Below, one piece after another: positions 1-64,000 of a stretch of 64,000 nt of DNA (positions within the stretch are counted from its first letter, which is position 1; each line of letters begins with the position of its first letter). Made by a program: the position numbers and the translations under genes. The DNA comes from Pirellulales bacterium. Lineage in GTDB: Bacteria; Planctomycetota; Planctomycetia; Pirellulales; Lacipirellulaceae. The notes under the pieces are model-generated. The model saw only the letters and a list, made by a program, of their open reading frames with translations, did not search any database and was not told the origin of the DNA. The stretch covers positions 62,001-126,000 of the forward strand of contig JAHBXQ010000009.1 in NCBI GenBank assembly GCA_019636345.1, read 5' to 3'.

Positions 1-98
1 GTGGTAGGGTTGTGACGCGGGGATAATTGATGTTTGATGTCGGAATGTCGGTTTCGGACCGACGCCCTTCATCGAACGCCTCGCCTCGCAGATTCGTC

Positions 99-1439
99 AT
101 GGCTTCTTCCGCAGATTTGGCCGCCTGGGACGTGCGGCACGTTTGGCACGGCTTTACCCAGATGGCCGAATACGAGCCGCTGGTCGTCGAGCGGGCCGAG
201 GGGTGCTGGCTCGAGACGGCCGACGGCCGGCGATTGTTCGACGGGGTGAGCAGTTTGTGGTGCAATTTGCACGGCCATCGCCGGCCGGAGATCGACCGGG
301 CCGTGCGGGAGCAACTCGACCGGGTCGCTCACGTAACGACCCTGGGCATGGTCGCGGCGCCGACCGTCGAGTTGTCGAAGCGACTCGCCGAGGCCGCCCC
401 AGGCGACCTGAGCCATGTGTTCTACTCGAGCGACGGCGCCGCGGCGGTCGAGGCGGCGCTCAAGATGGCGTTTCAGTACTGGCGCCAGTGCGACTCCCCC
501 CGCCCGGCGAAAACGAAGTACCTCGCCTACGGCGGCGCCTACCACGGCGACACGCTGGGCAGCACGGCGGTCGGCGGCGTGCCGGCGTTTCATGCGATGT
601 TCGCCCCGCTGTTATGCGAGGTGATCCGCGTCGAAGCGCCTGATCGGCGCGTTCCCGCCGGCGCTTCGCCCGCAGAGTCGACCGCTTATCACCTGCAGCG
701 CTTGGAAGCGATGCTGGCCGATCGGCACGAGGAGATCGCCGCCGTGGTGATCGAGCCGTTGGTGCAGGGGGCCGCGGGGATGGTGCTGCAACCCCCAGGG
801 TACCTGCGCGGGGTGCGCAAGCTGACCGAGCGCTACGAGGCGCTCTTGATCGCCGACGAGATCGTCACCGGCTTCGGCCGCACGGGGGCGATGTTCGCAT
901 GCGAGCACGAGGGGGTGACGCCCGACCTGTTGTGTGTGGGCAAGAGCCTGACGGCGGGCTACCTGCCGATGGCCGCGACGCTGGCCTCGGAGCGGGTGTT
1001 CGGCGCGTTTTTGGGGACGCACGCCGAATCGCGTACGTTCTTTCACGGACACACCTACAGCGGAAATCCGTTGGCCGCGGCGGCGGCGCTGGCTTCGCTC
1101 GACTTGCTGCAGAGGGAGCGGATGGTCGAGGAGCTCGTGCCGCGGCGAGCGGCGGAGTTGGCCGAGGCCCTGGCGCCGTTGGCGGAGAGCCCGAGCGTCC
1201 GCGAGATCCGGCAGTTGGGGCTGCTCGCCGGGGTGGAGCTTTGCGACAAATCGACGGGCGCAGCGCTGCCGGCCGAGCGCCGCGCCGGATACCGCGTGTG
1301 CCGCGAGGCGACCCGCCGCGGCGTGTGGCTGCGGCCGCTGGGAGACGTGGTCGTCGTCATGCCGCCGCTGGCCGCGAGCAAAGAAGACGTGGCGCTCGTC
1401 GGCCGCGTGCTGGGCGAGAGCATAGCCGCGGCGCTTTAG
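99..1439 (+). CDS. bioA: adenosylmethionine-8-amino-7-oxononanoate aminotransferase (BioA)
   Basis: BioA makes 7,8-diaminononanoate in biotin synthesis, using S-adenosylmethionine as amino donor; it is a cytosolic PLP enzyme. The 446-residue product matches the usual family length. Near residue 110 is the segment YSSDGAAAVEAALKMA, which aligns with the conserved glycine-rich stretch of BioA, and IADEIVTGFGRTG carries the PLP-binding Asp. The Schiff-base Lys is in VGKSLTAGYLPM (Lys282 from this start). The ATG at 99 is preferred because the family N-terminus (AAWDVRHVWHGFTQ) follows at once; an in-frame ATG at 27 would add 24 residues that look non-coding. No other biotin gene is in the window, though the operon could extend to the left. 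The stop overlaps that of the opposite-strand gene. Confidence 0.93.
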   Translation: MASSADLAAWDVRHVWHGFTQMAEYEPLVVERAEGCWLETADGRRLFDGVSSLWCNLHGHRRPEIDRAVREQLDRVAHVTTLGMVAAPTVELSKRLAEAAPGDLSHVFYSSDGAAAVEAALKMAFQYWRQCDSPRPAKTKYLAYGGAYHGDTLGSTAVGGVPAFHAMFAPLLCEVIRVEAPDRRVPAGASPAESTAYHLQRLEAMLADRHEEIAAVVIEPLVQGAAGMVLQPPGYLRGVRKLTERYEALLIADEIVTGFGRTGAMFACEHEGVTPDLLCVGKSLTAGYLPMAATLASERVFGAFLGTHAESRTFFHGHTYSGNPLAAAAALASLDLLQRERMVEELVPRRAAELAEALAPLAESPSVREIRQLGLLAGVELCDKSTGAALPAERRAGYRVCREATRRGVWLRPLGDVVVVMPPLAASKEDVALVGRVLGESIAAAL

Positions 1440-2839
1440 TAGCTGACCTTCGGCAGGCGCTTCTTGAAAACGCCGGCGGGCTGGCCGGTCTTTCGCGGGA
1501 GCTCTTGCGTGTGGGGCTGGGCGGCGAAGTCGTCGGGATTGGCGTCGATCCCCAACGGCACGACCTGGGCGTCGTTCTTCCAACCCATCAGCGTGAGGAA
1601 TTCCTGCAAGGGCACCGTCTCGATGCCGAGCTGGTTCGCCTCGTTGCTGATCTCGGTCCACGACTTGACCCACGCGGAGCGGTACGCGTCCTCGGGGCGC
1701 GTACCCAGGATCAGGAAGCGAGTCTCGACCTGGGCTTGGCCTTCCTTCTCGCCCTTGTTGTTCGGGGCGACGTCGACCTTGCCGCCGCTGGCCGTGATGA
1801 TTCGTTTGAGTTGCTCGAGGTCGCTCTTGCCGTCGCCGTCGATGTCGATGAAGCCGGCGATCGCGAAGCCGACGGTACGGCCCGGTTCCCACACGGGGCT
1901 GTAGATCTTGTCCCCCGGCATGAGCGGATTCTTGTTGTCGTCGCCGGTGACCTTGGCCTCGGCCATGTGATCGTCGAGGATCCGGACGACCTCGATGCTC
2001 GCCTTCTTGACCGCCTGCTCGGCGTCGGGCTGGCCGACCGCGTAGACGCTAAAGGTGATCTGCGGGCGGAGTCCGTCGGCCGACCCCAGATCGATCCACA
2101 CCCGCTGTTCGCGCTGATTGACCCACGCGACGGTCCCGTCGGCCGGTTGCGCGAAGGGGTCTTTGCCGGGCAATTGCCGTTTGATCAGGTCGACGCTCCG
2201 TTCGAGATCGGCCACCTTCTTGGTCAAGGCCGCCTTGGTCTGCGCGGCCTGGGCCATGTTCTCGTCGTGCGTCTCCTGCAGCTTGCGGAAGTCGTTGGCC
2301 AGCTTGTCCTTCTCCTGGTTGACCTTGCCGTATTGCTGCTTGAAATTGTTGGTTTCGCTCGCCAGCTTGTCGGCGGATTCCTTCATCTTGGTTTCGTATT
2401 GATTGACCTGCTCCTGCTTCTGGGCTTCCAGCGCGAGCATCTTCTCTTGAAGTTCCTTGACCGACTTCTTCGCCTCGGCTTCGTTGAGAGCGAGGTTGCG
2501 GTTTTCCTCGAACACCTGCTCGAGGATGCGGCGGTAGCTGCGCTCCTCCTCGGGCATGGTCGAGCCGAACCGCTCGAGGTCTTCGCCGATCGATTTCTGG
2601 AGAGCCTCGTAGCTTTCGCCGCTGCCGAAGCCCATCCATTCCTTGTAATTGTTGGCCTCTTCCTGGGCGCGGCGCTCGGCGCTGGCCGCCTCTTGCTGCG
2701 ACTTTTCGGCCTGGTCGGCGCGGGCCGTGGCGGTCTTCTTGGCGTTGTTCACCAGGAGCAGACCCACCCCCAGGCCGATCACCAACAGCGTGAGCACGAT
2801 GATGATCGCCTGAAGTCCTTGGTTGTCTTTTGCAGCCAC
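1436..2839 (-). CDS. membrane-anchored coiled-coil protein, function unknown
   Basis: The product is about 467 residues if it starts at the GTG at 2839, just before VAAKDNQGLQ. Residues 9-29 form one strongly hydrophobic helix. It is followed by about 230 residues rich in Glu, Lys, Gln and Ala with heptad character, a long coiled coil. The C-terminal 190 residues look globular: a beta-rich stretch (RVWIDLGSADGLRPQITFSV) typical of small SH3-like folds, then an IDIDGDGKSDLEQL segment and a GGKVDV segment faintly reminiscent of BRCT domains. This suggests a cell-envelope or stalk-like structural protein. I do not recognise a named family. Its stop codon overlaps that of bioA on the other strand. 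An in-frame open frame continues far upstream of 2839, but without a signal-like or conserved start. Confidence 0.75.
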   Translation of the reverse strand: MAAKDNQGLQAIIIVLTLLVIGLGVGLLLVNNAKKTATARADQAEKSQQEAASAERRAQEEANNYKEWMGFGSGESYEALQKSIGEDLERFGSTMPEEERSYRRILEQVFEENRNLALNEAEAKKSVKELQEKMLALEAQKQEQVNQYETKMKESADKLASETNNFKQQYGKVNQEKDKLANDFRKLQETHDENMAQAAQTKAALTKKVADLERSVDLIKRQLPGKDPFAQPADGTVAWVNQREQRVWIDLGSADGLRPQITFSVYAVGQPDAEQAVKKASIEVVRILDDHMAEAKVTGDDNKNPLMPGDKIYSPVWEPGRTVGFAIAGFIDIDGDGKSDLEQLKRIITASGGKVDVAPNNKGEKEGQAQVETRFLILGTRPEDAYRSAWVKSWTEISNEANQLGIETVPLQEFLTLMGWKNDAQVVPLGIDANPDDFAAQPHTQELPRKTGQPAGVFKKRLPKVSY

Positions 2840-3382
2840 GTGAGTACCTCGGGCGACTTCGGATGTCGTCTTGTCGAACAGGGTTCCGGCCAGACCCCCG
2901 GCAACGGGGCGCCCGGCGCTGGCGAGGAGGGGACGCGGGGGGCGGGAAGGAGACCCGCGCGCCATGGCGACAAATCGCCATAAGTGCAAAGTAATTGAGT
3001 AGATAGGGGGTGTCAATAATCGGGGCAAACTGTGCCGTCGGGGGGGAATCGATGCGGGCCCCTCCCGTTCGGCAGGACCGGCGCGACCCGACCTTGGGAC
3101 CCTCGAGCGATCGGGGCGCGGGTGCAGAACTTTTCTCGCCTTGCGTGCGTCAAAGACGCTGCGACAGGCGACGGACGAGGGGAGCGGACAGGCGTCGTGG
3201 CGTATCGCGCAGGCCCCAGGATTTCGCCGGGAGATCGCTGTGCTCGACCCCAGCCGGCGATCCCCAGTCGCGTTTCCCCCGCGGGTCGCCCTGGACGCCT
3301 CCGGTTTGGCCCGGTTAGAACGAGTGCGGCAGGAAGCCGGGGCAGGACGCTCGGCCCTGTTCTCAACTTCAAGAGGCACAAC
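2840..3382. other. 543-bp divergent intergenic region
   Basis: This lies between two divergently oriented genes. Apart from the putative minus-strand promoter I see no conserved structure. Several frames stay open across it, but none has a start, codon pattern or motif that looks like a gene. It presumably also carries the promoter of the macroglobulin gene at 3383. Confidence 0.5.
2988..3016 (-). promoter_or_regulatory. putative sigma-70 promoter of the coiled-coil gene
   Basis: Read on the minus strand there is a perfect TTGACA (3016-3011), a 17-base spacer and TACTTT (2993-2988). The predicted start point is near 2981, giving a leader of about 140 bases before the GTG at 2839. The surrounding 30 bases are locally AT-rich in a GC-rich region, which supports the call. 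Confidence 0.45.
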
Positions 3383-6300
3383 ATGTTTCGATATCTGGGC
3401 AGGGCCGCGGCGGCTCTGTTGGCGGTCGGCGTGGCCGGCGCCCTCGTCTCGGCTGAGAACGCGGCCGATTCCTCCTCGTCCGATGCCCGCAAGATGATCG
3501 CAGACGGCAACTACGCCGAGGCCCTGGAGTCGTTGCGGAAGTCGACGACCGACCCCGCGACGCCGTTGGCCGGCGCCGCCGTCGCGGCGGAGTACGGGCT
3601 GGCGGTCGATTGCTTTGCGCCGCTCAATCAGGTCCACGACCTGGACGCATACCGGGAACTTGTGGCCCGAGTCCACGCCGATTCGTGGCCGGTGCTGGTC
3701 GCGGTCGGGGCGAGTTACGAGCAAGGAGTCCATCACGGCTTTCAAATCGCCGGCGAGTTTCGGCGCGGCGACCACCGGGGCGGCGGGCGAGTGATGAACG
3801 CCGCAGCGCGCGATCGGGTGCGCGCCTTGCAGTTGTACCGGCAAGCCTTGGCGCTGATTGAGAAGCAGCGCGAGCAAGGGCCGCTCGAACCGGCGGCGCA
3901 AGAGGTTTTCGATCGGCTCGCTTCGGGGCTGTTGAACCCATACCACATGGGACAAGCTTGGCGACTGCAGACGCTGACCGACCTGTCGCAGTTGCCGGAC
4001 TACGAGGAAGGGTGGGGGTATCACCGCGGCGGCGCGTCGGGGGCGCCCGTCGACGCCGACGGCAATCCGCTGTTCTACTCAGCCCCGGCCGCTTGGGACG
4101 CGGCCGCCAACGACGGCGAGCGGTGGCGGTGGGTCCTCGCCCGGCGCAGCGAGTGGTTCCCCGATACGGCCGATCAGGAGTTGCTCGATCGGGCCCAGTT
4201 CCTGCAGTCGCAGTTCGGCGTGCAGACGCTGTCCGAGTACGGCTGGCCGCTGGGACGGGTCGGCGACGTGGACTCGGACGCGGACGAGCAGACTGGAACG
4301 TTCGCGCTCCACACGTTGGGCGAAGAGGAAACGATCTGCCGGCTCGCCACGGGCGTGAAACGCATTACGCTTCCCGCGGAGCACAACTATGCGGCGTTGT
4401 GGAAACAACTTGCGGAACGCCCGCAGACGCCGCGGCAACCGACGGCCCCTTGGATCAGCGCGTGCGAGCAACTCGCCGGCGAATTCGAGAATCGTCGGCA
4501 GTATCCCCGCGCCGCGGAGTTCTGGCGAAAGCTGATCGACGCTCGGCCGGAGTCGCTCAGCGCGAGCTATCGCGAACGGTTGGAGCAGATCGTCGGCAAT
4601 TGGGGACGGTTGGAACCGGCGGTTCAGCAGCCTGCCGGCCGGGGCGCCACGCTCGACTACCGGTTCCGCAACGGCAAGCGGGTTGAGTTCGTCGCCCGCA
4701 AGATCGACGTGCGACGCCTGTTGGACGACGTCAAGAAGTATCTTGCCGGCCGTCCTCAGGCGCTCGCCTGGGAGCAGATCAATATCGACAACATCGGTTA
4801 CCGATTGGTCGAGCAAGGCCAAGAGCAGTACGTGGGCGCCGAGGCGGGCCGGTGGTCGGTCGATCTCGAACCGCGGCCGCAGCACTTCGACCGGCGGACG
4901 ATGATCGCGACGCCGCTGTCGCAGCCGGGGGCGTACTTGGTCACGGCCAAGATGGAGGGGGGCAACGAACAGCGGGTCGTGCTGTGGGTCGCCGACACCG
5001 CGATCGTGAAGAAGCCGCTCGAAGGAGCGGCGCTGTACTACGTGGCCGACGCGGCGACCGGCGTTCCCGTCGCCAAGGCGAACGTCGAATTCTTCGGATG
5101 GATGCAGCAGCAAATTCCGACCGGGAGGATGCAGCTGGATACGAAGAACTTCGCCGAGTTCACCGATGCAAGCGGCTTGGTCCGCTTGCCGGCCGACGAC
5201 GCCAACCGGCGGCATTCCTGGCTGGCGATCGCCACGACTCCCGCAGGACGGTTGGCCTATCTGGGGTTCAGCGGCGTCTGGTCGGGGCAATACCACGACC
5301 AGCAGTACAAGCAGGTAAAGGCCTACGCGCTGACCGATCGCCCGGCGTATCGCCCCGGCGACGCGGTGCAGTTCAAGTTCTGGGTTCGTACGGCCCAGTA
5401 CGACGCGACCCCCGAGGGCGACGCCGAGTTCGCCGCGAAGAGTTTCGTCGTCGAAATCCGCAACCCGAAGAACGAGAAGGTGTTCTCGCAGACGCTCACC
5501 TCCGACAAATACGGCGGGCTCGCCGGCTCATGGACCTTGCCGGCCGACGCGACGTTGGGGCAGTACAGTCTGTTCGTGGTCAACCACGGCGGCGGGCATT
5601 TTCGCGTCGAGGAGTACAAGAAGCCCGAGTTCGAGGTGACGATCGACGCCCCGGCCGAGCCGGTCATGCTGGGCGAGACGGCGACCGCCAAGATCTCGGC
5701 CAAGTACTACTTCGGCGCCCCCGTGACCAACGGCAAGGTGCGGTACAAGGTGTTGCGAACGTCGTACGACCAGCGGTGGTTTCCGCCGATGCCGTGGGAC
5801 TGGCTCTACGGGCCCGGGTATTGGTGGTTCGCGGAGAGCTACGACTGGTATCCCGGGTGGAGCCGATGGGGCTGCGCGCGGCCGTGGCCGTGGTGGTGGT
5901 GGCGTCAGTCGGCGCCTCCCGAGCTGGTCGCGGAGCAGGAGGTCGATCTCGACTCCTCCGGCGCGATCGACGTGGCCATCGACACCGCCCCCGCGAAGGC
6001 GGCGCACGGCGATCAGGATCATCGGTACGAGATTCAGGTCGAAGTGGTGGACGAATCGCGACGAACGATCGCCTCCAGCGGGCAGGTGCTCGTGGCGCGA
6101 CGGCCGTTCCAGGTGTTTCTGTGGGCCGACCGGGGCTACTACCGTGCCGGCGATCCGATCCAGGTCGAGATGGCCGCCCGCACCCTGACTGGCAAAGGGG
6201 TGAAGGGCGCCGGGACGCTGCGGTTGCTTAAAATCGCCTACGCCGAGGGAAACCCGGTCGAGACCGAGGTCGCCAAATGGGACCTGCCGACCAACGACGA

Positions 6301-9300
6301 GGGACGCGCCGCGCTGCAAATCAAGGCGAGCGAGCCGGGGCAGTACCGGTTGTCGTACGAGGTCGTCGACGGCGCGAACCACCGGATCGAAGGCGCCCAG
6401 GTGCTGACCGTGCGCGGCGACGGGTTCGACGGCGGGGATTTCCGCTTCAACGACCTGGAACTGATTCCCGAGCGGCGCGAATACGCCCCGGGGGAGAAGG
6501 TTTCGCTGCAGATCAACGTCGACCAGCGGGGCGCCACGGTCCTGTTGTTCGTCCGGCCGTCGAACGGGATCTATCTGCCGCCGCAGGTGGTGACGCCGAC
6601 CGGCAAGAGCACGCTCGTCGAGTTGCCGGTCGAGGCCCGTGACATGCCGAACTTCTTTGTCGAGGCGGTTGCGGTCCATCACGGCCGGCTCCACACGGCG
6701 GTCCGGGAGATCTTCGTGCCGCCGACCGCGCGAGCGGCCAGCGTCGAGGTCGTCCCGTCGGCCGACGCATATCTGCCGGGGCAGGAGGCGAAGATCCGAA
6801 TCAAGCTGACCGATCCGGAGGGGAATCCGGCGGTCGGTTCGCTGGTGGCGGCCGTCTATGACAAGGCGCTCGACTACATCGCCGGGGGGGCGGCTCCGCC
6901 CGACATCCGCGAGTTCTTCTGGAAGTGGCGGCGCGAGCATCGACCGAATTCCGAAACGAATCTCGGTCGCGTCGAGGGGCCCGTCGCCAAGAGCGGCGAG
7001 AAACAAATGCAGGACATCGGGATGTTCGGCTGGTCGAGCGTCGATGAACTCGGAGTGAATTTCGAATTTTCAGAAGGCGCCGACTGGTTCAAGCTCAAGG
7101 CGATGCGCGGCTTTGGGGGGAGAGGCGGAGTGGCCTTCGGCCGCGAGGAAGCGGCACTCCCGATGTCGGCCGCGGCGCCAATGGCCTTGGCGATGAGCAG
7201 CGTCGCTGACGGAGAGACGCGCGCACCAGGCGGGCCGACGGCCGACGATTCGTCGGGGTCGGGCGAGATCGCCCCGCAGATCCGGGAGAACTTCGCCGAC
7301 ACGGCCCTGTGGGTCGGCGCCCTGGAGACCGACGCCAACGGGTTGGCCGAAGTGTCGCTCAAGATGCCTGAGAACCTCACGGCGTGGAAGATCGGCGCCT
7401 GGAGCATGGGCTCCGGCGGGCGCGTCGGGCAGGGCGCCGCGGAGGCGGTCACGCGCAAGAACATCATCGTGCGGCTGCAGGCGCCGCGGTTCTTCGTCGA
7501 ACGGGACGAGGTGGTTCTCTCGGCGAACGTGCACAACTATCTGGCTCACGCGAAATCGGTCCGCGTTCGGCTTGATCTGGAAGGGGGGGCGCTCGTCGGA
7601 CCCGATCGGATGGAGCAAACCGTCGAACTCGCCGCGGGGGGCGAACAGCGCGTCGACTGGCGCGTGAAAGCCGTCCACGAAGGCGTGGCGGTCGTCCGCG
7701 CCAGCGCGCTGACCGACGAAGAGTCGGACGCGATGCAAATGACGTTTCCCGTGCTGGTGCACGGGATGTTGAAGCAGGACGCGTTCAGCGGGATGCTTCG
7801 TTCGGCGGAGTCGAGCGGCAAGTTCACGGTGGTCGTTCCCCGCGAGCGGCGGCCCGAGCAGACGCGGCTGGAGGTTCGCTACTCGCCGACGTTGGCCGCG
7901 GCGATGCTCGATGCGATTCCTTACCTTGTCGACTACCCCTACGGCTGCACCGAGCAGACGCTCAACCGGTTTCTTCCCGCGGTGTTGGCCCAGCGGACGC
8001 TGCAGCGGATGGGAGTCGATTTGAAAGCGCTGCGGGAGAAGCGGACCAATCTCAACGCTCAGGAGCTCGGCGACTCTGCGGAGCGCGCCGCCCAGTGGAA
8101 GCGGTACGACGCGAACCCCGTGTTCGACGACGCCAAGCTGAACGAGATCGTCAAGGCCGGGGTCAATCGGCTGACGGAGATGCAACTGTCCGACGGCGGC
8201 TGGGGCTGGTTCAGCGGATGGGGCGAACGCTCCAGCCCGCACACGACCGCCGTGGTCGTCCGGGGATTGCTCGTGGCGCAGCAGAACGAAACAGCGCTCG
8301 TCCCCGGCGTCTTGGAACGGGGGCTGGATTGGCTCGACCAGTATCGGACGCGGCAACTTGCGCTGCTCGACGCCTTCGACCGGCACGCCGACAAACCGCG
8401 AGCCGAGAAGACGCCGTACAAACGGTACGCCGACAATCTCGACGCGTACGTACATGCCGTGTTGGTGCAGGCCGGTCGCGGCAACTCGCGGATGCGGGCG
8501 TACCTGTACGTCGACCGGACGAAGTTGGCGCCGTACGCGTTGGCGTTGTTCGGGACAGCGCTGCAGCAGGAGCTGAGCTCGGCCAATCGGATCGGGGGGA
8601 CTCCCGCGGCCGACGCGGCCGGCGTGGGGCAACAGGCCGGTCCGCGGAACGTGATTGCCGACACGCCGGTCGCCGACATGCTGGCGATGGTGCTGCGAAA
8701 CCTATCGCAATATCTGGATCACGACGAGGAGAACCAAACCTCGTGGCTCGACCTGCCCGGCGGGTCATGGTGGTATTGGTACGGCAGCGAGTACGAAGCT
8801 CATGCGGCGTACCTCAAGCTGTTGGTGGCCGCCGAACCCGCCAGCGAGACGGCGCCGCGGCTGGTGAAATACCTGCTCAACAATCGCAAACACGCGAGCT
8901 ACTGGAACAGCACTCGCGACACGGCGCTGGTGATCGAGGCCTTCGCCGACTATTTGGCCGCCACTGGCGAGGCGAAGCCCGACCTGCAAGTCGAGGTGTG
9001 GGTCGACGGCGAGCGGAAGAAGTCGGTCTCCATCACGCCCGACAATCTGTTCACGTACGACGGTTCGCTGGTCGTCGAGGGGGCCGAGTTGGAGCCGGGC
9101 AAGCACGTCGTCGAACTGCGCAAGACCGGCGCCGGGCGGCTCTACTACAACGGATACCTCCAGAACTTCACGCTGGAGGACCCGATCGCCGCGGCGGGAT
9201 TGGAACTGAAGATCGAGCGAAGGTTCTACAAGCTCGTCCGCGACGATCGCGCCGGTCAAGTCGCCGGCGATCGGGGACAGGCGGTCGAGCAGCGCGAGCT

Positions 9301-9682
9301 GAAGTATCGGCGCGAGGAGATCGTCAATCTGCAGGAACTCGTCAGCGGCGACCTCGTCGAGGTGGAACTCCTCGTCGACAGCAAAAACGACTACGAGTAC
9401 GTCATGCTCGAAGACCGCAAGGCGGCCGGTTTCGAGCCGGTCGAGGTTCGCAGCGGCTACAACGGCAACGACCTGGGCGCCTACGTCGAGTACCGCGACC
9501 AACGGGTCGCGCTGTTCGTCCAACGCCTGATGCGCGGCAAACACAGCGTCAGCTATCGTCTGCGGGCCGAAGTCCCGGGCAAGTTCAGCGCCCTGCCCGC
9601 CACCGCCGCGGCGATGTACGCCCCCGAGCTGAAGGCGAACAGCGATGAAATGAAAGTTCGAGTCGCGGATCGACAGGAATAG
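3383..9682 (+). CDS. bacterial alpha-2-macroglobulin family protein
   Basis: The product is about 2099 residues, of YfhM/YfaS type. Bacterial alpha-2-macroglobulins are envelope proteins thought to trap attacking proteases through a reactive thioester. The start is the ATG at 3383, followed by a clear signal peptide (FRYLGRAAAALLAVGVAGALVSA); the frame stays open back to 3032 but without signal character. A macroglobulin strand pattern (DRPAYRPGDAVQFKFWVR) lies near residue 650. The central A2M domain (TALWVGALETDANG) is near 1305. The thioester motif PYGCTEQ has its Cys at 1522, and a terpenoid-cyclase-like toroid (DGGWGWFSGW) follows. The thioester Cys and Gln are both present, so trap chemistry should be intact. 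Residues 799-840 are an odd tryptophan-rich insert. No penicillin-binding protein PbpC gene, the usual partner of the YfhM type, is adjacent. Confidence 0.93.
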   Translation: MFRYLGRAAAALLAVGVAGALVSAENAADSSSSDARKMIADGNYAEALESLRKSTTDPATPLAGAAVAAEYGLAVDCFAPLNQVHDLDAYRELVARVHADSWPVLVAVGASYEQGVHHGFQIAGEFRRGDHRGGGRVMNAAARDRVRALQLYRQALALIEKQREQGPLEPAAQEVFDRLASGLLNPYHMGQAWRLQTLTDLSQLPDYEEGWGYHRGGASGAPVDADGNPLFYSAPAAWDAAANDGERWRWVLARRSEWFPDTADQELLDRAQFLQSQFGVQTLSEYGWPLGRVGDVDSDADEQTGTFALHTLGEEETICRLATGVKRITLPAEHNYAALWKQLAERPQTPRQPTAPWISACEQLAGEFENRRQYPRAAEFWRKLIDARPESLSASYRERLEQIVGNWGRLEPAVQQPAGRGATLDYRFRNGKRVEFVARKIDVRRLLDDVKKYLAGRPQALAWEQINIDNIGYRLVEQGQEQYVGAEAGRWSVDLEPRPQHFDRRTMIATPLSQPGAYLVTAKMEGGNEQRVVLWVADTAIVKKPLEGAALYYVADAATGVPVAKANVEFFGWMQQQIPTGRMQLDTKNFAEFTDASGLVRLPADDANRRHSWLAIATTPAGRLAYLGFSGVWSGQYHDQQYKQVKAYALTDRPAYRPGDAVQFKFWVRTAQYDATPEGDAEFAAKSFVVEIRNPKNEKVFSQTLTSDKYGGLAGSWTLPADATLGQYSLFVVNHGGGHFRVEEYKKPEFEVTIDAPAEPVMLGETATAKISAKYYFGAPVTNGKVRYKVLRTSYDQRWFPPMPWDWLYGPGYWWFAESYDWYPGWSRWGCARPWPWWWWRQSAPPELVAEQEVDLDSSGAIDVAIDTAPAKAAHGDQDHRYEIQVEVVDESRRTIASSGQVLVARRPFQVFLWADRGYYRAGDPIQVEMAARTLTGKGVKGAGTLRLLKIAYAEGNPVETEVAKWDLPTNDEGRAALQIKASEPGQYRLSYEVVDGANHRIEGAQVLTVRGDGFDGGDFRFNDLELIPERREYAPGEKVSLQINVDQRGATVLLFVRPSNGIYLPPQVVTPTGKSTLVELPVEARDMPNFFVEAVAVHHGRLHTAVREIFVPPTARAASVEVVPSADAYLPGQEAKIRIKLTDPEGNPAVGSLVAAVYDKALDYIAGGAAPPDIREFFWKWRREHRPNSETNLGRVEGPVAKSGEKQMQDIGMFGWSSVDELGVNFEFSEGADWFKLKAMRGFGGRGGVAFGREEAALPMSAAAPMALAMSSVADGETRAPGGPTADDSSGSGEIAPQIRENFADTALWVGALETDANGLAEVSLKMPENLTAWKIGAWSMGSGGRVGQGAAEAVTRKNIIVRLQAPRFFVERDEVVLSANVHNYLAHAKSVRVRLDLEGGALVGPDRMEQTVELAAGGEQRVDWRVKAVHEGVAVVRASALTDEESDAMQMTFPVLVHGMLKQDAFSGMLRSAESSGKFTVVVPRERRPEQTRLEVRYSPTLAAAMLDAIPYLVDYPYGCTEQTLNRFLPAVLAQRTLQRMGVDLKALREKRTNLNAQELGDSAERAAQWKRYDANPVFDDAKLNEIVKAGVNRLTEMQLSDGGWGWFSGWGERSSPHTTAVVVRGLLVAQQNETALVPGVLERGLDWLDQYRTRQLALLDAFDRHADKPRAEKTPYKRYADNLDAYVHAVLVQAGRGNSRMRAYLYVDRTKLAPYALALFGTALQQELSSANRIGGTPAADAAGVGQQAGPRNVIADTPVADMLAMVLRNLSQYLDHDEENQTSWLDLPGGSWWYWYGSEYEAHAAYLKLLVAAEPASETAPRLVKYLLNNRKHASYWNSTRDTALVIEAFADYLAATGEAKPDLQVEVWVDGERKKSVSITPDNLFTYDGSLVVEGAELEPGKHVVELRKTGAGRLYYNGYLQNFTLEDPIAAAGLELKIERRFYKLVRDDRAGQVAGDRGQAVEQRELKYRREEIVNLQELVSGDLVEVELLVDSKNDYEYVMLEDRKAAGFEPVEVRSGYNGNDLGAYVEYRDQRVALFVQRLMRGKHSVSYRLRAEVPGKFSALPATAAAMYAPELKANSDEMKVRVADRQE

Positions 9683-9715
9683 CGACGGCGCTCGCCGCCG
9701 GAGTCTGTTGATCGC

Positions 9716-10660
9716 TTACGCCTCGACCGCGGGGCCTGCGGCGCCGATTTCGGCAAAGAGGGCGTCGACGAAGTCCTGCGGTTTGAACAGCGCCAGGTCC
9801 TCGGCTTTTTCGCCGATGCCGACGTACTTGACGGGTAGGCCGACGCTTTGGCGGATCGCGACGACGACGCCTCCCTTGGCCGTGCCGTCGAGTTTGGCGA
9901 GCACGATCCCGGTGCAGTCGACCGCTTCGGTGAAGTTTTTGGCCTGGCTGATCCCGTTCTGGCCGGTCGTGGCGTCAAGAACCAAGAGCACCTCGTGGGG
10001 CGCTGCGGGAATCTGCTTGCGGATGGAACCTTGGATTTTGGTGAGTTCGGCCATCAGGTTTTTTTGCGTCTGCAGACGGCCGGCCGTGTCGATGATGCAG
10101 ACGTCGGCGCCGATGGCGAGGGCCTGCTCGGTCGCCCGGTAGGCGACGCTCGCCGGGTGGGCGCCGGGTTCGCCGGTGACGATGTCGACCCCCAGCCGCT
10201 CGGCCCAGATCGTGAGCTGCTCGACCGCGGCGGCGCGGAACGTGTCGCCGGCTCCCAGCACGACTTTCTTGCCGGCTTGGGTGAACATCCGAGTCAGTTT
10301 GGCGATCGACGTCGTTTTGCCGGCGCCGTTGACGCCGCAGATCATGATCACCGTCGGCCCGCTCGCGGCGAAGCGAATCGGCGAGTCGTCCTGGGCCATC
10401 AGTTCGGCCAGCTTCGACTTCCAGGTGGCGACGATCTGCTCGAGCGTGACGACCCGGCCGCGGTAGTTCTTGGCCACCTCGGCGACGATTTCTTCGACCG
10501 ACTCATAGCCCATGTCGGTTTTGAAGAGGATCGCGCGCATCTCGTCGAGAAACGCCTCATCGATGAGGCGCCCCTCGCTCTTGAAGAGATCGCGAACGTC
10601 GGTCTTGAGAATCTGCGCGGTCTTGGCGAGGCCGCGCTTGAACTTATCAAACAAACCCAT
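9716..10660 (-). CDS. ftsY: signal recognition particle receptor FtsY
   Basis: FtsY is the GTPase docking protein that receives ribosome-nascent chain complexes from SRP at the inner membrane. At 314 residues it has the NG domain only. The short N-terminus (MGLFDKFKRGLAKT) is an amphipathic membrane-contact helix, and the long acidic A domain of the E. coli protein is absent. Visible GTPase motifs are G1 GVNGAGKTTS, then DTFRAAAVEQL, DTAGRLQ and TKLDGTAKGG-type (here LAKLDGTAKGG), ending in VGIGEKAEDLALF. It is the last gene of the polA-coaE-rho-ribH-nusB-ftsY block and converges on the macroglobulin gene, whose stop is only about 33 bases away. Confidence 0.97.
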   Translation of the reverse strand: MGLFDKFKRGLAKTAQILKTDVRDLFKSEGRLIDEAFLDEMRAILFKTDMGYESVEEIVAEVAKNYRGRVVTLEQIVATWKSKLAELMAQDDSPIRFAASGPTVIMICGVNGAGKTTSIAKLTRMFTQAGKKVVLGAGDTFRAAAVEQLTIWAERLGVDIVTGEPGAHPASVAYRATEQALAIGADVCIIDTAGRLQTQKNLMAELTKIQGSIRKQIPAAPHEVLLVLDATTGQNGISQAKNFTEAVDCTGIVLAKLDGTAKGGVVVAIRQSVGLPVKYVGIGEKAEDLALFKPQDFVDALFAEIGAAGPAVEA

Positions 10661-10798
10661 GGGGCGAAACTTTCCGGCGAGGCTTTCGTAGTTCAGTGTT
10701 GCACAGAGGAGCCAAATCGCAAAGCAACGACCGCCGAGCCGGCGGGAACGTTAGAGAGTATTGCGATTCACTTTGCGTCTTAGCGCCTGTGCGCGAGA

Positions 10799-11209
10799 CT
10801 AAGGCGAGTCCTTGTCGCGCTCGATCAGTTTGTCGAGGATGCCGTTGACGAATTGGGAGCTTTGGGCGGCGCCGAAGCGTTTGGCCAGTTCGACCGCTTC
10901 GTCGATCGCGACGCGCGGCGGGGTGTCGCTGAAGCGGATTTCGTAGGCCCCGATCCGCAGGATGTTGCGGTCGGTCGCGGCCATGCGGTGGAGCGACCAG
11001 TTTTCGGCCTTGGCGGCCAACAGGGCGTCGAGTTCCTGCTGGTTCCGGCGGACCCCCAACACGATTTGCTTCGCAAAGTCGCGCGAGTCCTCGTCGCGCA
11101 GCCGCCCGGCCAGAAACGCGCCGAGCCGGTCGAGCGAGTTCTGGGGGTTGAGATCTTCCTGGAACAGCGCTTGGAGGGCGACCTCACGAGCGCGACTGCG
11201 GCGGGACAT
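10799..11209 (-). CDS. nusB: transcription antitermination factor NusB
   Basis: NusB binds boxA RNA together with NusE (ribosomal protein S10) and supports rRNA antitermination. From the ATG at 11209 the product is 136 residues, normal for the family. It opens with the diagnostic MSRRSRAREVALQALFQ and ends with AIDEAVELAKRFG and FVNGILDKL. The frame is open for 30 more codons upstream, but they lack family similarity. It lies between ribH and ftsY on the same strand. A ribH-nusB neighbourhood is common in bacteria. Confidence 0.96.
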   Translation of the reverse strand: MSRRSRAREVALQALFQEDLNPQNSLDRLGAFLAGRLRDEDSRDFAKQIVLGVRRNQQELDALLAAKAENWSLHRMAATDRNILRIGAYEIRFSDTPPRVAIDEAVELAKRFGAAQSSQFVNGILDKLIERDKDSP

Positions 11210-11310
11210 TGCGACAGGGAGGTCAGAGGCGAGAGGTCGGCGGTCAGGAACGCTCGTCGATGCGAGCCGGGGCGTCTTCGCCCTCAGCGGCTCGCGCAAG
11301 ACCCGTCATT

Positions 11311-11781
11311 CTATGCCCGAGGCAGGTTCCGCAACAACCCGACCATGTGGAGGGCCGCGTCGGCGCACTCGGCGCCTTTGTTGCCGACCGGTCCCCCGGC
11401 GCGGGCGAGGGCCTGCTCCATCGTCTCGCAGGTCAACAGGCCGAACAGCACGGGGATTCCCGTCGCGAGGCCGATCTCGCTGATCGCGAGGCTGACGGCG
11501 CGGTTGATGTGCTGATCGTGCGACGTTTCGCCGCGAATGACGACGCCCAAGCAGATGACCGCGGCGTAGCGGCCGCTCCGAGCCAGCTGTTGGGCCGGCA
11601 GCGACAATTCCCAGGATCCCGGCACCCATGCCACGTCGATCGCGTCGCCGGGGACCCCCGCGGCGATCAAGGCTTCGACTGCGCCGTCGAGCAACCGGCC
11701 TGTGACGCCGCGATTCCACTGGGCGACGACGATCGCAAAACGATCGTCGGCGGCGACGGGAGCGACGGGGATTTCGTTCAT
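11311..11781 (-). CDS. ribH: 6,7-dimethyl-8-ribityllumazine synthase
   Basis: RibH condenses 5-amino-6-ribitylaminouracil with 3,4-dihydroxy-2-butanone 4-phosphate, the penultimate step of riboflavin synthesis; the enzyme usually forms a 60-mer shell. The 156-residue product has the expected length. Motifs seen are the substrate-binding [24 protein letters not shown] with the catalytic His, [11 protein letters not shown], and the C-terminal [12 protein letters not shown]. The gene lies about 100 bases before nusB and after rho on the same strand, so it is probably co-transcribed. No other rib genes are nearby. Confidence 0.96.
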
Positions 11782-11881
11782 CGTCGTGGCTGACGCATGC
11801 TGGCTATGCGATCGTGGAGCGCTGCCGGCGACAGAGCGAGTCGCGGCCGGGGGGGCGGGTCGCTTCGGACGACAGCCCCGC

Positions 11882-13357
11882 CTACTCCTTGATGCTCATC
11901 AGGAACTCGGCGTTCGACTTCGTCTTGCGAAGCCGCGTGGCGAGCAGGTCCATCGCGTCGGTCGGGCTCATGTCGTTGAGGACGCGACGCAGCAGGCAGA
12001 CCCGCCTGAACTCCTCGGGGTCCATGAGCATTTCCTCGCGCCGGGTGCCGCTGCGGACGATGTCGATCGCCGGCCAGATCCGCTTGTCGACCAAGCGGCG
12101 GTCGAGCACGATCTCCTGGTTGCCGGTCCCTTTGAACTCCTCGAAGATCACCTCGTCCATCCGGCTGCCGGTGTCGACGAGCGCGGTGGCGATGATGGTC
12201 AGCGAGCCCCCTTCCTGAACTTTGCGGGCCGAGCCGAAGAACCGCTTGGGGCGCTGCATGGCGTTGGCGTCGATGCCGCCGGAGAGGATCTTGCCGCTCG
12301 AGGGGCATTCGGCGTTCCACGCCCGGGCGAGCCGAGTGATCGAGTCGAGGAAGATCACGACGTCGCGGCCGTATTCGACCATCCGCTTCGCCTTTTCGAG
12401 GACCATTTCGCTGACCTGGACGTGGCGGGCCGAGGTTTCGTCGAACGTGCTCGAGATGACCTCGCAGTTGGTGCCCTTGACGTTCCGCTCCATGTCGGTG
12501 ACTTCCTCGGGGCGCTCGTCGATCAGCAACATGATGACGTACGCCTCGGGGTAGTTGGCCAGCACGCTCTTGGCCATCTTCTGCATCAAGACGGTTTTGC
12601 CGGCCCGCGGGGGGCTGACGATCAACCCGCGCTGGCCGAAGCCGATCGGCACGATCATGTCGACGACCCGCATGTCGACGTCGTCGGGCGCGTGCTCCAT
12701 GCGGATCCGCTCGTCGGGATGCTCGGGGGTCAGGTTGTCGAACAGGACCTTCTTGCTGACGTGGTTGGGGTCATCGCCGTTGATGCTTTCAACACGCAGC
12801 AGGGCGAAGTACCGCTCGTTTTCCTTCGGCGGGCGGATTGTTCCCGAGATCGTCGCCCCGGTCAGCAGCCCGAACCGACGAATCTGGCTCGGCGACACGT
12901 AAATGTCGTCGGGGCAGGAGAGGTAGTGGTAGTCGGGCGAGCGGAGGAAGCCGAACCCGTCGGGGAGGATTTCGAGCGTCCCCTCGCCCGACATCATGCC
13001 GTTGAGCTTCACCCGCGACTTGAGGATGCGGAAGATGAGGTCCTGCTTCTTGAGGCTCGAGGCTTCCTCGATCTGCTCCTCTTCGGCGACCGCGATCAGC
13101 TCGGGCATGCTCATCCGCTGCAGCGCGGCGACGTGCATGTTCTGGTCGGGCTTGTCGGTACGCTCGATGTTCTTGCCGATGCGGCGGACCCGTTCGGCCG
13201 CCTTGTCGAGCTCTTCGGCGAAGGAGAGCGGTTCCTCGCGCTCGAGCTCGGCCAGGGTGGCGGGGTCAATGCCGTCGGGAGTGGGGTAATTGCGGTGGCG
13301 ATGCGGGGGGCCCTGGAAACGACCCGGCCGGGGACCGCGGTTGCTGGTCTCAGCCAT
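11882..13357 (-). CDS. rho: transcription termination factor Rho
   Basis: Rho is the hexameric RNA-dependent ATPase that terminates transcription at C-rich sites. The product is 491 residues from the ATG at 13357. The first 60 residues are a basic, Pro/Arg-rich extension ([18 protein letters not shown]) not found in E. coli Rho. The Rho_N-like segment follows, and near residue 120 the RNA-binding cold-shock-like domain ([15 protein letters not shown]). The P-loop [11 protein letters not shown] is near 252, followed by [12 protein letters not shown] and the R-loop region [19 protein letters not shown]. The product ends in [16 protein letters not shown], the conserved Rho C-terminus. The arginine-rich extension may add RNA affinity (inference). 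Confidence 0.97.
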
Positions 13358-13699
13358 GAACGGCAAACTCCTGGTGGGAAGATCGAAAAGATTTAGGGCG
13401 TCAGCGCACGGACGGCGCAACGGCGGGAATGCAAGAACGGCGGGATGGGATTCGGGCTGGCCGAGCGGCCGACCCAGGCGTGATCAAACTCAGGCGACGA
13501 TCGCACCGCGAGCGCGGCAAGGGTCGCAGGGGAACTCTCAGCAGCCGGGCAATGAAGGCGGGACCACGGCGGGCAGGCGATTCGTTTCAAACGCTAGTAT
13601 GCCAAGCGACGCCGGGACAGGGAAGCGCAAGTTCGGCAAACCGCCGGATTTCTGCAGCGAAAAGCCGGGGATTCGCCGGCTGGCGGGGGGCGAGCGAAT
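13358..13699. other. 342-bp gap between coaE and rho
   Basis: This gap separates two minus-strand genes and contains the rho leader. Near its upstream edge is a terminator-like hairpin listed separately. No convincing promoter or small gene was seen. A long rho leader is often used for autoregulation in other bacteria, but no specific element is identifiable here. Confidence 0.45.
13660..13681 (-). terminator. putative intrinsic terminator after coaE
   Basis: On the minus strand the sequence forms AGCCGG, a short loop, CCGGCT and then TTTT. It starts 19 bases beyond the coaE stop. The short stem and four-base T run make it a weak-to-moderate terminator, so some readthrough into rho is likely. 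Confidence 0.45.
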
Positions 13700-14338
13700 C
13701 TACTGCGAACAGGCGGATTTGCCGGGGGGCAGGCCGGAACGCTCGATTCGTTCGGCCCAAAACTGCCGAACCCGCTGCGGTAAATCCGCCAGGGCGCCGC
13801 TGCTGTCGACCGTCCAAGTCGCAAGCAGCCGCTTTTCGTCAATCGGCATTTGGACGGCCTCGCGTCGCTCAAATTCCCCAGGAGGCCAGCCACGGGTTGC
13901 CGCTCGCTGGCGGCGGAGCGATTCGGGGCACTCGACCCAGACCAGTTCATCGCACAAGGTTTGCCACCCTGCTTCGACCAACAGCGGGGCGTCGACGACG
14001 ACCGCCGGGGCGCCGACGTCACGGAGCCGGGCGATTTCGGCGACGAACCGCTCGCGGATTCGCGGGTGGAGAATCGACTCGAGCCAGCGTCGTTCGACGG
14101 CCGCTTCCGGGGTCGGGGCGAAGACGCGGGCGGCGATGGCGCCCCGCCGGGGCTGGCCGGCGTGGTCGAGCGCCTCGGGACCCCACCGTTCGACCAACAG
14201 GCGACACGCCTCGGGGGTCGCGATCGCCTCACGCGCCGCGGAATCGGCGTCGAGCACCACGGCGCCGAGCTCGGCCAGCGCCGCAGCGACGGCCGATTTG
14301 CCGCTCGCGATCCCGCCGATGAGGCCGATGGTTTTCAT
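13700..14338 (-). CDS. coaE: dephospho-CoA kinase
   Basis: CoaE phosphorylates the ribose 3'-hydroxyl of dephospho-CoA in the last step of coenzyme A synthesis. From the ATG at 14338 the product is 212 residues and starts MKTIGLIGGIASGKS, which contains the P-loop; an ATG nine codons upstream is a less likely start. Further family marks are LGAVVLDADSAAREA near residue 30, the LxHPRIRE segment (ILHPRIRERF) near 110, and VVVDAPLLVEAG near 130. The gene sits 115 bases after polA and 342 bases before rho, an order recurrent in planctomycetes (recalled, not checked). Confidence 0.95.
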   Translation of the reverse strand: MKTIGLIGGIASGKSAVAAALAELGAVVLDADSAAREAIATPEACRLLVERWGPEALDHAGQPRRGAIAARVFAPTPEAAVERRWLESILHPRIRERFVAEIARLRDVGAPAVVVDAPLLVEAGWQTLCDELVWVECPESLRRQRAATRGWPPGEFERREAVQMPIDEKRLLATWTVDSSGALADLPQRVRQFWAERIERSGLPPGKSACSQ

Positions 14339-14453
14339 GGGAAGGACGAAGGCGGCGTGGGGCAAGGCGACGAGTTGCGGCGGGGTATTCTTGGCGTCTG
14401 AGCGGGGGGAGCCAACCCCAAGTTCATGCGGCTTGGCGGCCGCGGCTTGACGA

Positions 14454-17354
14454 TCACTCGCATTCCGCCCAGTTGGGGCCGGTCTTGACGTCGATGGCCA
14501 GGGGGACGGCCAGTTCCATAACGGTGGTCATTTCTTCGCGGACGAGTCGGCCCAGAGCTTCTGCCTCCTCGGGCGGGGTCTCGAACAACAGTTCGTCGTG
14601 GATTTGCAGCAGCATCGCGGCAGGAGTCCCTTCGGCCTTGAGCCGGCGATGAACCTGCAGCATGGCCAGCTTGATGAGGTCGGCCGCCGAGCCCTGGATG
14701 ACGGTGTTCACGGCGGTCCGCTCGGGGAGGTTGAGTTGCCGCAGCGCCCCGCTTGGCTCGCGCAGGCCCGGCGGCGGGGTGCGCACGCCGTCGACCTTGC
14801 GCTTGCGGCCCAGCAGCGTCGAAACGCAACCGCGCGAGCGGCAGCCGCCGAGGGTCTCGATGAAGAAGTCGAGCACGCCCGGATACTTCCCGAAGTACGC
14901 CTCGATGAACGCGGCGGCCTCTTCCTTGGAAATTCCCAGTGCCTTGGCCAACCCGAAGGGGCTTTGCCCGTAGATGATGCCGAAGTTGACCGCCTTGGCG
15001 GCGCGGCGCATCTCGGGGGTCACTTCGTCCATGGCGACGCCGTTCACCTGGGCGGCGACGAGGCGATGAATGTCCTCGTCGTTGGCGAACGCGGCGCAGA
15101 GGGTTTCGTCGCGGGTGAAGTGGGCGAGGACTCGCAACTCGATCTGCGAATAGTCGGCCGCAAGCAGAATCCACCCTGGCGGTCCCGCCTTGAACGCCGA
15201 GCGAATTTCCTTTCCCTCGCGGGTTCGGACCGGGATGTTCTGCAAGTTGGGGTTGTTGGAACTGAGCCGTCCCGTGGCCGCGACGACCTGGTTGAGCGAC
15301 GAGTGGACGCGACCCGTGACCGGATGGACCAGCTTGGGGAGGGCGTCGATGTAGGTCCCCAGCAGTTTGGCGTACTGGCGGTGCTCGACGATCATCGCCG
15401 GCAGCGGGTGCAACGGGGCCAGCTCCTCGAGCACGCTCGCGTCGGTGCTCGGGCCGGTCTTGGTCTTTTTGATCACCGGGAGTTTGAACTCGGTGAACAA
15501 CAGCTCGGCGAGTTGCTTGGGGGAGGCGATGTTGAGCGGTCGGCCGGCCAACTCTTCGATGTCCTGGGAGAGCTTGGTCAGCCGGTCGGTGTAGACATTG
15601 CTCAGTTCGCCGAGCCGTTCGACGTCGACGGAGACGCCCCGATGCTCCAACTCCGCGAGCACCTCGATAAGCGGCGTCTCGACGGCGTCGTTCAGTTCGG
15701 CGAGCCCTTCGCCGGCCAGTCGTTCCTGGAGGATCGGCAGCAGTCGCAGCGGGACGTCGGCGTCCTCAGCCGCATACTGGCCGGCGGCGGACGCCGGGAC
15801 CTCGTCCATCCGCAATTGCGATTTGCCTTTGCCGATGAGCGAGTCGATTTTGATCGTCTCGTGGTCGAGGTAGGTCAGGGCGAGATGGTCGAGATTGTGA
15901 GACCGCTCGCCCGCGTCGAGCAGATAACTGGCGACCATCGTGTCGAACGCAATCCCGCGGAGCTCGATCCCCGCGCTTTTGAGCACGACCATGTCGTACT
16001 TCAGGTTCTGCCCGATCTTGGCGATCGCGGGGTTTTCGAGAATGGGGCGGAGCGCAGCGGCGGTCGCTTGCGGGTCGAGCGTCGTCGACCCCGCCGGGCC
16101 GCGAACCGGGACGTAGCACGCCTCCCCCGGGGCCCAGGCGAACGAGTAGCCGACGATCTCGGCAAAGCGGGGATTCACGTCGGTCGTCTCGGTGTCGACT
16201 GAGATCCGCTCGCATGCCGACAGGGTCGCGATCAACTCGGCGAGCCCGGCCGGCGTGTCGACCACGCGGTAGTTCGCTTCCCACGAGTCGGGGAACAGTC
16301 GAGTGCGCTCGGCGAGGTCCGGCGAGGCGGCGCTCGAGCCGACGCCCCCGGCTGGACCGTCGTACAACTTGGCCACCGCCAGGGCGCGGTCCGCCAGAGA
16401 CCGGAAGCCGAACTCGCGGAACAGCTCAGCAATGCGCCCCGGGTCGATCTGCCCGGCACGGGCGCGCCCCCAATCGGGGGTCACCGGCACATGGCGATCG
16501 AGTTCCACGAGTTTGCGCGACAGGATTGCGTCGTCGCGGTGTTTGAGCAGGTTCTCGCGCCGCTTCGCGCCGGCGACCTCGCTGGCGTGATCGAGCACCC
16601 CCATGAGCGAGCCGTACTGATCGAGCAGCTCCTTGGCGACTTTCGGCCCGATCAGCGGCACGCCCGGCACGTTGTCGACCTTGTCCCCCACGAGGGCCTG
16701 AAAGTCGACGACCTGATCGGGTCGGATCCCCCAGTCGGCCTCGAGCGCCGCGGCGTCGTAGACCTCGTCCTTGCGGATGTTGTAGACCGACACGTGCGGC
16801 GTGATGAGTTGCCGGCAGTCCTTGTCTCCCGTGACGACGTAGCAGCTTGCCCGGGCTTCGTCGCACAGCCTCGCGACGGTCGCCAGCACGTCGTCAGCCT
16901 CGAAGCCCGGGGAGTCGAGCACCGGAATCCCGAGGGCCTCGAGCACTTGCCGAATCTTGGGGATCTGCGAGACCAACTCCTCGGGCATCTCGCCGCGGTC
17001 CCCCTTATAGGCTTCGTACAGTTCGTGGCGGAAGGTCGTCCCGGGCAGGTCGAACGCACAGAGAATCGCCGTGGGGCGCCGGCGTTCGAGCAGTTGGAGC
17101 ATGTCGCGGGTGAAGCCGTAGACCGCCCCCACCGGCTCGCCGCGCGGGCTGGACAGCTCCGACCCCTGCATGGCGTGAAAGACTTGGAAGATCAGCGAGT
17201 GCGAGTCGACGGCGTAGACGGTCCAGCCGGCGATCGACGAGGGGGCTTCGCGGAGCGTCGAGGGCGCCTGGGCGCCATCGGTCGCCGGCGCGACGAACGC
17301 ACCTTCTTCGTCTTCCATCCCTGGCAGGGAGGCTTGTCGATTCTTCCGAGCCAT
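14454..17354 (-). CDS. polA: DNA polymerase I
   Basis: This 966-residue enzyme has all three Pol I domains. The 5'-3' exonuclease starts near residue 45 (YAVDSHSLIFQVFHAM) and includes FEADDVLATVA and VTGDKDCRQLI. The 3'-5' proofreading domain keeps its acidic residues: VDTETTD (ExoI), IGQNLKYDMVVL (ExoII) and YAAEDAD (ExoIII). The polymerase domain has LLAADYSQIELRVLAH (motif A), RRAAKAVNFGIIYG (motif B) and LQIHDELLFE (motif C), ending near residue 966. The ATG at 17354 precedes a charged lead of about 40 residues rich in Ala/Pro. It heads the polA-coaE-rho block and is divergent from the sugar transferase gene. Confidence 0.97.
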   Translation of the reverse strand: MARKNRQASLPGMEDEEGAFVAPATDGAQAPSTLREAPSSIAGWTVYAVDSHSLIFQVFHAMQGSELSSPRGEPVGAVYGFTRDMLQLLERRRPTAILCAFDLPGTTFRHELYEAYKGDRGEMPEELVSQIPKIRQVLEALGIPVLDSPGFEADDVLATVARLCDEARASCYVVTGDKDCRQLITPHVSVYNIRKDEVYDAAALEADWGIRPDQVVDFQALVGDKVDNVPGVPLIGPKVAKELLDQYGSLMGVLDHASEVAGAKRRENLLKHRDDAILSRKLVELDRHVPVTPDWGRARAGQIDPGRIAELFREFGFRSLADRALAVAKLYDGPAGGVGSSAASPDLAERTRLFPDSWEANYRVVDTPAGLAELIATLSACERISVDTETTDVNPRFAEIVGYSFAWAPGEACYVPVRGPAGSTTLDPQATAAALRPILENPAIAKIGQNLKYDMVVLKSAGIELRGIAFDTMVASYLLDAGERSHNLDHLALTYLDHETIKIDSLIGKGKSQLRMDEVPASAAGQYAAEDADVPLRLLPILQERLAGEGLAELNDAVETPLIEVLAELEHRGVSVDVERLGELSNVYTDRLTKLSQDIEELAGRPLNIASPKQLAELLFTEFKLPVIKKTKTGPSTDASVLEELAPLHPLPAMIVEHRQYAKLLGTYIDALPKLVHPVTGRVHSSLNQVVAATGRLSSNNPNLQNIPVRTREGKEIRSAFKAGPPGWILLAADYSQIELRVLAHFTRDETLCAAFANDEDIHRLVAAQVNGVAMDEVTPEMRRAAKAVNFGIIYGQSPFGLAKALGISKEEAAAFIEAYFGKYPGVLDFFIETLGGCRSRGCVSTLLGRKRKVDGVRTPPPGLREPSGALRQLNLPERTAVNTVIQGSAADLIKLAMLQVHRRLKAEGTPAAMLLQIHDELLFETPPEEAEALGRLVREEMTTVMELAVPLAIDVKTGPNWAECE

Positions 17355-17604
17355 GGGGCGCGAGGGGGCGAGGCGTGACGTTCAAGTTCCAGCGGCGCCC
17401 CCCAATGTACCCGCCGCCGTACCAAGGGTGGAGGGCGCCTTGGGGGCGCGCGTCCGGCCGGGACGATTTTGCCGGTCGCGCGAGATGGTCCGGGCTTCGC
17501 CCTGCCGCCAACGCGGAGCCGACGACGCCGGCGGGAGCGGACAAGGCCTAGATTTTGGTACGACTTGCGCTTGCAGCCGCCTTGACCTTTGCACCTTGCC
17601 GCCC

Positions 17605-19017
17605 GTGTTCGGACAAAACCAATTTCACGTACGGACCGACCGCTCGATTGTCGACGTGGCCTACCGGCTGCTTGACGCCGCGGCGATCCTGTGCGCCACC
17701 CTCGCGGCGACGCGCTACACCGACGACGAGCATTTGCCGAATCTGGCGGTCGTCGGCGCGACGACGTTGTTGGTTCACATGGTCGCGGTCGAAGTGAGCG
17801 GCCTCTACCGGAGTTGGCGCGGGGCGAAGATTGCGCTGGAATTGTGGTGCGTGCTGGCAACTTGGCTCTACACGGCGCCAGCCGTGCTGGGGGTCGGGCT
17901 GTTCACCAAATTCAACGCTGAATTCACATACAAGACGAAGCTGGTGTGGCTGGCGTTGACGCCGCTGGCGATGATCAGCGGGCGGATCGCGTATCGGCTG
18001 GTGCTGCGCAATCTGCGCAGCCGAGGATTCAATACGCAGCGGTTCGCCATTTGCGGCGTCAACAAGCTGGGCGTCCAGTTGGCTCGCAACGTGCAGAACG
18101 CCCCGGAGCTGGGGCTGGAGTTCGTCGGGTTCTTCGACGACCGACCGCAGCACCGCACCGAGCAGGAATTGGGAGAAACGCCCCCCCACGCCGGCAACTT
18201 GCCCGAGCTTGTGCAACTGGCCCGCGCCGGCGGCGTCGACATGGTGTTCATCACCTTTCCGATGCGGGCTGAGAAGCGGATTCGCGACTACCTGACGCAG
18301 CTCGGCGACACGACGGCGTCGGTGTACATCGTGCCCGACTTCTTCGTGTTCCAAATGTTGCACGCCCGGTGGAGCTCGATCGACGGGTTGCCGGTGGTGA
18401 GCGTCTTTGAGACGCCCATGTCGGGGATCGACGGCGTGCTGAAGCGGGGCTTCGACGTGCTCGTCGGGGGCGCCCTGCTGGCCGTGCTTGCCGTGCCGAT
18501 GCTGGCGATTGCCGCGGCGGTGAAGTGTTCGTCCCCCGGGCCGGTGTTCTTCCGCCAGAAGCGGTACGGGCTGTCGGGCGAGGAGATTCGCGTCTGGAAG
18601 TTCCGCAGCATGCGCGTGTGCGAGGACGGCGCCCAGGTACGGCAGGCGACCCAGCACGACGACCGCATCACGCCGGTCGGGCGCATGTTGCGCAAGACCT
18701 CTCTCGACGAGTTGCCGCAATTGTTCAACGTCCTCGGCGGCAGCATGTCGCTGGTCGGCCCGCGACCCCATGCGACGGCTCACAACGAGCAGTACCGGTC
18801 GCTCATCGACGGCTACATGCTGCGGCACAAAGTGAAGCCGGGGATCACCGGTCTGGCCCAAGTGAATGGAGCCCGCGGCGAGACCGAGACTCTGGAGAAG
18901 ATGGAGCGTCGCATCACCCTCGACCATCGCTACATTCGCGAGTGGTCGCTGGGGATGGATCTCAAGATCCTGGTGAAAACGGCGCTGGTCGTCTTCCGGC
19001 AAGAGAACGCGTATTGA
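17605..19017 (+). CDS. exopolysaccharide polyprenyl sugar-phosphate transferase
   Basis: This belongs to the WcaJ/WbaP-like family, which transfers a sugar 1-phosphate to undecaprenyl phosphate to start exopolysaccharide or O-antigen units. The product is about 470 residues from the GTG at 17605; the true start is uncertain because no ATG is close. It has several N-terminal membrane helices, a central Rossmann-like segment (RFAICGVNKLGVQLARNV) near residue 150, then a re-entrant helix and the catalytic domain. The last shows KRGFDVLVGGALL, SPGPVFFRQKRYG, VWKFRSM, RKTSLDELPQLFNVL, MSLVGPRP and KPGITGLAQVNG. It stands alone: no glycosyltransferases or export genes flank it, so its polysaccharide cannot be named. 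Confidence 0.9.
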   Translation: MFGQNQFHVRTDRSIVDVAYRLLDAAAILCATLAATRYTDDEHLPNLAVVGATTLLVHMVAVEVSGLYRSWRGAKIALELWCVLATWLYTAPAVLGVGLFTKFNAEFTYKTKLVWLALTPLAMISGRIAYRLVLRNLRSRGFNTQRFAICGVNKLGVQLARNVQNAPELGLEFVGFFDDRPQHRTEQELGETPPHAGNLPELVQLARAGGVDMVFITFPMRAEKRIRDYLTQLGDTTASVYIVPDFFVFQMLHARWSSIDGLPVVSVFETPMSGIDGVLKRGFDVLVGGALLAVLAVPMLAIAAAVKCSSPGPVFFRQKRYGLSGEEIRVWKFRSMRVCEDGAQVRQATQHDDRITPVGRMLRKTSLDELPQLFNVLGGSMSLVGPRPHATAHNEQYRSLIDGYMLRHKVKPGITGLAQVNGARGETETLEKMERRITLDHRYIREWSLGMDLKILVKTALVVFRQENAY

Positions 19018-19099
19018 GATTTCGCGGGAGGGGGGGCAATTTCTCAGCGCCGGCGTACCTTCCCCGAATGCCCTCTCGAAAACGACTCCTGCGCTCCCT

Positions 19100-20110
19100 T
19101 TAATCCGCCTTTGAACTTCCGAGACCGCGGTTCACGAACTCCGTCGTGTAACTTGCCGCGGGGTCGATCGCTCCTTCGGCGAGCAGGCCCGCTTCGATCG
19201 CCGTCTGATGGAACGCGGCGACTCGTTCGGGGTCGATGGCGCCGATCCCTTTGGCGCTAGCTTCGTCTCCGTCGACGAGGCGCCACTCGCGCATCTTGGC
19301 GACGGAGTATTCGATCTGCCCGTCGGTCATCGCCGGGTTGTCTTTCTTGATCCGGGCGTTGGTGGCCGCCGCGTCGACGCCGTCGAGATACCGGCGCCAG
19401 CCGAGGATCGAGGCGTCGACGAACCGTTGCACGAGATCGGGGTTCTTCTCGATCAGTTCGGTCCGCGTTTCGAGCACGGTCGAGTAGCTGTTCCAGCCAT
19501 GATCGGCCATGAGAAACACCAGCGGCTGCTCGCCCGTCGCTTCTTGAACGCGCATCGGCTCGGCCGTCGCGTAGCCTTGCAGGACGGCTCGTTTGTCGAC
19601 CAGGAACGGGCCGAGGCTGTGGTTGTAGGGGCGAAGGTTCGCCGATTTGAAGCCATGGGCCGATTTCATCCAGAGGAAGAAGCTGTTGCGGCCCGAGTGC
19701 CCCATCAGCAGCGGCGCCTGCGTCAGGTCTTGCCAGGTCTTGTAGCCTTGCCCGGCGTGAGCGAGCAGGCATTGCGGATCCTTCTGGAAAAACGCGGCGA
19801 CGACCTTCGTGGGAATGCCTTGCTTTACGGCGTCGAACGGGGGAAGCAGGTTCGTGCCGACGAGGAACTCGATGCGGCCGAACGCCAACAGCGGTCGATT
19901 GTTCACCAACGGTCCGCCCGGCTGAATCGTGACGTCGAGCCCATGGTCGCGATACGTGCCGTCGACGACCGCCTGGTAGAAGCCTCCCAGCTCAGGCTGG
20001 GCGAGCCAGTTTGTGGCAAGGGTCGCCCTGTCGAGCCCCGCTGTCGGCGAGGCCAGGCCGGCGACCGAGGCGGCGATTGCCAGGATCAAGCTGGAACGAA
20101 GGGAGTGCAT
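19100..20110 (-). CDS. NMT1/THI5-like ABC transporter substrate-binding protein
   Basis: This 336-residue secreted binding protein has a signal peptide (MHSLRSSLILAIAASVAGLA) and the NMT1/SsuA-like fold, with features such as ATNWLAQPELGGFYQA, DHGLDVTIQPGGP and EFLVGTNLLPPFDAVKQG. Relatives bind thiamine precursors such as formylaminopyrimidine, aliphatic sulfonates, taurine or nitrate. The ligand here cannot be decided from the sequence. The protein lacks a lipobox, so it is probably periplasmic and soluble. It is third in the minus-strand order ATPase, permease, binding protein, 63 bases after the permease. Confidence 0.85.
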   Translation of the reverse strand: MHSLRSSLILAIAASVAGLASPTAGLDRATLATNWLAQPELGGFYQAVVDGTYRDHGLDVTIQPGGPLVNNRPLLAFGRIEFLVGTNLLPPFDAVKQGIPTKVVAAFFQKDPQCLLAHAGQGYKTWQDLTQAPLLMGHSGRNSFFLWMKSAHGFKSANLRPYNHSLGPFLVDKRAVLQGYATAEPMRVQEATGEQPLVFLMADHGWNSYSTVLETRTELIEKNPDLVQRFVDASILGWRRYLDGVDAAATNARIKKDNPAMTDGQIEYSVAKMREWRLVDGDEASAKGIGAIDPERVAAFHQTAIEAGLLAEGAIDPAASYTTEFVNRGLGSSKAD

Positions 20111-20173
20111 CGTCGGGCGGAGCCCTTGGGTATCGGAGGAGGAAAGCGGTAACGGTCGCCGTGCCGGGACTGG

Positions 20174-20995
20174 TTATTGGATCGCACTTTCATGCCACCG
20201 GCGGAGCAGCAGGTAGCTTAACCCCGACAGGGCGAAAAAAATCGCAATTCCCGTCAGCGAGACCAGCGTCAACGCGGCGAACATCAGCGGCGTGTCGGTG
20301 CGGAGCTGGCTGGTGAGGATCAGCGAGGCGAGCCCCGACTCGTCTCCGACGGCCCCGGTGACGAATTCGGCGACGACCGCTCCGACGAGGCTCAGGTTCC
20401 CGGCGATCCGCAGCCCCGCCAAGCAGTACGGCAGAGCCGTCGGCGCCAGCAACAGCCGCAGCCGCTGCCAGGGGTTGGCGCCGTAAAGCTGGAACAGCTC
20501 GCGCAGTCCGCGGTCCGCGCTCCGCAGGCCGACGGCCGTGTTCGAGAGGACCGGAAAGAAAGCGACGATCCATGCGCAGACGAGGTGGATCAGCGGCAGT
20601 CGCTCCATGCCGATCCAAAGCATCACCAGCGGCGCCACGGCCACCAGCGGGGTGACTTGCAGCACGATGGCGTAGGGAAACAGGCTTGCTTCGATCCAGC
20701 GGGACGAGGTAAAGACCGCCGCGAGCAGCGCTCCGCCGATCGCCGCGGCCGCGAACGCCGACAGCGTGGTGCGAAGCGTCACGGCCCACGCCGGGCCGAG
20801 CTCGTCGCGGCGTTCGATCAGGGTGGCGACGATGCGGCTTGGCGCCGGGAGGATGAAGTGCGGGACTTCCCAATGCCGGACGCTCCACTCCCATCCGCCG
20901 AGCGCCAGGGCCGCCACGACGAGCGGCGCCATCCACCGGGCGGCGCGCGCCAGCGGCCAACCCGACGTATCGGATTCCGGACTCGGCCCAGCCAT
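20174..20995 (-). CDS. ABC transporter permease (SsuC/TauC/ThiX type)
   Basis: This 273-residue integral membrane permease has about six helices. The BPD-transporter EAA-like loop is readable as ELFQLYGANPWQRLRLLLAP, and LPYCLAGLRIAGNLSLVGAVVAEF follows. It starts at the ATG at 20995, a normal length for the family; open frame upstream overlaps the ATPase gene and is not used. It works with the ATPase at 21031-21798 and the binding protein at 19100-20110. Substrate class is as for the binding protein: thiamine precursor, sulfonate or similar. Confidence 0.88.
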   Translation of the reverse strand: MAGPSPESDTSGWPLARAARWMAPLVVAALALGGWEWSVRHWEVPHFILPAPSRIVATLIERRDELGPAWAVTLRTTLSAFAAAAIGGALLAAVFTSSRWIEASLFPYAIVLQVTPLVAVAPLVMLWIGMERLPLIHLVCAWIVAFFPVLSNTAVGLRSADRGLRELFQLYGANPWQRLRLLLAPTALPYCLAGLRIAGNLSLVGAVVAEFVTGAVGDESGLASLILTSQLRTDTPLMFAALTLVSLTGIAIFFALSGLSYLLLRRWHESAIQ

Positions 20996-21030
20996 GCTCG
21001 ACGTCCCCTGCGGCGGGATCTCGGTTGGGT

Positions 21031-21798
21031 TCAACTTGCCGCCCGGGCTTCGTCGCCGGCGGCTCGCTGCAGCGCCGCCGAGACCACGGCGCACGACTCG
21101 GCGAAGCGTGCCGTGCCGCGAAGCTCGGCGGTACGGGGTTGAGGGAGATCGATCTCGATCTCCTCGACGATCCGCCCCGGGCGCGAGGACATGACCGCGA
21201 CCCGCGTCGACAAGTAAACCGACTCGTAGACGCTGTGCGTGACGAACAGCGCGGACCATCGTTGTTCGCGCCACAGGCGGAGCAGGTCGTCGTCGATTCG
21301 GTTGCGCGTGATTTCGTCGAGCGCGGCGAAGGGTTCGTCGAGCAATAGCGCCTCGGGCCGGGTCGCGAGGGCGCGGGCGACCGAGACCCGCATCTTCATC
21401 CCCCCCGAGAGTTCGCGGGGGTAGGCGTCGGCAAACTCGGCGAGCCCGACCATGGCGAGGGCCTCGTCGACGGCCGGGGCCGCCTCGGTGCGAGAGCGAT
21501 CGGCCAGCCGCAGCGGCAAATGCACGTTCGACCACGCAGTGGCCCACGGCAGCAACGTCGGCTCTTGGAAGACGAACCCCAGGCGAGCCGCGTCTCGTCG
21601 GCCGCCGAGCCAAGGGGCTTCCAGCGTGCCTGCGGTCGGCGGAATCAGGCCGGCGATCATCCGCAACAGCGTGCTCTTGCCGCACCCCGAGGGGCCAAGC
21701 AGGCTGACGAACTCCCCCGCATCGATGCGCAGCGACGCCCCGTCGACGGCCAGCGTGCCGTTGGGAAACTCCATGCGGACTTGGTGAGCGACAATCAT
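21031..21798 (-). CDS. ABC transporter ATP-binding protein (SsuB/TauB/ThiZ type)
   Basis: This 255-residue ATPase energises the neighbouring importer. Motifs in order are Walker A GPSGCGKST near residue 37, Q-loop FVFQEPTLLPW, signature LSGGMKMRVSVARAL, Walker B ALLLDEPFAALDE and the H-loop FVTHSVYESV. The ATG at 21798 is chosen because homology starts right after it (IVAHQVRMEFPNG). It also leaves a leader of about 40 bases from the putative promoter; an ATG at 21828 would fall only about nine bases from the predicted start point. First gene of the three-gene importer operon. Confidence 0.9.
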   Translation of the reverse strand: MIVAHQVRMEFPNGTLAVDGASLRIDAGEFVSLLGPSGCGKSTLLRMIAGLIPPTAGTLEAPWLGGRRDAARLGFVFQEPTLLPWATAWSNVHLPLRLADRSRTEAAPAVDEALAMVGLAEFADAYPRELSGGMKMRVSVARALATRPEALLLDEPFAALDEITRNRIDDDLLRLWREQRWSALFVTHSVYESVYLSTRVAVMSSRPGRIVEEIEIDLPQPRTAELRGTARFAESCAVVSAALQRAAGDEARAAS

Positions 21799-21843
21799 GA
21801 CAATTGCGGCGAGCGGGACCTGTGTCATGCACGTTCGCAAAGC

Positions 21844-21872
21844 AGTGTAGCACGGCCCCGCGGCTTGCGCAA
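21844..21872 (-). promoter_or_regulatory. putative promoter of the ABC importer operon
   Basis: On the minus strand, TTGCGC (21872-21867), a 17-base spacer and TACACT (21849-21844) fit a sigma-70-like promoter. The predicted start is near 21837. I looked for a thiamine-pyrophosphate riboswitch in this leader and did not find the conserved CUGAGA and ACCUGAUCUGG blocks. Confidence 0.4.
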
Positions 21873-21978
21873 TCCGCACCCGCATCTGGATGCGCGCCAA
21901 GGTGCGGGCTGGACGTGACTCCGTGGCGACGCTCCAGCCCCGGAGAACTCGTCGCTCAGGAGGCGAATGCCAGGACGC

Positions 21979-22008
21979 TTGCTGCTTTGTCCCGGATGGT
22001 CGTACAAT
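21979..22008 (+). promoter_or_regulatory. putative promoter of the 22045 gene
   Basis: TTGCTG at 21979-21984, an 18-base spacer and TACAAT at 22003-22008 (five of six matches to the -10 consensus) lie 37 bases upstream of the ATG at 22045. Together with the minus-strand promoter at 21844-21872 this makes a divergent regulatory region. Confidence 0.45.
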
Positions 22009-22044
22009 GACGGCGTGGGGGTTGCCTGCGAAGGAACCCAAAGG

Positions 22045-22713
22045 ATGTCCGCATATCGGTTCGTCGTCTTCCCGCGCGGCATGCAGCCGACGACCGACGA
22101 CGTCGCCGCGCTGGCTGACGTGGCGCCGGCGCTGGGCCATCATATTGCTTGGGGTGTCGACCGGGCCCGCGGCGGGGTGGCGGTCGCGTTCGAGGCCGAG
22201 CCCTTTGAGCGCACTCTGGCCGGGATCATCGAATTTCAAGCCCTTTTGCATCGCTGGCAAGCCCGGGGATGCGTCGTGTTGGAGAAATCCGAGTTCGTCA
22301 AGGATTCGGCCGCGCTGCGCCCGATTGCCGCATCGACTTACTCGCGAGGGATCCATCCGCTCGCCGCCGGCGCCGTTGCGGAAGCCGAGTCGCATGGGCG
22401 TTCTCCGGCGCTCGACCGGCTGCTGGTCGCCAAGCAGAATCTGGCCCACGACGCGGTCGCCCGGGCCAAGCTGCAATTCGACCGCACGGTGCAGCGGTAC
22501 GAATCGCTGAGCCGCTTTGCGACGGCGGCGCCGTACTTGGCGATGGGGTTCGGCGCGCTGTTGATCCTGGCGGCCGGATGGTACGTCAGCGTGCGGATCC
22601 TCGACTCGCCGCGCGAACGTCGTCAGCAAACGATCGAGCGATTAGCCGACGATCCGCTGCGCGAACCGCTTGCCGAGACGCCGCCGGCGGAGCAGCCCGC
22701 TGAAGAGCCGTGA
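22045..22713 (+). CDS. hypothetical protein with C-terminal membrane helix
   Basis: The product is 222 residues starting MSAYRFVVFPRGMQ. I do not recognise the family. Residues 1-105 look like a compact alpha/beta domain. Residues 105-165 are Ala-rich and helical. Residues 169-190 (YLAMGFGALLILAAGWYVSV) form one membrane helix, and the tail is acidic and Pro-rich (PPAEQPAEEP). No signal peptide is seen, so the N-terminal domain is probably cytosolic with a membrane tail. A promoter-like sequence lies 37 bases upstream. The last 91 bases overlap the end of the opposite-strand glycosidase-like frame. Confidence 0.7.
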   Translation: MSAYRFVVFPRGMQPTTDDVAALADVAPALGHHIAWGVDRARGGVAVAFEAEPFERTLAGIIEFQALLHRWQARGCVVLEKSEFVKDSAALRPIAASTYSRGIHPLAAGAVAEAESHGRSPALDRLLVAKQNLAHDAVARAKLQFDRTVQRYESLSRFATAAPYLAMGFGALLILAAGWYVSVRILDSPRERRQQTIERLADDPLREPLAETPPAEQPAEEP

Positions 22714-24164
22714 GCTCGTCGAGGCGAATCAGCGTCACGGCGCGTTTGTCGACGGCTCCGTCGCGGAGCTCGGGCGCCTGTCCCCGGGGGCCGCTTGCAG
22801 CATCCTGGCAATGACTGCGAGACTGATCGCCGAACAACGGCCAGCAGAGCGACCGTCGCAAGGGCAAGCGAGAGGGGCTCGGGCACGGCGGCAGAGCTGG
22901 CCGGAATCGCGCCCGCGCCGTACCACGTTCGCCAGCGCGCGAGATCGGCGCCGTCGACGCGTCCGTCGGCGGTCGCGTCTCCTTGCCACGGCGACGCCGC
23001 TGTCGAGCCGTACCCGCGCTGCCAGATGAGCAGATCGGCGCCGTCGATGCGGCCGTCGCTGTTGAAGTCCCCGGCCGGCGGCCCTTCGACCGGTCGCGTC
23101 CCTTTCAGCCCGGCCGGGTACTGGGCGGCTTCCAGGGTGGCGGTCCACAAATCGCCGGGATGCCCGACGGGGTTTCCCGCGGTCTGCCAGTAGTCGAGCG
23201 AGTATTGGTTCCAGCCGGAGCCGTAGTTCTGGTTCTGCACGAACCAACTCAGGGACACGATGTTGTGATTGCCCGGCGTGTGGTTCCAGGCGTTCACGTC
23301 GGCGTAGGCGCCGCGGATGAAGTCGGCCGTGACTTGTTCGTTGACGGCCAGATTGCCGGTGAGACTCGTGCTGCGGTTCCACTCGGTCAGATAGACCGGT
23401 TTGTCCTGATGGCCGTGCGAGTCGATCACCGCCAACTGCGCCGCGTAGTCGGTGCGGAACGCCTGCACCGCGGCCGCGGCGCCGACGAACGGGTTGCCGT
23501 AGGCGTGGATCGCGAACCCGTCGACGCCGGCGCCGGGCAGGGCGTCGATCGCGGCGATCGTTTGCGACAGCCAGTCGTTGCCGGCCATCCAGCGGACTCC
23601 GGGAATCACGCCGCCGGGGCTGGGGGGCGCGACCAGCACCTCGTCGTTGGGGCGCACCGCCTTGATTGCCGAGCGGATCTCGTGATAGACGTCGGCGTAC
23701 CCCGTAGGAGTGATCCGGTTGTCGGCCCAGCCGTTTCCTTCGCCGATGATGTTCGGCTCGTTGCCGATGATCCACACCCGGCTCTGGGCGCCCAGCGTGC
23801 CGACGACCCCGAGCACGGAGTTAACCCAAGTCGCCCGATGGGGGTTGCCGGGCGCGGGGATCGTTTCGCCCCAGTTGTAGTCGATGCGCGTGATGATCGC
23901 CGCGCCGTGCTGTTGGTTGATCGTCTGGTACAGCGGCGCGAAGAAACCGGCCTGCCACCACGGCTCGGAGTGGGTGACGACGGTCTCGGTCGACCATCCG
24001 CCGGTCGGGCCCGCGCCGACCTGCCAGCCGTTGAAGTTCCACCAATGGACGCCGTAGAGCTTCTCGCCGTTGGCCGATACGACGGTCGCATGGCAGGCGA
24101 GCAGGCAGAGCGCGGCGGCGCGGGCGGCGCTGTTCGATCGGACGCCTCTCGGCAAACGGTTCAA
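22623..24164 (-). CDS. PEP-CTERM glycosidase-like protein with dockerin-type repeat
   Basis: A signal segment (RAAALCLLACHATVVSA) is followed by a roughly 330-residue domain like clan GH-A (beta/alpha)8 glycosidases. IIGNEPNIIG could carry the acid/base Glu and VYLTEWNRS the nucleophile Glu. A Ca-binding dockerin-like pair follows (GDFNSDGRIDGADLLIWQR and GDATADGRVDGADLARW), then the exosortase signal VPEPLSLALATVALLAVVRR. The protein should be exported and surface-sorted. The start is uncertain: TTG codons at 24164 or 24155 fit the signal peptide and no ATG is close. The C-terminus is odd, since after the PEP-CTERM signal the frame runs 60 more Arg/Ser-rich codons over the neighbouring gene; an indel or lost stop near 22800 is possible. 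Confidence 0.75.
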   Translation of the reverse strand: MNRLPRGVRSNSAARAAALCLLACHATVVSANGEKLYGVHWWNFNGWQVGAGPTGGWSTETVVTHSEPWWQAGFFAPLYQTINQQHGAAIITRIDYNWGETIPAPGNPHRATWVNSVLGVVGTLGAQSRVWIIGNEPNIIGEGNGWADNRITPTGYADVYHEIRSAIKAVRPNDEVLVAPPSPGGVIPGVRWMAGNDWLSQTIAAIDALPGAGVDGFAIHAYGNPFVGAAAAVQAFRTDYAAQLAVIDSHGHQDKPVYLTEWNRSTSLTGNLAVNEQVTADFIRGAYADVNAWNHTPGNHNIVSLSWFVQNQNYGSGWNQYSLDYWQTAGNPVGHPGDLWTATLEAAQYPAGLKGTRPVEGPPAGDFNSDGRIDGADLLIWQRGYGSTAASPWQGDATADGRVDGADLARWRTWYGAGAIPASSAAVPEPLSLALATVALLAVVRRSVSQSLPGCCKRPPGTGARAPRRSRRQTRRDADSPRRAHGSSAGCSAGGVSASGSRSGSSANRSIVC

Positions 24165-24597
24165 AGCTCGGTCCCGGGGGAGATGACAAGGGGGAGATCG
24201 TTGCGACGAGTCCGGTCCGCTCAGCGGGACGATGTGAGTGCTGGCGGACCGGCGAACTTCATCGTAACGGAGTCCGCAGACGCCGGGCAACCAAATTCGC
24301 CGCGGGGTCGTGAGAGCGCGTGTCCTGTCAGGAAGAGCGGCTAAGAACGTCGCGCGGCGACGGACCGAGCCGTCTCGCCCGAATCCGCGACGAGCCTGGA
24401 GCAAATGCCCTGTTGACGCGACTTGGGAAACCGCGTGAAATCATGGCGACGTTCGAGACGAGCACGCCGTGACTCGCGAAGCGGCGAACGTGCAAAGGGG
24501 ACAGACCGCTCGCGAAGCGCTGCCGTCGAGGGATTGGCGGCAATGGCCCGCGAGCCGGTCCTCTCTACTCAACAGGCTGGTGTGGGAGAGCATTGAG
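24165..24597. other. 433-bp divergent intergenic region with one candidate promoter
   Basis: This separates the glycosidase-like gene from the antiporter gene. On the plus strand, TTGACG (24413-24418), 17 bases and TGAAAT (24436-24441) could drive the antiporter with a leader of about 150 bases. No other structure was seen. The open frames here have no recognisable coding features. Confidence 0.4.
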
Positions 24598-25893
24598 ATG
24601 GATCTGTTCGAACTGATTGCCGCGTTGCTCACCCTGTCAGCGGTGTTTGCGTCGATCAACGCCCGTTGGCTGCGGTTGCCGACGACCATCGGTCTGATGG
24701 CCATCGCGTTGGTGTTTTCGCTCATGCTGATCGCGCTGGGGCATTGGATCCCCGGCGTCGAACGGCAGGCCGAGAAGATCATCTCAAGCGTCGACTTCAA
24801 CAAAACGCTTATGCACGGCATGCTGGGATTCCTGCTGTTCGCGGGGGCGCTGCACGTCAATCTCAACGACCTTAAGGAACAGAAGTGGTTGATCGCCATG
24901 CTCGCGTCGGTCGGGGTCGCCCTCTCGACCGCGTTGACCGGACTGCTGGCGTGGTGCATATTTCGGGCCGTCGGGATCGAAGCCCGCTTCATCTACTGCC
25001 TGTTGTTCGGGGCGTTGATCTCGCCGACCGATCCGATCGCCGTTTTGGCCATTCTCAAGCAAGCCGGCGCCCCCAAGAATCTTGAGACCAAGATCACCGG
25101 CGAGTCGCTGTTCAACGACGGCTTGGGGGTGGTCATCTTCCTGGGGCTGTGGGAGATCGCCACCGGGCAACATGGGTTCGACGTCCCTCATCTCGCCGAG
25201 TTGTTTCTGCAGGAGGCCGTCGGAGGAGCCGTCTTCGGTTGGCTGCTGGGATACTTCGCTTTTCGCCTGCTGAAATCGATGGACAACTACTCTGTCGAGG
25301 TGCTCGTGTCGCTCGCCGTCGCCGCCGGCGGGTACGCCGTGGCGAACGCGCTGCATCTCTCCGGCCCCATTGCCATGGTCGTCGCGGGGCTGTTGATCGG
25401 CAACCACGGCCGCTCGTTCGCCATGTCGGACAAAACGGTCGAGCACCTCGACACGTTCTGGGAACTGATCGACGAGATCCTCAACGCGGTTTTGTTCGTG
25501 CTGATCGGGCTGGAGGTCGTCGTGTTCACTTTCACCGGCCAGTATCTGGCGGCGGGACTGCTGATGATCCCCGCGGTGTTGGCGGCGCGGTTCGTTTCGG
25601 TGGGACTGCCGATTGCGCTGCAGCGGTCGTCGCGCGTCCTGCATCCGCAGGCGACGAGAATCCTCACTTGGGCCGGGTTGCGAGGCGGGATCTCCGTGGC
25701 GCTCGCCTTGTCGATCCCGGCGACCGCGTTCGACGGTCAACCGATCCCCGAGCGGGAGCCGATTGTTGCGATTACCTACATCGTGGTTGTTTTTTCGGTC
25801 TTGGTGCAGGGACTCACGATCGGCACGGTGCTGCGTCGGCTTGTGCCGCCGGATTCGACCAGGGGTGCGGCAACCGAACCGACGGTCGGATGA
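24598..25893 (+). CDS. CPA1-family Na+/H+ antiporter (NhaP-like)
   Basis: This 431-residue inner-membrane cation/proton antiporter has about 12 helices. The CPA1 ion-site motif is present as FGALISPTDPIAVLAILKQAG, where the Asp of TDP is essential in relatives, and GESLFNDGLGVVIF is the second family signature with its conserved Asp. A third region, LTWAGLRGGISVALALS, matches the conserved Arg-containing helix 11. The ATG at 24598 begins the first helix; an upstream in-frame ATG at 24469 would add 43 polar residues and is not favoured. No operon partners. The protein is presumably constitutive pH or Na+ homeostasis (inference). Confidence 0.92.
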   Translation: MDLFELIAALLTLSAVFASINARWLRLPTTIGLMAIALVFSLMLIALGHWIPGVERQAEKIISSVDFNKTLMHGMLGFLLFAGALHVNLNDLKEQKWLIAMLASVGVALSTALTGLLAWCIFRAVGIEARFIYCLLFGALISPTDPIAVLAILKQAGAPKNLETKITGESLFNDGLGVVIFLGLWEIATGQHGFDVPHLAELFLQEAVGGAVFGWLLGYFAFRLLKSMDNYSVEVLVSLAVAAGGYAVANALHLSGPIAMVVAGLLIGNHGRSFAMSDKTVEHLDTFWELIDEILNAVLFVLIGLEVVVFTFTGQYLAAGLLMIPAVLAARFVSVGLPIALQRSSRVLHPQATRILTWAGLRGGISVALALSIPATAFDGQPIPEREPIVAITYIVVVFSVLVQGLTIGTVLRRLVPPDSTRGAATEPTVG

Positions 25894-25914
25894 GCTTGGG
25901 GATTCGCCGGCGTG

Positions 25915-26147
25915 CAACTCAATTGGGACTATAAATCCAAGGGCGCCTGTTTAGAGCGATCGGGCGAGATCAACACGGGCCTTCGATCCTGCTGGCCGCT
26001 TATCCGGGGATTCCGAGGACTCCATCCTGGCGGGGTGGCCTTCGCGTTCGCCGACGGGAACGTCCGGTTTTGAGCGACTCGATCGAGCATCTGACGTATC
26101 GAGCGCTCTCGACCCGCTCGGGAGCGGAAGTCGCTTCCGTACCCTGA
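25915..26147 (+). pseudogene. 3' remnant of a DUF1559 gene, frameshifted
   Basis: Right after the antiporter stop the same frame resumes as a DUF1559 C-terminus: LNWDYKSKGACLERSGEINT, then FRGLHPGGVAFAFADGNVRF, then a TGA at 26071. Reading one base back, the rest of the family tail continues as LSDSIEHLTYRALSTRSGAE to a TGA at 26145. Intact relatives read VRFLSDSI without a break, so a single-base loss in the T run at 26068-26071 explains the shift. No pilin-type N-terminus is present anywhere upstream. This is therefore the last quarter of a decayed gene. Confidence is high for the homology, lower for the exact left edge. Confidence 0.8.
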
Positions 26148-26219
26148 CCTGATTCGGCGCCGGTTCAAGACGCCCGAGCGTGATCAACCCCACATCGAGA
26201 TTCCGGGGACCCGCTGCAT

Positions 26220-26735
26220 ATGAGCGCAACGTACGAAGCGAATCGTCGATCGATGCGGTTCGGATGCCTAGTGTTGGCAGCCGCGCTGGCAGGGTGCAGC
26301 GGCGCTGAAAGCGAGGTGTCCGGGGTCGTCACGCTGGACGGGACGAAAGTCGGGCCCGGCGTGATCGTGTTCATGCCGGCCGAGGGGCCGTCCAACCCGG
26401 CCGACGGAGCCATCCGCCCCGACGGATCCTATTTCCTCAAGACGAGCCGCGAACTAAGGCTCAGGCCCGGCAAGTACAAAGTCGGGGTTTCCGTATTCGA
26501 CCAGTCTCCGGTGAAGCCTGGGGAGCGGAGCATGGTTCCTGCCAAGTACGTCACCCCGGAGAAGTTCGCCGAGCCGGCGACGTCGGGTTTGGAGTACGAG
26601 GTCGCGCCGGCCAAGAACACGATCAACGTCGAGCTCGTCTCGAAGTGGCGGCGACCCGCTCGCGGGAGAGACGAATGGTCTGCTACGGTCAATTTCGCCG
26701 ATCACGCCGAGTCATATGTCGACGCCTCGTCGTGA
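26220..26735 (+). CDS. small lipoprotein with carboxypeptidase-regulatory-like fold
   Basis: A lipobox (LAAALAGC) follows a short basic N-region. The mature part begins SGAESEVSGVVTLDGTKVGPG, a pattern common in planctomycete lipoproteins of about 130-170 residues that resemble the carboxypeptidase regulatory (transthyretin-like) fold. The start is 26220 (171 residues) or the ATG at 26253, which would leave a very short N-region. The last 25 residues are more basic than usual for the family. Such genes often follow DUF1559 genes, and here one follows a DUF1559 remnant. Function is unknown. Confidence 0.75.
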   Translation: MSATYEANRRSMRFGCLVLAAALAGCSGAESEVSGVVTLDGTKVGPGVIVFMPAEGPSNPADGAIRPDGSYFLKTSRELRLRPGKYKVGVSVFDQSPVKPGERSMVPAKYVTPEKFAEPATSGLEYEVAPAKNTINVELVSKWRRPARGRDEWSATVNFADHAESYVDASS

Positions 26736-26776
26736 CATGAGTGTGAGCGCTTGCTGCATCGCCGGCCACGCACAAA

Positions 26777-28060
26777 TTACGGGGCAGTCTCGCCGAGTCT
26801 TTCCTTGGCAAGCATCTTGCGCCACTTCTTTTGCCCGTTGTTGAGGACGCTTCCCGGGCGGGTCGAGAAGTAGTCGTATCCGAGAGCGTTGTTCGCCGCC
26901 ATGTCAGCAAAGGAGTCGTAGAGCACGCCGTCGCGCCCAGGGAATACCGGCTTGCCCGTTTGCAGGTCGTAGAACCGAGCCCAATAGACTTCTGCCGATT
27001 CGGGAGCGGGCTCATAGACGGTCTTGCCGTCGCGTTTGCCGCGCATGAGGCCGACGACCTTCGCTTCGTCCAGCCAAGCCAGTCCGGCGTCGATCGCCTG
27101 GACCAACTCGGCCGAAGGGCGGGGGACGGTCATCAGGAACTTCAGGAGCTGGGCGCTTTCGGCGCCGCTGAGGGTCGGGGGCTCCAGGGCCCGGGCCTGC
27201 GAGGGTTCGAGCGTCAGCGCGTCGTATTGGGCGCACCAACCTGTCGGTTTGCCGTCGCGCTCGACTTGCAGACGGATCGCACTGGCGACGCCCGCCTCGA
27301 ACGCGACGACCGCTTGATCGCGGCGTGCGGCGTCGACGCAGGCGAATCGTTCCTCTCCCTGGGCGACGGCGTGCAGCAGTTCGAGGACATGGACGAGCAC
27401 GTCGTCGTTGAGCGTGACGTCGTCGTGATAGTCCCCTTCCAACGGGTAGACCTGCGGCCAGCCGCCGTGGGGATACTGGGCCTCGAACACGAAATCGAGC
27501 CCGCGGCGGATCGCCTCCCGACAATCGTCGCGCTGGGTCGCCAGCCAGACATTGGCCAAGTACTGCAACTGCTCGGTCGTCGAGCGATTGTCGAACGTCG
27601 CCACGTAGTGGGGCGATCGGCCGGGCTCGTTCTGCGAGGTCCACTGCATGCCGGCTTGGCGCGGGCCGCGGCTGTACCCCGTGTGCTTCGACCAACCGCC
27701 GCTGGGAGTTTGATACGACAGGATCACGTCGGCGAGGCGTCCCGCTTCTTCGCCGGCATACCAAGGGTCGCCGGCCTTGGCGGAAAGCTTGAAGTCCCCG
27801 CCGCTGGGGGCGCGAAGCGCCGCCGGCAGGCCGCGGGCGTCGACCTCGGCCGCGAGCGCCTCGGCGTCGGCGCGGGCCCGGGTCTGCGAGCGCTCGAGAT
27901 AGCGTCGCCACGGGGCCTGCTCGGCGGCGGGCAAGGCCTCGACGCGCTCGAGCGTCACGGGCTCGGCGTCTGCGGTTGCGACGAGCAGCAAGGACGCCAG
28001 CGTCCAGAACGCGTACAGCGCCGGCAGGTCGGCAAGACGAGACGACGTTCGGCAATTCAT
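26777..28060 (-). CDS. pectate lyase, PelA/Pel-15E type (PL10)
   Basis: The product is 427 residues with a signal peptide (ALYAFWTLASLLLVATADA) and an (alpha/alpha) toroid lyase fold. It cleaves polygalacturonate by beta-elimination. Family segments visible are QTPSGGWSKHTGY, ATFDNRSTTEQLQYLA, QYPHGGWPQVYPLEGDYHDD, and RFYDLQTGKPVFPGRDG near the end. The DNRST Asp and the late Arg in the RFYDL region correspond to conserved active-site positions. It has no PEP-CTERM signal, so it is probably periplasmic or secreted free. Last gene of the pectin operon, 8 bases after the GH43 stop. Confidence 0.92.
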   Translation of the reverse strand: MNCRTSSRLADLPALYAFWTLASLLLVATADAEPVTLERVEALPAAEQAPWRRYLERSQTRARADAEALAAEVDARGLPAALRAPSGGDFKLSAKAGDPWYAGEEAGRLADVILSYQTPSGGWSKHTGYSRGPRQAGMQWTSQNEPGRSPHYVATFDNRSTTEQLQYLANVWLATQRDDCREAIRRGLDFVFEAQYPHGGWPQVYPLEGDYHDDVTLNDDVLVHVLELLHAVAQGEERFACVDAARRDQAVVAFEAGVASAIRLQVERDGKPTGWCAQYDALTLEPSQARALEPPTLSGAESAQLLKFLMTVPRPSAELVQAIDAGLAWLDEAKVVGLMRGKRDGKTVYEPAPESAEVYWARFYDLQTGKPVFPGRDGVLYDSFADMAANNALGYDYFSTRPGSVLNNGQKKWRKMLAKERLGETAP

Positions 28061-28068
28061 CAGGGTGA

Positions 28069-29658
28069 TTACTCGATTCGCAGGAAGTCGAAATCGGCGA
28101 AGCCCGCGGAGCCGAGCGCCGCGAGTCCGACCCGGGCGCCGATCCAGTGACCGGCCGTGGCCGGAAACGGGCGGCCGAGTTCGATGAATTCGCGTCCGTC
28201 GAAGCTGTACGAAAACTGGCACAGTCCGCCGAGCGCGACCTCGACGCGGAGCCATGTCGGCTGGTCGAGTCCAGCGGCTGCGGCGCCATGAGACCGCGGG
28301 GGGGGAGGCGCGGTTTCGTCCTGGACGAACTGCTCGATGAGCGGCACGCCTTCGCTGCGGGAGACGAGTATTCCCGCGCTGCTGCGCCCCGCGACGATTA
28401 GTCCGGCTCTTAGATCTCCTGATTCCTGAGGCAGGTCGACGAGCGTCGTGGCGGCAAAGGCCGGGGCGGGGAACTTCTGCAACAGCAAGCGGGGCGCCGA
28501 CGACAGGATTCCGTGCGGGGCCGGCTCGGCGTGCAGCCGAAGCCAGCCCGGTCGCTCGGCGAGCGAGCACCAGTCGTCGCAATGGTTGGCGTTCCACTGC
28601 CACTGTAAGCCGAGCGCGGGGGAATCGAAGTCGTCGGTCGTTTGCGGGACCTCGGGGGCGCGGTGCGGGGCGAGCAACGGGCTGGCGAAGTCTGCAACAG
28701 GTTCGCCGGGTCTGGCAGGATCGCGAAGCCGACCCATCAACGGCCAGCCGTCGCGCCACTCGACCGGCTGGAGATGAACGACGCGGCCGTAGACGCCCGC
28801 GTCCTGAAAGTGGAGAAACCACCAGGAGCCGTCCGTCGCGTCGACCAAGCCCCCTTGGTGCGGTCCGTTGATCGCCGTTTCGCCCTGGGCGAGCACGACG
28901 CGATCCTCGTACGGCCCGAAGACCGACCGCGATCGCAACGCCGTCTGCCATCCCGTATCGACGCCGCCAGCCGGGGCGAGGATGTAATACCAGTCGTCAA
29001 ACTTGAAGAACTTGGGGCCTTCGATGGTCGGATGCTTCTCGGGATCCTCGTAAACGATGCGGCCTTCATCGAGCAAGCAGGAGGCGTCGGGGGCCATGCG
29101 CGCCACTTGCAAACGATGTCTCACGCCGCTCCGCGAGAACGCAAACGCCGAGACAAGGTAGGCCTGTCCGTCGTCATCCCACAGGGGGCACGGATCGATC
29201 AAACCGCGGCCTGCTTGGACAAGGCGAGGCTCGGACCATCGACCGCAGGGGTCGGTCGCGGTGACGACGAAGATCCCTTCATCGGGCATCGCGAAGAAGA
29301 TCCAGAACTTTCCCTGGTGATGACGAATCGCCGGCGCCCACACGCCGCAACCAGGCTGGACCAGATCGAACCGCGGGTGAGGCAGATTTTGTACGGCGTG
29401 GTTCACGAGCCGCCAGTTCACCAAGTCGCGCGAGCGGAGGATCGGCAGCCCCGGCGTGCAGTTGAAGCTAGAGGCGGTCATGAAATACTCGTCCCCGACG
29501 CGAACGACGTCAGGGTCGGAGTAATCGGCCCAGAGGACGGGGTTGCGATACCGTCCGTCCCCTAAATCCGCCGTCCATGGTGCAGCCTGGGCGGCGGAGG
29601 GGGCCGAGACGACCTCGGCGGGAGAGGCAAGTTCGTTGAGCGAAGCGACAGGATTCAT
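28069..29658 (-). CDS. glycoside hydrolase family 43 with C-terminal beta-sandwich
   Basis: This 529-residue enzyme of the GH43 five-blade propeller family typically acts as a beta-xylosidase or alpha-arabinofuranosidase. Candidate catalytic residues are the Asp in ADYSDPDVV (about 48), the pKa-modulating Asp in LIDPCPLWDDD (about 156) and the Glu in TIEGPKFFKFD (about 213). Residues 340-529 form the concanavalin-like C-terminal domain seen in xylosidase-type GH43 enzymes (DDFDSPALGLQWQWN). No clear signal peptide is present, so it may act in the cytosol on imported oligosaccharides. Its ATG overlaps the MFS stop by four bases (ATGA), implying translational coupling. Confidence 0.92.
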   Translation of the reverse strand: MNPVASLNELASPAEVVSAPSAAQAAPWTADLGDGRYRNPVLWADYSDPDVVRVGDEYFMTASSFNCTPGLPILRSRDLVNWRLVNHAVQNLPHPRFDLVQPGCGVWAPAIRHHQGKFWIFFAMPDEGIFVVTATDPCGRWSEPRLVQAGRGLIDPCPLWDDDGQAYLVSAFAFSRSGVRHRLQVARMAPDASCLLDEGRIVYEDPEKHPTIEGPKFFKFDDWYYILAPAGGVDTGWQTALRSRSVFGPYEDRVVLAQGETAINGPHQGGLVDATDGSWWFLHFQDAGVYGRVVHLQPVEWRDGWPLMGRLRDPARPGEPVADFASPLLAPHRAPEVPQTTDDFDSPALGLQWQWNANHCDDWCSLAERPGWLRLHAEPAPHGILSSAPRLLLQKFPAPAFAATTLVDLPQESGDLRAGLIVAGRSSAGILVSRSEGVPLIEQFVQDETAPPPPRSHGAAAAGLDQPTWLRVEVALGGLCQFSYSFDGREFIELGRPFPATAGHWIGARVGLAALGSAGFADFDFLRIE

Positions 29659-31037
29659 GGCGAAGGAGGTTCAACTGCTCCGATGCGCGGAACCAGCACG
29701 TGGATCAACAGCAAGGAGAGCAAATACATTCCGGAGAAATATGCGAATACGAAAACGTAGCTGCCTGTCTTTTCGAGAATCAGTCCCGTGAACGCGTTCA
29801 CGAAGCCGCCCGTGAAGAAGCAGAGAAAGCCCCCCAGCCCGACGACGGAACTGATCGCTTCGCGGGGCATCGTGTCGGAGACGACGCTGTACAAGTTGGC
29901 CGACCAGCCCTGGTGGGCCGAACCCGCCAATCCCACGATAAGCACCGCCCCCCAAACCGTCGACGCAAAGGGGGCGAGAAAGACGGGAACGACCGCTAAA
30001 GCGCAAATCAGGAGCGAAATCTTGCGAGCCGCATTGACGCTCCAGCTTTGCTCCATGAGGCGACCCGACAGCCACCCTCCGACGACTCCCCCCACGGCGG
30101 CTACGGCAAAGAACGCGCCGGTCCACCAGCCCGTGGCTTGCAGGCTCAGGGAGAATCGCTTGTCGAGAAAGTCGGGGACGAAGAACTGGTAAAACCCCCA
30201 AGCCGGCCCAGCCAGCATGCTGGCGAAGATATACGCCCAGACGGCCCGATGCCGCAGCAAGGAGAGCCACGGAACTCGCGCCGGCGACGTGACGACCGGC
30301 GCTCGGTCGCCCAGGATGTACGCCAATTCGGCTGCCGAGACTCGGGGATGACGCTCCGGGGCTTCGTACGTCAGGCACCACGCGGCGACCCACAGGAATC
30401 CGATAGCCCCGGTCAGGTAGAAGGTCGACTGCCAACCGATCCGCTGGTAGAGCCACGGCACCATGATCGGGCACAGAATCGCACCGACGTTCGTGCCGGC
30501 GTTGAACCAGCCGGTCGCCAGGGCGCGTTCCTTGACGGGAAACCATTCGGCGACCGCCTTGATCGCCCCCGGAAAATTGCCCCCCTCGGTGAGCCCCAGG
30601 CCGATGCGCGCGAGCATGAATCCCGCGGCGGTCATCGGCATGACGAGCGTCACGAGCGCCAGCCCCCCCTCGGTTCGCGAGTACCAGGGGTAGCGAATCC
30701 GGAACACCTCGTCGACGCCGATGAGGCCGACCAGTCCGTGCGCCGTGGCCGCCAGGCTCCAACAGAACACGAAGATCGGCAGCCCGCGTTTGACGCCGAA
30801 GCGATCCATCAACCGTCCGCCGAAGAGATAGCCGAAGGCGTACGCAAAGGAGAACCCGGCGGCGATATAGCCGTAATCCGCGTCGCTCCAGCCGAGTTCC
30901 GCGCTGAGCGGCTTCTTGAGAATGCCGATGACCAGCCGATCGATGTAGTTTATGGCGACCGAAAAGAACAACAGCCCGCAGACGACCCACCGGGTGCGAC
31001 CGATTGCTTCGTTCGAGTTGGCGGGGAAGGGGTGCAT
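29655..31037 (-). CDS. MFS transporter, ACS family (hexuronate-type)
   Basis: This 460-residue carrier has 12 helices, like ExuT and other anion:cation symporters. Marks are INYIDRLVIGILKKPLSAEL in helix 1 and the conserved loop GGRLMDRFGVKRGLP. Further on are GLTEGGNFPGAIKAVAEWFP, characteristic of the family, and RALATGWFNAGTNVGAI. Within a pectin operon the most likely cargo is galacturonate or a short oligogalacturonide (inference from context). It sits 41 bases after the GH28 gene and overlaps the GH43 gene by four bases. A hydrophilic insert of about 30 residues lies between the first helices after VGLIGVDE. Confidence 0.9.
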   Translation of the reverse strand: MHPFPANSNEAIGRTRWVVCGLLFFSVAINYIDRLVIGILKKPLSAELGWSDADYGYIAAGFSFAYAFGYLFGGRLMDRFGVKRGLPIFVFCWSLAATAHGLVGLIGVDEVFRIRYPWYSRTEGGLALVTLVMPMTAAGFMLARIGLGLTEGGNFPGAIKAVAEWFPVKERALATGWFNAGTNVGAILCPIMVPWLYQRIGWQSTFYLTGAIGFLWVAAWCLTYEAPERHPRVSAAELAYILGDRAPVVTSPARVPWLSLLRHRAVWAYIFASMLAGPAWGFYQFFVPDFLDKRFSLSLQATGWWTGAFFAVAAVGGVVGGWLSGRLMEQSWSVNAARKISLLICALAVVPVFLAPFASTVWGAVLIVGLAGSAHQGWSANLYSVVSDTMPREAISSVVGLGGFLCFFTGGFVNAFTGLILEKTGSYVFVFAYFSGMYLLSLLLIHVLVPRIGAVEPPSP

Positions 31038-31078
31038 GCCGGCGGGCGAGAACGGGTGCGGGGCAGGGAAGGGGGACG

Positions 31079-32740
31079 CTACTTGACGACGACGGCGTCG
31101 CGCGGGACTTCGTCGCCGAGTTCGACCGCGCCGGCGGCGAGATCGACGTCGGCGCCGCCGATGACGACGTTGCGAGAATTGGCCCCGCTGAGTTTCACAA
31201 ACGGCCGCACGCCCGCGGGAACGCGCGGATTGGCGATCGTCACGTCCGCCGCGTCGGCCAGTGCGTACGCCGGGCCCCGTTCGGGGACGACGCCGACGTT
31301 CTCGAACCGCAGGTTGCGAACATGGTTTGCGTGGACCCCGGTCCGGGCGGAGAACCGGCTGTTTCTGACGACGACGTTCTCAATCGGCGAGTCGGGAAGC
31401 GCCTGCATGACGATCGCCGCCGGCGAACCGTCGCTTTCGATCCCCTCGAACGCCATGTCGCGGAACACGGGAGGCCGCACGTGTTTCAGCTCGCTGCGGT
31501 CGGATCCGTAGTCCATGTTCAGGATGATCGCCTCGCGCTGCATGTCGCGAAGGCGGAGATTCCGGGCGTAGATCCGCTCGACGACTCCGCCGCGATCGGC
31601 GCGCGACTTGATGCGAATCGCCCGGTCGGTCCCCTGGAACTCGCAGTCCTCCATGAAGACGTTCCGCACGTCTCCCGACATCTCGCTGCCGACGACCAGC
31701 CCGCCATGGCCGCGGAGGCTGGTGCACCGGCGCATGACCACATTTTCCGTCGGCCGAGCGACGCGCCAGCCGTCTTCGTTGTAGCCGGACTTGAGCACGA
31801 CGCAGTCGTCCCCCGTGTCGAACACGCAGTCCTCGATCAGCACGTCGCGGCACGAGTCGGGGTCGACGCCGTCGTTATTGGGGCCGTCGGTCGTCACTTG
31901 CACGCGGCGGATCGTCACGTTCTCGCAGTACACGGGATGGATCGTCCAGTTGGGGCCGCTGCCGATCGTGAAGTCCTCGAACAGCACGTTGCGGCAGTTC
32001 ACCAGCGAGACGAAGCTGGGACGAATCGCGGCCTCGGGAACGCCGAACACGCGCTTCTCGACGGGGACTCCGGCGGCGGCGAGTTCGAATCCGCGGCGCG
32101 TCTCGCGCGATTTCCAATCCCACCAGGCGCCCGCGTTGCCGTCGAGCTTTCCCTTGCCGGTGACGGCGACGTCGGTCGCGTCGCGGGCATAGACGAGCGG
32201 CGAGTAGTTGTACAGTTCGACCCCGCCCACCCGCACCAGCACCGGAGGGAGATAGTCGGCGAACGCGTCGCTGAAGACGATCTGCGCGCCTTCGGACAGG
32301 TGGAGTTCGACGCGGCTTGCCAGATGGATCGGGCCCGTGCGAAAGACGCCGGCGGGAACGACGACGCGTCCCCCGCCCGCCTCGTTGCATGCCGCGATTG
32401 CGGCGCGAAACGCCGTGGTGCAATCAGCGTTCGCGTCGGCTGTGGCGCCGAAATCGGCGACGGAGAACTCGTGCGCCGGGAAGGTCGGCGGCACGATCCG
32501 CGCGACGATCGCCGCCGCTTCGATCCAGGGGTCGGCCGCTTGGGCAGGTTTGCTCTCGGCGCACGAGGCCGTTGCGGGAGCGACTCCAATTGCCGCCAGC
32601 AGCACGAGCGAACGTCCCGTCGCACGGGCGGCAGTCCGTGCGCGGCGCCCAGCGCTTGACGCCTGGACCGGCGATTGACGAAGGACTGTCCGGCGCGTTT
32701 CGACGGGTTGTCCGGAACACTGCTGCCATGCTTGACGCAT
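31079..32740 (-). CDS. glycoside hydrolase family 28 (polygalacturonase-like)
   Basis: The product is 553 residues with a right-handed beta-helix. The GH28 active-site set is complete: NNDGVDPDS (first Asp, about 287), DTGDDCVV (Asp pair, about 308), GHGGLVVGSE (His, about 343) and RIKSRADRGG (about 373). It hydrolyses alpha-1,4-galacturonosyl linkages in homogalacturonan or related pectins. A basic lead is followed by a signal-like hydrophobic stretch (SLVLLAAIGVAPATASCA). The ATG at 32740 gives a rather long N-region; 32752 is an alternative. There is no PEP-CTERM signal. It lies 89 bases after the PL1 gene and 41 before the transporter in the same operon. Confidence 0.92.
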   Translation of the reverse strand: MRQAWQQCSGQPVETRRTVLRQSPVQASSAGRRARTAARATGRSLVLLAAIGVAPATASCAESKPAQAADPWIEAAAIVARIVPPTFPAHEFSVADFGATADANADCTTAFRAAIAACNEAGGGRVVVPAGVFRTGPIHLASRVELHLSEGAQIVFSDAFADYLPPVLVRVGGVELYNYSPLVYARDATDVAVTGKGKLDGNAGAWWDWKSRETRRGFELAAAGVPVEKRVFGVPEAAIRPSFVSLVNCRNVLFEDFTIGSGPNWTIHPVYCENVTIRRVQVTTDGPNNDGVDPDSCRDVLIEDCVFDTGDDCVVLKSGYNEDGWRVARPTENVVMRRCTSLRGHGGLVVGSEMSGDVRNVFMEDCEFQGTDRAIRIKSRADRGGVVERIYARNLRLRDMQREAIILNMDYGSDRSELKHVRPPVFRDMAFEGIESDGSPAAIVMQALPDSPIENVVVRNSRFSARTGVHANHVRNLRFENVGVVPERGPAYALADAADVTIANPRVPAGVRPFVKLSGANSRNVVIGGADVDLAAGAVELGDEVPRDAVVVK

Positions 32741-32829
32741 CACGCTCGTCATCCCTTCCGCGACTGTGGCGACTCGGCTGCGCCTCAAGAATGATCCGAA
32801 GTCTCGGCGTCCCGTATCTTCAGCGGTTC

Positions 32830-35115
32830 TCACTGCTCGCTGTCGTCCCTAATGCCGCTATTCAGCGCCTTGTTGGCGAACCAAGCTCGCGTGCGGTGCA
32901 GCAACAGCCCCCAGGCGGCCAGCAGGTACGCCGCGGGTTCGGGCACGTATTGAGCCGCGGCAGGGGCTCCGGACCACTGTCGTTGCCAAGCCAGGAAGTC
33001 GCTCCCGTCGACGCGCGCGTCGCCGTTGCCGTCTCCTTGCAGCTTAAAAGCGGCGTCGGCCAGCCCAAAACCGCGGTTCCAGTACTGCAGGTCCTGGGCG
33101 TCGACGTTGTCATCCGCGTTGAAGTCTCCGGCCAGATCCAAAGCCGCGTTGAGAACGAGCCGCGGGGCATAGGTTCCCGCCTCGACCGTCCCGCCGTTCT
33201 CCAGCGAAGTCGCCTCTTTCGAGGCGAATCGCGTTTGCGTACTGGAATTGTCTTGTCGCTCCAGCAGCAGCGTCACCGTTCGCGTCCCGTCCTCGCGGTA
33301 GGTGAGCGTGTTGAGAAAGACCGCTAGATCGGGGTTGGCGAAACTGATCGTATCTCCCTCCAACGCTCCGGCGGTGGACATCTGACCCAAGAGAAGCACC
33401 TCGGCCGTGCTCAAGCTGCGGGTGCCGCTATTGCCGTCGAACGTCACGCCCGGTGCGTCGGCGAACGTGACCGTGCTTTCGTCCCAGTCTTGCCCGAGGA
33501 CTTCGTGCTTCAGACCGTAAACCCGCAACGTGTGGCTGGCCATGTTGCGAAAGGCCGTCAGTTCGAGTGCGGAGCTGGTCACCGTGCCGGGGCGGATCTG
33601 ATCGAGATCGAACCGCAACATGACCAGCTCGTTGCTCGCGCCGCCGGAGCCAGTCCACCGGGCGTTCAGTTGAGCGCCCCAGCCGTTGCCGCCGGCGATG
33701 CCGGAGTTCTCGCTGATCTGCGCGTCGGCGCCGGCGCCGTGGGCCGTGCTGATCGTCGCCCCGACGGTCGTCGCCGGGGGCAAGTACGGGGCGTTGAGAT
33801 CGTGAAGATACTTCTCCAAGTACGTGTACCCGTCCGGTGCGAACTGCAGCCCGACCGTGTCGTCGGTCGGCGAAAAGCCCTGCGCCGTTTTCCACCACCC
33901 CGGCAATCCGTCGGGGCCGAGAGCGTGCGACTTGGGGGTCGGATTGTACCAGCCGCCGACTTGATTCTGCGAATCGATGTGGGCGCCCGACTGGTTGATC
34001 ACGTCGTTGATGACGCGTTTGTCGATCGGGTCGCGCCAAGCCGAGGCCCCGGCGTAACTGAGCACCTGCATGTACGCAGTCGGAGCGTCGACGATCGTCG
34101 GCGGGTTGGTTGTCGTCGCGGGGCTGGCAAGCGACGTGTAGGTCCCGGTGAGCGTGCTCGGGGGGGCCGGATTCAGTTGCAGGATGCCGTCGGCGCTGTT
34201 GTCGTAGTAGTTGCCGGCGTAGTAGACCCGCGAGTTGACGTTGTCGGGATGAAACAGCTCGTTCTTGCGCGTCGTGTTCGGCCCCTCGACGCCGAAGTTG
34301 CCGACGTAGTTCACGTCGTACTGGTCGTCGCCCCCGCTGTAGCTGTAACGATCGCCGGGGTTGGAGATGACGTTGTTGACGATGTCGAGATGGGCCGGAG
34401 TGATCGGCGCCGATTTGTCCCAGTTGCCTGTCGCCGGGTTGCGGCTGCGGTTGTTGGCGTACAGATTGTGGTGCAGCGTCGTCTCGCCTCCGTGGATAAT
34501 CCCTCCGTAGCCATGATTGCCCTTGGAGTGGTTGGAGTTGTGCAAGGCCTCGGTGATCAGCGACCACTGGACGGTGACGTTGGTCGACCCGTGCGTGACT
34601 GACAGCACTTCGTCGGTTGACCACGAGGCCGAGACGTGGTCCACGATCACGTTGTTGCTGCCGGAGATCCACAGCGCGTCGGGCTCGTAGACGTCGGGCG
34701 CCGTGTAGAAGTCCCCGGGGCGGATGTTCACGTGCTGCAGGATCACGTTATGCGTGTTGCTGATCCGCACCATCCGGCGAGCCAGCGTGATTCCCCCCTC
34801 GGGGGCCGTTTGCCCGGCGATCGTCACGTACGGCTTGTTGATCACCAGGTCGCTGACCAAATTGATCGTGCCGCTGACGCCGAACACGATCATCCGTCCC
34901 GAGGAAGGAGCCGTCTGCAGGCCGTAGCGAAGGCTGCCGACGCCTGAATCGTTGAGATTCGTGACGACGTAGACGTTGTTGCTGTTCCGCCCGCCGACGG
35001 CGAAGGCGCCGGCGCCTTCGGCCCCGGGGAAGGCCGGCAATTGAGCCCTGACGCCGCTCGCCGTGACGGCGACGGCCAGGGCCGCGGCGACGGCCCGTCG
35101 TCGTGAACTTGTCAT
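32830..35115 (-). CDS. PL1-like pectate lyase with dockerin repeat and PEP-CTERM
   Basis: The product is 761 residues, starting at the ATG at 35115 with a signal peptide (AVAAALAVAVTASGVRA). The catalytic part (about 25-430) opens with FPGAEGAGAFAVGGR and VYVVTNLNDSGVGSLRYGL, the pectate-lyase superfamily entry. It continues with VDHVSASWSTDE, GYGGIIHGGE and HNLYANNRSRNP. A beta-sandwich of about 170 residues follows (VMLRFDLDQI), then dockerin-like EF-hands (GDFNADDNVDAQDLQYW and GDGNGDARVDGSDFLAW) and the exosortase signal VPEPAAYLLAAWGLLLHRTR with an extra polar tail. The design suggests surface retention after export. Its ATG overlaps the pectinesterase stop by four bases. Confidence 0.9.
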   Translation of the reverse strand: MTSSRRRAVAAALAVAVTASGVRAQLPAFPGAEGAGAFAVGGRNSNNVYVVTNLNDSGVGSLRYGLQTAPSSGRMIVFGVSGTINLVSDLVINKPYVTIAGQTAPEGGITLARRMVRISNTHNVILQHVNIRPGDFYTAPDVYEPDALWISGSNNVIVDHVSASWSTDEVLSVTHGSTNVTVQWSLITEALHNSNHSKGNHGYGGIIHGGETTLHHNLYANNRSRNPATGNWDKSAPITPAHLDIVNNVISNPGDRYSYSGGDDQYDVNYVGNFGVEGPNTTRKNELFHPDNVNSRVYYAGNYYDNSADGILQLNPAPPSTLTGTYTSLASPATTTNPPTIVDAPTAYMQVLSYAGASAWRDPIDKRVINDVINQSGAHIDSQNQVGGWYNPTPKSHALGPDGLPGWWKTAQGFSPTDDTVGLQFAPDGYTYLEKYLHDLNAPYLPPATTVGATISTAHGAGADAQISENSGIAGGNGWGAQLNARWTGSGGASNELVMLRFDLDQIRPGTVTSSALELTAFRNMASHTLRVYGLKHEVLGQDWDESTVTFADAPGVTFDGNSGTRSLSTAEVLLLGQMSTAGALEGDTISFANPDLAVFLNTLTYREDGTRTVTLLLERQDNSSTQTRFASKEATSLENGGTVEAGTYAPRLVLNAALDLAGDFNADDNVDAQDLQYWNRGFGLADAAFKLQGDGNGDARVDGSDFLAWQRQWSGAPAAAQYVPEPAAYLLAAWGLLLHRTRAWFANKALNSGIRDDSEQ

Positions 35116-36371
35116 TGTGAAAGCCTCTTCCCTGTTCCGCGGCGTGCGGGACGCCGAGCAATAGCCAGCCGCCTGCGGACGACGCGGCCGCACCGCAACG
35201 ACAAGCCGACGACTCCGATCAATCCTGCCGCGCCGGGTTCCGGGACCGGCGGCAGGTGAGCAAGCGACGCGTGCGGATCCCAGGGGGCGACCCCCGCCTG
35301 TTGAGTATACGGGCCGAGGAACTCCGGCTGCAGATGAGGGTTCGCGTTCCAAAACGCCGGGCCGCTGAAGATGTTCTCCAGCGTGTAAGCGGCCGCCTGC
35401 TCGGCCGTCATCGGATCGGCCCACGCGACGCGGCCGACGGGGACTCCGGCGGAGTCGAGCGGCAGCGGATTCCCGTGGGCGTCCTGGCTGTTGAATTCCG
35501 AATACCGGGTTGTCCCGTCGGGGTCGGGGTTCGGATTGATTCCACCGGCGCCGTTCCAAGGATCCCAGCCGGCGGTGCGTACGTGGGCGTCCATCCGGGT
35601 GTTGATGAAGGTGACGCTGGCCCGGCTCCCCCCTTCGCTCGCCGGCCAGTGCCAGGGACGCCCCAGAAAGACCGAGTTCGCCCCGGCGCCCGGCGGACCG
35701 TTGCGGGTGAGTTGAGAGTTGAGAAACACCAGGCCGATCGCTTGCGAAGCGGGGGTCTCCGCGGCAGTCACGTACCCGCCGCTGGTGCTGTTGACGACGC
35801 ACTGGTCGAAGACGGCGGTGGCGTTGCCGAAGATGAAATCGACGTCGCCGGTCACGTAACAGTCGCGGTAGTACTGCCGGACCCGATTCTCGGCAAGAAG
35901 CGTGTCCTGGTAGCTTTCGAACCGCACGTTCTGAAACGCCGAGCGATCGGCGCTGTTGCGCAGCGCCACGGCGACGCCGCCGTTGTCGGGGACGGTGTTC
36001 TTGAACGTAAGATTCGCGGCGAGAAAGTCGTTGGCTGCGCTCTGCAGGCGCGTTGCGCCGGTCAGTCCGGGGACGCCGTTCTGGATCACGACGTCGCCGG
36101 GGCTGCCGCCCGTGCCGACGAGCGTGAGATAGGGCTTGGCGATATTAAGGTTCGCGTTCGCTCCGGCGGTTTCGGTGTAGACGCCCGGGGCGACGAAGAT
36201 GTTCGTGCGGTTGGCGGCCGTCCCCGCCGGGGCCGCGTTCACGGCCGCCTGAATCGAGGTGAACGCGCCCCCGGCCCCGGTCGGATTGACGTACAGATCG
36301 GCCGCGCGAAGCGCGCCGCTGGCGACTCCCAGGACTGCCGCAGCGATGATGACCGACAAGCCGTTTCTCAT
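35112..36371 (-). CDS. pectin methylesterase (CE8) with PEP-CTERM
   Basis: The product is 419 residues. A signal peptide (LSVIIAAAVLGVASGALRA) leads a right-handed beta-helix that removes methyl esters from pectin and so prepares it for lyases. CE8 catalytic elements are SYQDTLL (Gln, about 151), the acid/base Asp in CYVTGDVDFIFGNATAVFD (about 174) and LGRPWHWP with the substrate Arg (about 235). The C-terminus is VPEPGAAGLIGVVGLSLRCG followed by Arg-rich residues, the exosortase sorting signal. It is the first gene of the contiguous operon; a terminator separates it from the upstream PEP-CTERM gene, so its promoter may lie in the 112-base gap. Confidence 0.92.
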   Translation of the reverse strand: MRNGLSVIIAAAVLGVASGALRAADLYVNPTGAGGAFTSIQAAVNAAPAGTAANRTNIFVAPGVYTETAGANANLNIAKPYLTLVGTGGSPGDVVIQNGVPGLTGATRLQSAANDFLAANLTFKNTVPDNGGVAVALRNSADRSAFQNVRFESYQDTLLAENRVRQYYRDCYVTGDVDFIFGNATAVFDQCVVNSTSGGYVTAAETPASQAIGLVFLNSQLTRNGPPGAGANSVFLGRPWHWPASEGGSRASVTFINTRMDAHVRTAGWDPWNGAGGINPNPDPDGTTRYSEFNSQDAHGNPLPLDSAGVPVGRVAWADPMTAEQAAAYTLENIFSGPAFWNANPHLQPEFLGPYTQQAGVAPWDPHASLAHLPPVPEPGAAGLIGVVGLSLRCGRVVRRRLAIARRPARRGTGKRLSQ

Positions 36372-36427
36372 GATCGCGGCGTCCCGTCGCCGGGCTCGTT
36401 CCGAGGAGGACAAAGCAGGTTTGAAGC

Positions 36428-36466
36428 AAAAATCGGAGCGGCGCCTTGGTCGCCCAGAAGCGCCGC
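36428..36466 (-). terminator. intrinsic terminator between PEP-CTERM gene and pectinesterase
   Basis: On the minus strand, GCGGCGC (36466-36460), a 15-base loop, GCGCCGC (36444-36438), five bases and TTTTT (36432-36428) form a good intrinsic terminator. It begins 18 bases beyond the stop of the gene at 36484-37473 and ends 57 bases before the pectinesterase start. It should uncouple the two genes or act as a partial stop. Confidence 0.65.
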
Positions 36467-36483
36467 CCCGTGGAGGGACGTTC

Positions 36484-37473
36484 TCAATGACCGATGCGAC
36501 GGGTGCGATGGTGCGCGACCGCCCCCGAAGCGAGGGCGACGACGAGCAGCATCGTTCCGGTCGGCTCGGGAATGACGCCGACCTGGGTTTCGACCTCGAT
36601 GCTGCGGATGTTCAGGCTGAACGGTCCGATGCTTCCGGTGGCGCGGTATCCGATCGCCAGCGCGTCGAACGAGGTCGTGATCACTCCCGCTCCCGAGGCG
36701 GTCCCGGTCAGCGAGTCGATCGTCCCGTTGACGTCGGACAATACGTAGCTGACGTCCATCGTCGCCGCCCCGGCGTCGTACTGGGCCCGATAGACGAGCA
36801 AGTAGTCGGTTTGATTGGCGAGCGCTGCTCCGCCGCCGCCGGTTTGGATCGTCGTGCCCAGCACTTTGTAGGCGCCGCTGCCGGCGCCGTTGAACAGGGC
36901 GTCTTGCACCTCGTTCGTCGCGGGACTGGTTTGCACAGGGCGGGTGTAGAGTTGGCTCGACACGCCGCCGGGGAGCCCGATGCGTCCCACGTAGCCGGTC
37001 CAATCCGCCGCGAAGCCGCTGGTGTGCGTGCTGGACGCATTGGACATCTGCGAGTTGTTCAGTTGAGTTCCCGGCACCGGCGCCGAACCGTTTGAGTCGT
37101 AGATCCCGAAGTTCAGCGTTCCTGATGCGGCCGAGTTGAGGGCTTGGGCCGTGAACCGCACCCGGAGCTCGACGAAATCTCCCGTTTGCGACAATGCGAC
37201 CGGCGCCGCGGCGAACAGGGCCTGAAGTTCCGAGAACCGCGACGAGGTGTTTGCCGTGTTGAGCTGCAGGCTAGCCGGCGCAATCGAACTGCTCGTAGCG
37301 TTGCCCGAGGAGAGGACTTGGTAGTTGGTCGAACTGGCCGTCGGCGCAGCGGGCGCCGCCGCGTTCATCGTGCTCGTGCCGAAAGAGTCGGCAAAGATCA
37401 CGGCCGCCGTCGAGCATCCGGCCGACGCAACGAGCGCGACCGTCGTCAGTCCCGCAACAAGTAGTGACTTCAT
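36484..37473 (-). CDS. PEP-CTERM surface protein, function unknown
   Basis: The product is 329 residues with a signal peptide (MKSLLVAGLTTVALVASAGC). The body is Ser/Thr/Ala/Gly-rich and beta-predicted, with no catalytic motif that I can name; it resembles the many lectin-like beta-sandwich PEP-CTERM proteins of planctomycetes. It ends VIPEPTGTMLLVVALASGAV and a basic HHRTRR tail, the exosortase signal. It lies just upstream of the pectin operon on the same strand but is followed by a terminator. The 294 bases between it and the XylR-like gene presumably hold its promoter; no clear box was seen there. A carbohydrate-binding role in pectin use is inference from position only. Confidence 0.8.
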   Translation of the reverse strand: MKSLLVAGLTTVALVASAGCSTAAVIFADSFGTSTMNAAAPAAPTASSTNYQVLSSGNATSSSIAPASLQLNTANTSSRFSELQALFAAAPVALSQTGDFVELRVRFTAQALNSAASGTLNFGIYDSNGSAPVPGTQLNNSQMSNASSTHTSGFAADWTGYVGRIGLPGGVSSQLYTRPVQTSPATNEVQDALFNGAGSGAYKVLGTTIQTGGGGAALANQTDYLLVYRAQYDAGAATMDVSYVLSDVNGTIDSLTGTASGAGVITTSFDALAIGYRATGSIGPFSLNIRSIEVETQVGVIPEPTGTMLLVVALASGAVAHHRTRRIGH

Positions 37474-37767
37474 GAGACTCGACCTCATAGCTAGGAAGAC
37501 AAGACGCCAGAACGTACTGGACAAGCGGCGGCGGCCGGCGACCACGAGTTCGACGAGCGAGCCAGATACGGATCGCGACAAGACCGCCTTCATTTACGGT
37601 AGTCGCCGGAGAATTGCGTAGAAGCCGCGGTTATTGCAAAAAACAACTCCGCATACGCATCGGCCCAGTCATGGGGACGACAGTCGAATCGATCGTCAAG
37701 GCGCTGCGAGCAAGCGACGTTCGCTGCGATCAAACCCCCGGTCCCTTTCCTGCTTTCCCATGGCCCG

Positions 37768-38922
37768 TCATCCCAGCGACTTGCGGTATTGCCGGGGAGA
37801 CAGGCCAAACTCCTGGCGAAACGCTTTGGCCAGTTGATTGGCCGAGGTGTAGCCCGTGCGCCGGGCGATGTGGTCGATTTTCAGATCGGGCTCGTCGCCG
37901 AGCAATTGTCGGGCGTGCTGCAGGCGGCGACGACGGATGTAGTTGAAGGGGGATTCGCCCAGGGCGTCGCGAAACGCGTACTCGAGCCAGCGCCGGGAGA
38001 CGTCGACCTGGGCGCAGATCTCCTTGACCGACACCGGGTCCTCGATGTTGGCGTGAAAGTAATCGAGAGCCCGCTTCAAGCGCTCGTCGGTGACCGCCAG
38101 GGTCGCAGTCGACTCGCGCTCGACGACTCCCAGCGGGGGGACCAGACGCTCGAATCTCGCGACTTTTCGCTTTTTCATCATCTGGTCGAGCAGTCGCGCG
38201 GCCTGATAGCCCTCGAGGACGTTGTTGCGAGCGATGCTGCTGATCCTCGGGTGGCAGTGTTCGCAAATGATCTGCTGATCGTCGACGCCGAGGATGGCGA
38301 TTTGGTCAGGCACGTTGATCCCCAAATCGTGGCATCCCTCGATAGCCTGCCGGGCCCGGGCGTCCGAGACGGCGAGCAGCCCGCAGGGGACTTCGAGCGT
38401 TTCCAGCCACGCCGACAGTTCCCGTTGCTGCCCGAGCCACGAGGTGCCGCGGATGGTGAACGTGGACGGAACGGCCAGCGAATCGACGGCGAACCCCGCG
38501 GCGGCAATCGTTTCGCGAAACCCGCGGCAGCGATCGTCGGAGTAACGGACTCCGCGAATGCCGTAGTAGGCGAAGCGTTTGAACCCTCGCTCCAGCAAGT
38601 GCTTGGCCCCCAGCACGCCAATGGCCCGATTGTCGACCATCAGCCGCGGGGACGGCGATTCGGCGAGCACCCCCGAGATGTTGACGATCGCCAACTCGGA
38701 CTTTTCGGCGCAGCGGGCCTCCTCCGGGGTGTTCAGCGCGGCGATGACCCCGTCCCCCGGCCAGCCCGTCAGATTGGTCAGCGAGACGGAACTCCACTCG
38801 GGGGCGACGATGAACGACCACTGGCAGTTCTTCTCGCGGGCGTACTGCAGGACGCCTTCGATGAACACTTCTTGATGGGCGCCGCGCGGAAACGCCAGCG
38901 CGATCTCTTTGCGTCGTTTCAT
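37768..38922 (-). CDS. XylR-like AraC-family transcription regulator
   Basis: The product is 384 residues from the ATG at 38922, where similarity to XylR-type regulators begins (RRKEIALAFPRGAHQEVFIEG); an ATG at 38967 would add 15 residues. Residues 1-270 form a LacI/periplasmic-binding-protein-like sensor (RLMVDNRAIGVLGAKHLLERG and VPDQIAILGVDDQQIICEHC). Residues 280-384 are the double helix-turn-helix of AraC proteins (VDVSRRWLEYAFRDALGESP and IARRTGYTSANQLAKAFRQEFG). Its position directly upstream of the pectin genes and divergent from a DUF1559 operon suggests it senses a sugar such as xylose, arabinose or galacturonate and controls one or both (inference). Confidence 0.9.
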   Translation of the reverse strand: MKRRKEIALAFPRGAHQEVFIEGVLQYAREKNCQWSFIVAPEWSSVSLTNLTGWPGDGVIAALNTPEEARCAEKSELAIVNISGVLAESPSPRLMVDNRAIGVLGAKHLLERGFKRFAYYGIRGVRYSDDRCRGFRETIAAAGFAVDSLAVPSTFTIRGTSWLGQQRELSAWLETLEVPCGLLAVSDARARQAIEGCHDLGINVPDQIAILGVDDQQIICEHCHPRISSIARNNVLEGYQAARLLDQMMKKRKVARFERLVPPLGVVERESTATLAVTDERLKRALDYFHANIEDPVSVKEICAQVDVSRRWLEYAFRDALGESPFNYIRRRRLQHARQLLGDEPDLKIDHIARRTGYTSANQLAKAFRQEFGLSPRQYRKSLG

Positions 38923-39233
38923 GAGGAAAAGTCCCGCAAGGCAGGGAACGGCGACTGGACGATTCATCTCGGACGCGGCGGGCGTCTCGGGATGATGCGT
39001 ATCTGGATTGATTGTTTGCAAGAATGTCTCGTTACCGCAACTGGTCTCGCGATCTATTCTCAAACTCGTGAGAAGTCGCACGCCAACCCGGGTGCGGCCG
39101 ATCGCGCTGACTTGTCGCATTCGTCGCCTGACGCTGCACGTTTCTGCGACGGTCCGGCGATCGCTTGTCCCGCCGTCGGCCCGTTCGCCTGGGTCCCTTG
39201 TCTCGCCCCTCGTCTTCGACAAAAGGCGCCCTC
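38923..39233. other. 311-bp divergent region between regulator and DUF1559 operon
   Basis: This is the likely site of promoters for both the XylR-like regulator and the DUF1559 gene. It has a locally AT-richer patch at about 38998-39070. I could not identify a convincing paired operator or -35/-10 set. Confidence 0.4.
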
Positions 39234-40232
39234 ATGTTCGCTCGACGTCGTTCGATTGCGGTTGCCGCGGCTTTTACGCTCGTAGAACTGTTGGTCGTGA
39301 TCGCCATCATCGGCGTGCTCGTCGCCCTGTTGCTGCCGGCCGTGCAGGCCGCCCGCGAGGCGGCTCGGCGCAGCCAATGTCTGAACAATCTCAAGCAACT
39401 GGGGCTCGCGGCGCAGCTGCACGAGTCGGCGAAGAAGGCGTTCCCCGAAGGCGTGCGAGTCTGGAACCTCAACGCCGGTTCGGCGCACGGCAACGCCTCG
39501 TTCGGCTGGGGCGGTTTGTCGCTTCCCTACATCGAGCAAACCGCGTTGGGGCAGCAATACACGGCGATCCCCAACTTCCCCGACTACAACTGGCAAACCG
39601 CGACAGGCCCCGGCGGGAGTCCCAACGCCGGAGAATTGTCGAAGACCCCGCTGCCGGTGTTCATGTGCCCCTCGGACGTCATGGGGCCGATCAACGAGTA
39701 CTACAACAGCGCCAAGGACCCCTTCGCCAAGTCGAACTACGTCGGCATCGCCGGCGCCTACGGAGCCGAAGACGGTCGAAACTCCAACCCGCTGCTGTTC
39801 GTCAATCCCAAAGACTTGGCCAACGATCCGCCGTTCAACGACAACCATCGCCGAATCATGGGCAACTCGCTGGGGGTCTTCGGCGGGGCGATGAAGTCGC
39901 AGGTTCGCGAGATCGAGGACGGGTTGAGCAACACCCTGATGATCGGCGAACGCTCCGGCGAAGTGGCGATCGACCCCGCCGCCCCCCCGGCCGCGTACTG
40001 GACCGGCGCCATCCGCGCACGGTGGGTCAACAGCACCCTGGCGAACGTACGCAATCACGAAAGCTTCCTCATCAACGGCACGAACAAGTACGGCACGTCG
40101 AGCATGCACGTCGGCGGGGCGAACTTCACCCGCGCCGACGGTTCGGTGAACTTCATCTCCGAGGATATCGACGGCGCGTTGTGGGAGGCGCTCGGCACCC
40201 GCGCCGGCGGCGAGGCGCTCGCCGCGAACTGA
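39234..40232 (+). CDS. DUF1559 domain protein with pilin-like N-terminus
   Basis: The product is 332 residues. The N-terminus FTLVELLVVIAIIGVLVALL is a type IV pilin/pseudopilin cleavage-methylation signal with Glu at position +5 of the mature end, followed by AVQAAREAARRSQCLNNLKQ, the DUF1559 hallmark. The middle carries MCPSD-type and LSNTLMIGERSGE segments. The end has MHVGGANFTRADGSVNFISE, the H-x-G-G and DGSV box of the family. The role of these abundant planctomycete proteins is not established; assembly into pilus-like surface fibres has been suggested. First of a likely three-gene operon with the lipoprotein and PEP-CTERM genes. Confidence 0.93.
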   Translation: MFARRRSIAVAAAFTLVELLVVIAIIGVLVALLLPAVQAAREAARRSQCLNNLKQLGLAAQLHESAKKAFPEGVRVWNLNAGSAHGNASFGWGGLSLPYIEQTALGQQYTAIPNFPDYNWQTATGPGGSPNAGELSKTPLPVFMCPSDVMGPINEYYNSAKDPFAKSNYVGIAGAYGAEDGRNSNPLLFVNPKDLANDPPFNDNHRRIMGNSLGVFGGAMKSQVREIEDGLSNTLMIGERSGEVAIDPAAPPAAYWTGAIRARWVNSTLANVRNHESFLINGTNKYGTSSMHVGGANFTRADGSVNFISEDIDGALWEALGTRAGGEALAAN

Positions 40233-40296
40233 ACCATGGTCGCGCGGCGGACACGGCCCGCCCGAACGCCAATCTCCTCATCCCAGCAATTTCGCG

Positions 40297-40740
40297 ATGA
40301 ACCTCGAATCCGGGACGACCTCCGTCGTCCGAACCAACATCGGTCGGCCTGCGACTTGCCGCGTGCGTTTCGGCGCGACGGCGGCGATTGTCGCGGCGCT
40401 CCTCGCTGCGGTCGGTTGCGGCGACGGAAAGCGACTCGCCGCCGTCGAGGGGACGGTGACCAAAGGGGGCGTTCCCCAGAAGGGGCTCTGGGTCCGTTAT
40501 ACGCCCGCCGCCGGCGGACGTCCCGGCAACGGACGAACCGACGACAAGGGGCGCTACGAAATCAAATACACCTCGAAGGCGAAAGGCGCCCACGTCGGCG
40601 CCAACAAGGTCACGATCGGCACGGGAGGCGAGATTGACGATCGCGGCAACGAGCTCAACGCCCCGCAAGAACTGTTCGCCAAGGAAGTGCAGGTCGCCGA
40701 CGGGGCGAACGTCCTTGATTTCGATCTGGCCGACCCGTAA
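40297..40740 (+). CDS. small lipoprotein following a DUF1559 gene
   Basis: The product is 147 residues with a basic N-region, a hydrophobic stretch and the lipobox LLAAVGC. The mature part (VEGTVTKGGVPQKGLWVRYT and GRTDDKGRYEIKYT) has the carboxypeptidase-regulatory-like beta-sandwich pattern. It lies 64 bases after the DUF1559 gene and 84 before a PEP-CTERM gene. The DUF1559/lipoprotein pairing is frequent in planctomycetes, so the two may act together in the envelope (inference). Function unknown. Confidence 0.82.
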   Translation: MNLESGTTSVVRTNIGRPATCRVRFGATAAIVAALLAAVGCGDGKRLAAVEGTVTKGGVPQKGLWVRYTPAAGGRPGNGRTDDKGRYEIKYTSKAKGAHVGANKVTIGTGGEIDDRGNELNAPQELFAKEVQVADGANVLDFDLADP

Positions 40741-40824
40741 GGCGCCTTGCACGCGGCGTCTTGCCGCTCGTCGACTCGCACCGTCGCCCGCTCGTCAAAC
40801 TTCGCATCTCGGAGAACTGGCACA

Positions 40825-42267
40825 ATGTCCGTCCGACAGATTCTATCGTGGCGTCTGGGGATCGTCGCCGTCGCCCTGCTGGCCACGTCCGCACTGGCGC
40901 CCGCCGCCCGGGCGGCGATTTCCTTCGACTCCAGCGCGGGGACCGGTTGGTGGTTCGACCCGGCCAACTGGGGGACGCACGGCGTCGGCGCCGCGCCCCC
41001 CTACCGCGTTCCTCCCACCAGCGACGGGACGACCGTCACGGACACCAATCTCAACAACGGCTGGGACTTCGCCGGCGAAGGGGTCGTCTACGATCCTGAC
41101 AACGACCCGTTCTACGCCTCGCTCACCGAGGACGACTATCTCGGCTTTCCCGAGGGCTTCGATCGCGACACGATTTGGCGACTGTACGTGACCACCGGGG
41201 CCGCGTCGGCCGACAACAAGCTGACCATCAAGAGCGGATCGCTCGAAGTCGTCAGCGGCGCTTCGGCAGGTTACGTTCTCTTGGGGCGGGGCGGGGCGAA
41301 TCCAGGGCTCAAAGGGGTCATCGTCCAAACCGGCGGCCGCTTCACTGTCGACAACGACAACATCGACGTCGGAACGCACCAGACCAACCCCGGCAACGGC
41401 GAGTACCACTATTACGGCGGCACGCTCGAAGTCGGGCTGAACGCCGTCGCCGCCCGGGGGATTCGGCTGTCGGCCGGCGGCGGTTCCGGCTCTGCCGACT
41501 CGGGGTATTTCGGCATGCACAACGGCGGCGCCCCCGGGCATGTTCGCGTCCACACCTTTACGGTCGGCGCCCATGCCGACTTGACCTTCGGCACGACCCA
41601 AAGCGTCTCGACCGTCGAGTTCTTCGCCACCAGCCAGGGGACGCGCCCCGTTCAGGTCCTCAACAACCTCAGCATCAATCATCAGGACGATTCGGGGGGC
41701 AGCGGATCGACCCGGTCGGCCGTCCTGCAACTCACCCTCTCGGCCGCCCCGCACATCGACGGCGGGGGAGTCCCGATCAATATGGGATTGTTCGACGTCG
41801 GCGGCGCCGTCACGGGAACCTCGCAGCGATTTTACGCCGACTCGATCGCCAACGGCGGCCAACTGATCGACGAGGGCGCGATCGTCTCGGCGACCTATCT
41901 CGGCTCCACCTACAACTGGACGATCAGCTACTCGGGCGACATCTCGTGGAGCGACTACGACAACAGCGTCGTGTCGTCGATCACGGGGCCGGGAACGGGC
42001 GCCGACGTCGTGCTGATCGGGCACAGCTCGACCATCGTCGGCGTGCCGGGCGACTTCAACGCCGACAACAAGGTCGACGGAACGGACTTTCTCGTTTGGC
42101 AGCGGGGCGCTCAATCCCCGGGAGAATTGGCGGCGTGGCAGACGAACTACGGCGCCGGCGTGGGGGGCGCCGTCGCGACCGCGGCCGCCGTGCCGGAACC
42201 GGCAGCGGCGCTGCTGGCGCTTGCGGCCTGCGCGGCGCTCTTCGCCGTGCGGACCCGCCGAGCCTAG
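40825..42267 (+). CDS. PEP-CTERM surface protein with dockerin-type repeat
   Basis: The product is 480 residues with a signal peptide (GIVAVALLATSALAPAARA). The body begins with a WWFDPANWGTHG pattern and continues as beta-helix-like repeats (LTIKSGSLEVVSGASAGYVL), typical of large planctomycete surface proteins. A dockerin-type EF-hand (GDFNADNKVDGTDFLVWQRG) and VPEPAAALLALAACAALFAV with a basic tail follow. An SD-like GGAG lies 11 bases upstream of the ATG. No catalytic residues are recognisable; a structural or binding role is likely. Last gene of the 39234-42267 operon. Confidence 0.87.
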   Translation: MSVRQILSWRLGIVAVALLATSALAPAARAAISFDSSAGTGWWFDPANWGTHGVGAAPPYRVPPTSDGTTVTDTNLNNGWDFAGEGVVYDPDNDPFYASLTEDDYLGFPEGFDRDTIWRLYVTTGAASADNKLTIKSGSLEVVSGASAGYVLLGRGGANPGLKGVIVQTGGRFTVDNDNIDVGTHQTNPGNGEYHYYGGTLEVGLNAVAARGIRLSAGGGSGSADSGYFGMHNGGAPGHVRVHTFTVGAHADLTFGTTQSVSTVEFFATSQGTRPVQVLNNLSINHQDDSGGSGSTRSAVLQLTLSAAPHIDGGGVPINMGLFDVGGAVTGTSQRFYADSIANGGQLIDEGAIVSATYLGSTYNWTISYSGDISWSDYDNSVVSSITGPGTGADVVLIGHSSTIVGVPGDFNADNKVDGTDFLVWQRGAQSPGELAAWQTNYGAGVGGAVATAAAVPEPAAALLALAACAALFAVRTRRA

Positions 42268-42327
42268 CCCGCTCTCATCGAACGCGAGGGCGACAAGGCC
42301 GGCGACCTCCACGCCGGCACAGCGACG

Positions 42328-42373
42328 GGCGGTCGGCTCAACGGGGCAGCCGACCGCCTTGTTGCTTTCTTAA
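42328..42373 (+). terminator. intrinsic terminator of the DUF1559/PEP-CTERM operon
   Basis: An 11-base perfect stem (GGCGGTCGGCT at 42328-42338 with AGCCGACCGCC at 42348-42358), a nine-base loop and the T-rich run TTGTTGCTTTCTT form a strong intrinsic terminator 60 bases after the PEP-CTERM stop. Confidence 0.85.
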
Positions 42374-42410
42374 CGGCGCTGCGCGTGGCTCTTACAGAAC
42401 AGAGGGTACA

Positions 42411-42677
42411 CTAACCTGTGATGACCGCCTCTCTCAATGACCTTACGTTGTCATTAGGATCGACCACGTCAAGTTCCGTCGTTACTAGCCAAACCGCAAG
42501 TAGCGATCGATCTTCCAGACTTTCGCAACGCAGCTTTCGAAATTGCTGCGGTAAACGTTGGCTATTTCTGCGAAACTTGCGAAACTGCGCAGCCCTCACA
42601 AAGTCACTGCACACCGTCAGGAATCTGACTATTACCACAAATCCTTGCAACTTTCTGAACGCTGCTACACTGGCCAA
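42411..42677 (-). pseudogene. N-terminal fragment of a LEPRxLL beta-helix surface protein
   Basis: These 88 codons encode a basic lead with two similar FRK stretches, then RCESLEDRSLLA, a variant of the planctomycete LEPRxLL motif, and VTTELDVVDPNDNVRSLREA, the usual opening of polymorphic beta-helix (choice-of-anchor Q) proteins. The frame then stops where hundreds of further codons would be expected. It begins with a TTG only six bases after the stop of the FGE-like gene. It is most likely a truncated relic. The missing continuation resembles what is found at 44829-44065, upstream on the same strand. Confidence 0.7.
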
Positions 42678-42683
42678 ATGCCA

Positions 42684-43649
42684 TCATTGCCTTGCGCGGC
42701 TTTGTCGGCTGCCTTGTTCCATCCAATAAAACGCCGCTCGGACTCCACCGATGAGGATGACGAATAGCCCTAACGAATTCGGCTCTGGAACCGCACTCAC
42801 GACTCGAAACCCGTTGAAAAATAGGTCTAGTCCAGGATTGGAGCCGTTCAAAACCCTGGTCGCCCGTAGCGTAGACTCTGTACTCCCCCAATCCCCGCCT
42901 GCTTGACCCCGCTGCTTGAGTGTCGTGCTGTTGACTCTATCTATGGCAGTCTCAACCCACTCAAAGACATTCCCTCCCAGCCCGAAGGCGCCGCTCGGAC
43001 TCGCCACGCCAACGTTGAAAATATCGTTCGGCCCGAGTTGATTCCCCCCGTCAAAAAACACCGCATCGAAGATGGTATCCCCTGGGAAGTCAATGCCGTC
43101 GGGGACGTTGTCGCTGCCGGTGGGGTAATCCCAGTAGTGACCGGCCACGGGGTCGTAGTAGGCGGCCTTGTGCCACTCGTCGGTGCTCGGCAGGAAGTAC
43201 TTGGCCCGTTTGTTGCGATAGAGGTTCGTCGCGTCGTACCCCGGGTCGCTCGGCAGCCAGAGTTGGAAGGCGCCGGCGTCGTCGAACTTGTACGCCGGCG
43301 GATGGCCGGTGCTTGTGTTGAGCCAGTTGACGAACGCGGCCGCCTCGAACCACGTGACGCTGGTCGCCGGCTTCTCGGGGCCCCGCTCGTCCTTCGTGAT
43401 CCCCAGGCCTCCCAGCGCATTGGCGGCGTCGACCATCTGCTCGCTGATCTCGTACGTGGCGATGCGATAGACATAGGGGACGGCGCCGGCCGTGTTGGGA
43501 AGCGCGTCCGGCGGGTTCCCCGGCGCGCCGACCGTGACGAACTCGATCGTGAACGCATGCTCGCCGCCGCCGAAGTCGTCGCCCGACGCGGGGGCGCTGA
43601 CCACGGCAAGAATGGCCAAGCTGCCGAGAAAAACCTCTCGAATTCTCAC
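42684..43649 (-). CDS. formylglycine-generating-enzyme-like (SUMF1) protein with PEP-CTERM
   Basis: The product is 321 residues. It starts at a GTG at 43649 preceded by AGGTGG, a good SD sequence at the right spacing. A signal peptide (FLGSLAILAVVSAPASG) leads an FGE-sulfatase-like fold: YEISEQMVDAANALG, TSVTWFEAAAFVNWLN, YFLPSTDEWHKAAYYDP and GNVFEWVETAIDR. The C-terminus is VPEPNSLGLFVILIGGVRAA followed by a polar, basic tail. True FGEs need a Cys pair near the C-terminal end of the domain. I see none, so this is probably a non-catalytic relative of the kind often exported in planctomycetes. Confidence 0.87.
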   Translation of the reverse strand: MRIREVFLGSLAILAVVSAPASGDDFGGGEHAFTIEFVTVGAPGNPPDALPNTAGAVPYVYRIATYEISEQMVDAANALGGLGITKDERGPEKPATSVTWFEAAAFVNWLNTSTGHPPAYKFDDAGAFQLWLPSDPGYDATNLYRNKRAKYFLPSTDEWHKAAYYDPVAGHYWDYPTGSDNVPDGIDFPGDTIFDAVFFDGGNQLGPNDIFNVGVASPSGAFGLGGNVFEWVETAIDRVNSTTLKQRGQAGGDWGSTESTLRATRVLNGSNPGLDLFFNGFRVVSAVPEPNSLGLFVILIGGVRAAFYWMEQGSRQSRARQ

Positions 43650-43809
43650 GTTCCACCTCGCGGAGTCCTGAGTGTGATGGCGCGGACTCCCCCCGCGCTT
43701 CACCTTACGGCTGGCTGGAACTATTCGCAAGCAAGATCAGGGCGATTTGCGCAAGCAGGTTCGCTCGATCCGATTCTTGTGGCGTGTATCCCCCATGTTG
43801 GAGGGGTGC

Positions 43810-44829
43810 TTAGGAACCATGGAATGTGGGATCCATCGGCAGGCGGCACGGGCGACCATCACGACGCTTCCGTGCTCCTGGCTGCGCCAATTCCCGGGTG
43901 CGGTAACTGATCGCAGGCAATTCGGCACTTGGCGAAGTCAGCCGCAAGCGACGGCCTGTTTCATGGGCTCGAAGTGCATCCCTCGCTTCGGCGGAACTCT
44001 TCCGGACACTTGGGCCGCCGCAAGGTCGAGAACGAGCGCAAGGGGCGTCGCGGACCGGGTTGGTTTCGCCCTCGCCGCCGACAGTCGACTCCGTTAGCGA
44101 CAAGTCGAGTCGTGAGTCGCCCGTGATCCGGCTCGCCCCGCCTTGATCTGACGTGTTTCCTTGGAACTGGCTCCCGTTGATCTGCAACACGTTGTGCCAG
44201 TTCGTGGAGTCGCTGCCGCTCACCGCGTAGATTGCTCCTCCGGCGCCAGACCTGTCGACCCCGTCCCCGGCCGTGTTCCCAACGAAGGCCGTATTAGCGA
44301 TCGTGACGACGTCGTGCTGGGCGGCCGCCGAGCCGAAACCGCCGTACGCCACGTAGACTCCGCCCCCGTCACCCGATGAAACGGCGCCGGCGGAGTTCGC
44401 CTCGATCCGCGAATTCGTCAGGTCCAAGACAGTGCGAGGGGTCGCAGCGCCTCCAGCGACGGCCACGTAGACGCCTCCCCCGCTCGTCCCGGCGGCGTTG
44501 CCGATCACGGTCGTCTTGTCGAGGGCGAGGAGCCCTTCGGAGCGGATCGCGCCCCCTCGACCGAAATAGTCGTTGGTTCCGACATCGTCCCCCGTGAGTT
44601 TCAGGCCTTTGATCGTGACCGCGGGAGGAGCGACGCCGAAGGTGGTGTCGACGATATTGAAGATGCGCGCCCCGTCGCCGAGGGCTGACGAGCCGCTGAA
44701 GGCATTGATCGTTACGCCTGGAGTCTGCGTTGAATTGATGTAGAGGTTCGATTCGTCGATGTCGGAAAATACGCCCTGCGCTTCGTCCACTTGGCAATGA
44801 ACTTCGCGATCATAGTATGCCCTCTTCAT
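43810..44829 (-). pseudogene. internal fragment of a beta-helix surface protein fused to a repeat
   Basis: The first 250 codons encode right-handed beta-helix repeats of the choice-of-anchor Q type: FNIVDTTFGVAPPAVTIKGL, GGAIRSEGLLALDKTTVIGN and GGGVYVAYGG. The expected secretion leader and LEPRxLL/SLREA entry are missing. From about codon 255 the frame enters a diverged extragenic repeat (see repeat at 43865) and the product becomes Arg-rich and unrelated. Both ends therefore look broken. It starts seven bases after the stop of the PEP-CTERM gene at 44837. It might still be translated, but I regard it as a relic. Confidence 0.65.
43865..44048. repeat. extragenic repeat, copy A
   Basis: About 185 bases starting GCTTCCGTGCTCCTGGCTGC and running through GGGTGCGGTAACTGATCGCA, the CAGCCGCAAGCG block and GGTCGAGAACGAGCGCA. 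It is clearly related along its length to copy B at 45771-45955, with scattered substitutions and a few small indels. Here the CAGCCGCAAGCG hairpin is degenerate. The copy sits inside the 3' part of a broken beta-helix gene. Confidence 0.8.
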
Positions 44830-44836
44830 GTCAGAA

Positions 44837-45592
44837 CTAAACCGAGCGCTGCTTTCGAGGTCCGATACCTTGTCGCAGCCGAAACGCTACGTAACCGAGA
44901 ATGGTAAGACCGATGACGGACGGCTCAGGAACCACGTTTCCGAGAACGACATATCGGCCGTTCGCATCAGAGACGGAGTAGTTGGACCAGTCGAATCCTG
45001 AGTTAGGCTGGAAGGCGATAAACCCCGGATCGCCGATATCCGGTGCATTGCGAACGCTGGCACCCCACCCATTCGTCCCAAACAAGCCGCTACCGAAGAC
45101 GAGGGCATACCATCCTGGACTGAGCGGCAACGTGAGATCGCCATACGTTTCGGCCGAGAGCGCCGGAAACGTGAGCGTCGTAGCGCCGAATACGTCGGGG
45201 GTTGACAGATTGCCGCTGTCGGGAAAGTCGTTCGGCCCGTCGAGTTTCACGATGGCCCCAAAAAACGTCCCCCCAGTGAAGGCGACGAAGTGCCCGCCGA
45301 CCTGGGATGTGACGACCGGACGGGTCAACTCGAAGCGCACCCCGGCATACACGAACGGGTTGATATTCGTCCCCCCTGTCGTTCCATGTGCAACCCCCGT
45401 CGTCCCGAGCGTGCCGCTTTCGTAGATGATCGCAGCCAAGGCGACGCTGCTCGGCGCAGCAGCGATAACGCCAAGTGCGAAAACTAGGAGAAGTCGTCGC
45501 CGTGCGTTGGTGGGAACTATGGGATCGCCTCGCTTGGTAAGTGCCGCAGTTTCTGGTCCAGGCCGGTCTGTTGTCAATGACAAACTGGCCAA
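44837..45592 (-). CDS. PEP-CTERM surface protein, function unknown
   Basis: The product is up to 251 residues. The best signal peptide is RRRLLLVFALGVIAAAPSSV. Because no ATG lies close before it, a TTG at 45592, 45583 or 45577 must be used and the start is uncertain. The body (ATLTFPALSAETYGDLTLPL and PGWYALVFGSGLFG) matches small beta-sandwich PEP-CTERM proteins that carry a choice-of-anchor-like domain. It ends VVPEPSVIGLTILGYVAFRL plus basic residues. It lies just upstream of the broken beta-helix fragment. Codon use and GC are slightly lower than in the neighbouring housekeeping genes. Confidence 0.75.
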   Translation of the reverse strand: MASLSLTTDRPGPETAALTKRGDPIVPTNARRRLLLVFALGVIAAAPSSVALAAIIYESGTLGTTGVAHGTTGGTNINPFVYAGVRFELTRPVVTSQVGGHFVAFTGGTFFGAIVKLDGPNDFPDSGNLSTPDVFGATTLTFPALSAETYGDLTLPLSPGWYALVFGSGLFGTNGWGASVRNAPDIGDPGFIAFQPNSGFDWSNYSVSDANGRYVVLGNVVPEPSVIGLTILGYVAFRLRQGIGPRKQRSV

Positions 45593-45628
45593 CCTTCAAG
45601 ATACTCTGGCGGCCTCTTCCCCGCGAGC

Positions 45629-45768
45629 GGGTAGCATCGGTTGTCCCCAACCGGTGCGAAAGCAAGCAGCATTCCCCCCCCACTGTCGCCTCAAACTGAA
45701 GCGCCGCGTGGCAACGGAATGCTTCTTGCGGTTGCGCCGTGCGAGGTTGGGGACAACCTGTGCTACCC
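45629..45768. repeat. 140-bp palindromic MITE-like element
   Basis: The ends are 24-base inverted repeats: GGGTAGCATCGGTTGTCCCC plus AACC at the left, and its near complement at 45745-45768, matching at 22 of 24 positions. Inside, a second pair (GCAAGCAGCATTCC against GCAAGAAGCATTCC in complement) continues the symmetry. The whole element could fold into one long hairpin. It has no coding capacity. The size and structure fit a non-autonomous mobile element or a REP-like extragenic palindrome. It abuts copy B of the neighbouring repeat. Confidence 0.75.
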
Positions 45769-45770
45769 AT

Positions 45771-45955
45771 GCGCTTCCGTGCTCCTGGCTGCGCCAATTC
45801 CCGGGTGCGGTAACTGATCGCAGGCATTTCAGCACTTGGCAAAGCCAGCCGCAAGCGGCGGCTTTTTTCGTGGGCTCGATATGCATCACTCGCCTCGCGG
45901 GATTCTGCCGGCAATTGGGCCGCCGCATCGTCGAGAACGAACGCAGGGGGTGTTC
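45771..45955. repeat. extragenic repeat, copy B
   Basis: This is the second copy of the repeat seen at 43865-44048, in the same orientation and 1.9 kb away. It keeps an intact hairpin followed by six T residues. Minus-strand frames read through both copies and yield similar Arg-rich peptides (ISYRTRELAQPGARKR), but the conservation is at the DNA level and no start or signal supports a gene. Confidence 0.8.
45841..45868 (+). terminator. terminator-like hairpin within repeat B
   Basis: AAAGCC, a bulged A, GCCGC-AA-GCGGC, GGC and a run of six T form a strong hairpin with a T tail on the plus strand. No plus-strand gene ends just upstream, so it may be an orphan or serve as a boundary. The minus strand has only a short T run. 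Confidence 0.55.
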
Positions 45956-46030
45956 CGCCGCCATGAGCGGACGGCGCTAGCCCAATGCCACTCACTTTGA
46001 GCTTTGGGACAGCGCCGGGCCCGTCGGGGA

Positions 46031-46198
46031 TTTTGCTCGGCGGTTGAGCAAAATTGAATTTTGCTTGTCAAAACTGCCGGGTCGCGATCGGCGGCGTCGG
46101 ACGCAAGTCCTTCGCTGGCAAGCAGATCGAACTCTCGCCATCCTCGCGACGCCTGGGGTTTTGCTCCATAAAAACGGGTTCGGAGCCATTGAGCAAAA
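46031..46198. repeat. cluster of TTTTGCTC/GAGCAAAA inverted sites
   Basis: TTTTGCTC occurs at 46031-46038 and 46159-46166, and its complement GAGCAAAA at 46046-46053 and 46191-46198. The second site is also part of a perfect 19-base palindrome, AGCAAAATTGAATTTTGCT at 46047-46065. Each direct copy is followed by its inverse, 7 and 24 bases later. The block is AT-rich and lies 280-440 bases upstream of the GH92 gene. The stretch from 45956 to 46474 contains no other recognisable feature. Confidence 0.6.
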
Positions 46199-46474
46199 CG
46201 AGCAATGCCCCCGTCGTGCCGAGCTTGGCCGGCACGACGGTCAGGCAGCGCTACGGGTCGACGTCGCGGCGCCAGACTTTCGCGAACGGGACCCTTCGGC
46301 AAGTCTTGAAAGCGGAGTTCGGGCGCAGCCAGCGGCGACTGGCGGCGAATCGTTCGCAGGTCGCTCGGGTTTCGCTCGCCCGAGGCGGTCGTATTTGGCC
46401 GCCAAATCGGGGACAATCCCGAGGGCGAATTCGCCCCTGCCGAACTTCCCTTCGAACCCCAGCGCTGCCGAGCA

Positions 46475-48802
46475 ATGGCGACTCGATGCTGTACGTCCCT
46501 GTTTGTGCTTGCGGTTGCCGGCGGCGCTGCGTCGCAGGCGGCCGGGGAGGGCTATGCCGCAGCGGTCAACACGCTGCAGGGGACGAATTCGCAGTTCGAA
46601 TTGAGCCGGGGCAACACCTACCCCGCGACCGCGTTGCCCTGGGGGATGCACACCTGGACTCCCCAGACGGGCCGTAACGGCGACGGCTGGAAGTACCAAT
46701 ACCGCAAGCGTACGATCCGCGGCTTTCAGCAGGCCCATCAGTGCAGCTCGTGGTCGAACGACTACGCCGTCTTCTCGCTGATGCCCGTGGTCGGGACGCT
46801 TGAGGTTCACGAGGATCGGCGCGCGACGGGCTTTCGCCATGAGGACGAAGTCGGGCGACCGCACCACTATCGCGTGGCGCTCGCCTCGGGGGTCGTCGTG
46901 GACATGACGCCGAGCGAACGGGGCGCACTCTTGCGGTTTGCGTTCCCCGACTCGCAGCGGGCGTTCGTCGTGTTCGACGGCTACAGCGGCAACTGCACTT
47001 TGGAAGTGCAGCCCGATCGCCGCCGGCTGGTCGGCCGAGTACGCAACCAGCGGGGCCGGCCCGGCGGCATCGAGAACCACTTTATCGTCGAATTTGAGAA
47101 CGAGGTTCTCGACGCCGGGGTGTGGCGCCATGTCGGCGACGGGCGATGCGAGGTCGCCGCTGAGACGCGGATCGCCGGGAGCAACGTCGGCGGGTACGTC
47201 GAGTTTCCGGCCGGGGCGACCGTCGTCGCCCGGGTCGCGTCGTCGTACATCGACGCGCAGCAAGCCGAATTGACCCTGGCGACCGAGCTGCCGCGGAACC
47301 GCGACTTTGAGGGCGTTCGCACCGCGGCCGAGGCGGCGTGGGAAAAGACTCTGGGCGCCGTTCACGTGGAAGGGGGAACCGACGAGCAGCGCCGCACGTT
47401 CTACTCGTGCCTGTTCCGGGCGAGCCTGCTCCCCCGGATGTTCTACGAGTACGACGCCGCCGGCGAGCCTCGCTACCGCAGCCCCTACGACGGTCAGGTC
47501 CATGCGGGCCGGATGTTCACCGACACGGGGTTCTGGGACGTGTTCCGGGCCCAGATGCCGCTGAACGTGTTGCTGCGCCCCGAAATGCAGGGCCAGTACA
47601 TGCAGGCGCTGCTCGCCGCGCACGAGCAGTGCGGCTGGTTGCCGTCGTGGTCGTTCCCCGAAGAGCAAGGGAGCATGCTCGGCAATCACGCCGCGTCGCT
47701 GCTGGCCGACGCTTGGGCGAAAGGGATTCGCACGTTCGATCCGGCGGTCGCCGCGGCGGCCTACGACCACGAGTCCTCGCACAAAGGCCCCTGGGGCCCC
47801 GCGAACGGTCGCGGCGGCGCCGACCTGATCGAACGCCTTGGGTATTTGCCCTACCCGGACCATCGCGAAGCGACCGCCAAGACGCTCGAGTACGCCTACG
47901 ACGACTTTTGCGGTTATCGCTTGGCGCTTGCGGCGGGGGACGACGCACTGGCGGAGACGTTTCTCAAGCGGGCGACGAACTATCGCAATGTGTTCGACCC
48001 GCAGGTCGGGTTCATGCGCGGCAAGGACGCCGCAGGACGCTGGACCGAGCCGTTCGATCCGATCGAGTGGGGCGGCCCCTACGCCGAGGGCTGCGCCTGG
48101 CACTGGACCTGGTCGGTGTTTCATGACGTGGCGGGATTGATCGACCTGTTCGGCGGCGACGAGCCGTTCGTCGCCAAGCTGGACGGCGTGTTCGCGGCGC
48201 CCAGCGAGTTCAAGCCGGGAACCTACGGCGCGCCGATCCATGAGATGCGCGAGATGGTCGAGTCGGGCCTGGGGCAATACGCCCACGGAAATCAGCCGAT
48301 CCAGCACATGATCTATCTGTACTGCTACGCCGGCGCGCCGTGGAAGACCCAGTATTGGGCGCGACTGGCGATGGATCGCCTGTACGATTCCACGGAGAAC
48401 GGGTACCCCGGGGACGAAGACCAGGGGCAGACCTCGTCGTGGTACGTCATGAGCGCCCTGGGCCTGTATTGCGTCTGCCCGGGGACCGACGAGTACGTGC
48501 TTGGCAGCCCGCTCTTCCCGCGCGCAACGATCGATCTCGGCAAGGGGCGGCGGTTCGTCATCACTTGCCGCAACCAATCCTCAGCGAACGTGTACGTGCA
48601 GTCCGCCGAGCTGAACGGTCGTCCCTTGTCGCGCAACTTTCTGCGGCACGAGGAACTGGTCGCCGGGGGCGAATTGACGCTTGAAATGGGACCTCAGCCG
48701 AACTTCGAACGAGGGACGGCGCCGGCGGATCGTCCCTTTTCGCTCTCCACCGCGGACAGTCTGGCGCGTCAGCCGGCCGTGGACGTTTCGCTCGGGAAGT
48801 GA
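46475..48802 (+). CDS. glycoside hydrolase family 92 alpha-mannosidase
   Basis: The product is 775 residues with a short signal peptide (LFVLAVAGGAASQAAG). GH92 enzymes are Ca2+-dependent exo-alpha-mannosidases acting on alpha-1,2/1,3 and related mannosides. The N-terminal beta-sandwich opens with GTNSQFELSRGNTYPATALP-type sequence. The (alpha/alpha)6 domain shows RMFTDTGFWDVFRAQMPL, SSHKGPWGPANGRGG, FVGFMRGKDAAGRW-like and EGCAWHWTWSVFHD. Near the end, PGDEDQGQTSSWYVMSALG is the family's NEDxGQMSAWYV counterpart with catalytic acids. No PEP-CTERM signal is present. It stands alone, with no neighbouring mannose genes. Confidence 0.93.
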   Translation: MATRCCTSLFVLAVAGGAASQAAGEGYAAAVNTLQGTNSQFELSRGNTYPATALPWGMHTWTPQTGRNGDGWKYQYRKRTIRGFQQAHQCSSWSNDYAVFSLMPVVGTLEVHEDRRATGFRHEDEVGRPHHYRVALASGVVVDMTPSERGALLRFAFPDSQRAFVVFDGYSGNCTLEVQPDRRRLVGRVRNQRGRPGGIENHFIVEFENEVLDAGVWRHVGDGRCEVAAETRIAGSNVGGYVEFPAGATVVARVASSYIDAQQAELTLATELPRNRDFEGVRTAAEAAWEKTLGAVHVEGGTDEQRRTFYSCLFRASLLPRMFYEYDAAGEPRYRSPYDGQVHAGRMFTDTGFWDVFRAQMPLNVLLRPEMQGQYMQALLAAHEQCGWLPSWSFPEEQGSMLGNHAASLLADAWAKGIRTFDPAVAAAAYDHESSHKGPWGPANGRGGADLIERLGYLPYPDHREATAKTLEYAYDDFCGYRLALAAGDDALAETFLKRATNYRNVFDPQVGFMRGKDAAGRWTEPFDPIEWGGPYAEGCAWHWTWSVFHDVAGLIDLFGGDEPFVAKLDGVFAAPSEFKPGTYGAPIHEMREMVESGLGQYAHGNQPIQHMIYLYCYAGAPWKTQYWARLAMDRLYDSTENGYPGDEDQGQTSSWYVMSALGLYCVCPGTDEYVLGSPLFPRATIDLGKGRRFVITCRNQSSANVYVQSAELNGRPLSRNFLRHEELVAGGELTLEMGPQPNFERGTAPADRPFSLSTADSLARQPAVDVSLGK

Positions 48803-48943
48803 ACGGCGCGTCGGACGATCGCCCCGAATCAGGCGTTGTCCAAGAACTCAAAGCGACGTTGCGGTGCGGCAAGGACGCGCGCACACCGGCGACGTCCAAG
48901 CGACTGCCGGAAGTCTGGCGGAATCGCCGGGGACTTGTTCAGG

Positions 48944-50044
48944 CTACTTTGCGAGCGTCGCATTTCCGTCGCATCGATTGCCCAGGTCGCGATGGACCAA
49001 ACCGTCTAGGTCGTAGGACATCGAGCGGACGCTGCCGTCGCAGAAGGCGACGCTCCACTGATTGACATGGGCGGAACCAAAACGTCCCAGCGCCGCTTTG
49101 AGTTCCACGGCGACGGCGTCGTTCAGCGGCAATGCGATGGAGTACTGACCCTTGTCGGCCCAGCCCGTGCTGCGGTAGTTGTCGTTGTTGAACCCCGTGC
49201 ACCATGTTTCGTTGTCGGCGGGGTTGTACCCCGTTTCGTAGTCGTCCTGCGGGATATATCGCTCGCCGATGAGATACGTATTCGACAGGCCGTCGCACAC
49301 CTGGCGCGCCGCGATCTTGCTTCGCTCGAAGGAGATCCCGGTCATCGTCGCTTCGCCGCCGGGGAGTTGCAGGAAGCGAGACTGCTCGCTGCCCCAGATG
49401 CGATTCGCCGTCCACACCTCGGCATCGTGGTAACTTTTGGGGCCTTGTCCCAAGTCGTCGTTGAACCACTCGTTGTAGACGTGGCCCGAATTGATCGCAT
49501 AGTCGCCGCGGCCGACGAACTTGGGAATGTTCGCGTTGTAGAACCCCTGCGTTCCTCCGGCGTGCGAGGAGAGCGGATAGGGGACGTTGGCTCGCCGCGC
49601 GGGGCAATTGAGGTGCGACAGCGGCGATTCGGCGATCTGAGCTGCGCCGATCCGTTGTTGGCGAGTCAGCACGTAGGGATCGCCGTCGGCGGCGAGTTGG
49701 TACAGGTCCATTTGCTCGCAGTACGGCAACAGATTGAACATCCAGCCGCCGGGCTGGTCTCGTCCAAATCCGCGATCGGCGTCCCCCAGCCAGTACCAAC
49801 CCCAGCCGCCGGTCGGAAAGTGGCCTTGCATCGCGTGGTGATTGAGGGTCGCCAGGGCAAGCTGCTTCAGATTGTTCTTGCATTGGAATTGCCGCGACGC
49901 CTCGCGGGCCGATTGCACGGCAGGCAAGAGCAGCGACACGAGCGTCCCGATGACGGACATGACGACCAGCAACTCGACGAGCGTAAACGCTCGCGCGCTG
50001 CAAGACGGGCGCATGGCGGGCGCAGGTCGCTGGAGGGCGATCAT
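48944..50044 (-). CDS. DUF1559 domain protein with pilin-like N-terminus
   Basis: The product is 366 residues. The pilin-like signal is FTLVELLVVMSVIGTLVSLL followed by AVQSAREASRQFQCKNNLKQ. The body has HFPTGGWGWYWLGDADRGFG, HLNCPARRA, ISFERSKIAARQVCDGLSNT and NETWCTGFNNDNYR. The C-terminal box is FGSAHVNQWSVAFCDGSVRS. It belongs to the same subgroup as the gene at 56869-57921. The start is the ATG at 50044; an ATG at 50014 is possible. It is the third gene after the ECF sigma factor and FecR genes on the minus strand. Confidence 0.92.
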   Translation of the reverse strand: MIALQRPAPAMRPSCSARAFTLVELLVVMSVIGTLVSLLLPAVQSAREASRQFQCKNNLKQLALATLNHHAMQGHFPTGGWGWYWLGDADRGFGRDQPGGWMFNLLPYCEQMDLYQLAADGDPYVLTRQQRIGAAQIAESPLSHLNCPARRANVPYPLSSHAGGTQGFYNANIPKFVGRGDYAINSGHVYNEWFNDDLGQGPKSYHDAEVWTANRIWGSEQSRFLQLPGGEATMTGISFERSKIAARQVCDGLSNTYLIGERYIPQDDYETGYNPADNETWCTGFNNDNYRSTGWADKGQYSIALPLNDAVAVELKAALGRFGSAHVNQWSVAFCDGSVRSMSYDLDGLVHRDLGNRCDGNATLAK

Positions 50045-50183
50045 GGCGAATGAGACGAGGATTTCCGACCGCGCGGAGAAGCCGTTCCGCCCCGGCGATC
50101 AGCCGTTGATTCCAACGACGACCGCCGCAGCCTGCCTCCAGAAGCTCCGGCCTGCGGTCCGGATTGAACGTGCCGGCGGCAAC

Positions 50184-51989
50184 TTACCTGCCGAGCTCAA
50201 TATCATAACGTTTGGACAAGTATTGAAACACCTTGTTGCAATCAGCTTGATCGAGCGCCGCGTCGTAGACAAGAATTTCGTAGATATTTCCCAGGTAGTA
50301 GGCTTCGTACCAGGGCTGAGCGTGGCTGCCGACGTACTTCTTGGCATGCTGCTCAAGCGGTCGAGGAGCCGAGGTCACCCCCTGGCTGACGCCGTTGACG
50401 AGCAACTCGGCCCGGTTGCCGACGGCGTCGTACTGGTACGCCACGGCGCACGGGGCCAGCGGAGCGATCGGAGCGCCTTCGACGATGCCGACGTTCGTCG
50501 GATTCTTGTTCTTGACGGCTTCGCCCGCCCAGACCAATCCCCGCGGCCTGTGATCGGTCAGCATGGTCAACTCGAGCGTCGGCGCGTCGAGTCCGTACTT
50601 CAGCAGGATTCCGCCGTGCTGGGCGCTGGCGAAGCTGGCCGGGCTCGATGAGCAGACGACGAACGCCGTCTGCTGGTTGGTCGTTTCCATGGGACTGGTC
50701 GCCAGGTAATTCGACCAGCCGTCGAATCGCACCGCGGGCCGGCCTTCGCCGTCGCGAACCCAAATGGGGCAGAGCCGCTCGTCGAACTGCCACGCATCGT
50801 CGGGAAATCGGTTGTCGCCGATCAGTATGTCGGGCCACGTCGCGACGGGCTCCCCTTCTTTTTCGATCGGAATCAAATCTGCGGCAAGCCACAGCGCGAG
50901 ATTGCTTGTAATCGGCAGCGACGGCAGCTTGTCGGCGGGGATGTCGGGCACGAGCCGGCGCACGAACTTGGCGCCGTCGAAGCGAATGCGACGCGGCTCC
51001 GCTTCAGCGCCGTTGATCGCGACCGCCTCGTCTTGCTTGGCATGAACCAGGGCGCCGACGCCATGCTCGCCGGCTGCGCGGGTGACGACATCGCCGTCGA
51101 AGACGTGGACTTCCGAGTCTCCCGCACTGTCGACCTCCACGCCGAACTCGGTGCCGAGATCAACGACTTCGGCCGTCGGCGTGAGAATCGTGTATCCGCG
51201 GGCAAACCGCGGGACGGCCGCGGCGACCTTGCCGGCTGCGAGTTTGGCTTCGATCCCGGTCGTCATGACCAGATCGACCGGGCCCTCGACGACGACTTTG
51301 GCGCCCGTGTCGTAGGTCAGTTGCAGCACGCCTTGGGTCAGCTGCAGGCGATCGCCCGGCTGCAGCGTGTCGCCGAATTTGAATTCGGCGGCGCCTTCCG
51401 ACCACATGCAGTCGTCGAGTCCCGTGACGCGGGCGACCGGGGGCGTCGTGGGGGACGGCGCGCGGTTTTTTCCGGACCGTCCGCCTCTCGACTTCTCCGC
51501 GTCTTCCAGCGCGGCGAGTTCATAGAGATCGTCGAATCGGGAAAGCAAAGAGTTGTATTGCCACGCGAACGCGGCGAACAGCACGAGCGCCGCAACCGCG
51601 ACGGCCAACCCGTGGGCGTTCACAAACTCGGCGACCCGCAACGCCTTGCCGCGGATCGCGCCTGTCGTCGACCGGCTCGACTCGTCGGGAACGGCGCTTC
51701 GTTGAAAATAGTCGACAATGGGAGGAAGCTCGTCCGCGGCGGCCTCGGCGTCTGTCGATTTCGAGGCTTTCCCCGCCTGCTGAAGAAAAGAGAGCGCCGT
51801 CTCAAGCGTTCCAATTTCCTCGCGCAAGATCGAGTCGTCTTGCAGAAACCGCGAGGCCGAACGACGAGCCGCCTCGTCGGCGAGCAGCAGTTCGTTGAGC
51901 TGCGCGAGTTGCTGGTCCGTGGCGTCGCCGTCCAAGGCGACCAGCAACAGTCGGCGGAGTTCCGATTCGTTTCGATCGATAGCGCTCAT
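50184..51989 (-). CDS. FecR-domain membrane protein with LamG-like C-terminus
   Basis: The product is 601 residues. Residues 1-110 form a helical cytosolic part (LRRLLLVALDGDATDQQLAQ) resembling the anti-sigma end of planctomycete FecR proteins. One membrane helix lies near 128-146 (GLAVAVAALVLFAAFAW). The FecR domain follows (ARGYTILTPTAEVVDLGTEF, near 260), and from 365 a concanavalin/LamG-like domain (LALWLAADLIPIEKEGEP, VRFDGWSNYLATSP). FecR proteins transmit envelope signals to ECF sigma factors. The sigma factor gene lies 50 bases upstream on the same strand, so a functional pair is very likely. LamG fusion suggests the sensed ligand is a carbohydrate (inference). Confidence 0.9.
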   Translation of the reverse strand: MSAIDRNESELRRLLLVALDGDATDQQLAQLNELLLADEAARRSASRFLQDDSILREEIGTLETALSFLQQAGKASKSTDAEAAADELPPIVDYFQRSAVPDESSRSTTGAIRGKALRVAEFVNAHGLAVAVAALVLFAAFAWQYNSLLSRFDDLYELAALEDAEKSRGGRSGKNRAPSPTTPPVARVTGLDDCMWSEGAAEFKFGDTLQPGDRLQLTQGVLQLTYDTGAKVVVEGPVDLVMTTGIEAKLAAGKVAAAVPRFARGYTILTPTAEVVDLGTEFGVEVDSAGDSEVHVFDGDVVTRAAGEHGVGALVHAKQDEAVAINGAEAEPRRIRFDGAKFVRRLVPDIPADKLPSLPITSNLALWLAADLIPIEKEGEPVATWPDILIGDNRFPDDAWQFDERLCPIWVRDGEGRPAVRFDGWSNYLATSPMETTNQQTAFVVCSSSPASFASAQHGGILLKYGLDAPTLELTMLTDHRPRGLVWAGEAVKNKNPTNVGIVEGAPIAPLAPCAVAYQYDAVGNRAELLVNGVSQGVTSAPRPLEQHAKKYVGSHAQPWYEAYYLGNIYEILVYDAALDQADCNKVFQYLSKRYDIELGR

Positions 51990-52039
51990 GATTCAAGACT
52001 TGCCGAGCCGCCCCCGGGGAGTCTTTCTCCGTCCGCACT

Positions 52040-52576
52040 TCAAGTTTGCTTCAATCGCGATTCCACGCAGGTCTCGAGCGCCTTGCGAATTCGCAGAAAG
52101 AGACTCTTCACCGCATCGGCGCTGCGCTGGCTCGAGACGGCGATCGCTCGAATGGACTGCTCCTCGCCGTAACGCATCCACAGCAATTCACGATTCTGCC
52201 GCGGCAGTTTGTCGAGGCAGATCCTCAAGGCGTGGCGGCGTTCGTCGGTTTCGCTCGAGTCCCCCTCGGCGACGTCGAGCATCAGGCTCACGACTTCGTT
52301 GGAGAACACGTGCCGATCCCGTTTGCTGTCGCGCAAAAAGGAGAGGATTTCGTATCGCGCGATTGTCAAGGCCCAGGGCAGGAAGGCCGCCCCGGCGTGA
52401 AATTCACGGGCTTTTTTCCACAAGGCCAGATTGGTTCGTTGGAGGACGTCGGCCGTGTCGGCGTAGTTTCCCAGCGAGGCCAGGATAAAGGCCCTCAACC
52501 GGCCTTGCGAAGCCGTGAGATCCTGGACGTAAACGTCGAGGCTCCCAGACTGCTGTTCCTCTCGGTGTTCTTCCAT
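52040..52576 (-). CDS. ECF-type RNA polymerase sigma factor
   Basis: The product is 178 residues from the ATG at 52576; an ATG ten codons upstream is possible. Region 2 is visible in RAFILASLGNYADTADVLQR and FLPWALTIARYEILSFLRD, and region 4 in CLDKLPRQNRELLWMRYGEE and SIRAIAVSSQRSADAVKSLF. This matches the Rhodopirellula/Verrucomicrobium-type sigma-70 family usually paired with FecR/LamG proteins. It heads the minus-strand operon sigma, FecR, DUF1559, and is divergent from the triple PEP-CTERM gene, which may be one of its targets (inference). Confidence 0.92.
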   Translation of the reverse strand: MEEHREEQQSGSLDVYVQDLTASQGRLRAFILASLGNYADTADVLQRTNLALWKKAREFHAGAAFLPWALTIARYEILSFLRDSKRDRHVFSNEVVSLMLDVAEGDSSETDERRHALRICLDKLPRQNRELLWMRYGEEQSIRAIAVSSQRSADAVKSLFLRIRKALETCVESRLKQT

Positions 52577-53027
52577 GGCGTTGCGATCCGATTGAGGCGG
52601 GCGCAAATCTCACGCAGGAGAGCGCCCAACTAACATAGGAGGAGTCGCTTGGTTGAGGCGTCCTCCACTCTTCTCCACGTACCGCCGTTCGGTGTCGCGA
52701 ATTTCGCACATTTTTCGGAACGGGGGAGGTCGGGGCCATCCCCCGGGCGATTTTACGGAGTCGTCCGTCATTTTTGTCATTTTATTCCGCACGCACCGTC
52801 ACCAATTGCCTTATTCCCGGAGATTACTGGCAACGCTGGTGCTCGCCGGCGGCTTGTCATCTCTCATCGCAGCACTCGTTCGCGCGGCAGGTTTCGCTCG
52901 AACACGATTTCGCACACCGATTTTGGCACGGGTCACGCGCCGGTCGAGCCCCGACGCGGCGAATTGCGACGACCGACGAGCATCGGCGAAGCAGCTTGAC
53001 ACCGCCTGTCGTTATGGAGAAGCATCA
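52577..53027. other. 451-bp divergent control region of the surface cluster
   Basis: This lies between the ECF sigma gene and the triple PEP-CTERM gene. It contains a tandem direct repeat GTCATTTTT/GTCATTTTA at 52767-52784, in an AT-rich patch. The frame of the plus-strand gene stays open back to 52653, but the residues before 53028 lack signal or family features. The repeat may be a regulatory site. Confidence 0.5.
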
Positions 53028-56000
53028 ATGAAATCGAGGATCACTCTGGCCTCGTTCCTGGCCGTCGCCGCGGCGATCGCCTGCTTGGGACTTTCGCAGG
53101 CCCGCGCCGCGTTCGACGTGTTTTGGCTTCCGGCGGGCTCCGGCAACTGGAACACCGGCGCCAATTGGGCGGATCTCGAGGGTGGGGCCCCGCGCGGCGA
53201 CATCCCCAGCGCGTTCTTCGAGGAAATTGCCGTCATCAACAACGGCGGCACGGCGACGCTCTCGGCCGCGGCCGGTGACACGACCGGCGGCATCGTTCTG
53301 GGGCGAACGGCGACCGATTCCGGGACGCTGACAATTAGTTCCGGGGGATCGCTGGTCAGCGAAGCGAGCGCCAGTTCGAACGGCAGCGTTCTCGTCGGGC
53401 AATCCGGTCTAGGAACGCTCAATGTCAGCGGGACCGGTTCGCTGACGGCGCCGAGTCTTGGCGTCGGCGGGCTCGCGGGGAGCCAAGCCAACTTCAGCGG
53501 CAGCGCCAACGTGACGGTCACGGGAACGACGACGATCGGTCGGGGATTGAAACTCACCGGCCCGAACGTGACGTTCAGTTCGGCGACGGGCGTCACGTTC
53601 CAAAGCACGAGCGTGTTGACGGCTGAAATCACAAGCCCCGGCGGGCATTCGGCCGTCAAGACGGCCGGGACGCTGTCTCTCGGCGGCACGCTCAACGTTC
53701 AATTCAACGGGGTGACGCCGACGCTTGGCAGTGCATGGGATCTCGCCGACGCGACGGCGATCGCCGGCAACTTTTCGAACGCGTCGGTCGGCGGCTCGGT
53801 CGCGGTCGCCGGCGCACCTGCCGCGGCGCTCGGTTCGGCGTACCGCCTGCGGACCGTCGACGGCGGCATGAACGGCAAGCTGCTGCAGGTCGCGCTGGAA
53901 GGGATGCTCGTGCTCCGCGTCAACCGCGACACCGGGGAAATGACGATCCGCAACCCTTTGGGAACGTCCGTTCCGGCGCTGGCCGGGTATGAAATCGCCT
54001 CGCCGCACGGTTCGCTGCTGACCAGCTACAAGGGGATCTCCGGGGCGCCGGCCGGCGATTCCGGCTGGACGAAGGCCGTCATGAACTCTTCAACCGGTCT
54101 TGCGGAGTTCAAGCCCTCGGGCAGCCTCAACGTCTCCTCAAGCGGAACGAACCTGTCGCTGGGAGCGGGGTTCAGCAAGACCGCCGTAGCCGGCCAACCG
54201 TTGGGGGTCACCGGCGAGGACCTGACTTTCTCCTATCACACGCTCGGCGGCGAGGCCGTCACAGGGCAGATCGAGTACGTCGGCACGCCGTTCCTCAACA
54301 ACATCGCCTTGATCGTCAACACGACGACCGGACAGGCCACGCTGAAGAACGACACGCTGCAGTCGATCGCGATCGACGGCTATTCGATCGTGTCTTCCAC
54401 CGGCGCGTTGAGCGGAGCGTCGTGGACCGGCCTGGGGGCGAGCTTCGCGAACTGGGAAAAATCGCCGGCCGATCCGGGCGCCTTGTCCGAGACCAATCGG
54501 GTGGCGCCGACCGCCTTGGCGGCCGGCCAATCGGCGAGCTTGGGAGTGATCGGCAATTTCTCGACGCAGGCCGCTCAGGAAGGCTTGGCGATGAAGTTCA
54601 TCATCGGCGATGAATTCGATTTCCGATTCGCCTCCGTCTCCTTCACCTCGGGAGCGGGAATCGCGGGCGACTTTAACGGCAGCGGCAAAGTCGATGGCGC
54701 CGATTTCCTGGCGTGGCAGCGCAACACCAGCGTCGGCAGCCTCGCCGATTGGAAGGCGAATTACGGGGCCGGGTCGGCCGTCGCCGCGGTCGCCGGCGCC
54801 GCCTCTGCCGTGCCCGAGCCGAAGTCAATTCTGCTGGCGACTCTCGCGGCGGCGACCTGCGCCGGTCGGCGACGTCGTCGTCATCCCCGATCGATCACTT
54901 TACAGGAGAGCAGCGCAATGATTCGCACGACGGCAATTGCGTTGGTCGCCGCGGCGTCGTTGGCGGCGATTCGCGTCGATGCGGCGGTCACCCTGTCGTT
55001 CGATCCGTCGCAACCGACGCTCGGCACGTACGACCAGTCGCAGTTGCTGGACGACGCCGAGATCCCCGGCGGGACGACGCCGGGAGGCGGCACGTACAAC
55101 TCGCAGGCGTTCACGGACAACGTCGGGCCGTTGGGGCAGACGTTCACAACGCCGGGAGACAAGCATCTGTACGCCCTCACGGGCGTCTCAGTGAAGGGCG
55201 TAGGCGACGCGGGAGGCGGCGCCCTGGACGCGGACGCCACCTGGGCCTTGCGGATCAGCAAGGTGAACGGCACGACGCTCGCCCCCCTGAAGACGTTCAC
55301 CGGCGTTGCGGTCCCGCAAGGCGCGGCGGGAACAGAGTGGTTCACCTTCTCGATCTCGGGTTTCGACGTGCCGGCGCTCGCGGCGAACACTCAGTACGCA
55401 TTCGAAATCTACTCGACTGCCGGGTGGTTCGGGGTCGACGCGACACAGGGAGACGCGGCCTACGCGGGAGGAACGGCGTTCAACAGCCTCGGGCCAGGGC
55501 GCTCGTTCACCGACAACACGCTGGGGAATCTCGCGAACCACGGATACGACCGAACGTTCATCGCGCAACTGGCGGCACCTCCGGGCGGTCCTGGCGACGC
55601 CGACAACAACGGATCGGTCGGCGTGAGCGACTACAACCTGATTAAGGCCAATCTCGAAAAATCGGTTTCGATGTTCACTAACGGCGATTTGGACGGCAAC
55701 AGCTTCGTCGATCTCAACGATTTCCGACGATGGCGACTTGCCGCGTCGCCTGCGGTGCTGGCGGCGGCGGGAATTCCGGAGCCGTCGGCAGTCCTGCTCG
55801 CAGGGACGACGTTTCTTGGCTTCGTCGCCCTGAGGCGGCGAGTCCGCCGCTTACCGACGGCGCTGGTCGCATTGACTATGCTCGCCATCGCCGCGTCCTC
55901 TGCAACGGCGACCGTCACGATGACCATGGGCACGACCGCGCCGACGCCGGGTCTCTACGACCAGTTCGACTTCATCGACGACGCGTCAATCCCGGGCGGG

Positions 56001-56819
56001 ACCACCCCCGGGGGAGGCACGTACAATTCGCAGGCGTTCTCGGACAACAACGGCCCCCCGGGGCAGATCTTCACGACCCCTGCGTCGGCGTCGCCGTCGT
56101 TGCCCTCGTTCACGCTCGACGCCGTGTGGCTCAAGGGCGCCAACACGGGAGGGAACGTCGGCGGCATCACGGCCGCGACGACATGGGCGATTCGCATCAG
56201 CGAGGTCAACGGAACGGATCTCACCCCCGTGAAAACCGTCACGGGGATTCCGAGCCTCGTCGGCATGCTCGGCACGGAATGGTTCACTTGGACTTTCGCG
56301 GGCTCCGATCTGCAACTTTTGCAACCGAACAAGCAGTACGCGTTCGATCTCTACTCGTCGACCGGCTGGCTTGGATTCGACGCGGACACGTCCGATTCGT
56401 ACGCCGGCGGAACCGCGTTCAACAGCGGCGACGGGGCGGCGCGATCGTTCGCCGGGCTGACGACCGGCGACCTCGCGAGCCACGGCTATGACCGTACGTT
56501 TCTCGTCGCGTTGACCCCCGCGTTGTCGATCGTCGCGGGCGACGTCGACGGCGACGGCGACGTCGATCTCGACGACTTCAACCTCATCAAGACGAACTAC
56601 TTCCTCGCCAGCGGGGCGACGCGGTCCCTGGGCGATCTGAACGGCGACGGAAAGATCAACCTCGCCGATTACGCGATTTGGCGCAACAACGCCCCGCCAG
56701 CCGTGTTGGCGCAGGTCGGGATCCCCGAGCCCGCGAGCTTGGCGCTGGCGGTCGCCTGCGCCGGCGGGCTGCTCGCCTCTCGCCGGCGTTTGCGGCTTCG
56801 CGGAGTACGGCCAGCATAA
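53028..56819 (+). CDS. three-module PEP-CTERM protein (tandem sorting signals)
   Basis: One uninterrupted frame of 1263 residues encodes three exported modules in series. Module 1 (1-630) has a signal peptide (ITLASFLAVAAAIACLGLS), a GNWNTGANWAD beta-helix-like body, a dockerin EF-hand (GDFNGSGKVDGADFLAWQR, about 547) and the sorting signal at VPEPKS (595). Module 2 (631-935) restarts with its own signal sequence (MIRTTAIALVAAASLAAIRV), a beta-sandwich, two EF-hands and IPEPSA (916). Module 3 (about 936-1263) has a hydrophobic leader (LPTALVALTMLAIAASSATA), a paralogous sandwich, EF-hands and IPEPAS (1232). Modules 2 and 3 are paralogues. An SD and ATG at 54918 suggest that module 2 was once, or still is, started independently. 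Confidence 0.8.
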   Translation: MKSRITLASFLAVAAAIACLGLSQARAAFDVFWLPAGSGNWNTGANWADLEGGAPRGDIPSAFFEEIAVINNGGTATLSAAAGDTTGGIVLGRTATDSGTLTISSGGSLVSEASASSNGSVLVGQSGLGTLNVSGTGSLTAPSLGVGGLAGSQANFSGSANVTVTGTTTIGRGLKLTGPNVTFSSATGVTFQSTSVLTAEITSPGGHSAVKTAGTLSLGGTLNVQFNGVTPTLGSAWDLADATAIAGNFSNASVGGSVAVAGAPAAALGSAYRLRTVDGGMNGKLLQVALEGMLVLRVNRDTGEMTIRNPLGTSVPALAGYEIASPHGSLLTSYKGISGAPAGDSGWTKAVMNSSTGLAEFKPSGSLNVSSSGTNLSLGAGFSKTAVAGQPLGVTGEDLTFSYHTLGGEAVTGQIEYVGTPFLNNIALIVNTTTGQATLKNDTLQSIAIDGYSIVSSTGALSGASWTGLGASFANWEKSPADPGALSETNRVAPTALAAGQSASLGVIGNFSTQAAQEGLAMKFIIGDEFDFRFASVSFTSGAGIAGDFNGSGKVDGADFLAWQRNTSVGSLADWKANYGAGSAVAAVAGAASAVPEPKSILLATLAAATCAGRRRRRHPRSITLQESSAMIRTTAIALVAAASLAAIRVDAAVTLSFDPSQPTLGTYDQSQLLDDAEIPGGTTPGGGTYNSQAFTDNVGPLGQTFTTPGDKHLYALTGVSVKGVGDAGGGALDADATWALRISKVNGTTLAPLKTFTGVAVPQGAAGTEWFTFSISGFDVPALAANTQYAFEIYSTAGWFGVDATQGDAAYAGGTAFNSLGPGRSFTDNTLGNLANHGYDRTFIAQLAAPPGGPGDADNNGSVGVSDYNLIKANLEKSVSMFTNGDLDGNSFVDLNDFRRWRLAASPAVLAAAGIPEPSAVLLAGTTFLGFVALRRRVRRLPTALVALTMLAIAASSATATVTMTMGTTAPTPGLYDQFDFIDDASIPGGTTPGGGTYNSQAFSDNNGPPGQIFTTPASASPSLPSFTLDAVWLKGANTGGNVGGITAATTWAIRISEVNGTDLTPVKTVTGIPSLVGMLGTEWFTWTFAGSDLQLLQPNKQYAFDLYSSTGWLGFDADTSDSYAGGTAFNSGDGAARSFAGLTTGDLASHGYDRTFLVALTPALSIVAGDVDGDGDVDLDDFNLIKTNYFLASGATRSLGDLNGDGKINLADYAIWRNNAPPAVLAQVGIPEPASLALAVACAGGLLASRRRLRLRGVRPA
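54902..54920 (+). promoter_or_regulatory. internal ribosome-binding site and in-frame ATG
   Basis: AGGAG at 54904-54908 and an ATG at 54918 sit exactly where module 2 of the triple protein begins, nine bases apart. The sequence looks like a normal gene start, but no stop codon separates it from module 1. It could allow separate translation of modules 2 and 3. Confidence 0.65.
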
Positions 56820-56868
56820 TCCCGTCCACGGAAGCGTCAGGCAAGTTCACCATTCAAGGAGAGGTCGA

Positions 56869-57921
56869 ATGCAACGGCGAGCGTCGGGATTTACGTTGGT
56901 CGAGCTATTGGTCGTGATCGCCATCATCGGCGTGCTCGTGGCGTTGCTGTTGCCTGCAATCCAAGCGGCGCGGGAAGCGGCTCGCCGGACCCAATGCCAG
57001 AACAACCTCAAGCAGATGGCGCTGGGGTGCCTGAACCATCATGACACGCATAAGCACTTTCCCACCGGAGGGTGGGGATGGTTTTGGGCGGGCGATCCGG
57101 ACCGCGGCTTCGGCAAGGATCAGCCGGGGGGATGGGTCTACAACATGCTTCCCTACCTCGAACAAGGCGCCTTGCACGCGCAGGGGAAGGACGGACAACC
57201 CGACGTGCTGACGCGCGATCAACGCGAGGGGAGCCGTCGCACGTTGGAATCGCCCCTAGATGCGATCACGTGTCCCTCGCGACGCCCGGGGGGACAGACC
57301 TTTCCTTACAAAAACTCCGTGGGCATCTACAACGCGCTGAAGCCGGAGAACTGCGGTCGCAGCGATTACGCAATCAACGCGGGATCGGTTTGGGTCGAGA
57401 CGCAAAACGACAACCAATTTCCCCAGACGTATGCAGCCGTCGCCGGTTTTGACAATCGATGGATGGAAGCGGCTCTCCAGGCCTCCGGGCGCGACGCAGG
57501 CGCGGAACTCAACGGCATTTCGTACCAGCGCAGCCAGATCGGGATAAGACAAGTCTCGGACGGAACGTCCAACACCTATCTGGTCGGCGAGAAGGCGCTC
57601 ACGCTGACCAACTACGACACGGGCGACGATCCCGGCGACAACGAAACTTGGTGCACCGGATTTAACAACGACAACTACCGCAAGACCGCTGCCGGCTCAA
57701 ATTATCTGGCGCCCTTGGCCCTGACTCCGATTCAGGATGCGCCGGAATACCCGGCCGCCGCGAACGGCGAGGGGAGTCGCGGGTTCGGCTCTTCGCACTC
57801 AGGGGGAGTCAACATGGCGTACTGCGACGGCAGCATTCACCTGATCAGTTTCGACGTCGACTGGATCGTCCATAAGAACTTCGGCGATCGAGCCGACGGC
57901 AACGTCGTCAGCTCGCGCTAA
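56869..57921 (+). CDS. DUF1559 domain protein with pilin-like N-terminus
   Basis: The product is 350 residues. The SD GGAGAGG lies just before the ATG. The pilin-like signal starts at residue 7 (SGFTLVELLVVIAIIGVLVA), followed by AIQAAREAARRTQCQNNLKQ. The body has HFPTGGWGWFWAGDPDRGFG, ITCPSRRPGGQT, ISYQRSQIGIRQVSDGTSNT and NETWCTGFNNDNYR. The C-terminus has FGSSHSGGVNMAYCDGSIHL. It is a close paralogue of 48944-50044 across the divergent cluster. It lies 49 bases after the triple PEP-CTERM gene, hence probably in one operon with it. Confidence 0.93.
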   Translation: MQRRASGFTLVELLVVIAIIGVLVALLLPAIQAAREAARRTQCQNNLKQMALGCLNHHDTHKHFPTGGWGWFWAGDPDRGFGKDQPGGWVYNMLPYLEQGALHAQGKDGQPDVLTRDQREGSRRTLESPLDAITCPSRRPGGQTFPYKNSVGIYNALKPENCGRSDYAINAGSVWVETQNDNQFPQTYAAVAGFDNRWMEAALQASGRDAGAELNGISYQRSQIGIRQVSDGTSNTYLVGEKALTLTNYDTGDDPGDNETWCTGFNNDNYRKTAAGSNYLAPLALTPIQDAPEYPAAANGEGSRGFGSSHSGGVNMAYCDGSIHLISFDVDWIVHKNFGDRADGNVVSSR

Positions 57922-58140
57922 GCACGGGCGCCGCTTGGCGACAATCCGATGCGGCGGCGCGCCGCTTCGCCGGGGCAGCCGGCGGCGCGTCGGCCGCTCG
58001 GAATACGGGCGGTCGATCGCGTGCGGCTCGACATGCGCATCGCTTTTCAAACGGGGCGTCGGCATCCCGTCGTACGACTCGGGATTGGTTGTCTGTAGGT
58101 CGTGTTTCTCGTTCTTGCACATTTGGGGAGGTTCTGTCTC

Positions 58141-58872
58141 ATGAGGTTGCATCAATTCGGAGTCCTTGCGGTTATGCTGGCGGCGCTGGCGTGTCCTCGC
58201 CTGGCGACCGCCGCAGTCACGATGTCGTCCGACGCCGCCGATCCGGCCCTCGGACCGGACGATCAGTACAGCTTGGTCGACGATCAGCAAATCCCCAACG
58301 GAAATACCCCTGGCGGCGGTACGTACAACTCGCAATCGTACTCGGACAACGCCGGTCCTCCTGGACAGACCTTCACGACGCCCGCCGGCGCCCCGTCGTA
58401 CCTGCTCACGTCCGTTTCGATGAAAGGCACCGGCGACACGGGCGGCGGCGCCGTCGAAGGCCAGTGGGGCGTCCGGATCAGCGCCGTAAGCGGCACGAGC
58501 TTGACGCCGCTCAATACAGTGACCGGAATCGTCGGCGCCGCGAGCGCGACGGCCGACGACTGGCTCACCTGGGCCTTTAGCGACGCCGACGTCCTGTCGC
58601 TGAGCCCCGGCACGCAGTATGCGTTTGAGGTCTTCTCCAGCAGCGGGTGGTTCGGCTTCGGCGGAGCGCCGGACTCGGCCTACGGGGGCGGGACCGCGTT
58701 CAACAGCGCCGGCCCTTCGCGAAGCTTCGGCGACGATACGCTGGGCAACCTCGCGAACCATGGTTACGATCGAACTTTCCATGTCGCCCTCACTGCCGTC
58801 CCCGAACCGGCGGCGATCGGCTTGGCCCTCGGCAGCGCAGTCGGCCTGCTGGCATGGAGGCGGAAACGCTAG
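58141..58872 (+). CDS. PEP-CTERM protein, stand-alone paralogue of modules 2 and 3
   Basis: The product is 243 residues. GGGAGG precedes the ATG by eight bases. After the signal peptide (LAVMLAALACPRLATA) comes the same beta-sandwich as in modules 2 and 3 of the 53028 gene: PGGGTYNSQSYSDNAGPPGQ, WGVRISAVSGTSLTPL, GGGTAFNSAGPSRSF and NLANHGYDRTF. It lacks the EF-hand pair and goes directly to VPEPAAIGLALGSAVGLLAW with a RRKR end. I know no function for this sandwich; a carbohydrate- or protein-binding surface role is plausible. Confidence 0.9.
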   Translation: MRLHQFGVLAVMLAALACPRLATAAVTMSSDAADPALGPDDQYSLVDDQQIPNGNTPGGGTYNSQSYSDNAGPPGQTFTTPAGAPSYLLTSVSMKGTGDTGGGAVEGQWGVRISAVSGTSLTPLNTVTGIVGAASATADDWLTWAFSDADVLSLSPGTQYAFEVFSSSGWFGFGGAPDSAYGGGTAFNSAGPSRSFGDDTLGNLANHGYDRTFHVALTAVPEPAAIGLALGSAVGLLAWRRKR

Positions 58873-58891
58873 CCCCCTCGGACTTAGCTGC

Positions 58892-58938
58892 ACACTGGCG
58901 CGGCGGTCGCGAGCCGTCGCGCCAGTGTCTCTCTCTAT
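58892..58938 (+). terminator. putative terminator after the PEP-CTERM gene
   Basis: ACACTGGCGCG at 58892-58902 pairs perfectly with CGCGCCAGTGT at 58918-58928, with further G-C/G-U pairing toward the loop. The tail is CT-rich (CTCTCTCTAT) rather than a pure T run, so the stem is certain but the termination efficiency is not. The remaining bases to 59206 show no gene. Confidence 0.6.
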
Positions 58939-59206
58939 CAGTCAAAGCGTCCCCCCGTCCGCGGTAACATTGACGGCTCGAGCGATCTGGGCGTCGCAGT
59001 CTTCGTGAAACGCGCCTTGTGCGGCGTCGTCCGTACGGGGGACGCGTCGGCCGGAGGAGTTCGGCCCGCGCGAAGGTCCTTGCGGTTCAATCGGGCGAAA
59101 CCCCGCAGGCGCTCGGCTGCTGAAAATTCCGTAACGGCATGTTAGACTGGGACAGTCGAATCCGATCGACGATCGTGACTTGTCGGAACAGTGGGGCAGC
59201 TAGTCG

Positions 59207-62200
59207 ATGCAAAGTCATTCTCTCTCTACGCCACGGCATTCCCGCCCCAGGCGGCTGCGGGGCTTCGAGTCGTTGGAAACGAGAAGCCTGCTGGCCGTCG
59301 TGATCAACGAGATTCACTACGATCCGGATCTGGGGACGGAGCAGGTCGAGTTCCTCGAGTTCTACAACTCGGGCGCGACGGCCGTCGATCTCTCGGGCTG
59401 GCGAATCGCCGCTGCGGTCGACTACACGTTCCCTGCGGGATCGTCGATCGCACCCGACGAGTATCTGGCGGTGACTCAGAACGCCGCCCATTTCCAGGCC
59501 AAGTTCGGGTTCGCGCCGTTTGGCCAGTGGGAGACGGGACGCAAGCTCTCCAACGAAGGCGAAACAATCGAACTGCGCAATGCCGTGAACGCGGTCGTCG
59601 ACACCGTGACGTACAAGCTGGGGTTTCCCTGGCCGACCTCCGGCGACTACGGCAGTTCGATCGAGTTGATCAATCCGGCGCTCGACAACGATCTGGCCGG
59701 CAGTTGGCGGTCGTCGGGTCTTGCGTCGACGCCGAACGCGGGGGCGACGCTCGTCGTTCCGGGAACCAATTGGCGGTATCGCAAAGGGATCACGGCCAAT
59801 CCGCCGACCGTGGCGAACGATCCGGCGAACAACTGGCGATTGACTGGCTTCGTCGAGGCGAACGACTCCACGGCGTGGCAAACCGGCGCGGCGTCGATCG
59901 GCTACGGCGATGGCGACGACGCCACGATTCTGTCGGACATGCGGAACAACTACTGGTCGTTCTACGCCCGGAAGACGTTCACGATCAGCGGCCCCGTCCC
60001 CGATAGGCTGACCCTGCGGATGTACGTCGACGACGGGGCGATCGTCTGGATCAACGGCGTGGAAGTGCAACGGTTTCACGTCTCGCCGGGGGACAAGAAC
60101 TACAACAGCGCATCGGGTTTCGGCAATGAAGCGGCGTGGGAGGAAGTCACTCTCACGGGCGCAAGCCAATATCTCGTGTCGGGGACGAACACGATCGCCG
60201 TGCACGTGCTGAACGAGACGCTGGGGAGCAGCGACGCATCGTTCAATCTGGCCCTGAGCGTACCCGACGACACGGTCGGCCAGCCGACCCCCGGCGCCAG
60301 GAATTCCGTGTACGCCGAGAACGCGGCGCCCCAGATGCGCCAATTGAACCAGTCCGTGTTGCAGCCGACGAGCGGGCAGGACGTGATCGTCACGATCAAG
60401 GCGACCGACCCCGACGGCGTGCAGAGCGTGACGCTCGAGTACCAACTGGTCGACCCCGGGTCTTACATTCGACTGACGGACGCGGCGTATCAGACGGAAT
60501 GGACGACGCTGGTGATGCGCGACGACGGTCTCGAAGGGGACGCCGTGGCGGGCGACAGCGTCTACACCGTCGTCATGCCGGGGATGCTTCAGGTTCATCG
60601 CCGGTTGGTTCGCTATCGGATCACGGCGACCGACGTGCTGGGGGCCTCCGTCCGCGGACCGTACGCCGACGACGCCCAGCCGAACTTCGCCTACTTCGTT
60701 TACGACGGGGTTCCCGACTACACGGCGTCGCTCCGCCCCGGCGTCCTGCCGAACGAGACCTACAGCGGCGATTCGCTCTCTGCGATTGCGACGTACCACT
60801 TGATCGCCAACGCGACGGACGTCCAGAACAGCCAATACAACGGCTCCTACAACGAAGTCGAGTTCCCCGGCACGCTCGTTTACGACGGCGTCGTCTACGA
60901 TCACATCGCGTTTCGCAATCGCGGGGTCGCCTCGACGTACGCGGTCGGCAAGAACAAGTGGAAGCTGGAGTTCAACCGCGGCCATTACTTGCAGGCCTAC
61001 GACAACTACGGCGTTCCGTATAAGGAATTGTGGGACGAGATCAACGTCCTGCCGGGCACGAACCCCTGGTGGCGGAACGACGTCTCGACCGAAGGAACGG
61101 TGCTGTTCGAGCCCGTGGCGTTCAAGTTGTACGAGCTGGCCGGCGCCCCCTCGCCGAAGACGACCTATTTCAATTTCTTCGTGATCGACGCCGCGTCCGA
61201 GGCGGGGGCGAATCAGTACTCGGGCGACTTCTGGGGGCTGTACATCGGCATCGAGCAGCCGGACGGCAGTTTCCTGAACGAACGCGGGCTTCCCGACGGC
61301 AACATCTTCAACATGCACGGGTCGGTGTTCGGCTCAACGACTCAGCGGCATCAGGGGTCGGAGCTTCCGACCAATCGGTCCGATCTCGCCGCATTTCTGG
61401 CGGGGATCAACAGCACCTCGTCGCTGGCGTGGTGGGAGGAGAATCTCAACTGGGACTCCTACTTCGCCTGGAACCTGATCAACCATGTCGTCAACAACTC
61501 CGACATCCGTCCTAACGAGAACGTCAACTACTATCACAATCAGGTCGACGGCAAGTGGTACGTCATCCCTTGGGATCTCGACCTGACGTTCGAGGACGCG
61601 CCGCACCATAGCCAGCCGGTGACGACCCGCGAGAACATTCGCGTGCTGCTTAACACTTATCCGGCCGCTCGCCTTGCGTATGAGAATCGGCTTCGCGAGA
61701 TCACCGACTTGCTCCTCGCCAATGGCGACGCCGCGAAGGTCGTGGAGGAAATTGCCGGCGTGTTGACGCTCCACTCGGGAGATCTGACGATCGTCAACGC
61801 CAACCAGGCGCAGTGGGACTACCACCCGCAGAAAATCAAGAAGGGAATCTGGTACAAGAACTTCAATCCGGCGCTGTTGACCAACGAGTCGTTCGCCGGG
61901 CTCGTGTCGTACATGCAGGATTTCGTCAGCCCCGGCGGGTACGGTTACAATCTGATGTCCTCCCAGGGGAGCGACGCCAATATCCCCGCGACGCCGACGA
62001 TTTCGTACGTCGGCGCCGGGACGCACCCGGCCGACGGGCTCGTGTTTCAATCGTCCGCGTTCAGCGATCCGCAAGGCTCAGGCACGTTCGCGGCCATGCA
62101 GTGGCGGGTGGCCAAGGTCGACAACGCGGACACGGCGGGACATGTCGTCGGCACTCCCTACGCCTACGAGATCGAAGGGACTTGGGAATCAGGCACGCTC

Positions 62201-63352
62201 ACGACGTTCGCCAATCAGATGGCCGTCCCCGCAGGGGTCGTGCAGACTGGCGTCACGTATCGCGCCCGGGTGCGGATGCAGGACGCCGACGGCCACTGGA
62301 GCCATTGGTCGAACGCAATCGAGTTCGTGGCCGGCGCAAACGAGTCTGCGCCGGCGCTGGCAATCACCGAGCTGCATTACAACCCCGCCCCCAATCCCCT
62401 GGTCGTCGACGCGCAAGATCTTGAGTTCGTCGAGGTGATGAATTACGGAACGACCACGATCGATCTCGAAGGGGTGCGGCTCGCTGCGTTTGCCTCGAAC
62501 CCCTACGTGTTCGGCCCCGGGCTGAGTCTCGCTCCGGGACAGAGGATCGTCGTGCCGAAGAATCCGACCGCGTTTCAGGCGTACTACGGCACGAGCGTGT
62601 TCATCGCCGGCGGGGGGTACGGGTCGGCCAATCTCAGCAACGGCGGCGAAACGATCGAACTGGTTGCCGCCAACGGCGCACTGATCCAAAGCGTCACCTA
62701 CGACGACGCTGCGCCGTGGCCGACGGCCCCCGACGGGAACGGGCCGTCGCTTGAGATCATCGACCCGCAGGGCAATCCCGACTCGCCGAGCAATTGGCGC
62801 GCGAGCGCGGCGCTCGGCGGTTCGCCGGGCTGGGACGGACTGCCGGGGCAACCGGGCGACTACAACCGCGACCACGCCGTCGACGGGAGCGATTTTCTCG
62901 CTTGGCAGCGCACGCTAGGAAGCCGCTCGCCGGCCCTGTTCGGCGCCGACGGAAGCGGCGACTCCGTGGTCGACGCGATCGATCTCGCCGTGTGGCAGGA
63001 CAACTATGGAGCATCGGCGCCTCTAGCGACCGCCGCGGCGCTTGACCTTGATGGTTGGATCCTTGCCGACGAGCTGGATCAAGCCAGCGCGATCGGGGCG
63101 GTTTTGTCCGGAGATCCCGCTGAATTGCCGCCCGCCGGGCAGGAGTTGACCTGGCGCAGCGCTGAGTATCGCCGCGACGTCGATGCGGCGCTGTCCGCAT
63201 GGCACGAGGATGAGCTGCGGCCGCGAAGAAGCCGGCTTGCGGAGCGAATCCGCTCGACTCCTCCAGCCTTGGACTTCGACACCGTCGGCGCCGACAAGCT
63301 TAGAGCGGGCCTGGCGTCGCCCTTCGCTCGCATCAGCGTACGACCAAGCTGA
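59207..63352 (+). CDS. large CotH-kinase / lamin-tail / dockerin surface protein
   Basis: The product is 1381 residues. A basic N-terminus leads the LEPRxLL-type motif GFESLETRSLLA (residues 19-30), a planctomycete N-terminal export/processing mark. Lamin-tail domain 1 (INEIHYDPDLGTEQVEFLEF) spans about 31-160. A beta-sandwich (LRMYVDDGAIVWINGVEVQR) lies near 270. A CotH kinase-like domain occupies about 520-910 with GLYIGIEQPDGSFLNER and VIPWDLDLTFEDAPH, the latter carrying the metal-binding Asp pair. Lamin-tail domain 2 begins near 1055 (ITELHYNPAPNPLVVDAQDL). A dockerin EF-hand (GDYNRDHAVDGSDFLAWQR) lies near 1217, and a polar tail without PEP-CTERM ends the protein. It may phosphorylate or modify extracellular proteins. 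Confidence 0.9.
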   Translation: MQSHSLSTPRHSRPRRLRGFESLETRSLLAVVINEIHYDPDLGTEQVEFLEFYNSGATAVDLSGWRIAAAVDYTFPAGSSIAPDEYLAVTQNAAHFQAKFGFAPFGQWETGRKLSNEGETIELRNAVNAVVDTVTYKLGFPWPTSGDYGSSIELINPALDNDLAGSWRSSGLASTPNAGATLVVPGTNWRYRKGITANPPTVANDPANNWRLTGFVEANDSTAWQTGAASIGYGDGDDATILSDMRNNYWSFYARKTFTISGPVPDRLTLRMYVDDGAIVWINGVEVQRFHVSPGDKNYNSASGFGNEAAWEEVTLTGASQYLVSGTNTIAVHVLNETLGSSDASFNLALSVPDDTVGQPTPGARNSVYAENAAPQMRQLNQSVLQPTSGQDVIVTIKATDPDGVQSVTLEYQLVDPGSYIRLTDAAYQTEWTTLVMRDDGLEGDAVAGDSVYTVVMPGMLQVHRRLVRYRITATDVLGASVRGPYADDAQPNFAYFVYDGVPDYTASLRPGVLPNETYSGDSLSAIATYHLIANATDVQNSQYNGSYNEVEFPGTLVYDGVVYDHIAFRNRGVASTYAVGKNKWKLEFNRGHYLQAYDNYGVPYKELWDEINVLPGTNPWWRNDVSTEGTVLFEPVAFKLYELAGAPSPKTTYFNFFVIDAASEAGANQYSGDFWGLYIGIEQPDGSFLNERGLPDGNIFNMHGSVFGSTTQRHQGSELPTNRSDLAAFLAGINSTSSLAWWEENLNWDSYFAWNLINHVVNNSDIRPNENVNYYHNQVDGKWYVIPWDLDLTFEDAPHHSQPVTTRENIRVLLNTYPAARLAYENRLREITDLLLANGDAAKVVEEIAGVLTLHSGDLTIVNANQAQWDYHPQKIKKGIWYKNFNPALLTNESFAGLVSYMQDFVSPGGYGYNLMSSQGSDANIPATPTISYVGAGTHPADGLVFQSSAFSDPQGSGTFAAMQWRVAKVDNADTAGHVVGTPYAYEIEGTWESGTLTTFANQMAVPAGVVQTGVTYRARVRMQDADGHWSHWSNAIEFVAGANESAPALAITELHYNPAPNPLVVDAQDLEFVEVMNYGTTTIDLEGVRLAAFASNPYVFGPGLSLAPGQRIVVPKNPTAFQAYYGTSVFIAGGGYGSANLSNGGETIELVAANGALIQSVTYDDAAPWPTAPDGNGPSLEIIDPQGNPDSPSNWRASAALGGSPGWDGLPGQPGDYNRDHAVDGSDFLAWQRTLGSRSPALFGADGSGDSVVDAIDLAVWQDNYGASAPLATAAALDLDGWILADELDQASAIGAVLSGDPAELPPAGQELTWRSAEYRRDVDAALSAWHEDELRPRRSRLAERIRSTPPALDFDTVGADKLRAGLASPFARISVRPS

Positions 63353-63706
63353 GCGGATTCTCCCCGGCTGGGTGCGGCCCGGCAGGTCGGCCGAGCGTTG
63401 CTCGACTCCCCGTACGGACCGTCAGCTTCGGATGGGCGCATGTCGAAGCGGGTTTACGCAGCCGGCCCGCGCCGTTGATTGCATGTCACTCCTCGTAGGT
63501 ACACTATTTCTATGACATTGGGCGCGACTTTACGAACGATCGCAGGCATCTTGGCTTTGCTGGCGAATCGAGAAAGCATCGCCCTGGGCGATGACGAATC
63601 GACGTCGCGACGGGCAGGCACGGCTGCGGACAAGCGTCTGGAACTGTTGCGAGACAATAGGGACGACGAAGCGCAAATCACGGAGCAAGAGGACTCAAGG
63701 CCATCC
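63353..63706. other. 354-bp region before the last gene
   Basis: Mostly non-coding. A weak promoter-like pair, TTGATT then TACACT 19 bases later (about 63475-63505), precedes an in-frame ATG at 63512. That ATG could extend the last gene by 65 codons, but the residues between 63512 and 63707 lack family features. No terminator was found after the CotH gene. Confidence 0.35.
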
Positions 63707-64000
63707 ATGTTCTACATTCGCAGCAAGCAAAACGGAAAGAAAGCGGCTCGCACTGGCAACGGCAGATCGCGGGGCTTGGTGTTCGAGGTTCTCGAAGACC
63801 GCCGGGTGATGGCCCTCCCCCATGCCGAAGGGGGCTTCAGCCAGGGGCTGCTCCACACCGAAGCGGACTTCGCCCGCATGGCGCAAAAGATCGCCGAGCA
63901 GGCCGACCCGTGGCTGTCGGGTTACCAGGCTCTCGTCAACCACGGTTACGCGCAGCCCGACGCGAATCCGCGCCCGCTGGAGACCGTCATCCGTGGCGGA
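63707..64000 (+). CDS. alginate-lyase-family surface protein (5' part only)
   Basis: The 98 codons present run off the window. The N-terminus is basic (MFYIRSKQNGKKAARTGNGR) and leads VFEVLEDRRVMA, a LEPRxLL-type motif. Then comes GLLHTEADFARMAQKIAEQA and HGYAQPDANPRPLETVIRGG, which matches the first segment of alginate lyase/alpha-alpha toroid proteins, where the HTxADFxRM and TVIRGG pieces are characteristic. It is most likely an exported polysaccharide lyase, but substrate and catalytic residues lie outside the window. The ATG at 63707 fits the motif spacing; 63512 is an in-frame alternative. Confidence 0.75.
   Translation, partial: MFYIRSKQNGKKAARTGNGRSRGLVFEVLEDRRVMALPHAEGGFSQGLLHTEADFARMAQKIAEQADPWLSGYQALVNHGYAQPDANPRPLETVIRGG

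Follow-up and report, generated by a model that had tools for sequence, protein, structure and literature searches.

Within the window, by which we mean the whole 64,000-nucleotide stretch analysed here, positions 53028-56819 of the forward strand translate as one stop-free frame of 1263 amino acids with three PEP-CTERM signals, as a preliminary description of this DNA had reported. A Pfam hmmscan of the whole protein returned three stretches matched by PF07589 (E 1.1e-7), in which the PEP motif, the hydrophobic helix and the basic cluster are all present and which begin at V595, I916 and I1232, the very residues named in that description; TIGR02595 scores just below its cut-off (15.9 vs 16). 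By the signal rule of this analysis, residue shuffles of such frames never yielded even one signal (0/1200). Upstream of 53028 the frame stays open to a TTG at 52653, and 53028 is the likely start. The features of the locus are collected in Table 1.

Table 1. Features of the three-signal frame and its downstream neighbours, in window coordinates
Feature	Coordinates	Strand	Basis and remarks
Whole frame, three exported modules in series	53028..56819	+	ORF translation, PF07589 matches
Signal peptide 1, MKSRITLASF...QARA	53028..53108	+	cleavage site by eye
PEP-CTERM signal 1, VPEPKS...RRRRR	54810..54881	+	PF07589
Junction 1 linker, 12 aa, HPRSITLQESSA	54882..54917	+	TTA at 54900, AGGAG at 54904-54908
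Signal peptide 2 with its own ATG, MIRTTAIALV...VDA	54918..54983	+	sequence
Dockerin-like repeats, module 2	55593..55736	+	below Pfam cut-off
PEP-CTERM signal 2, IPEPSA...ALRRR	55773..55841	+	PF07589
Junction 2 and signal peptide 3, VRRLPTALVALTMLAIAASSATA	55842..55910	+	Arg cluster shared; TTA at 55851
Dockerin type I, module 3	56538..56684	+	Pfam
PEP-CTERM signal 3, terminal	56721..56801	+	PF07589; stop TAA at 56817
Neighbour, DUF1559 protein with N-methylation motif	56869..57921	+	same place in G034
Neighbour, a separate gene with one module of the module 2/3 family	58141..58872	+	one PEP-CTERM match

Signals 1 and 2, followed by 645 and 324 residues, depart from an extreme C-terminal placement, to which signal 3, with 8 residues after it, conforms. 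In the window's genome, PF07589 gave 84 matches at E ≤ 0.001 and 144 at E ≤ 1 (150 of 193 candidates scored); among the best 40 of the 84, the tail from signal to stop has a median of 2 amino acids and a maximum of 21, with 37 of the 40 below 10. Inspection by eye of the 144 rows at E ≤ 1 from those 150 of 193 candidates found 53028-56819 to be the only frame with two, its third signal being missing from the genome-wide list and found by hmmscan of the protein. The single PEP-CTERM match of the gene at 58141 reaches 18.4 bits in hmmscan (cut-off 20.7) and 22.8 in the genome search. Two PF09721 matches above cut-off mark exosortase in the window's genome; no tRNAs were found in the window.

EF-hands had been described for each module, and this holds for module 3, where Dockerin_1 passes the Pfam cut-off once (residues 1170-1217), while the calcium-binding repeats of module 2 fall below the cut-off and those of module 1 were seen by eye only. 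Solved structures match the dockerin part alone, and the predicted structure of module 2 (mean pLDDT 58.9) returned no Foldseek matches at E ≤ 0.001. The signal peptide of module 1 was recognised by eye and the two internal ones by a rule of leader plus AxA; the signal and leader rules are this analysis's own and are distinct from published predictors.

Both junctions of the window frame are known from one assembly. At junction 1 the RRRRR tail of signal 1 is followed by 12 residues and then by AGGAG and ATG, both belonging to module 2; apart from the missing stop, this is an ordinary gene boundary. The linker looks like a former 5' leader that is now read through; this is the looser fusion of the two, the start for modules 2 and 3 having been kept, and it may be of recent origin, may leak or may be an error. 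At junction 2, ALRRR directly continues into VRRLPTALVALTM, one Arg cluster serving both sides, with neither Shine-Dalgarno-like bases nor a Met before the hydrophobic core, within which the first start-like codons (TTG, ATG) fall. The idea that the Arg-rich end of one signal doubles as the n-region of the next leader thus describes junction 2, which has the class form of the relatives' chains, but not junction 1 with its linker, AGGAG and ATG.

The whole neighbourhood is carried in the same order by one fully syntenic relative, G034, where a sigma factor and a FecR-like gene on the opposite strand precede gene 1 (65% vs module 1), gene 2 (65% vs module 2), gene 3 (34% over the whole, with a dockerin and signal end near those of module 3 and an unlike body, as judged by eye), a DUF1559 gene and gene 4 (56%). 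Genes 1-3 each have their own stop, about 100 bases ahead of the next start. Because G034 has these genes apart and individually terminated, separate genes are likely the older state, and the window chain would therefore have arisen by fusion. The three-gene fusion offered earlier as an alternative to a polyprotein fits this locus, and the two proposals are compatible, with fusion the likely origin and a polyprotein the likely result. The module 2 body was found in 3/43 genomes of the family, namely the window's own (three matches), G034 (two) and G036 (a short remnant), and in 7/396 genomes of the order. Neither it nor the window frame had a match in G001, of the same genus (72% complete, 570 contigs). 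No NCBIfam family was found for two G034 genes, and a search for relatives in genome contigs, viral contigs and plasmids gave nothing useful.

The same layout recurs in other genomes. At least 60 multi-signal frames were validated, with 169 signals and 115 internal junctions in 24 genomes, the window included, and they share a series of PEP motif, membrane helix, Arg cluster acting as the next n-region, and next module, with no stop. A search of related genomes for the fused frame, as proposed in the preliminary description, thus recovered the layout in 24 genomes, but the window's own three-module frame in no second genome among those searched; the modules are separate genes in G034 at this locus, which counts against the polyprotein reading, while other chains are conserved between relatives. 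Elsewhere in G034, assembled as a single contig, five other frames had two PF07589 matches each among the matches listed (150 of 326 candidates scored, with no selection for signal peptides; two-match frames picked by common frame length and place). On full reading these carry 3, 3, 2, 2 and 2 signals, and all seven of their junctions have the junction 2 form, entering a leader. In view of these five chains we rejected the reading of the window frame as a one-off artefact.

Wider sampling relied on two junction profiles, A3 built from 8 junctions and A4 from 32. A3 matches 43/43 family genomes at E ≤ 0.001, many of these matches being ordinary ends. In at least 21 of the 43 it matches over its full length with no stop, in frames about 620-1660 amino acids long. 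We scanned 47 sources (the window, the G034 syntenic locus, the 5 G034 loci and 40 regions from A3 matches), validating signals by PEP plus helix plus basic tail, and found a frame of two or more signals in 41 of them (41 frames; 18/43 family genomes), that of L146 having four. The six sources lacking a multi-signal frame are the G034 syntenic locus, with its separate genes, and five of the rejected candidates named below. At least five stop-free matches lie outside the region set (G030 C336, G027 C238, G006 C69, G007 C2 and G038 C290). Rejected as chains were L130, L142, L143, L150 and L212, each with two PEP motifs in one frame, one of which fails the rule, L127, with one PEP at a contig end, and L203, with one true signal.

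Over the order, A4 matched 23/396 genomes at E ≤ 1e-9: 17 belong to the window's family and 6 to others, including G133, which stops early. Over a phylum sample it matched 7/392 at 1e-8, nearly full length in the window, G554 and G472 and over just the first 27-34 of 53 positions in the other four. The remaining 373 and 385 genomes gave no match with 17 candidates scored per genome in these wide runs, and chain counts are lower bounds. Eighteen of 20 sources from other families hold frames, 19 in all, with up to ten signals in G068 (2531 aa) and seven in G086 (2427 aa); G055, G071, G091 and G472 also carry chains, and one other genome of G068's family had no match. Of the 24 genomes with chains, 10 were tested for exosortase, and all 10 have it.

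Judged leniently, 114/115 junctions contain a hydrophobic leader and an AxA site vs 24/242 control windows; since most frames came from junction-built profiles, the counts of leaders, AxA and PEP partly reflect selection. ATG plus Shine-Dalgarno occurs at 3/115 junctions (window junction 1, one in L132 and one in L147) vs 1/204 random internal windows, and any start codon plus Shine-Dalgarno at 4/115 vs 4/204. Ahead of module 1, a crude rule finds ATG plus Shine-Dalgarno in 25 of the 53 frames whose 5' end is closed; with no more of the presumed true starts recognised than these 25, initiation inside the chains may occur. An in-frame ATG lies within 22 codons at 47/115 junctions, above the 40/204 of control windows. 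Some of these ATGs may be old starts, which again allows that translation may initiate within junctions.

Module order is kept between related chains, within a genus over three modules (L084/L118 at 78/70/79%, L083/L119 at 82/87/86%) and across genera over two (L125/L145 at 67/66%, L129/L137 at 48/53% and, more weakly, L140/L156 at 45/33%). Six pairs of related chains gave nine junction comparisons, one chain being used twice. For linker plus leader, dN/dS lies between 0.15 and 0.45 in seven of the nine, with two not computable, values that are rough over 31-35 codons because dS is high (1.05-2.43); for whole frames it is 0.11-0.23. Modules downstream of the junctions remain in frame in the compared chains. 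For the class, the open frames, this constraint and the rarity of Shine-Dalgarno starts favour translation as a single chain, with the start at window junction 1 and the 47 junctions bearing an ATG weighing the other way.

Taken together with the recurrence of the stopless junction in many frames and genomes and its retention between related chains, which strengthen the polyprotein reading put forward in the preliminary description, we consider that the window frame probably encodes an exported polyprotein whose modules are cut apart by exosortase and signal peptidase. On balance we also lean toward a broader reading, in which some surface proteins of its relatives, probably planctomycetes to judge by DUF1559 and context, are exported polyproteins of 2-10 modules, cut by exosortase and signal peptidase at Arg-hinged hairpins, that arose as tandem genes were repeatedly joined in frame. 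A single ribosome run would yield the whole chain, in which the signal peptide of each module would take that module across the inner membrane; the PEP-CTERM helix would then return the chain, its Arg cluster remaining inside, and the next signal peptide would take it outward again. A signal peptide requires a basic end inside. The shared Arg cluster would suit both the PEP tail and the next leader, and the chain could therefore thread out, in and out. The junction would form a helical hairpin with a cut site on either side, both outside the membrane: the PEP motif for exosortase and AxA for signal peptidase. Cutting at both would free separate surface proteins, three in the window chain, with the hairpin discarded.

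The chain might instead stay uncut, its junction hairpins serving as the anchors of a protein that spans the membrane several times, like 'beads on a string', and two helices joined by an Arg turn could plausibly form a stable hairpin. We regard this as unlikely. A pure anchor would require neither PEP nor AxA, whereas PEP is present in both partners in all nine junction comparisons and AxA is nearly universal at junctions, both features being partly profile-selected. The internal signals are also not degenerate, scoring no worse than terminal ones under a model of each genome's own tails (median 28.8 vs 21.8 bits, the internal ones again partly profile-selected).

It appears more doubtful still that the window locus is an accidental, functionless fusion in which stops were recently lost and the downstream modules are self-started or unmade. 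The separate genes of G034 and the AGGAG and ATG retained at junction 1 speak for it, as does codon usage: six local coding stretches, 3241 codons in sum, contain exactly two TTA codons, one per junction, which hints, as a pattern noticed after the fact, that these stretches became coding only recently. Over the window genes called by a crude gene finder, TTA accounts for 12/17672 codons, two of the 12 in a doubtful upstream extension, and its occurrence inside other genes so called rules out TTA as a stop codon. Against an accident, however, junction 2 has no Shine-Dalgarno-like start and belongs to a class kept between related chains. A sequencing or assembly error masking one or both stops is highly improbable, for although the frame comes from a single genome and junction 1 lies near an ordinary gene boundary, the neighbour genes common with G034 are open and similar in length, and the same junction form appears in 17 chain frames of single-contig genomes.

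The proposed exported polyprotein has partial parallels among known systems. Viral polyproteins with internal signal peptides work alike in having one chain with internal leaders, and no homology is claimed; we know of no sorting protease among them. PEP-CTERM proteins, according to the portions of Haft et al. (2006, PMC1569441) available to us, carry one signal that is virtually always C-terminal, 87% having fewer than 10 residues after it, and the few long-tailed ones were judged possibly non-functional; the same portions apply the positive-inside rule, which places the Arg cluster inside and PEP on the outer side. The chains described here share with these known exosortase substrates the PEP motif, helix, Arg cluster, signal peptide and an exosortase in the genome, but have 2 to 10 serial signals, all but the last internal. 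HVO_0405 of Haloferax volcanii, in the accessible text of PMC7157517, is likewise a gene fusion with a non-terminal sorting site, a two-gene fusion for which ArtA-dependent cutting at the central site was shown; unlike the chains, it is archaeal, has one internal site and is described as a strain-specific domain fusion, with no series of signal-ended modules in that text. MXAN_5598, as covered by the part of PMC11980579 at hand, also has an internal sorting tag, a MYXO-CTERM thought to stem from gene fusion and with processing proposed only; it differs in having one tag, in its myxosortase, of another protease family, and in a second half that is an outer-membrane barrel.

Because single internal signals have these precedents, we place the chains as a variant of exosortase substrates; serial PEP-CTERM chains we did not find in print, and the only precedents that the literature searches gave were the MYXO-CTERM and archaeosortase cases. 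PEP-CTERM combined with polyprotein, or the term 'bacterial polyprotein', was not found in the literature searched, mostly without subscription titles, and 'tandem PEP-CTERM' and 'internal PEP-CTERM' had no occurrences among the literature matches listed; 'multiple' or 'two PEP-CTERM' wording, in the passages seen of PMC1569441 and PMC12188702, concerns other matters.

PEP-CTERM is regarded as a tag of the C-terminus, where a cut removes only a small piece. If the polyprotein reading is true, every cut at an internal signal would change size by tens of kilodaltons, and exosortase activity and cut sites would become directly testable, as HVO_0405 allowed for archaeosortase. A single start would then give bacteria several surface proteins in a fixed ratio, and what gene annotation records as one protein would be several mature ones.

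Such chains could also come about cheaply. Deletions would bring Arg codons at the tail of one gene together with those in the next gene's signal peptide, which would account at once for the missing stop, gap and Met; they would cost little because both junction ends would be cut off anyway, and tandem genes would therefore fuse repeatedly. Modules resemble each other within one frame in 27/60 frames, the window among them, so duplication probably adds modules to chains. In the window, module 3 is 50% alike to module 2 and has the look of a chimera, its body copied from module 2 and its end that of gene 3.

The frame in region L194 (genome G068, contig 91), taken as a whole, carries ten PEP-CTERM signals, and that in region L204 of genome G086 carries seven; many of the module pairs within the G086 chain are about 50-87% alike. 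By our own lenient rule, which asks for a hydrophobic core and an AxA motif, a leader was absent at only 1 of the 115 internal junctions, that following the L194 signal at residue 1968, where the linker is long and charged. In the window, we noted TTA codons at 54900 and 55851, one at each junction, with no others within the locus.

When considering the genes surrounding the chains, we observed a DUF1559 gene with an N-methylation motif near the chain in 24 of the 58 chain-bearing loci (a raw count, uncorrected for background), and in the window at 56869-57921. The position of the sigma-70-like and FecR/laminin-G-like pair matches in G034, the relative with a syntenic locus of separate genes.

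Genes in the window besides the chain
Feature	Position	Strand	Remarks
DUF1559 gene (N-methylation motif)	56869-57921		
Sigma-70-like factor and FecR/laminin-G-like gene	50184-52606	-	Adjoins the chain
1381-aa protein	59207-63352		Lamin tail domains, CotH kinase, dockerin match below cut-off

In genome G036, the body resembling G034 genes 2 and 4 is represented by a short piece only (region L038, near 5682), which adjoins a gene resembling the downstream gene of G034.
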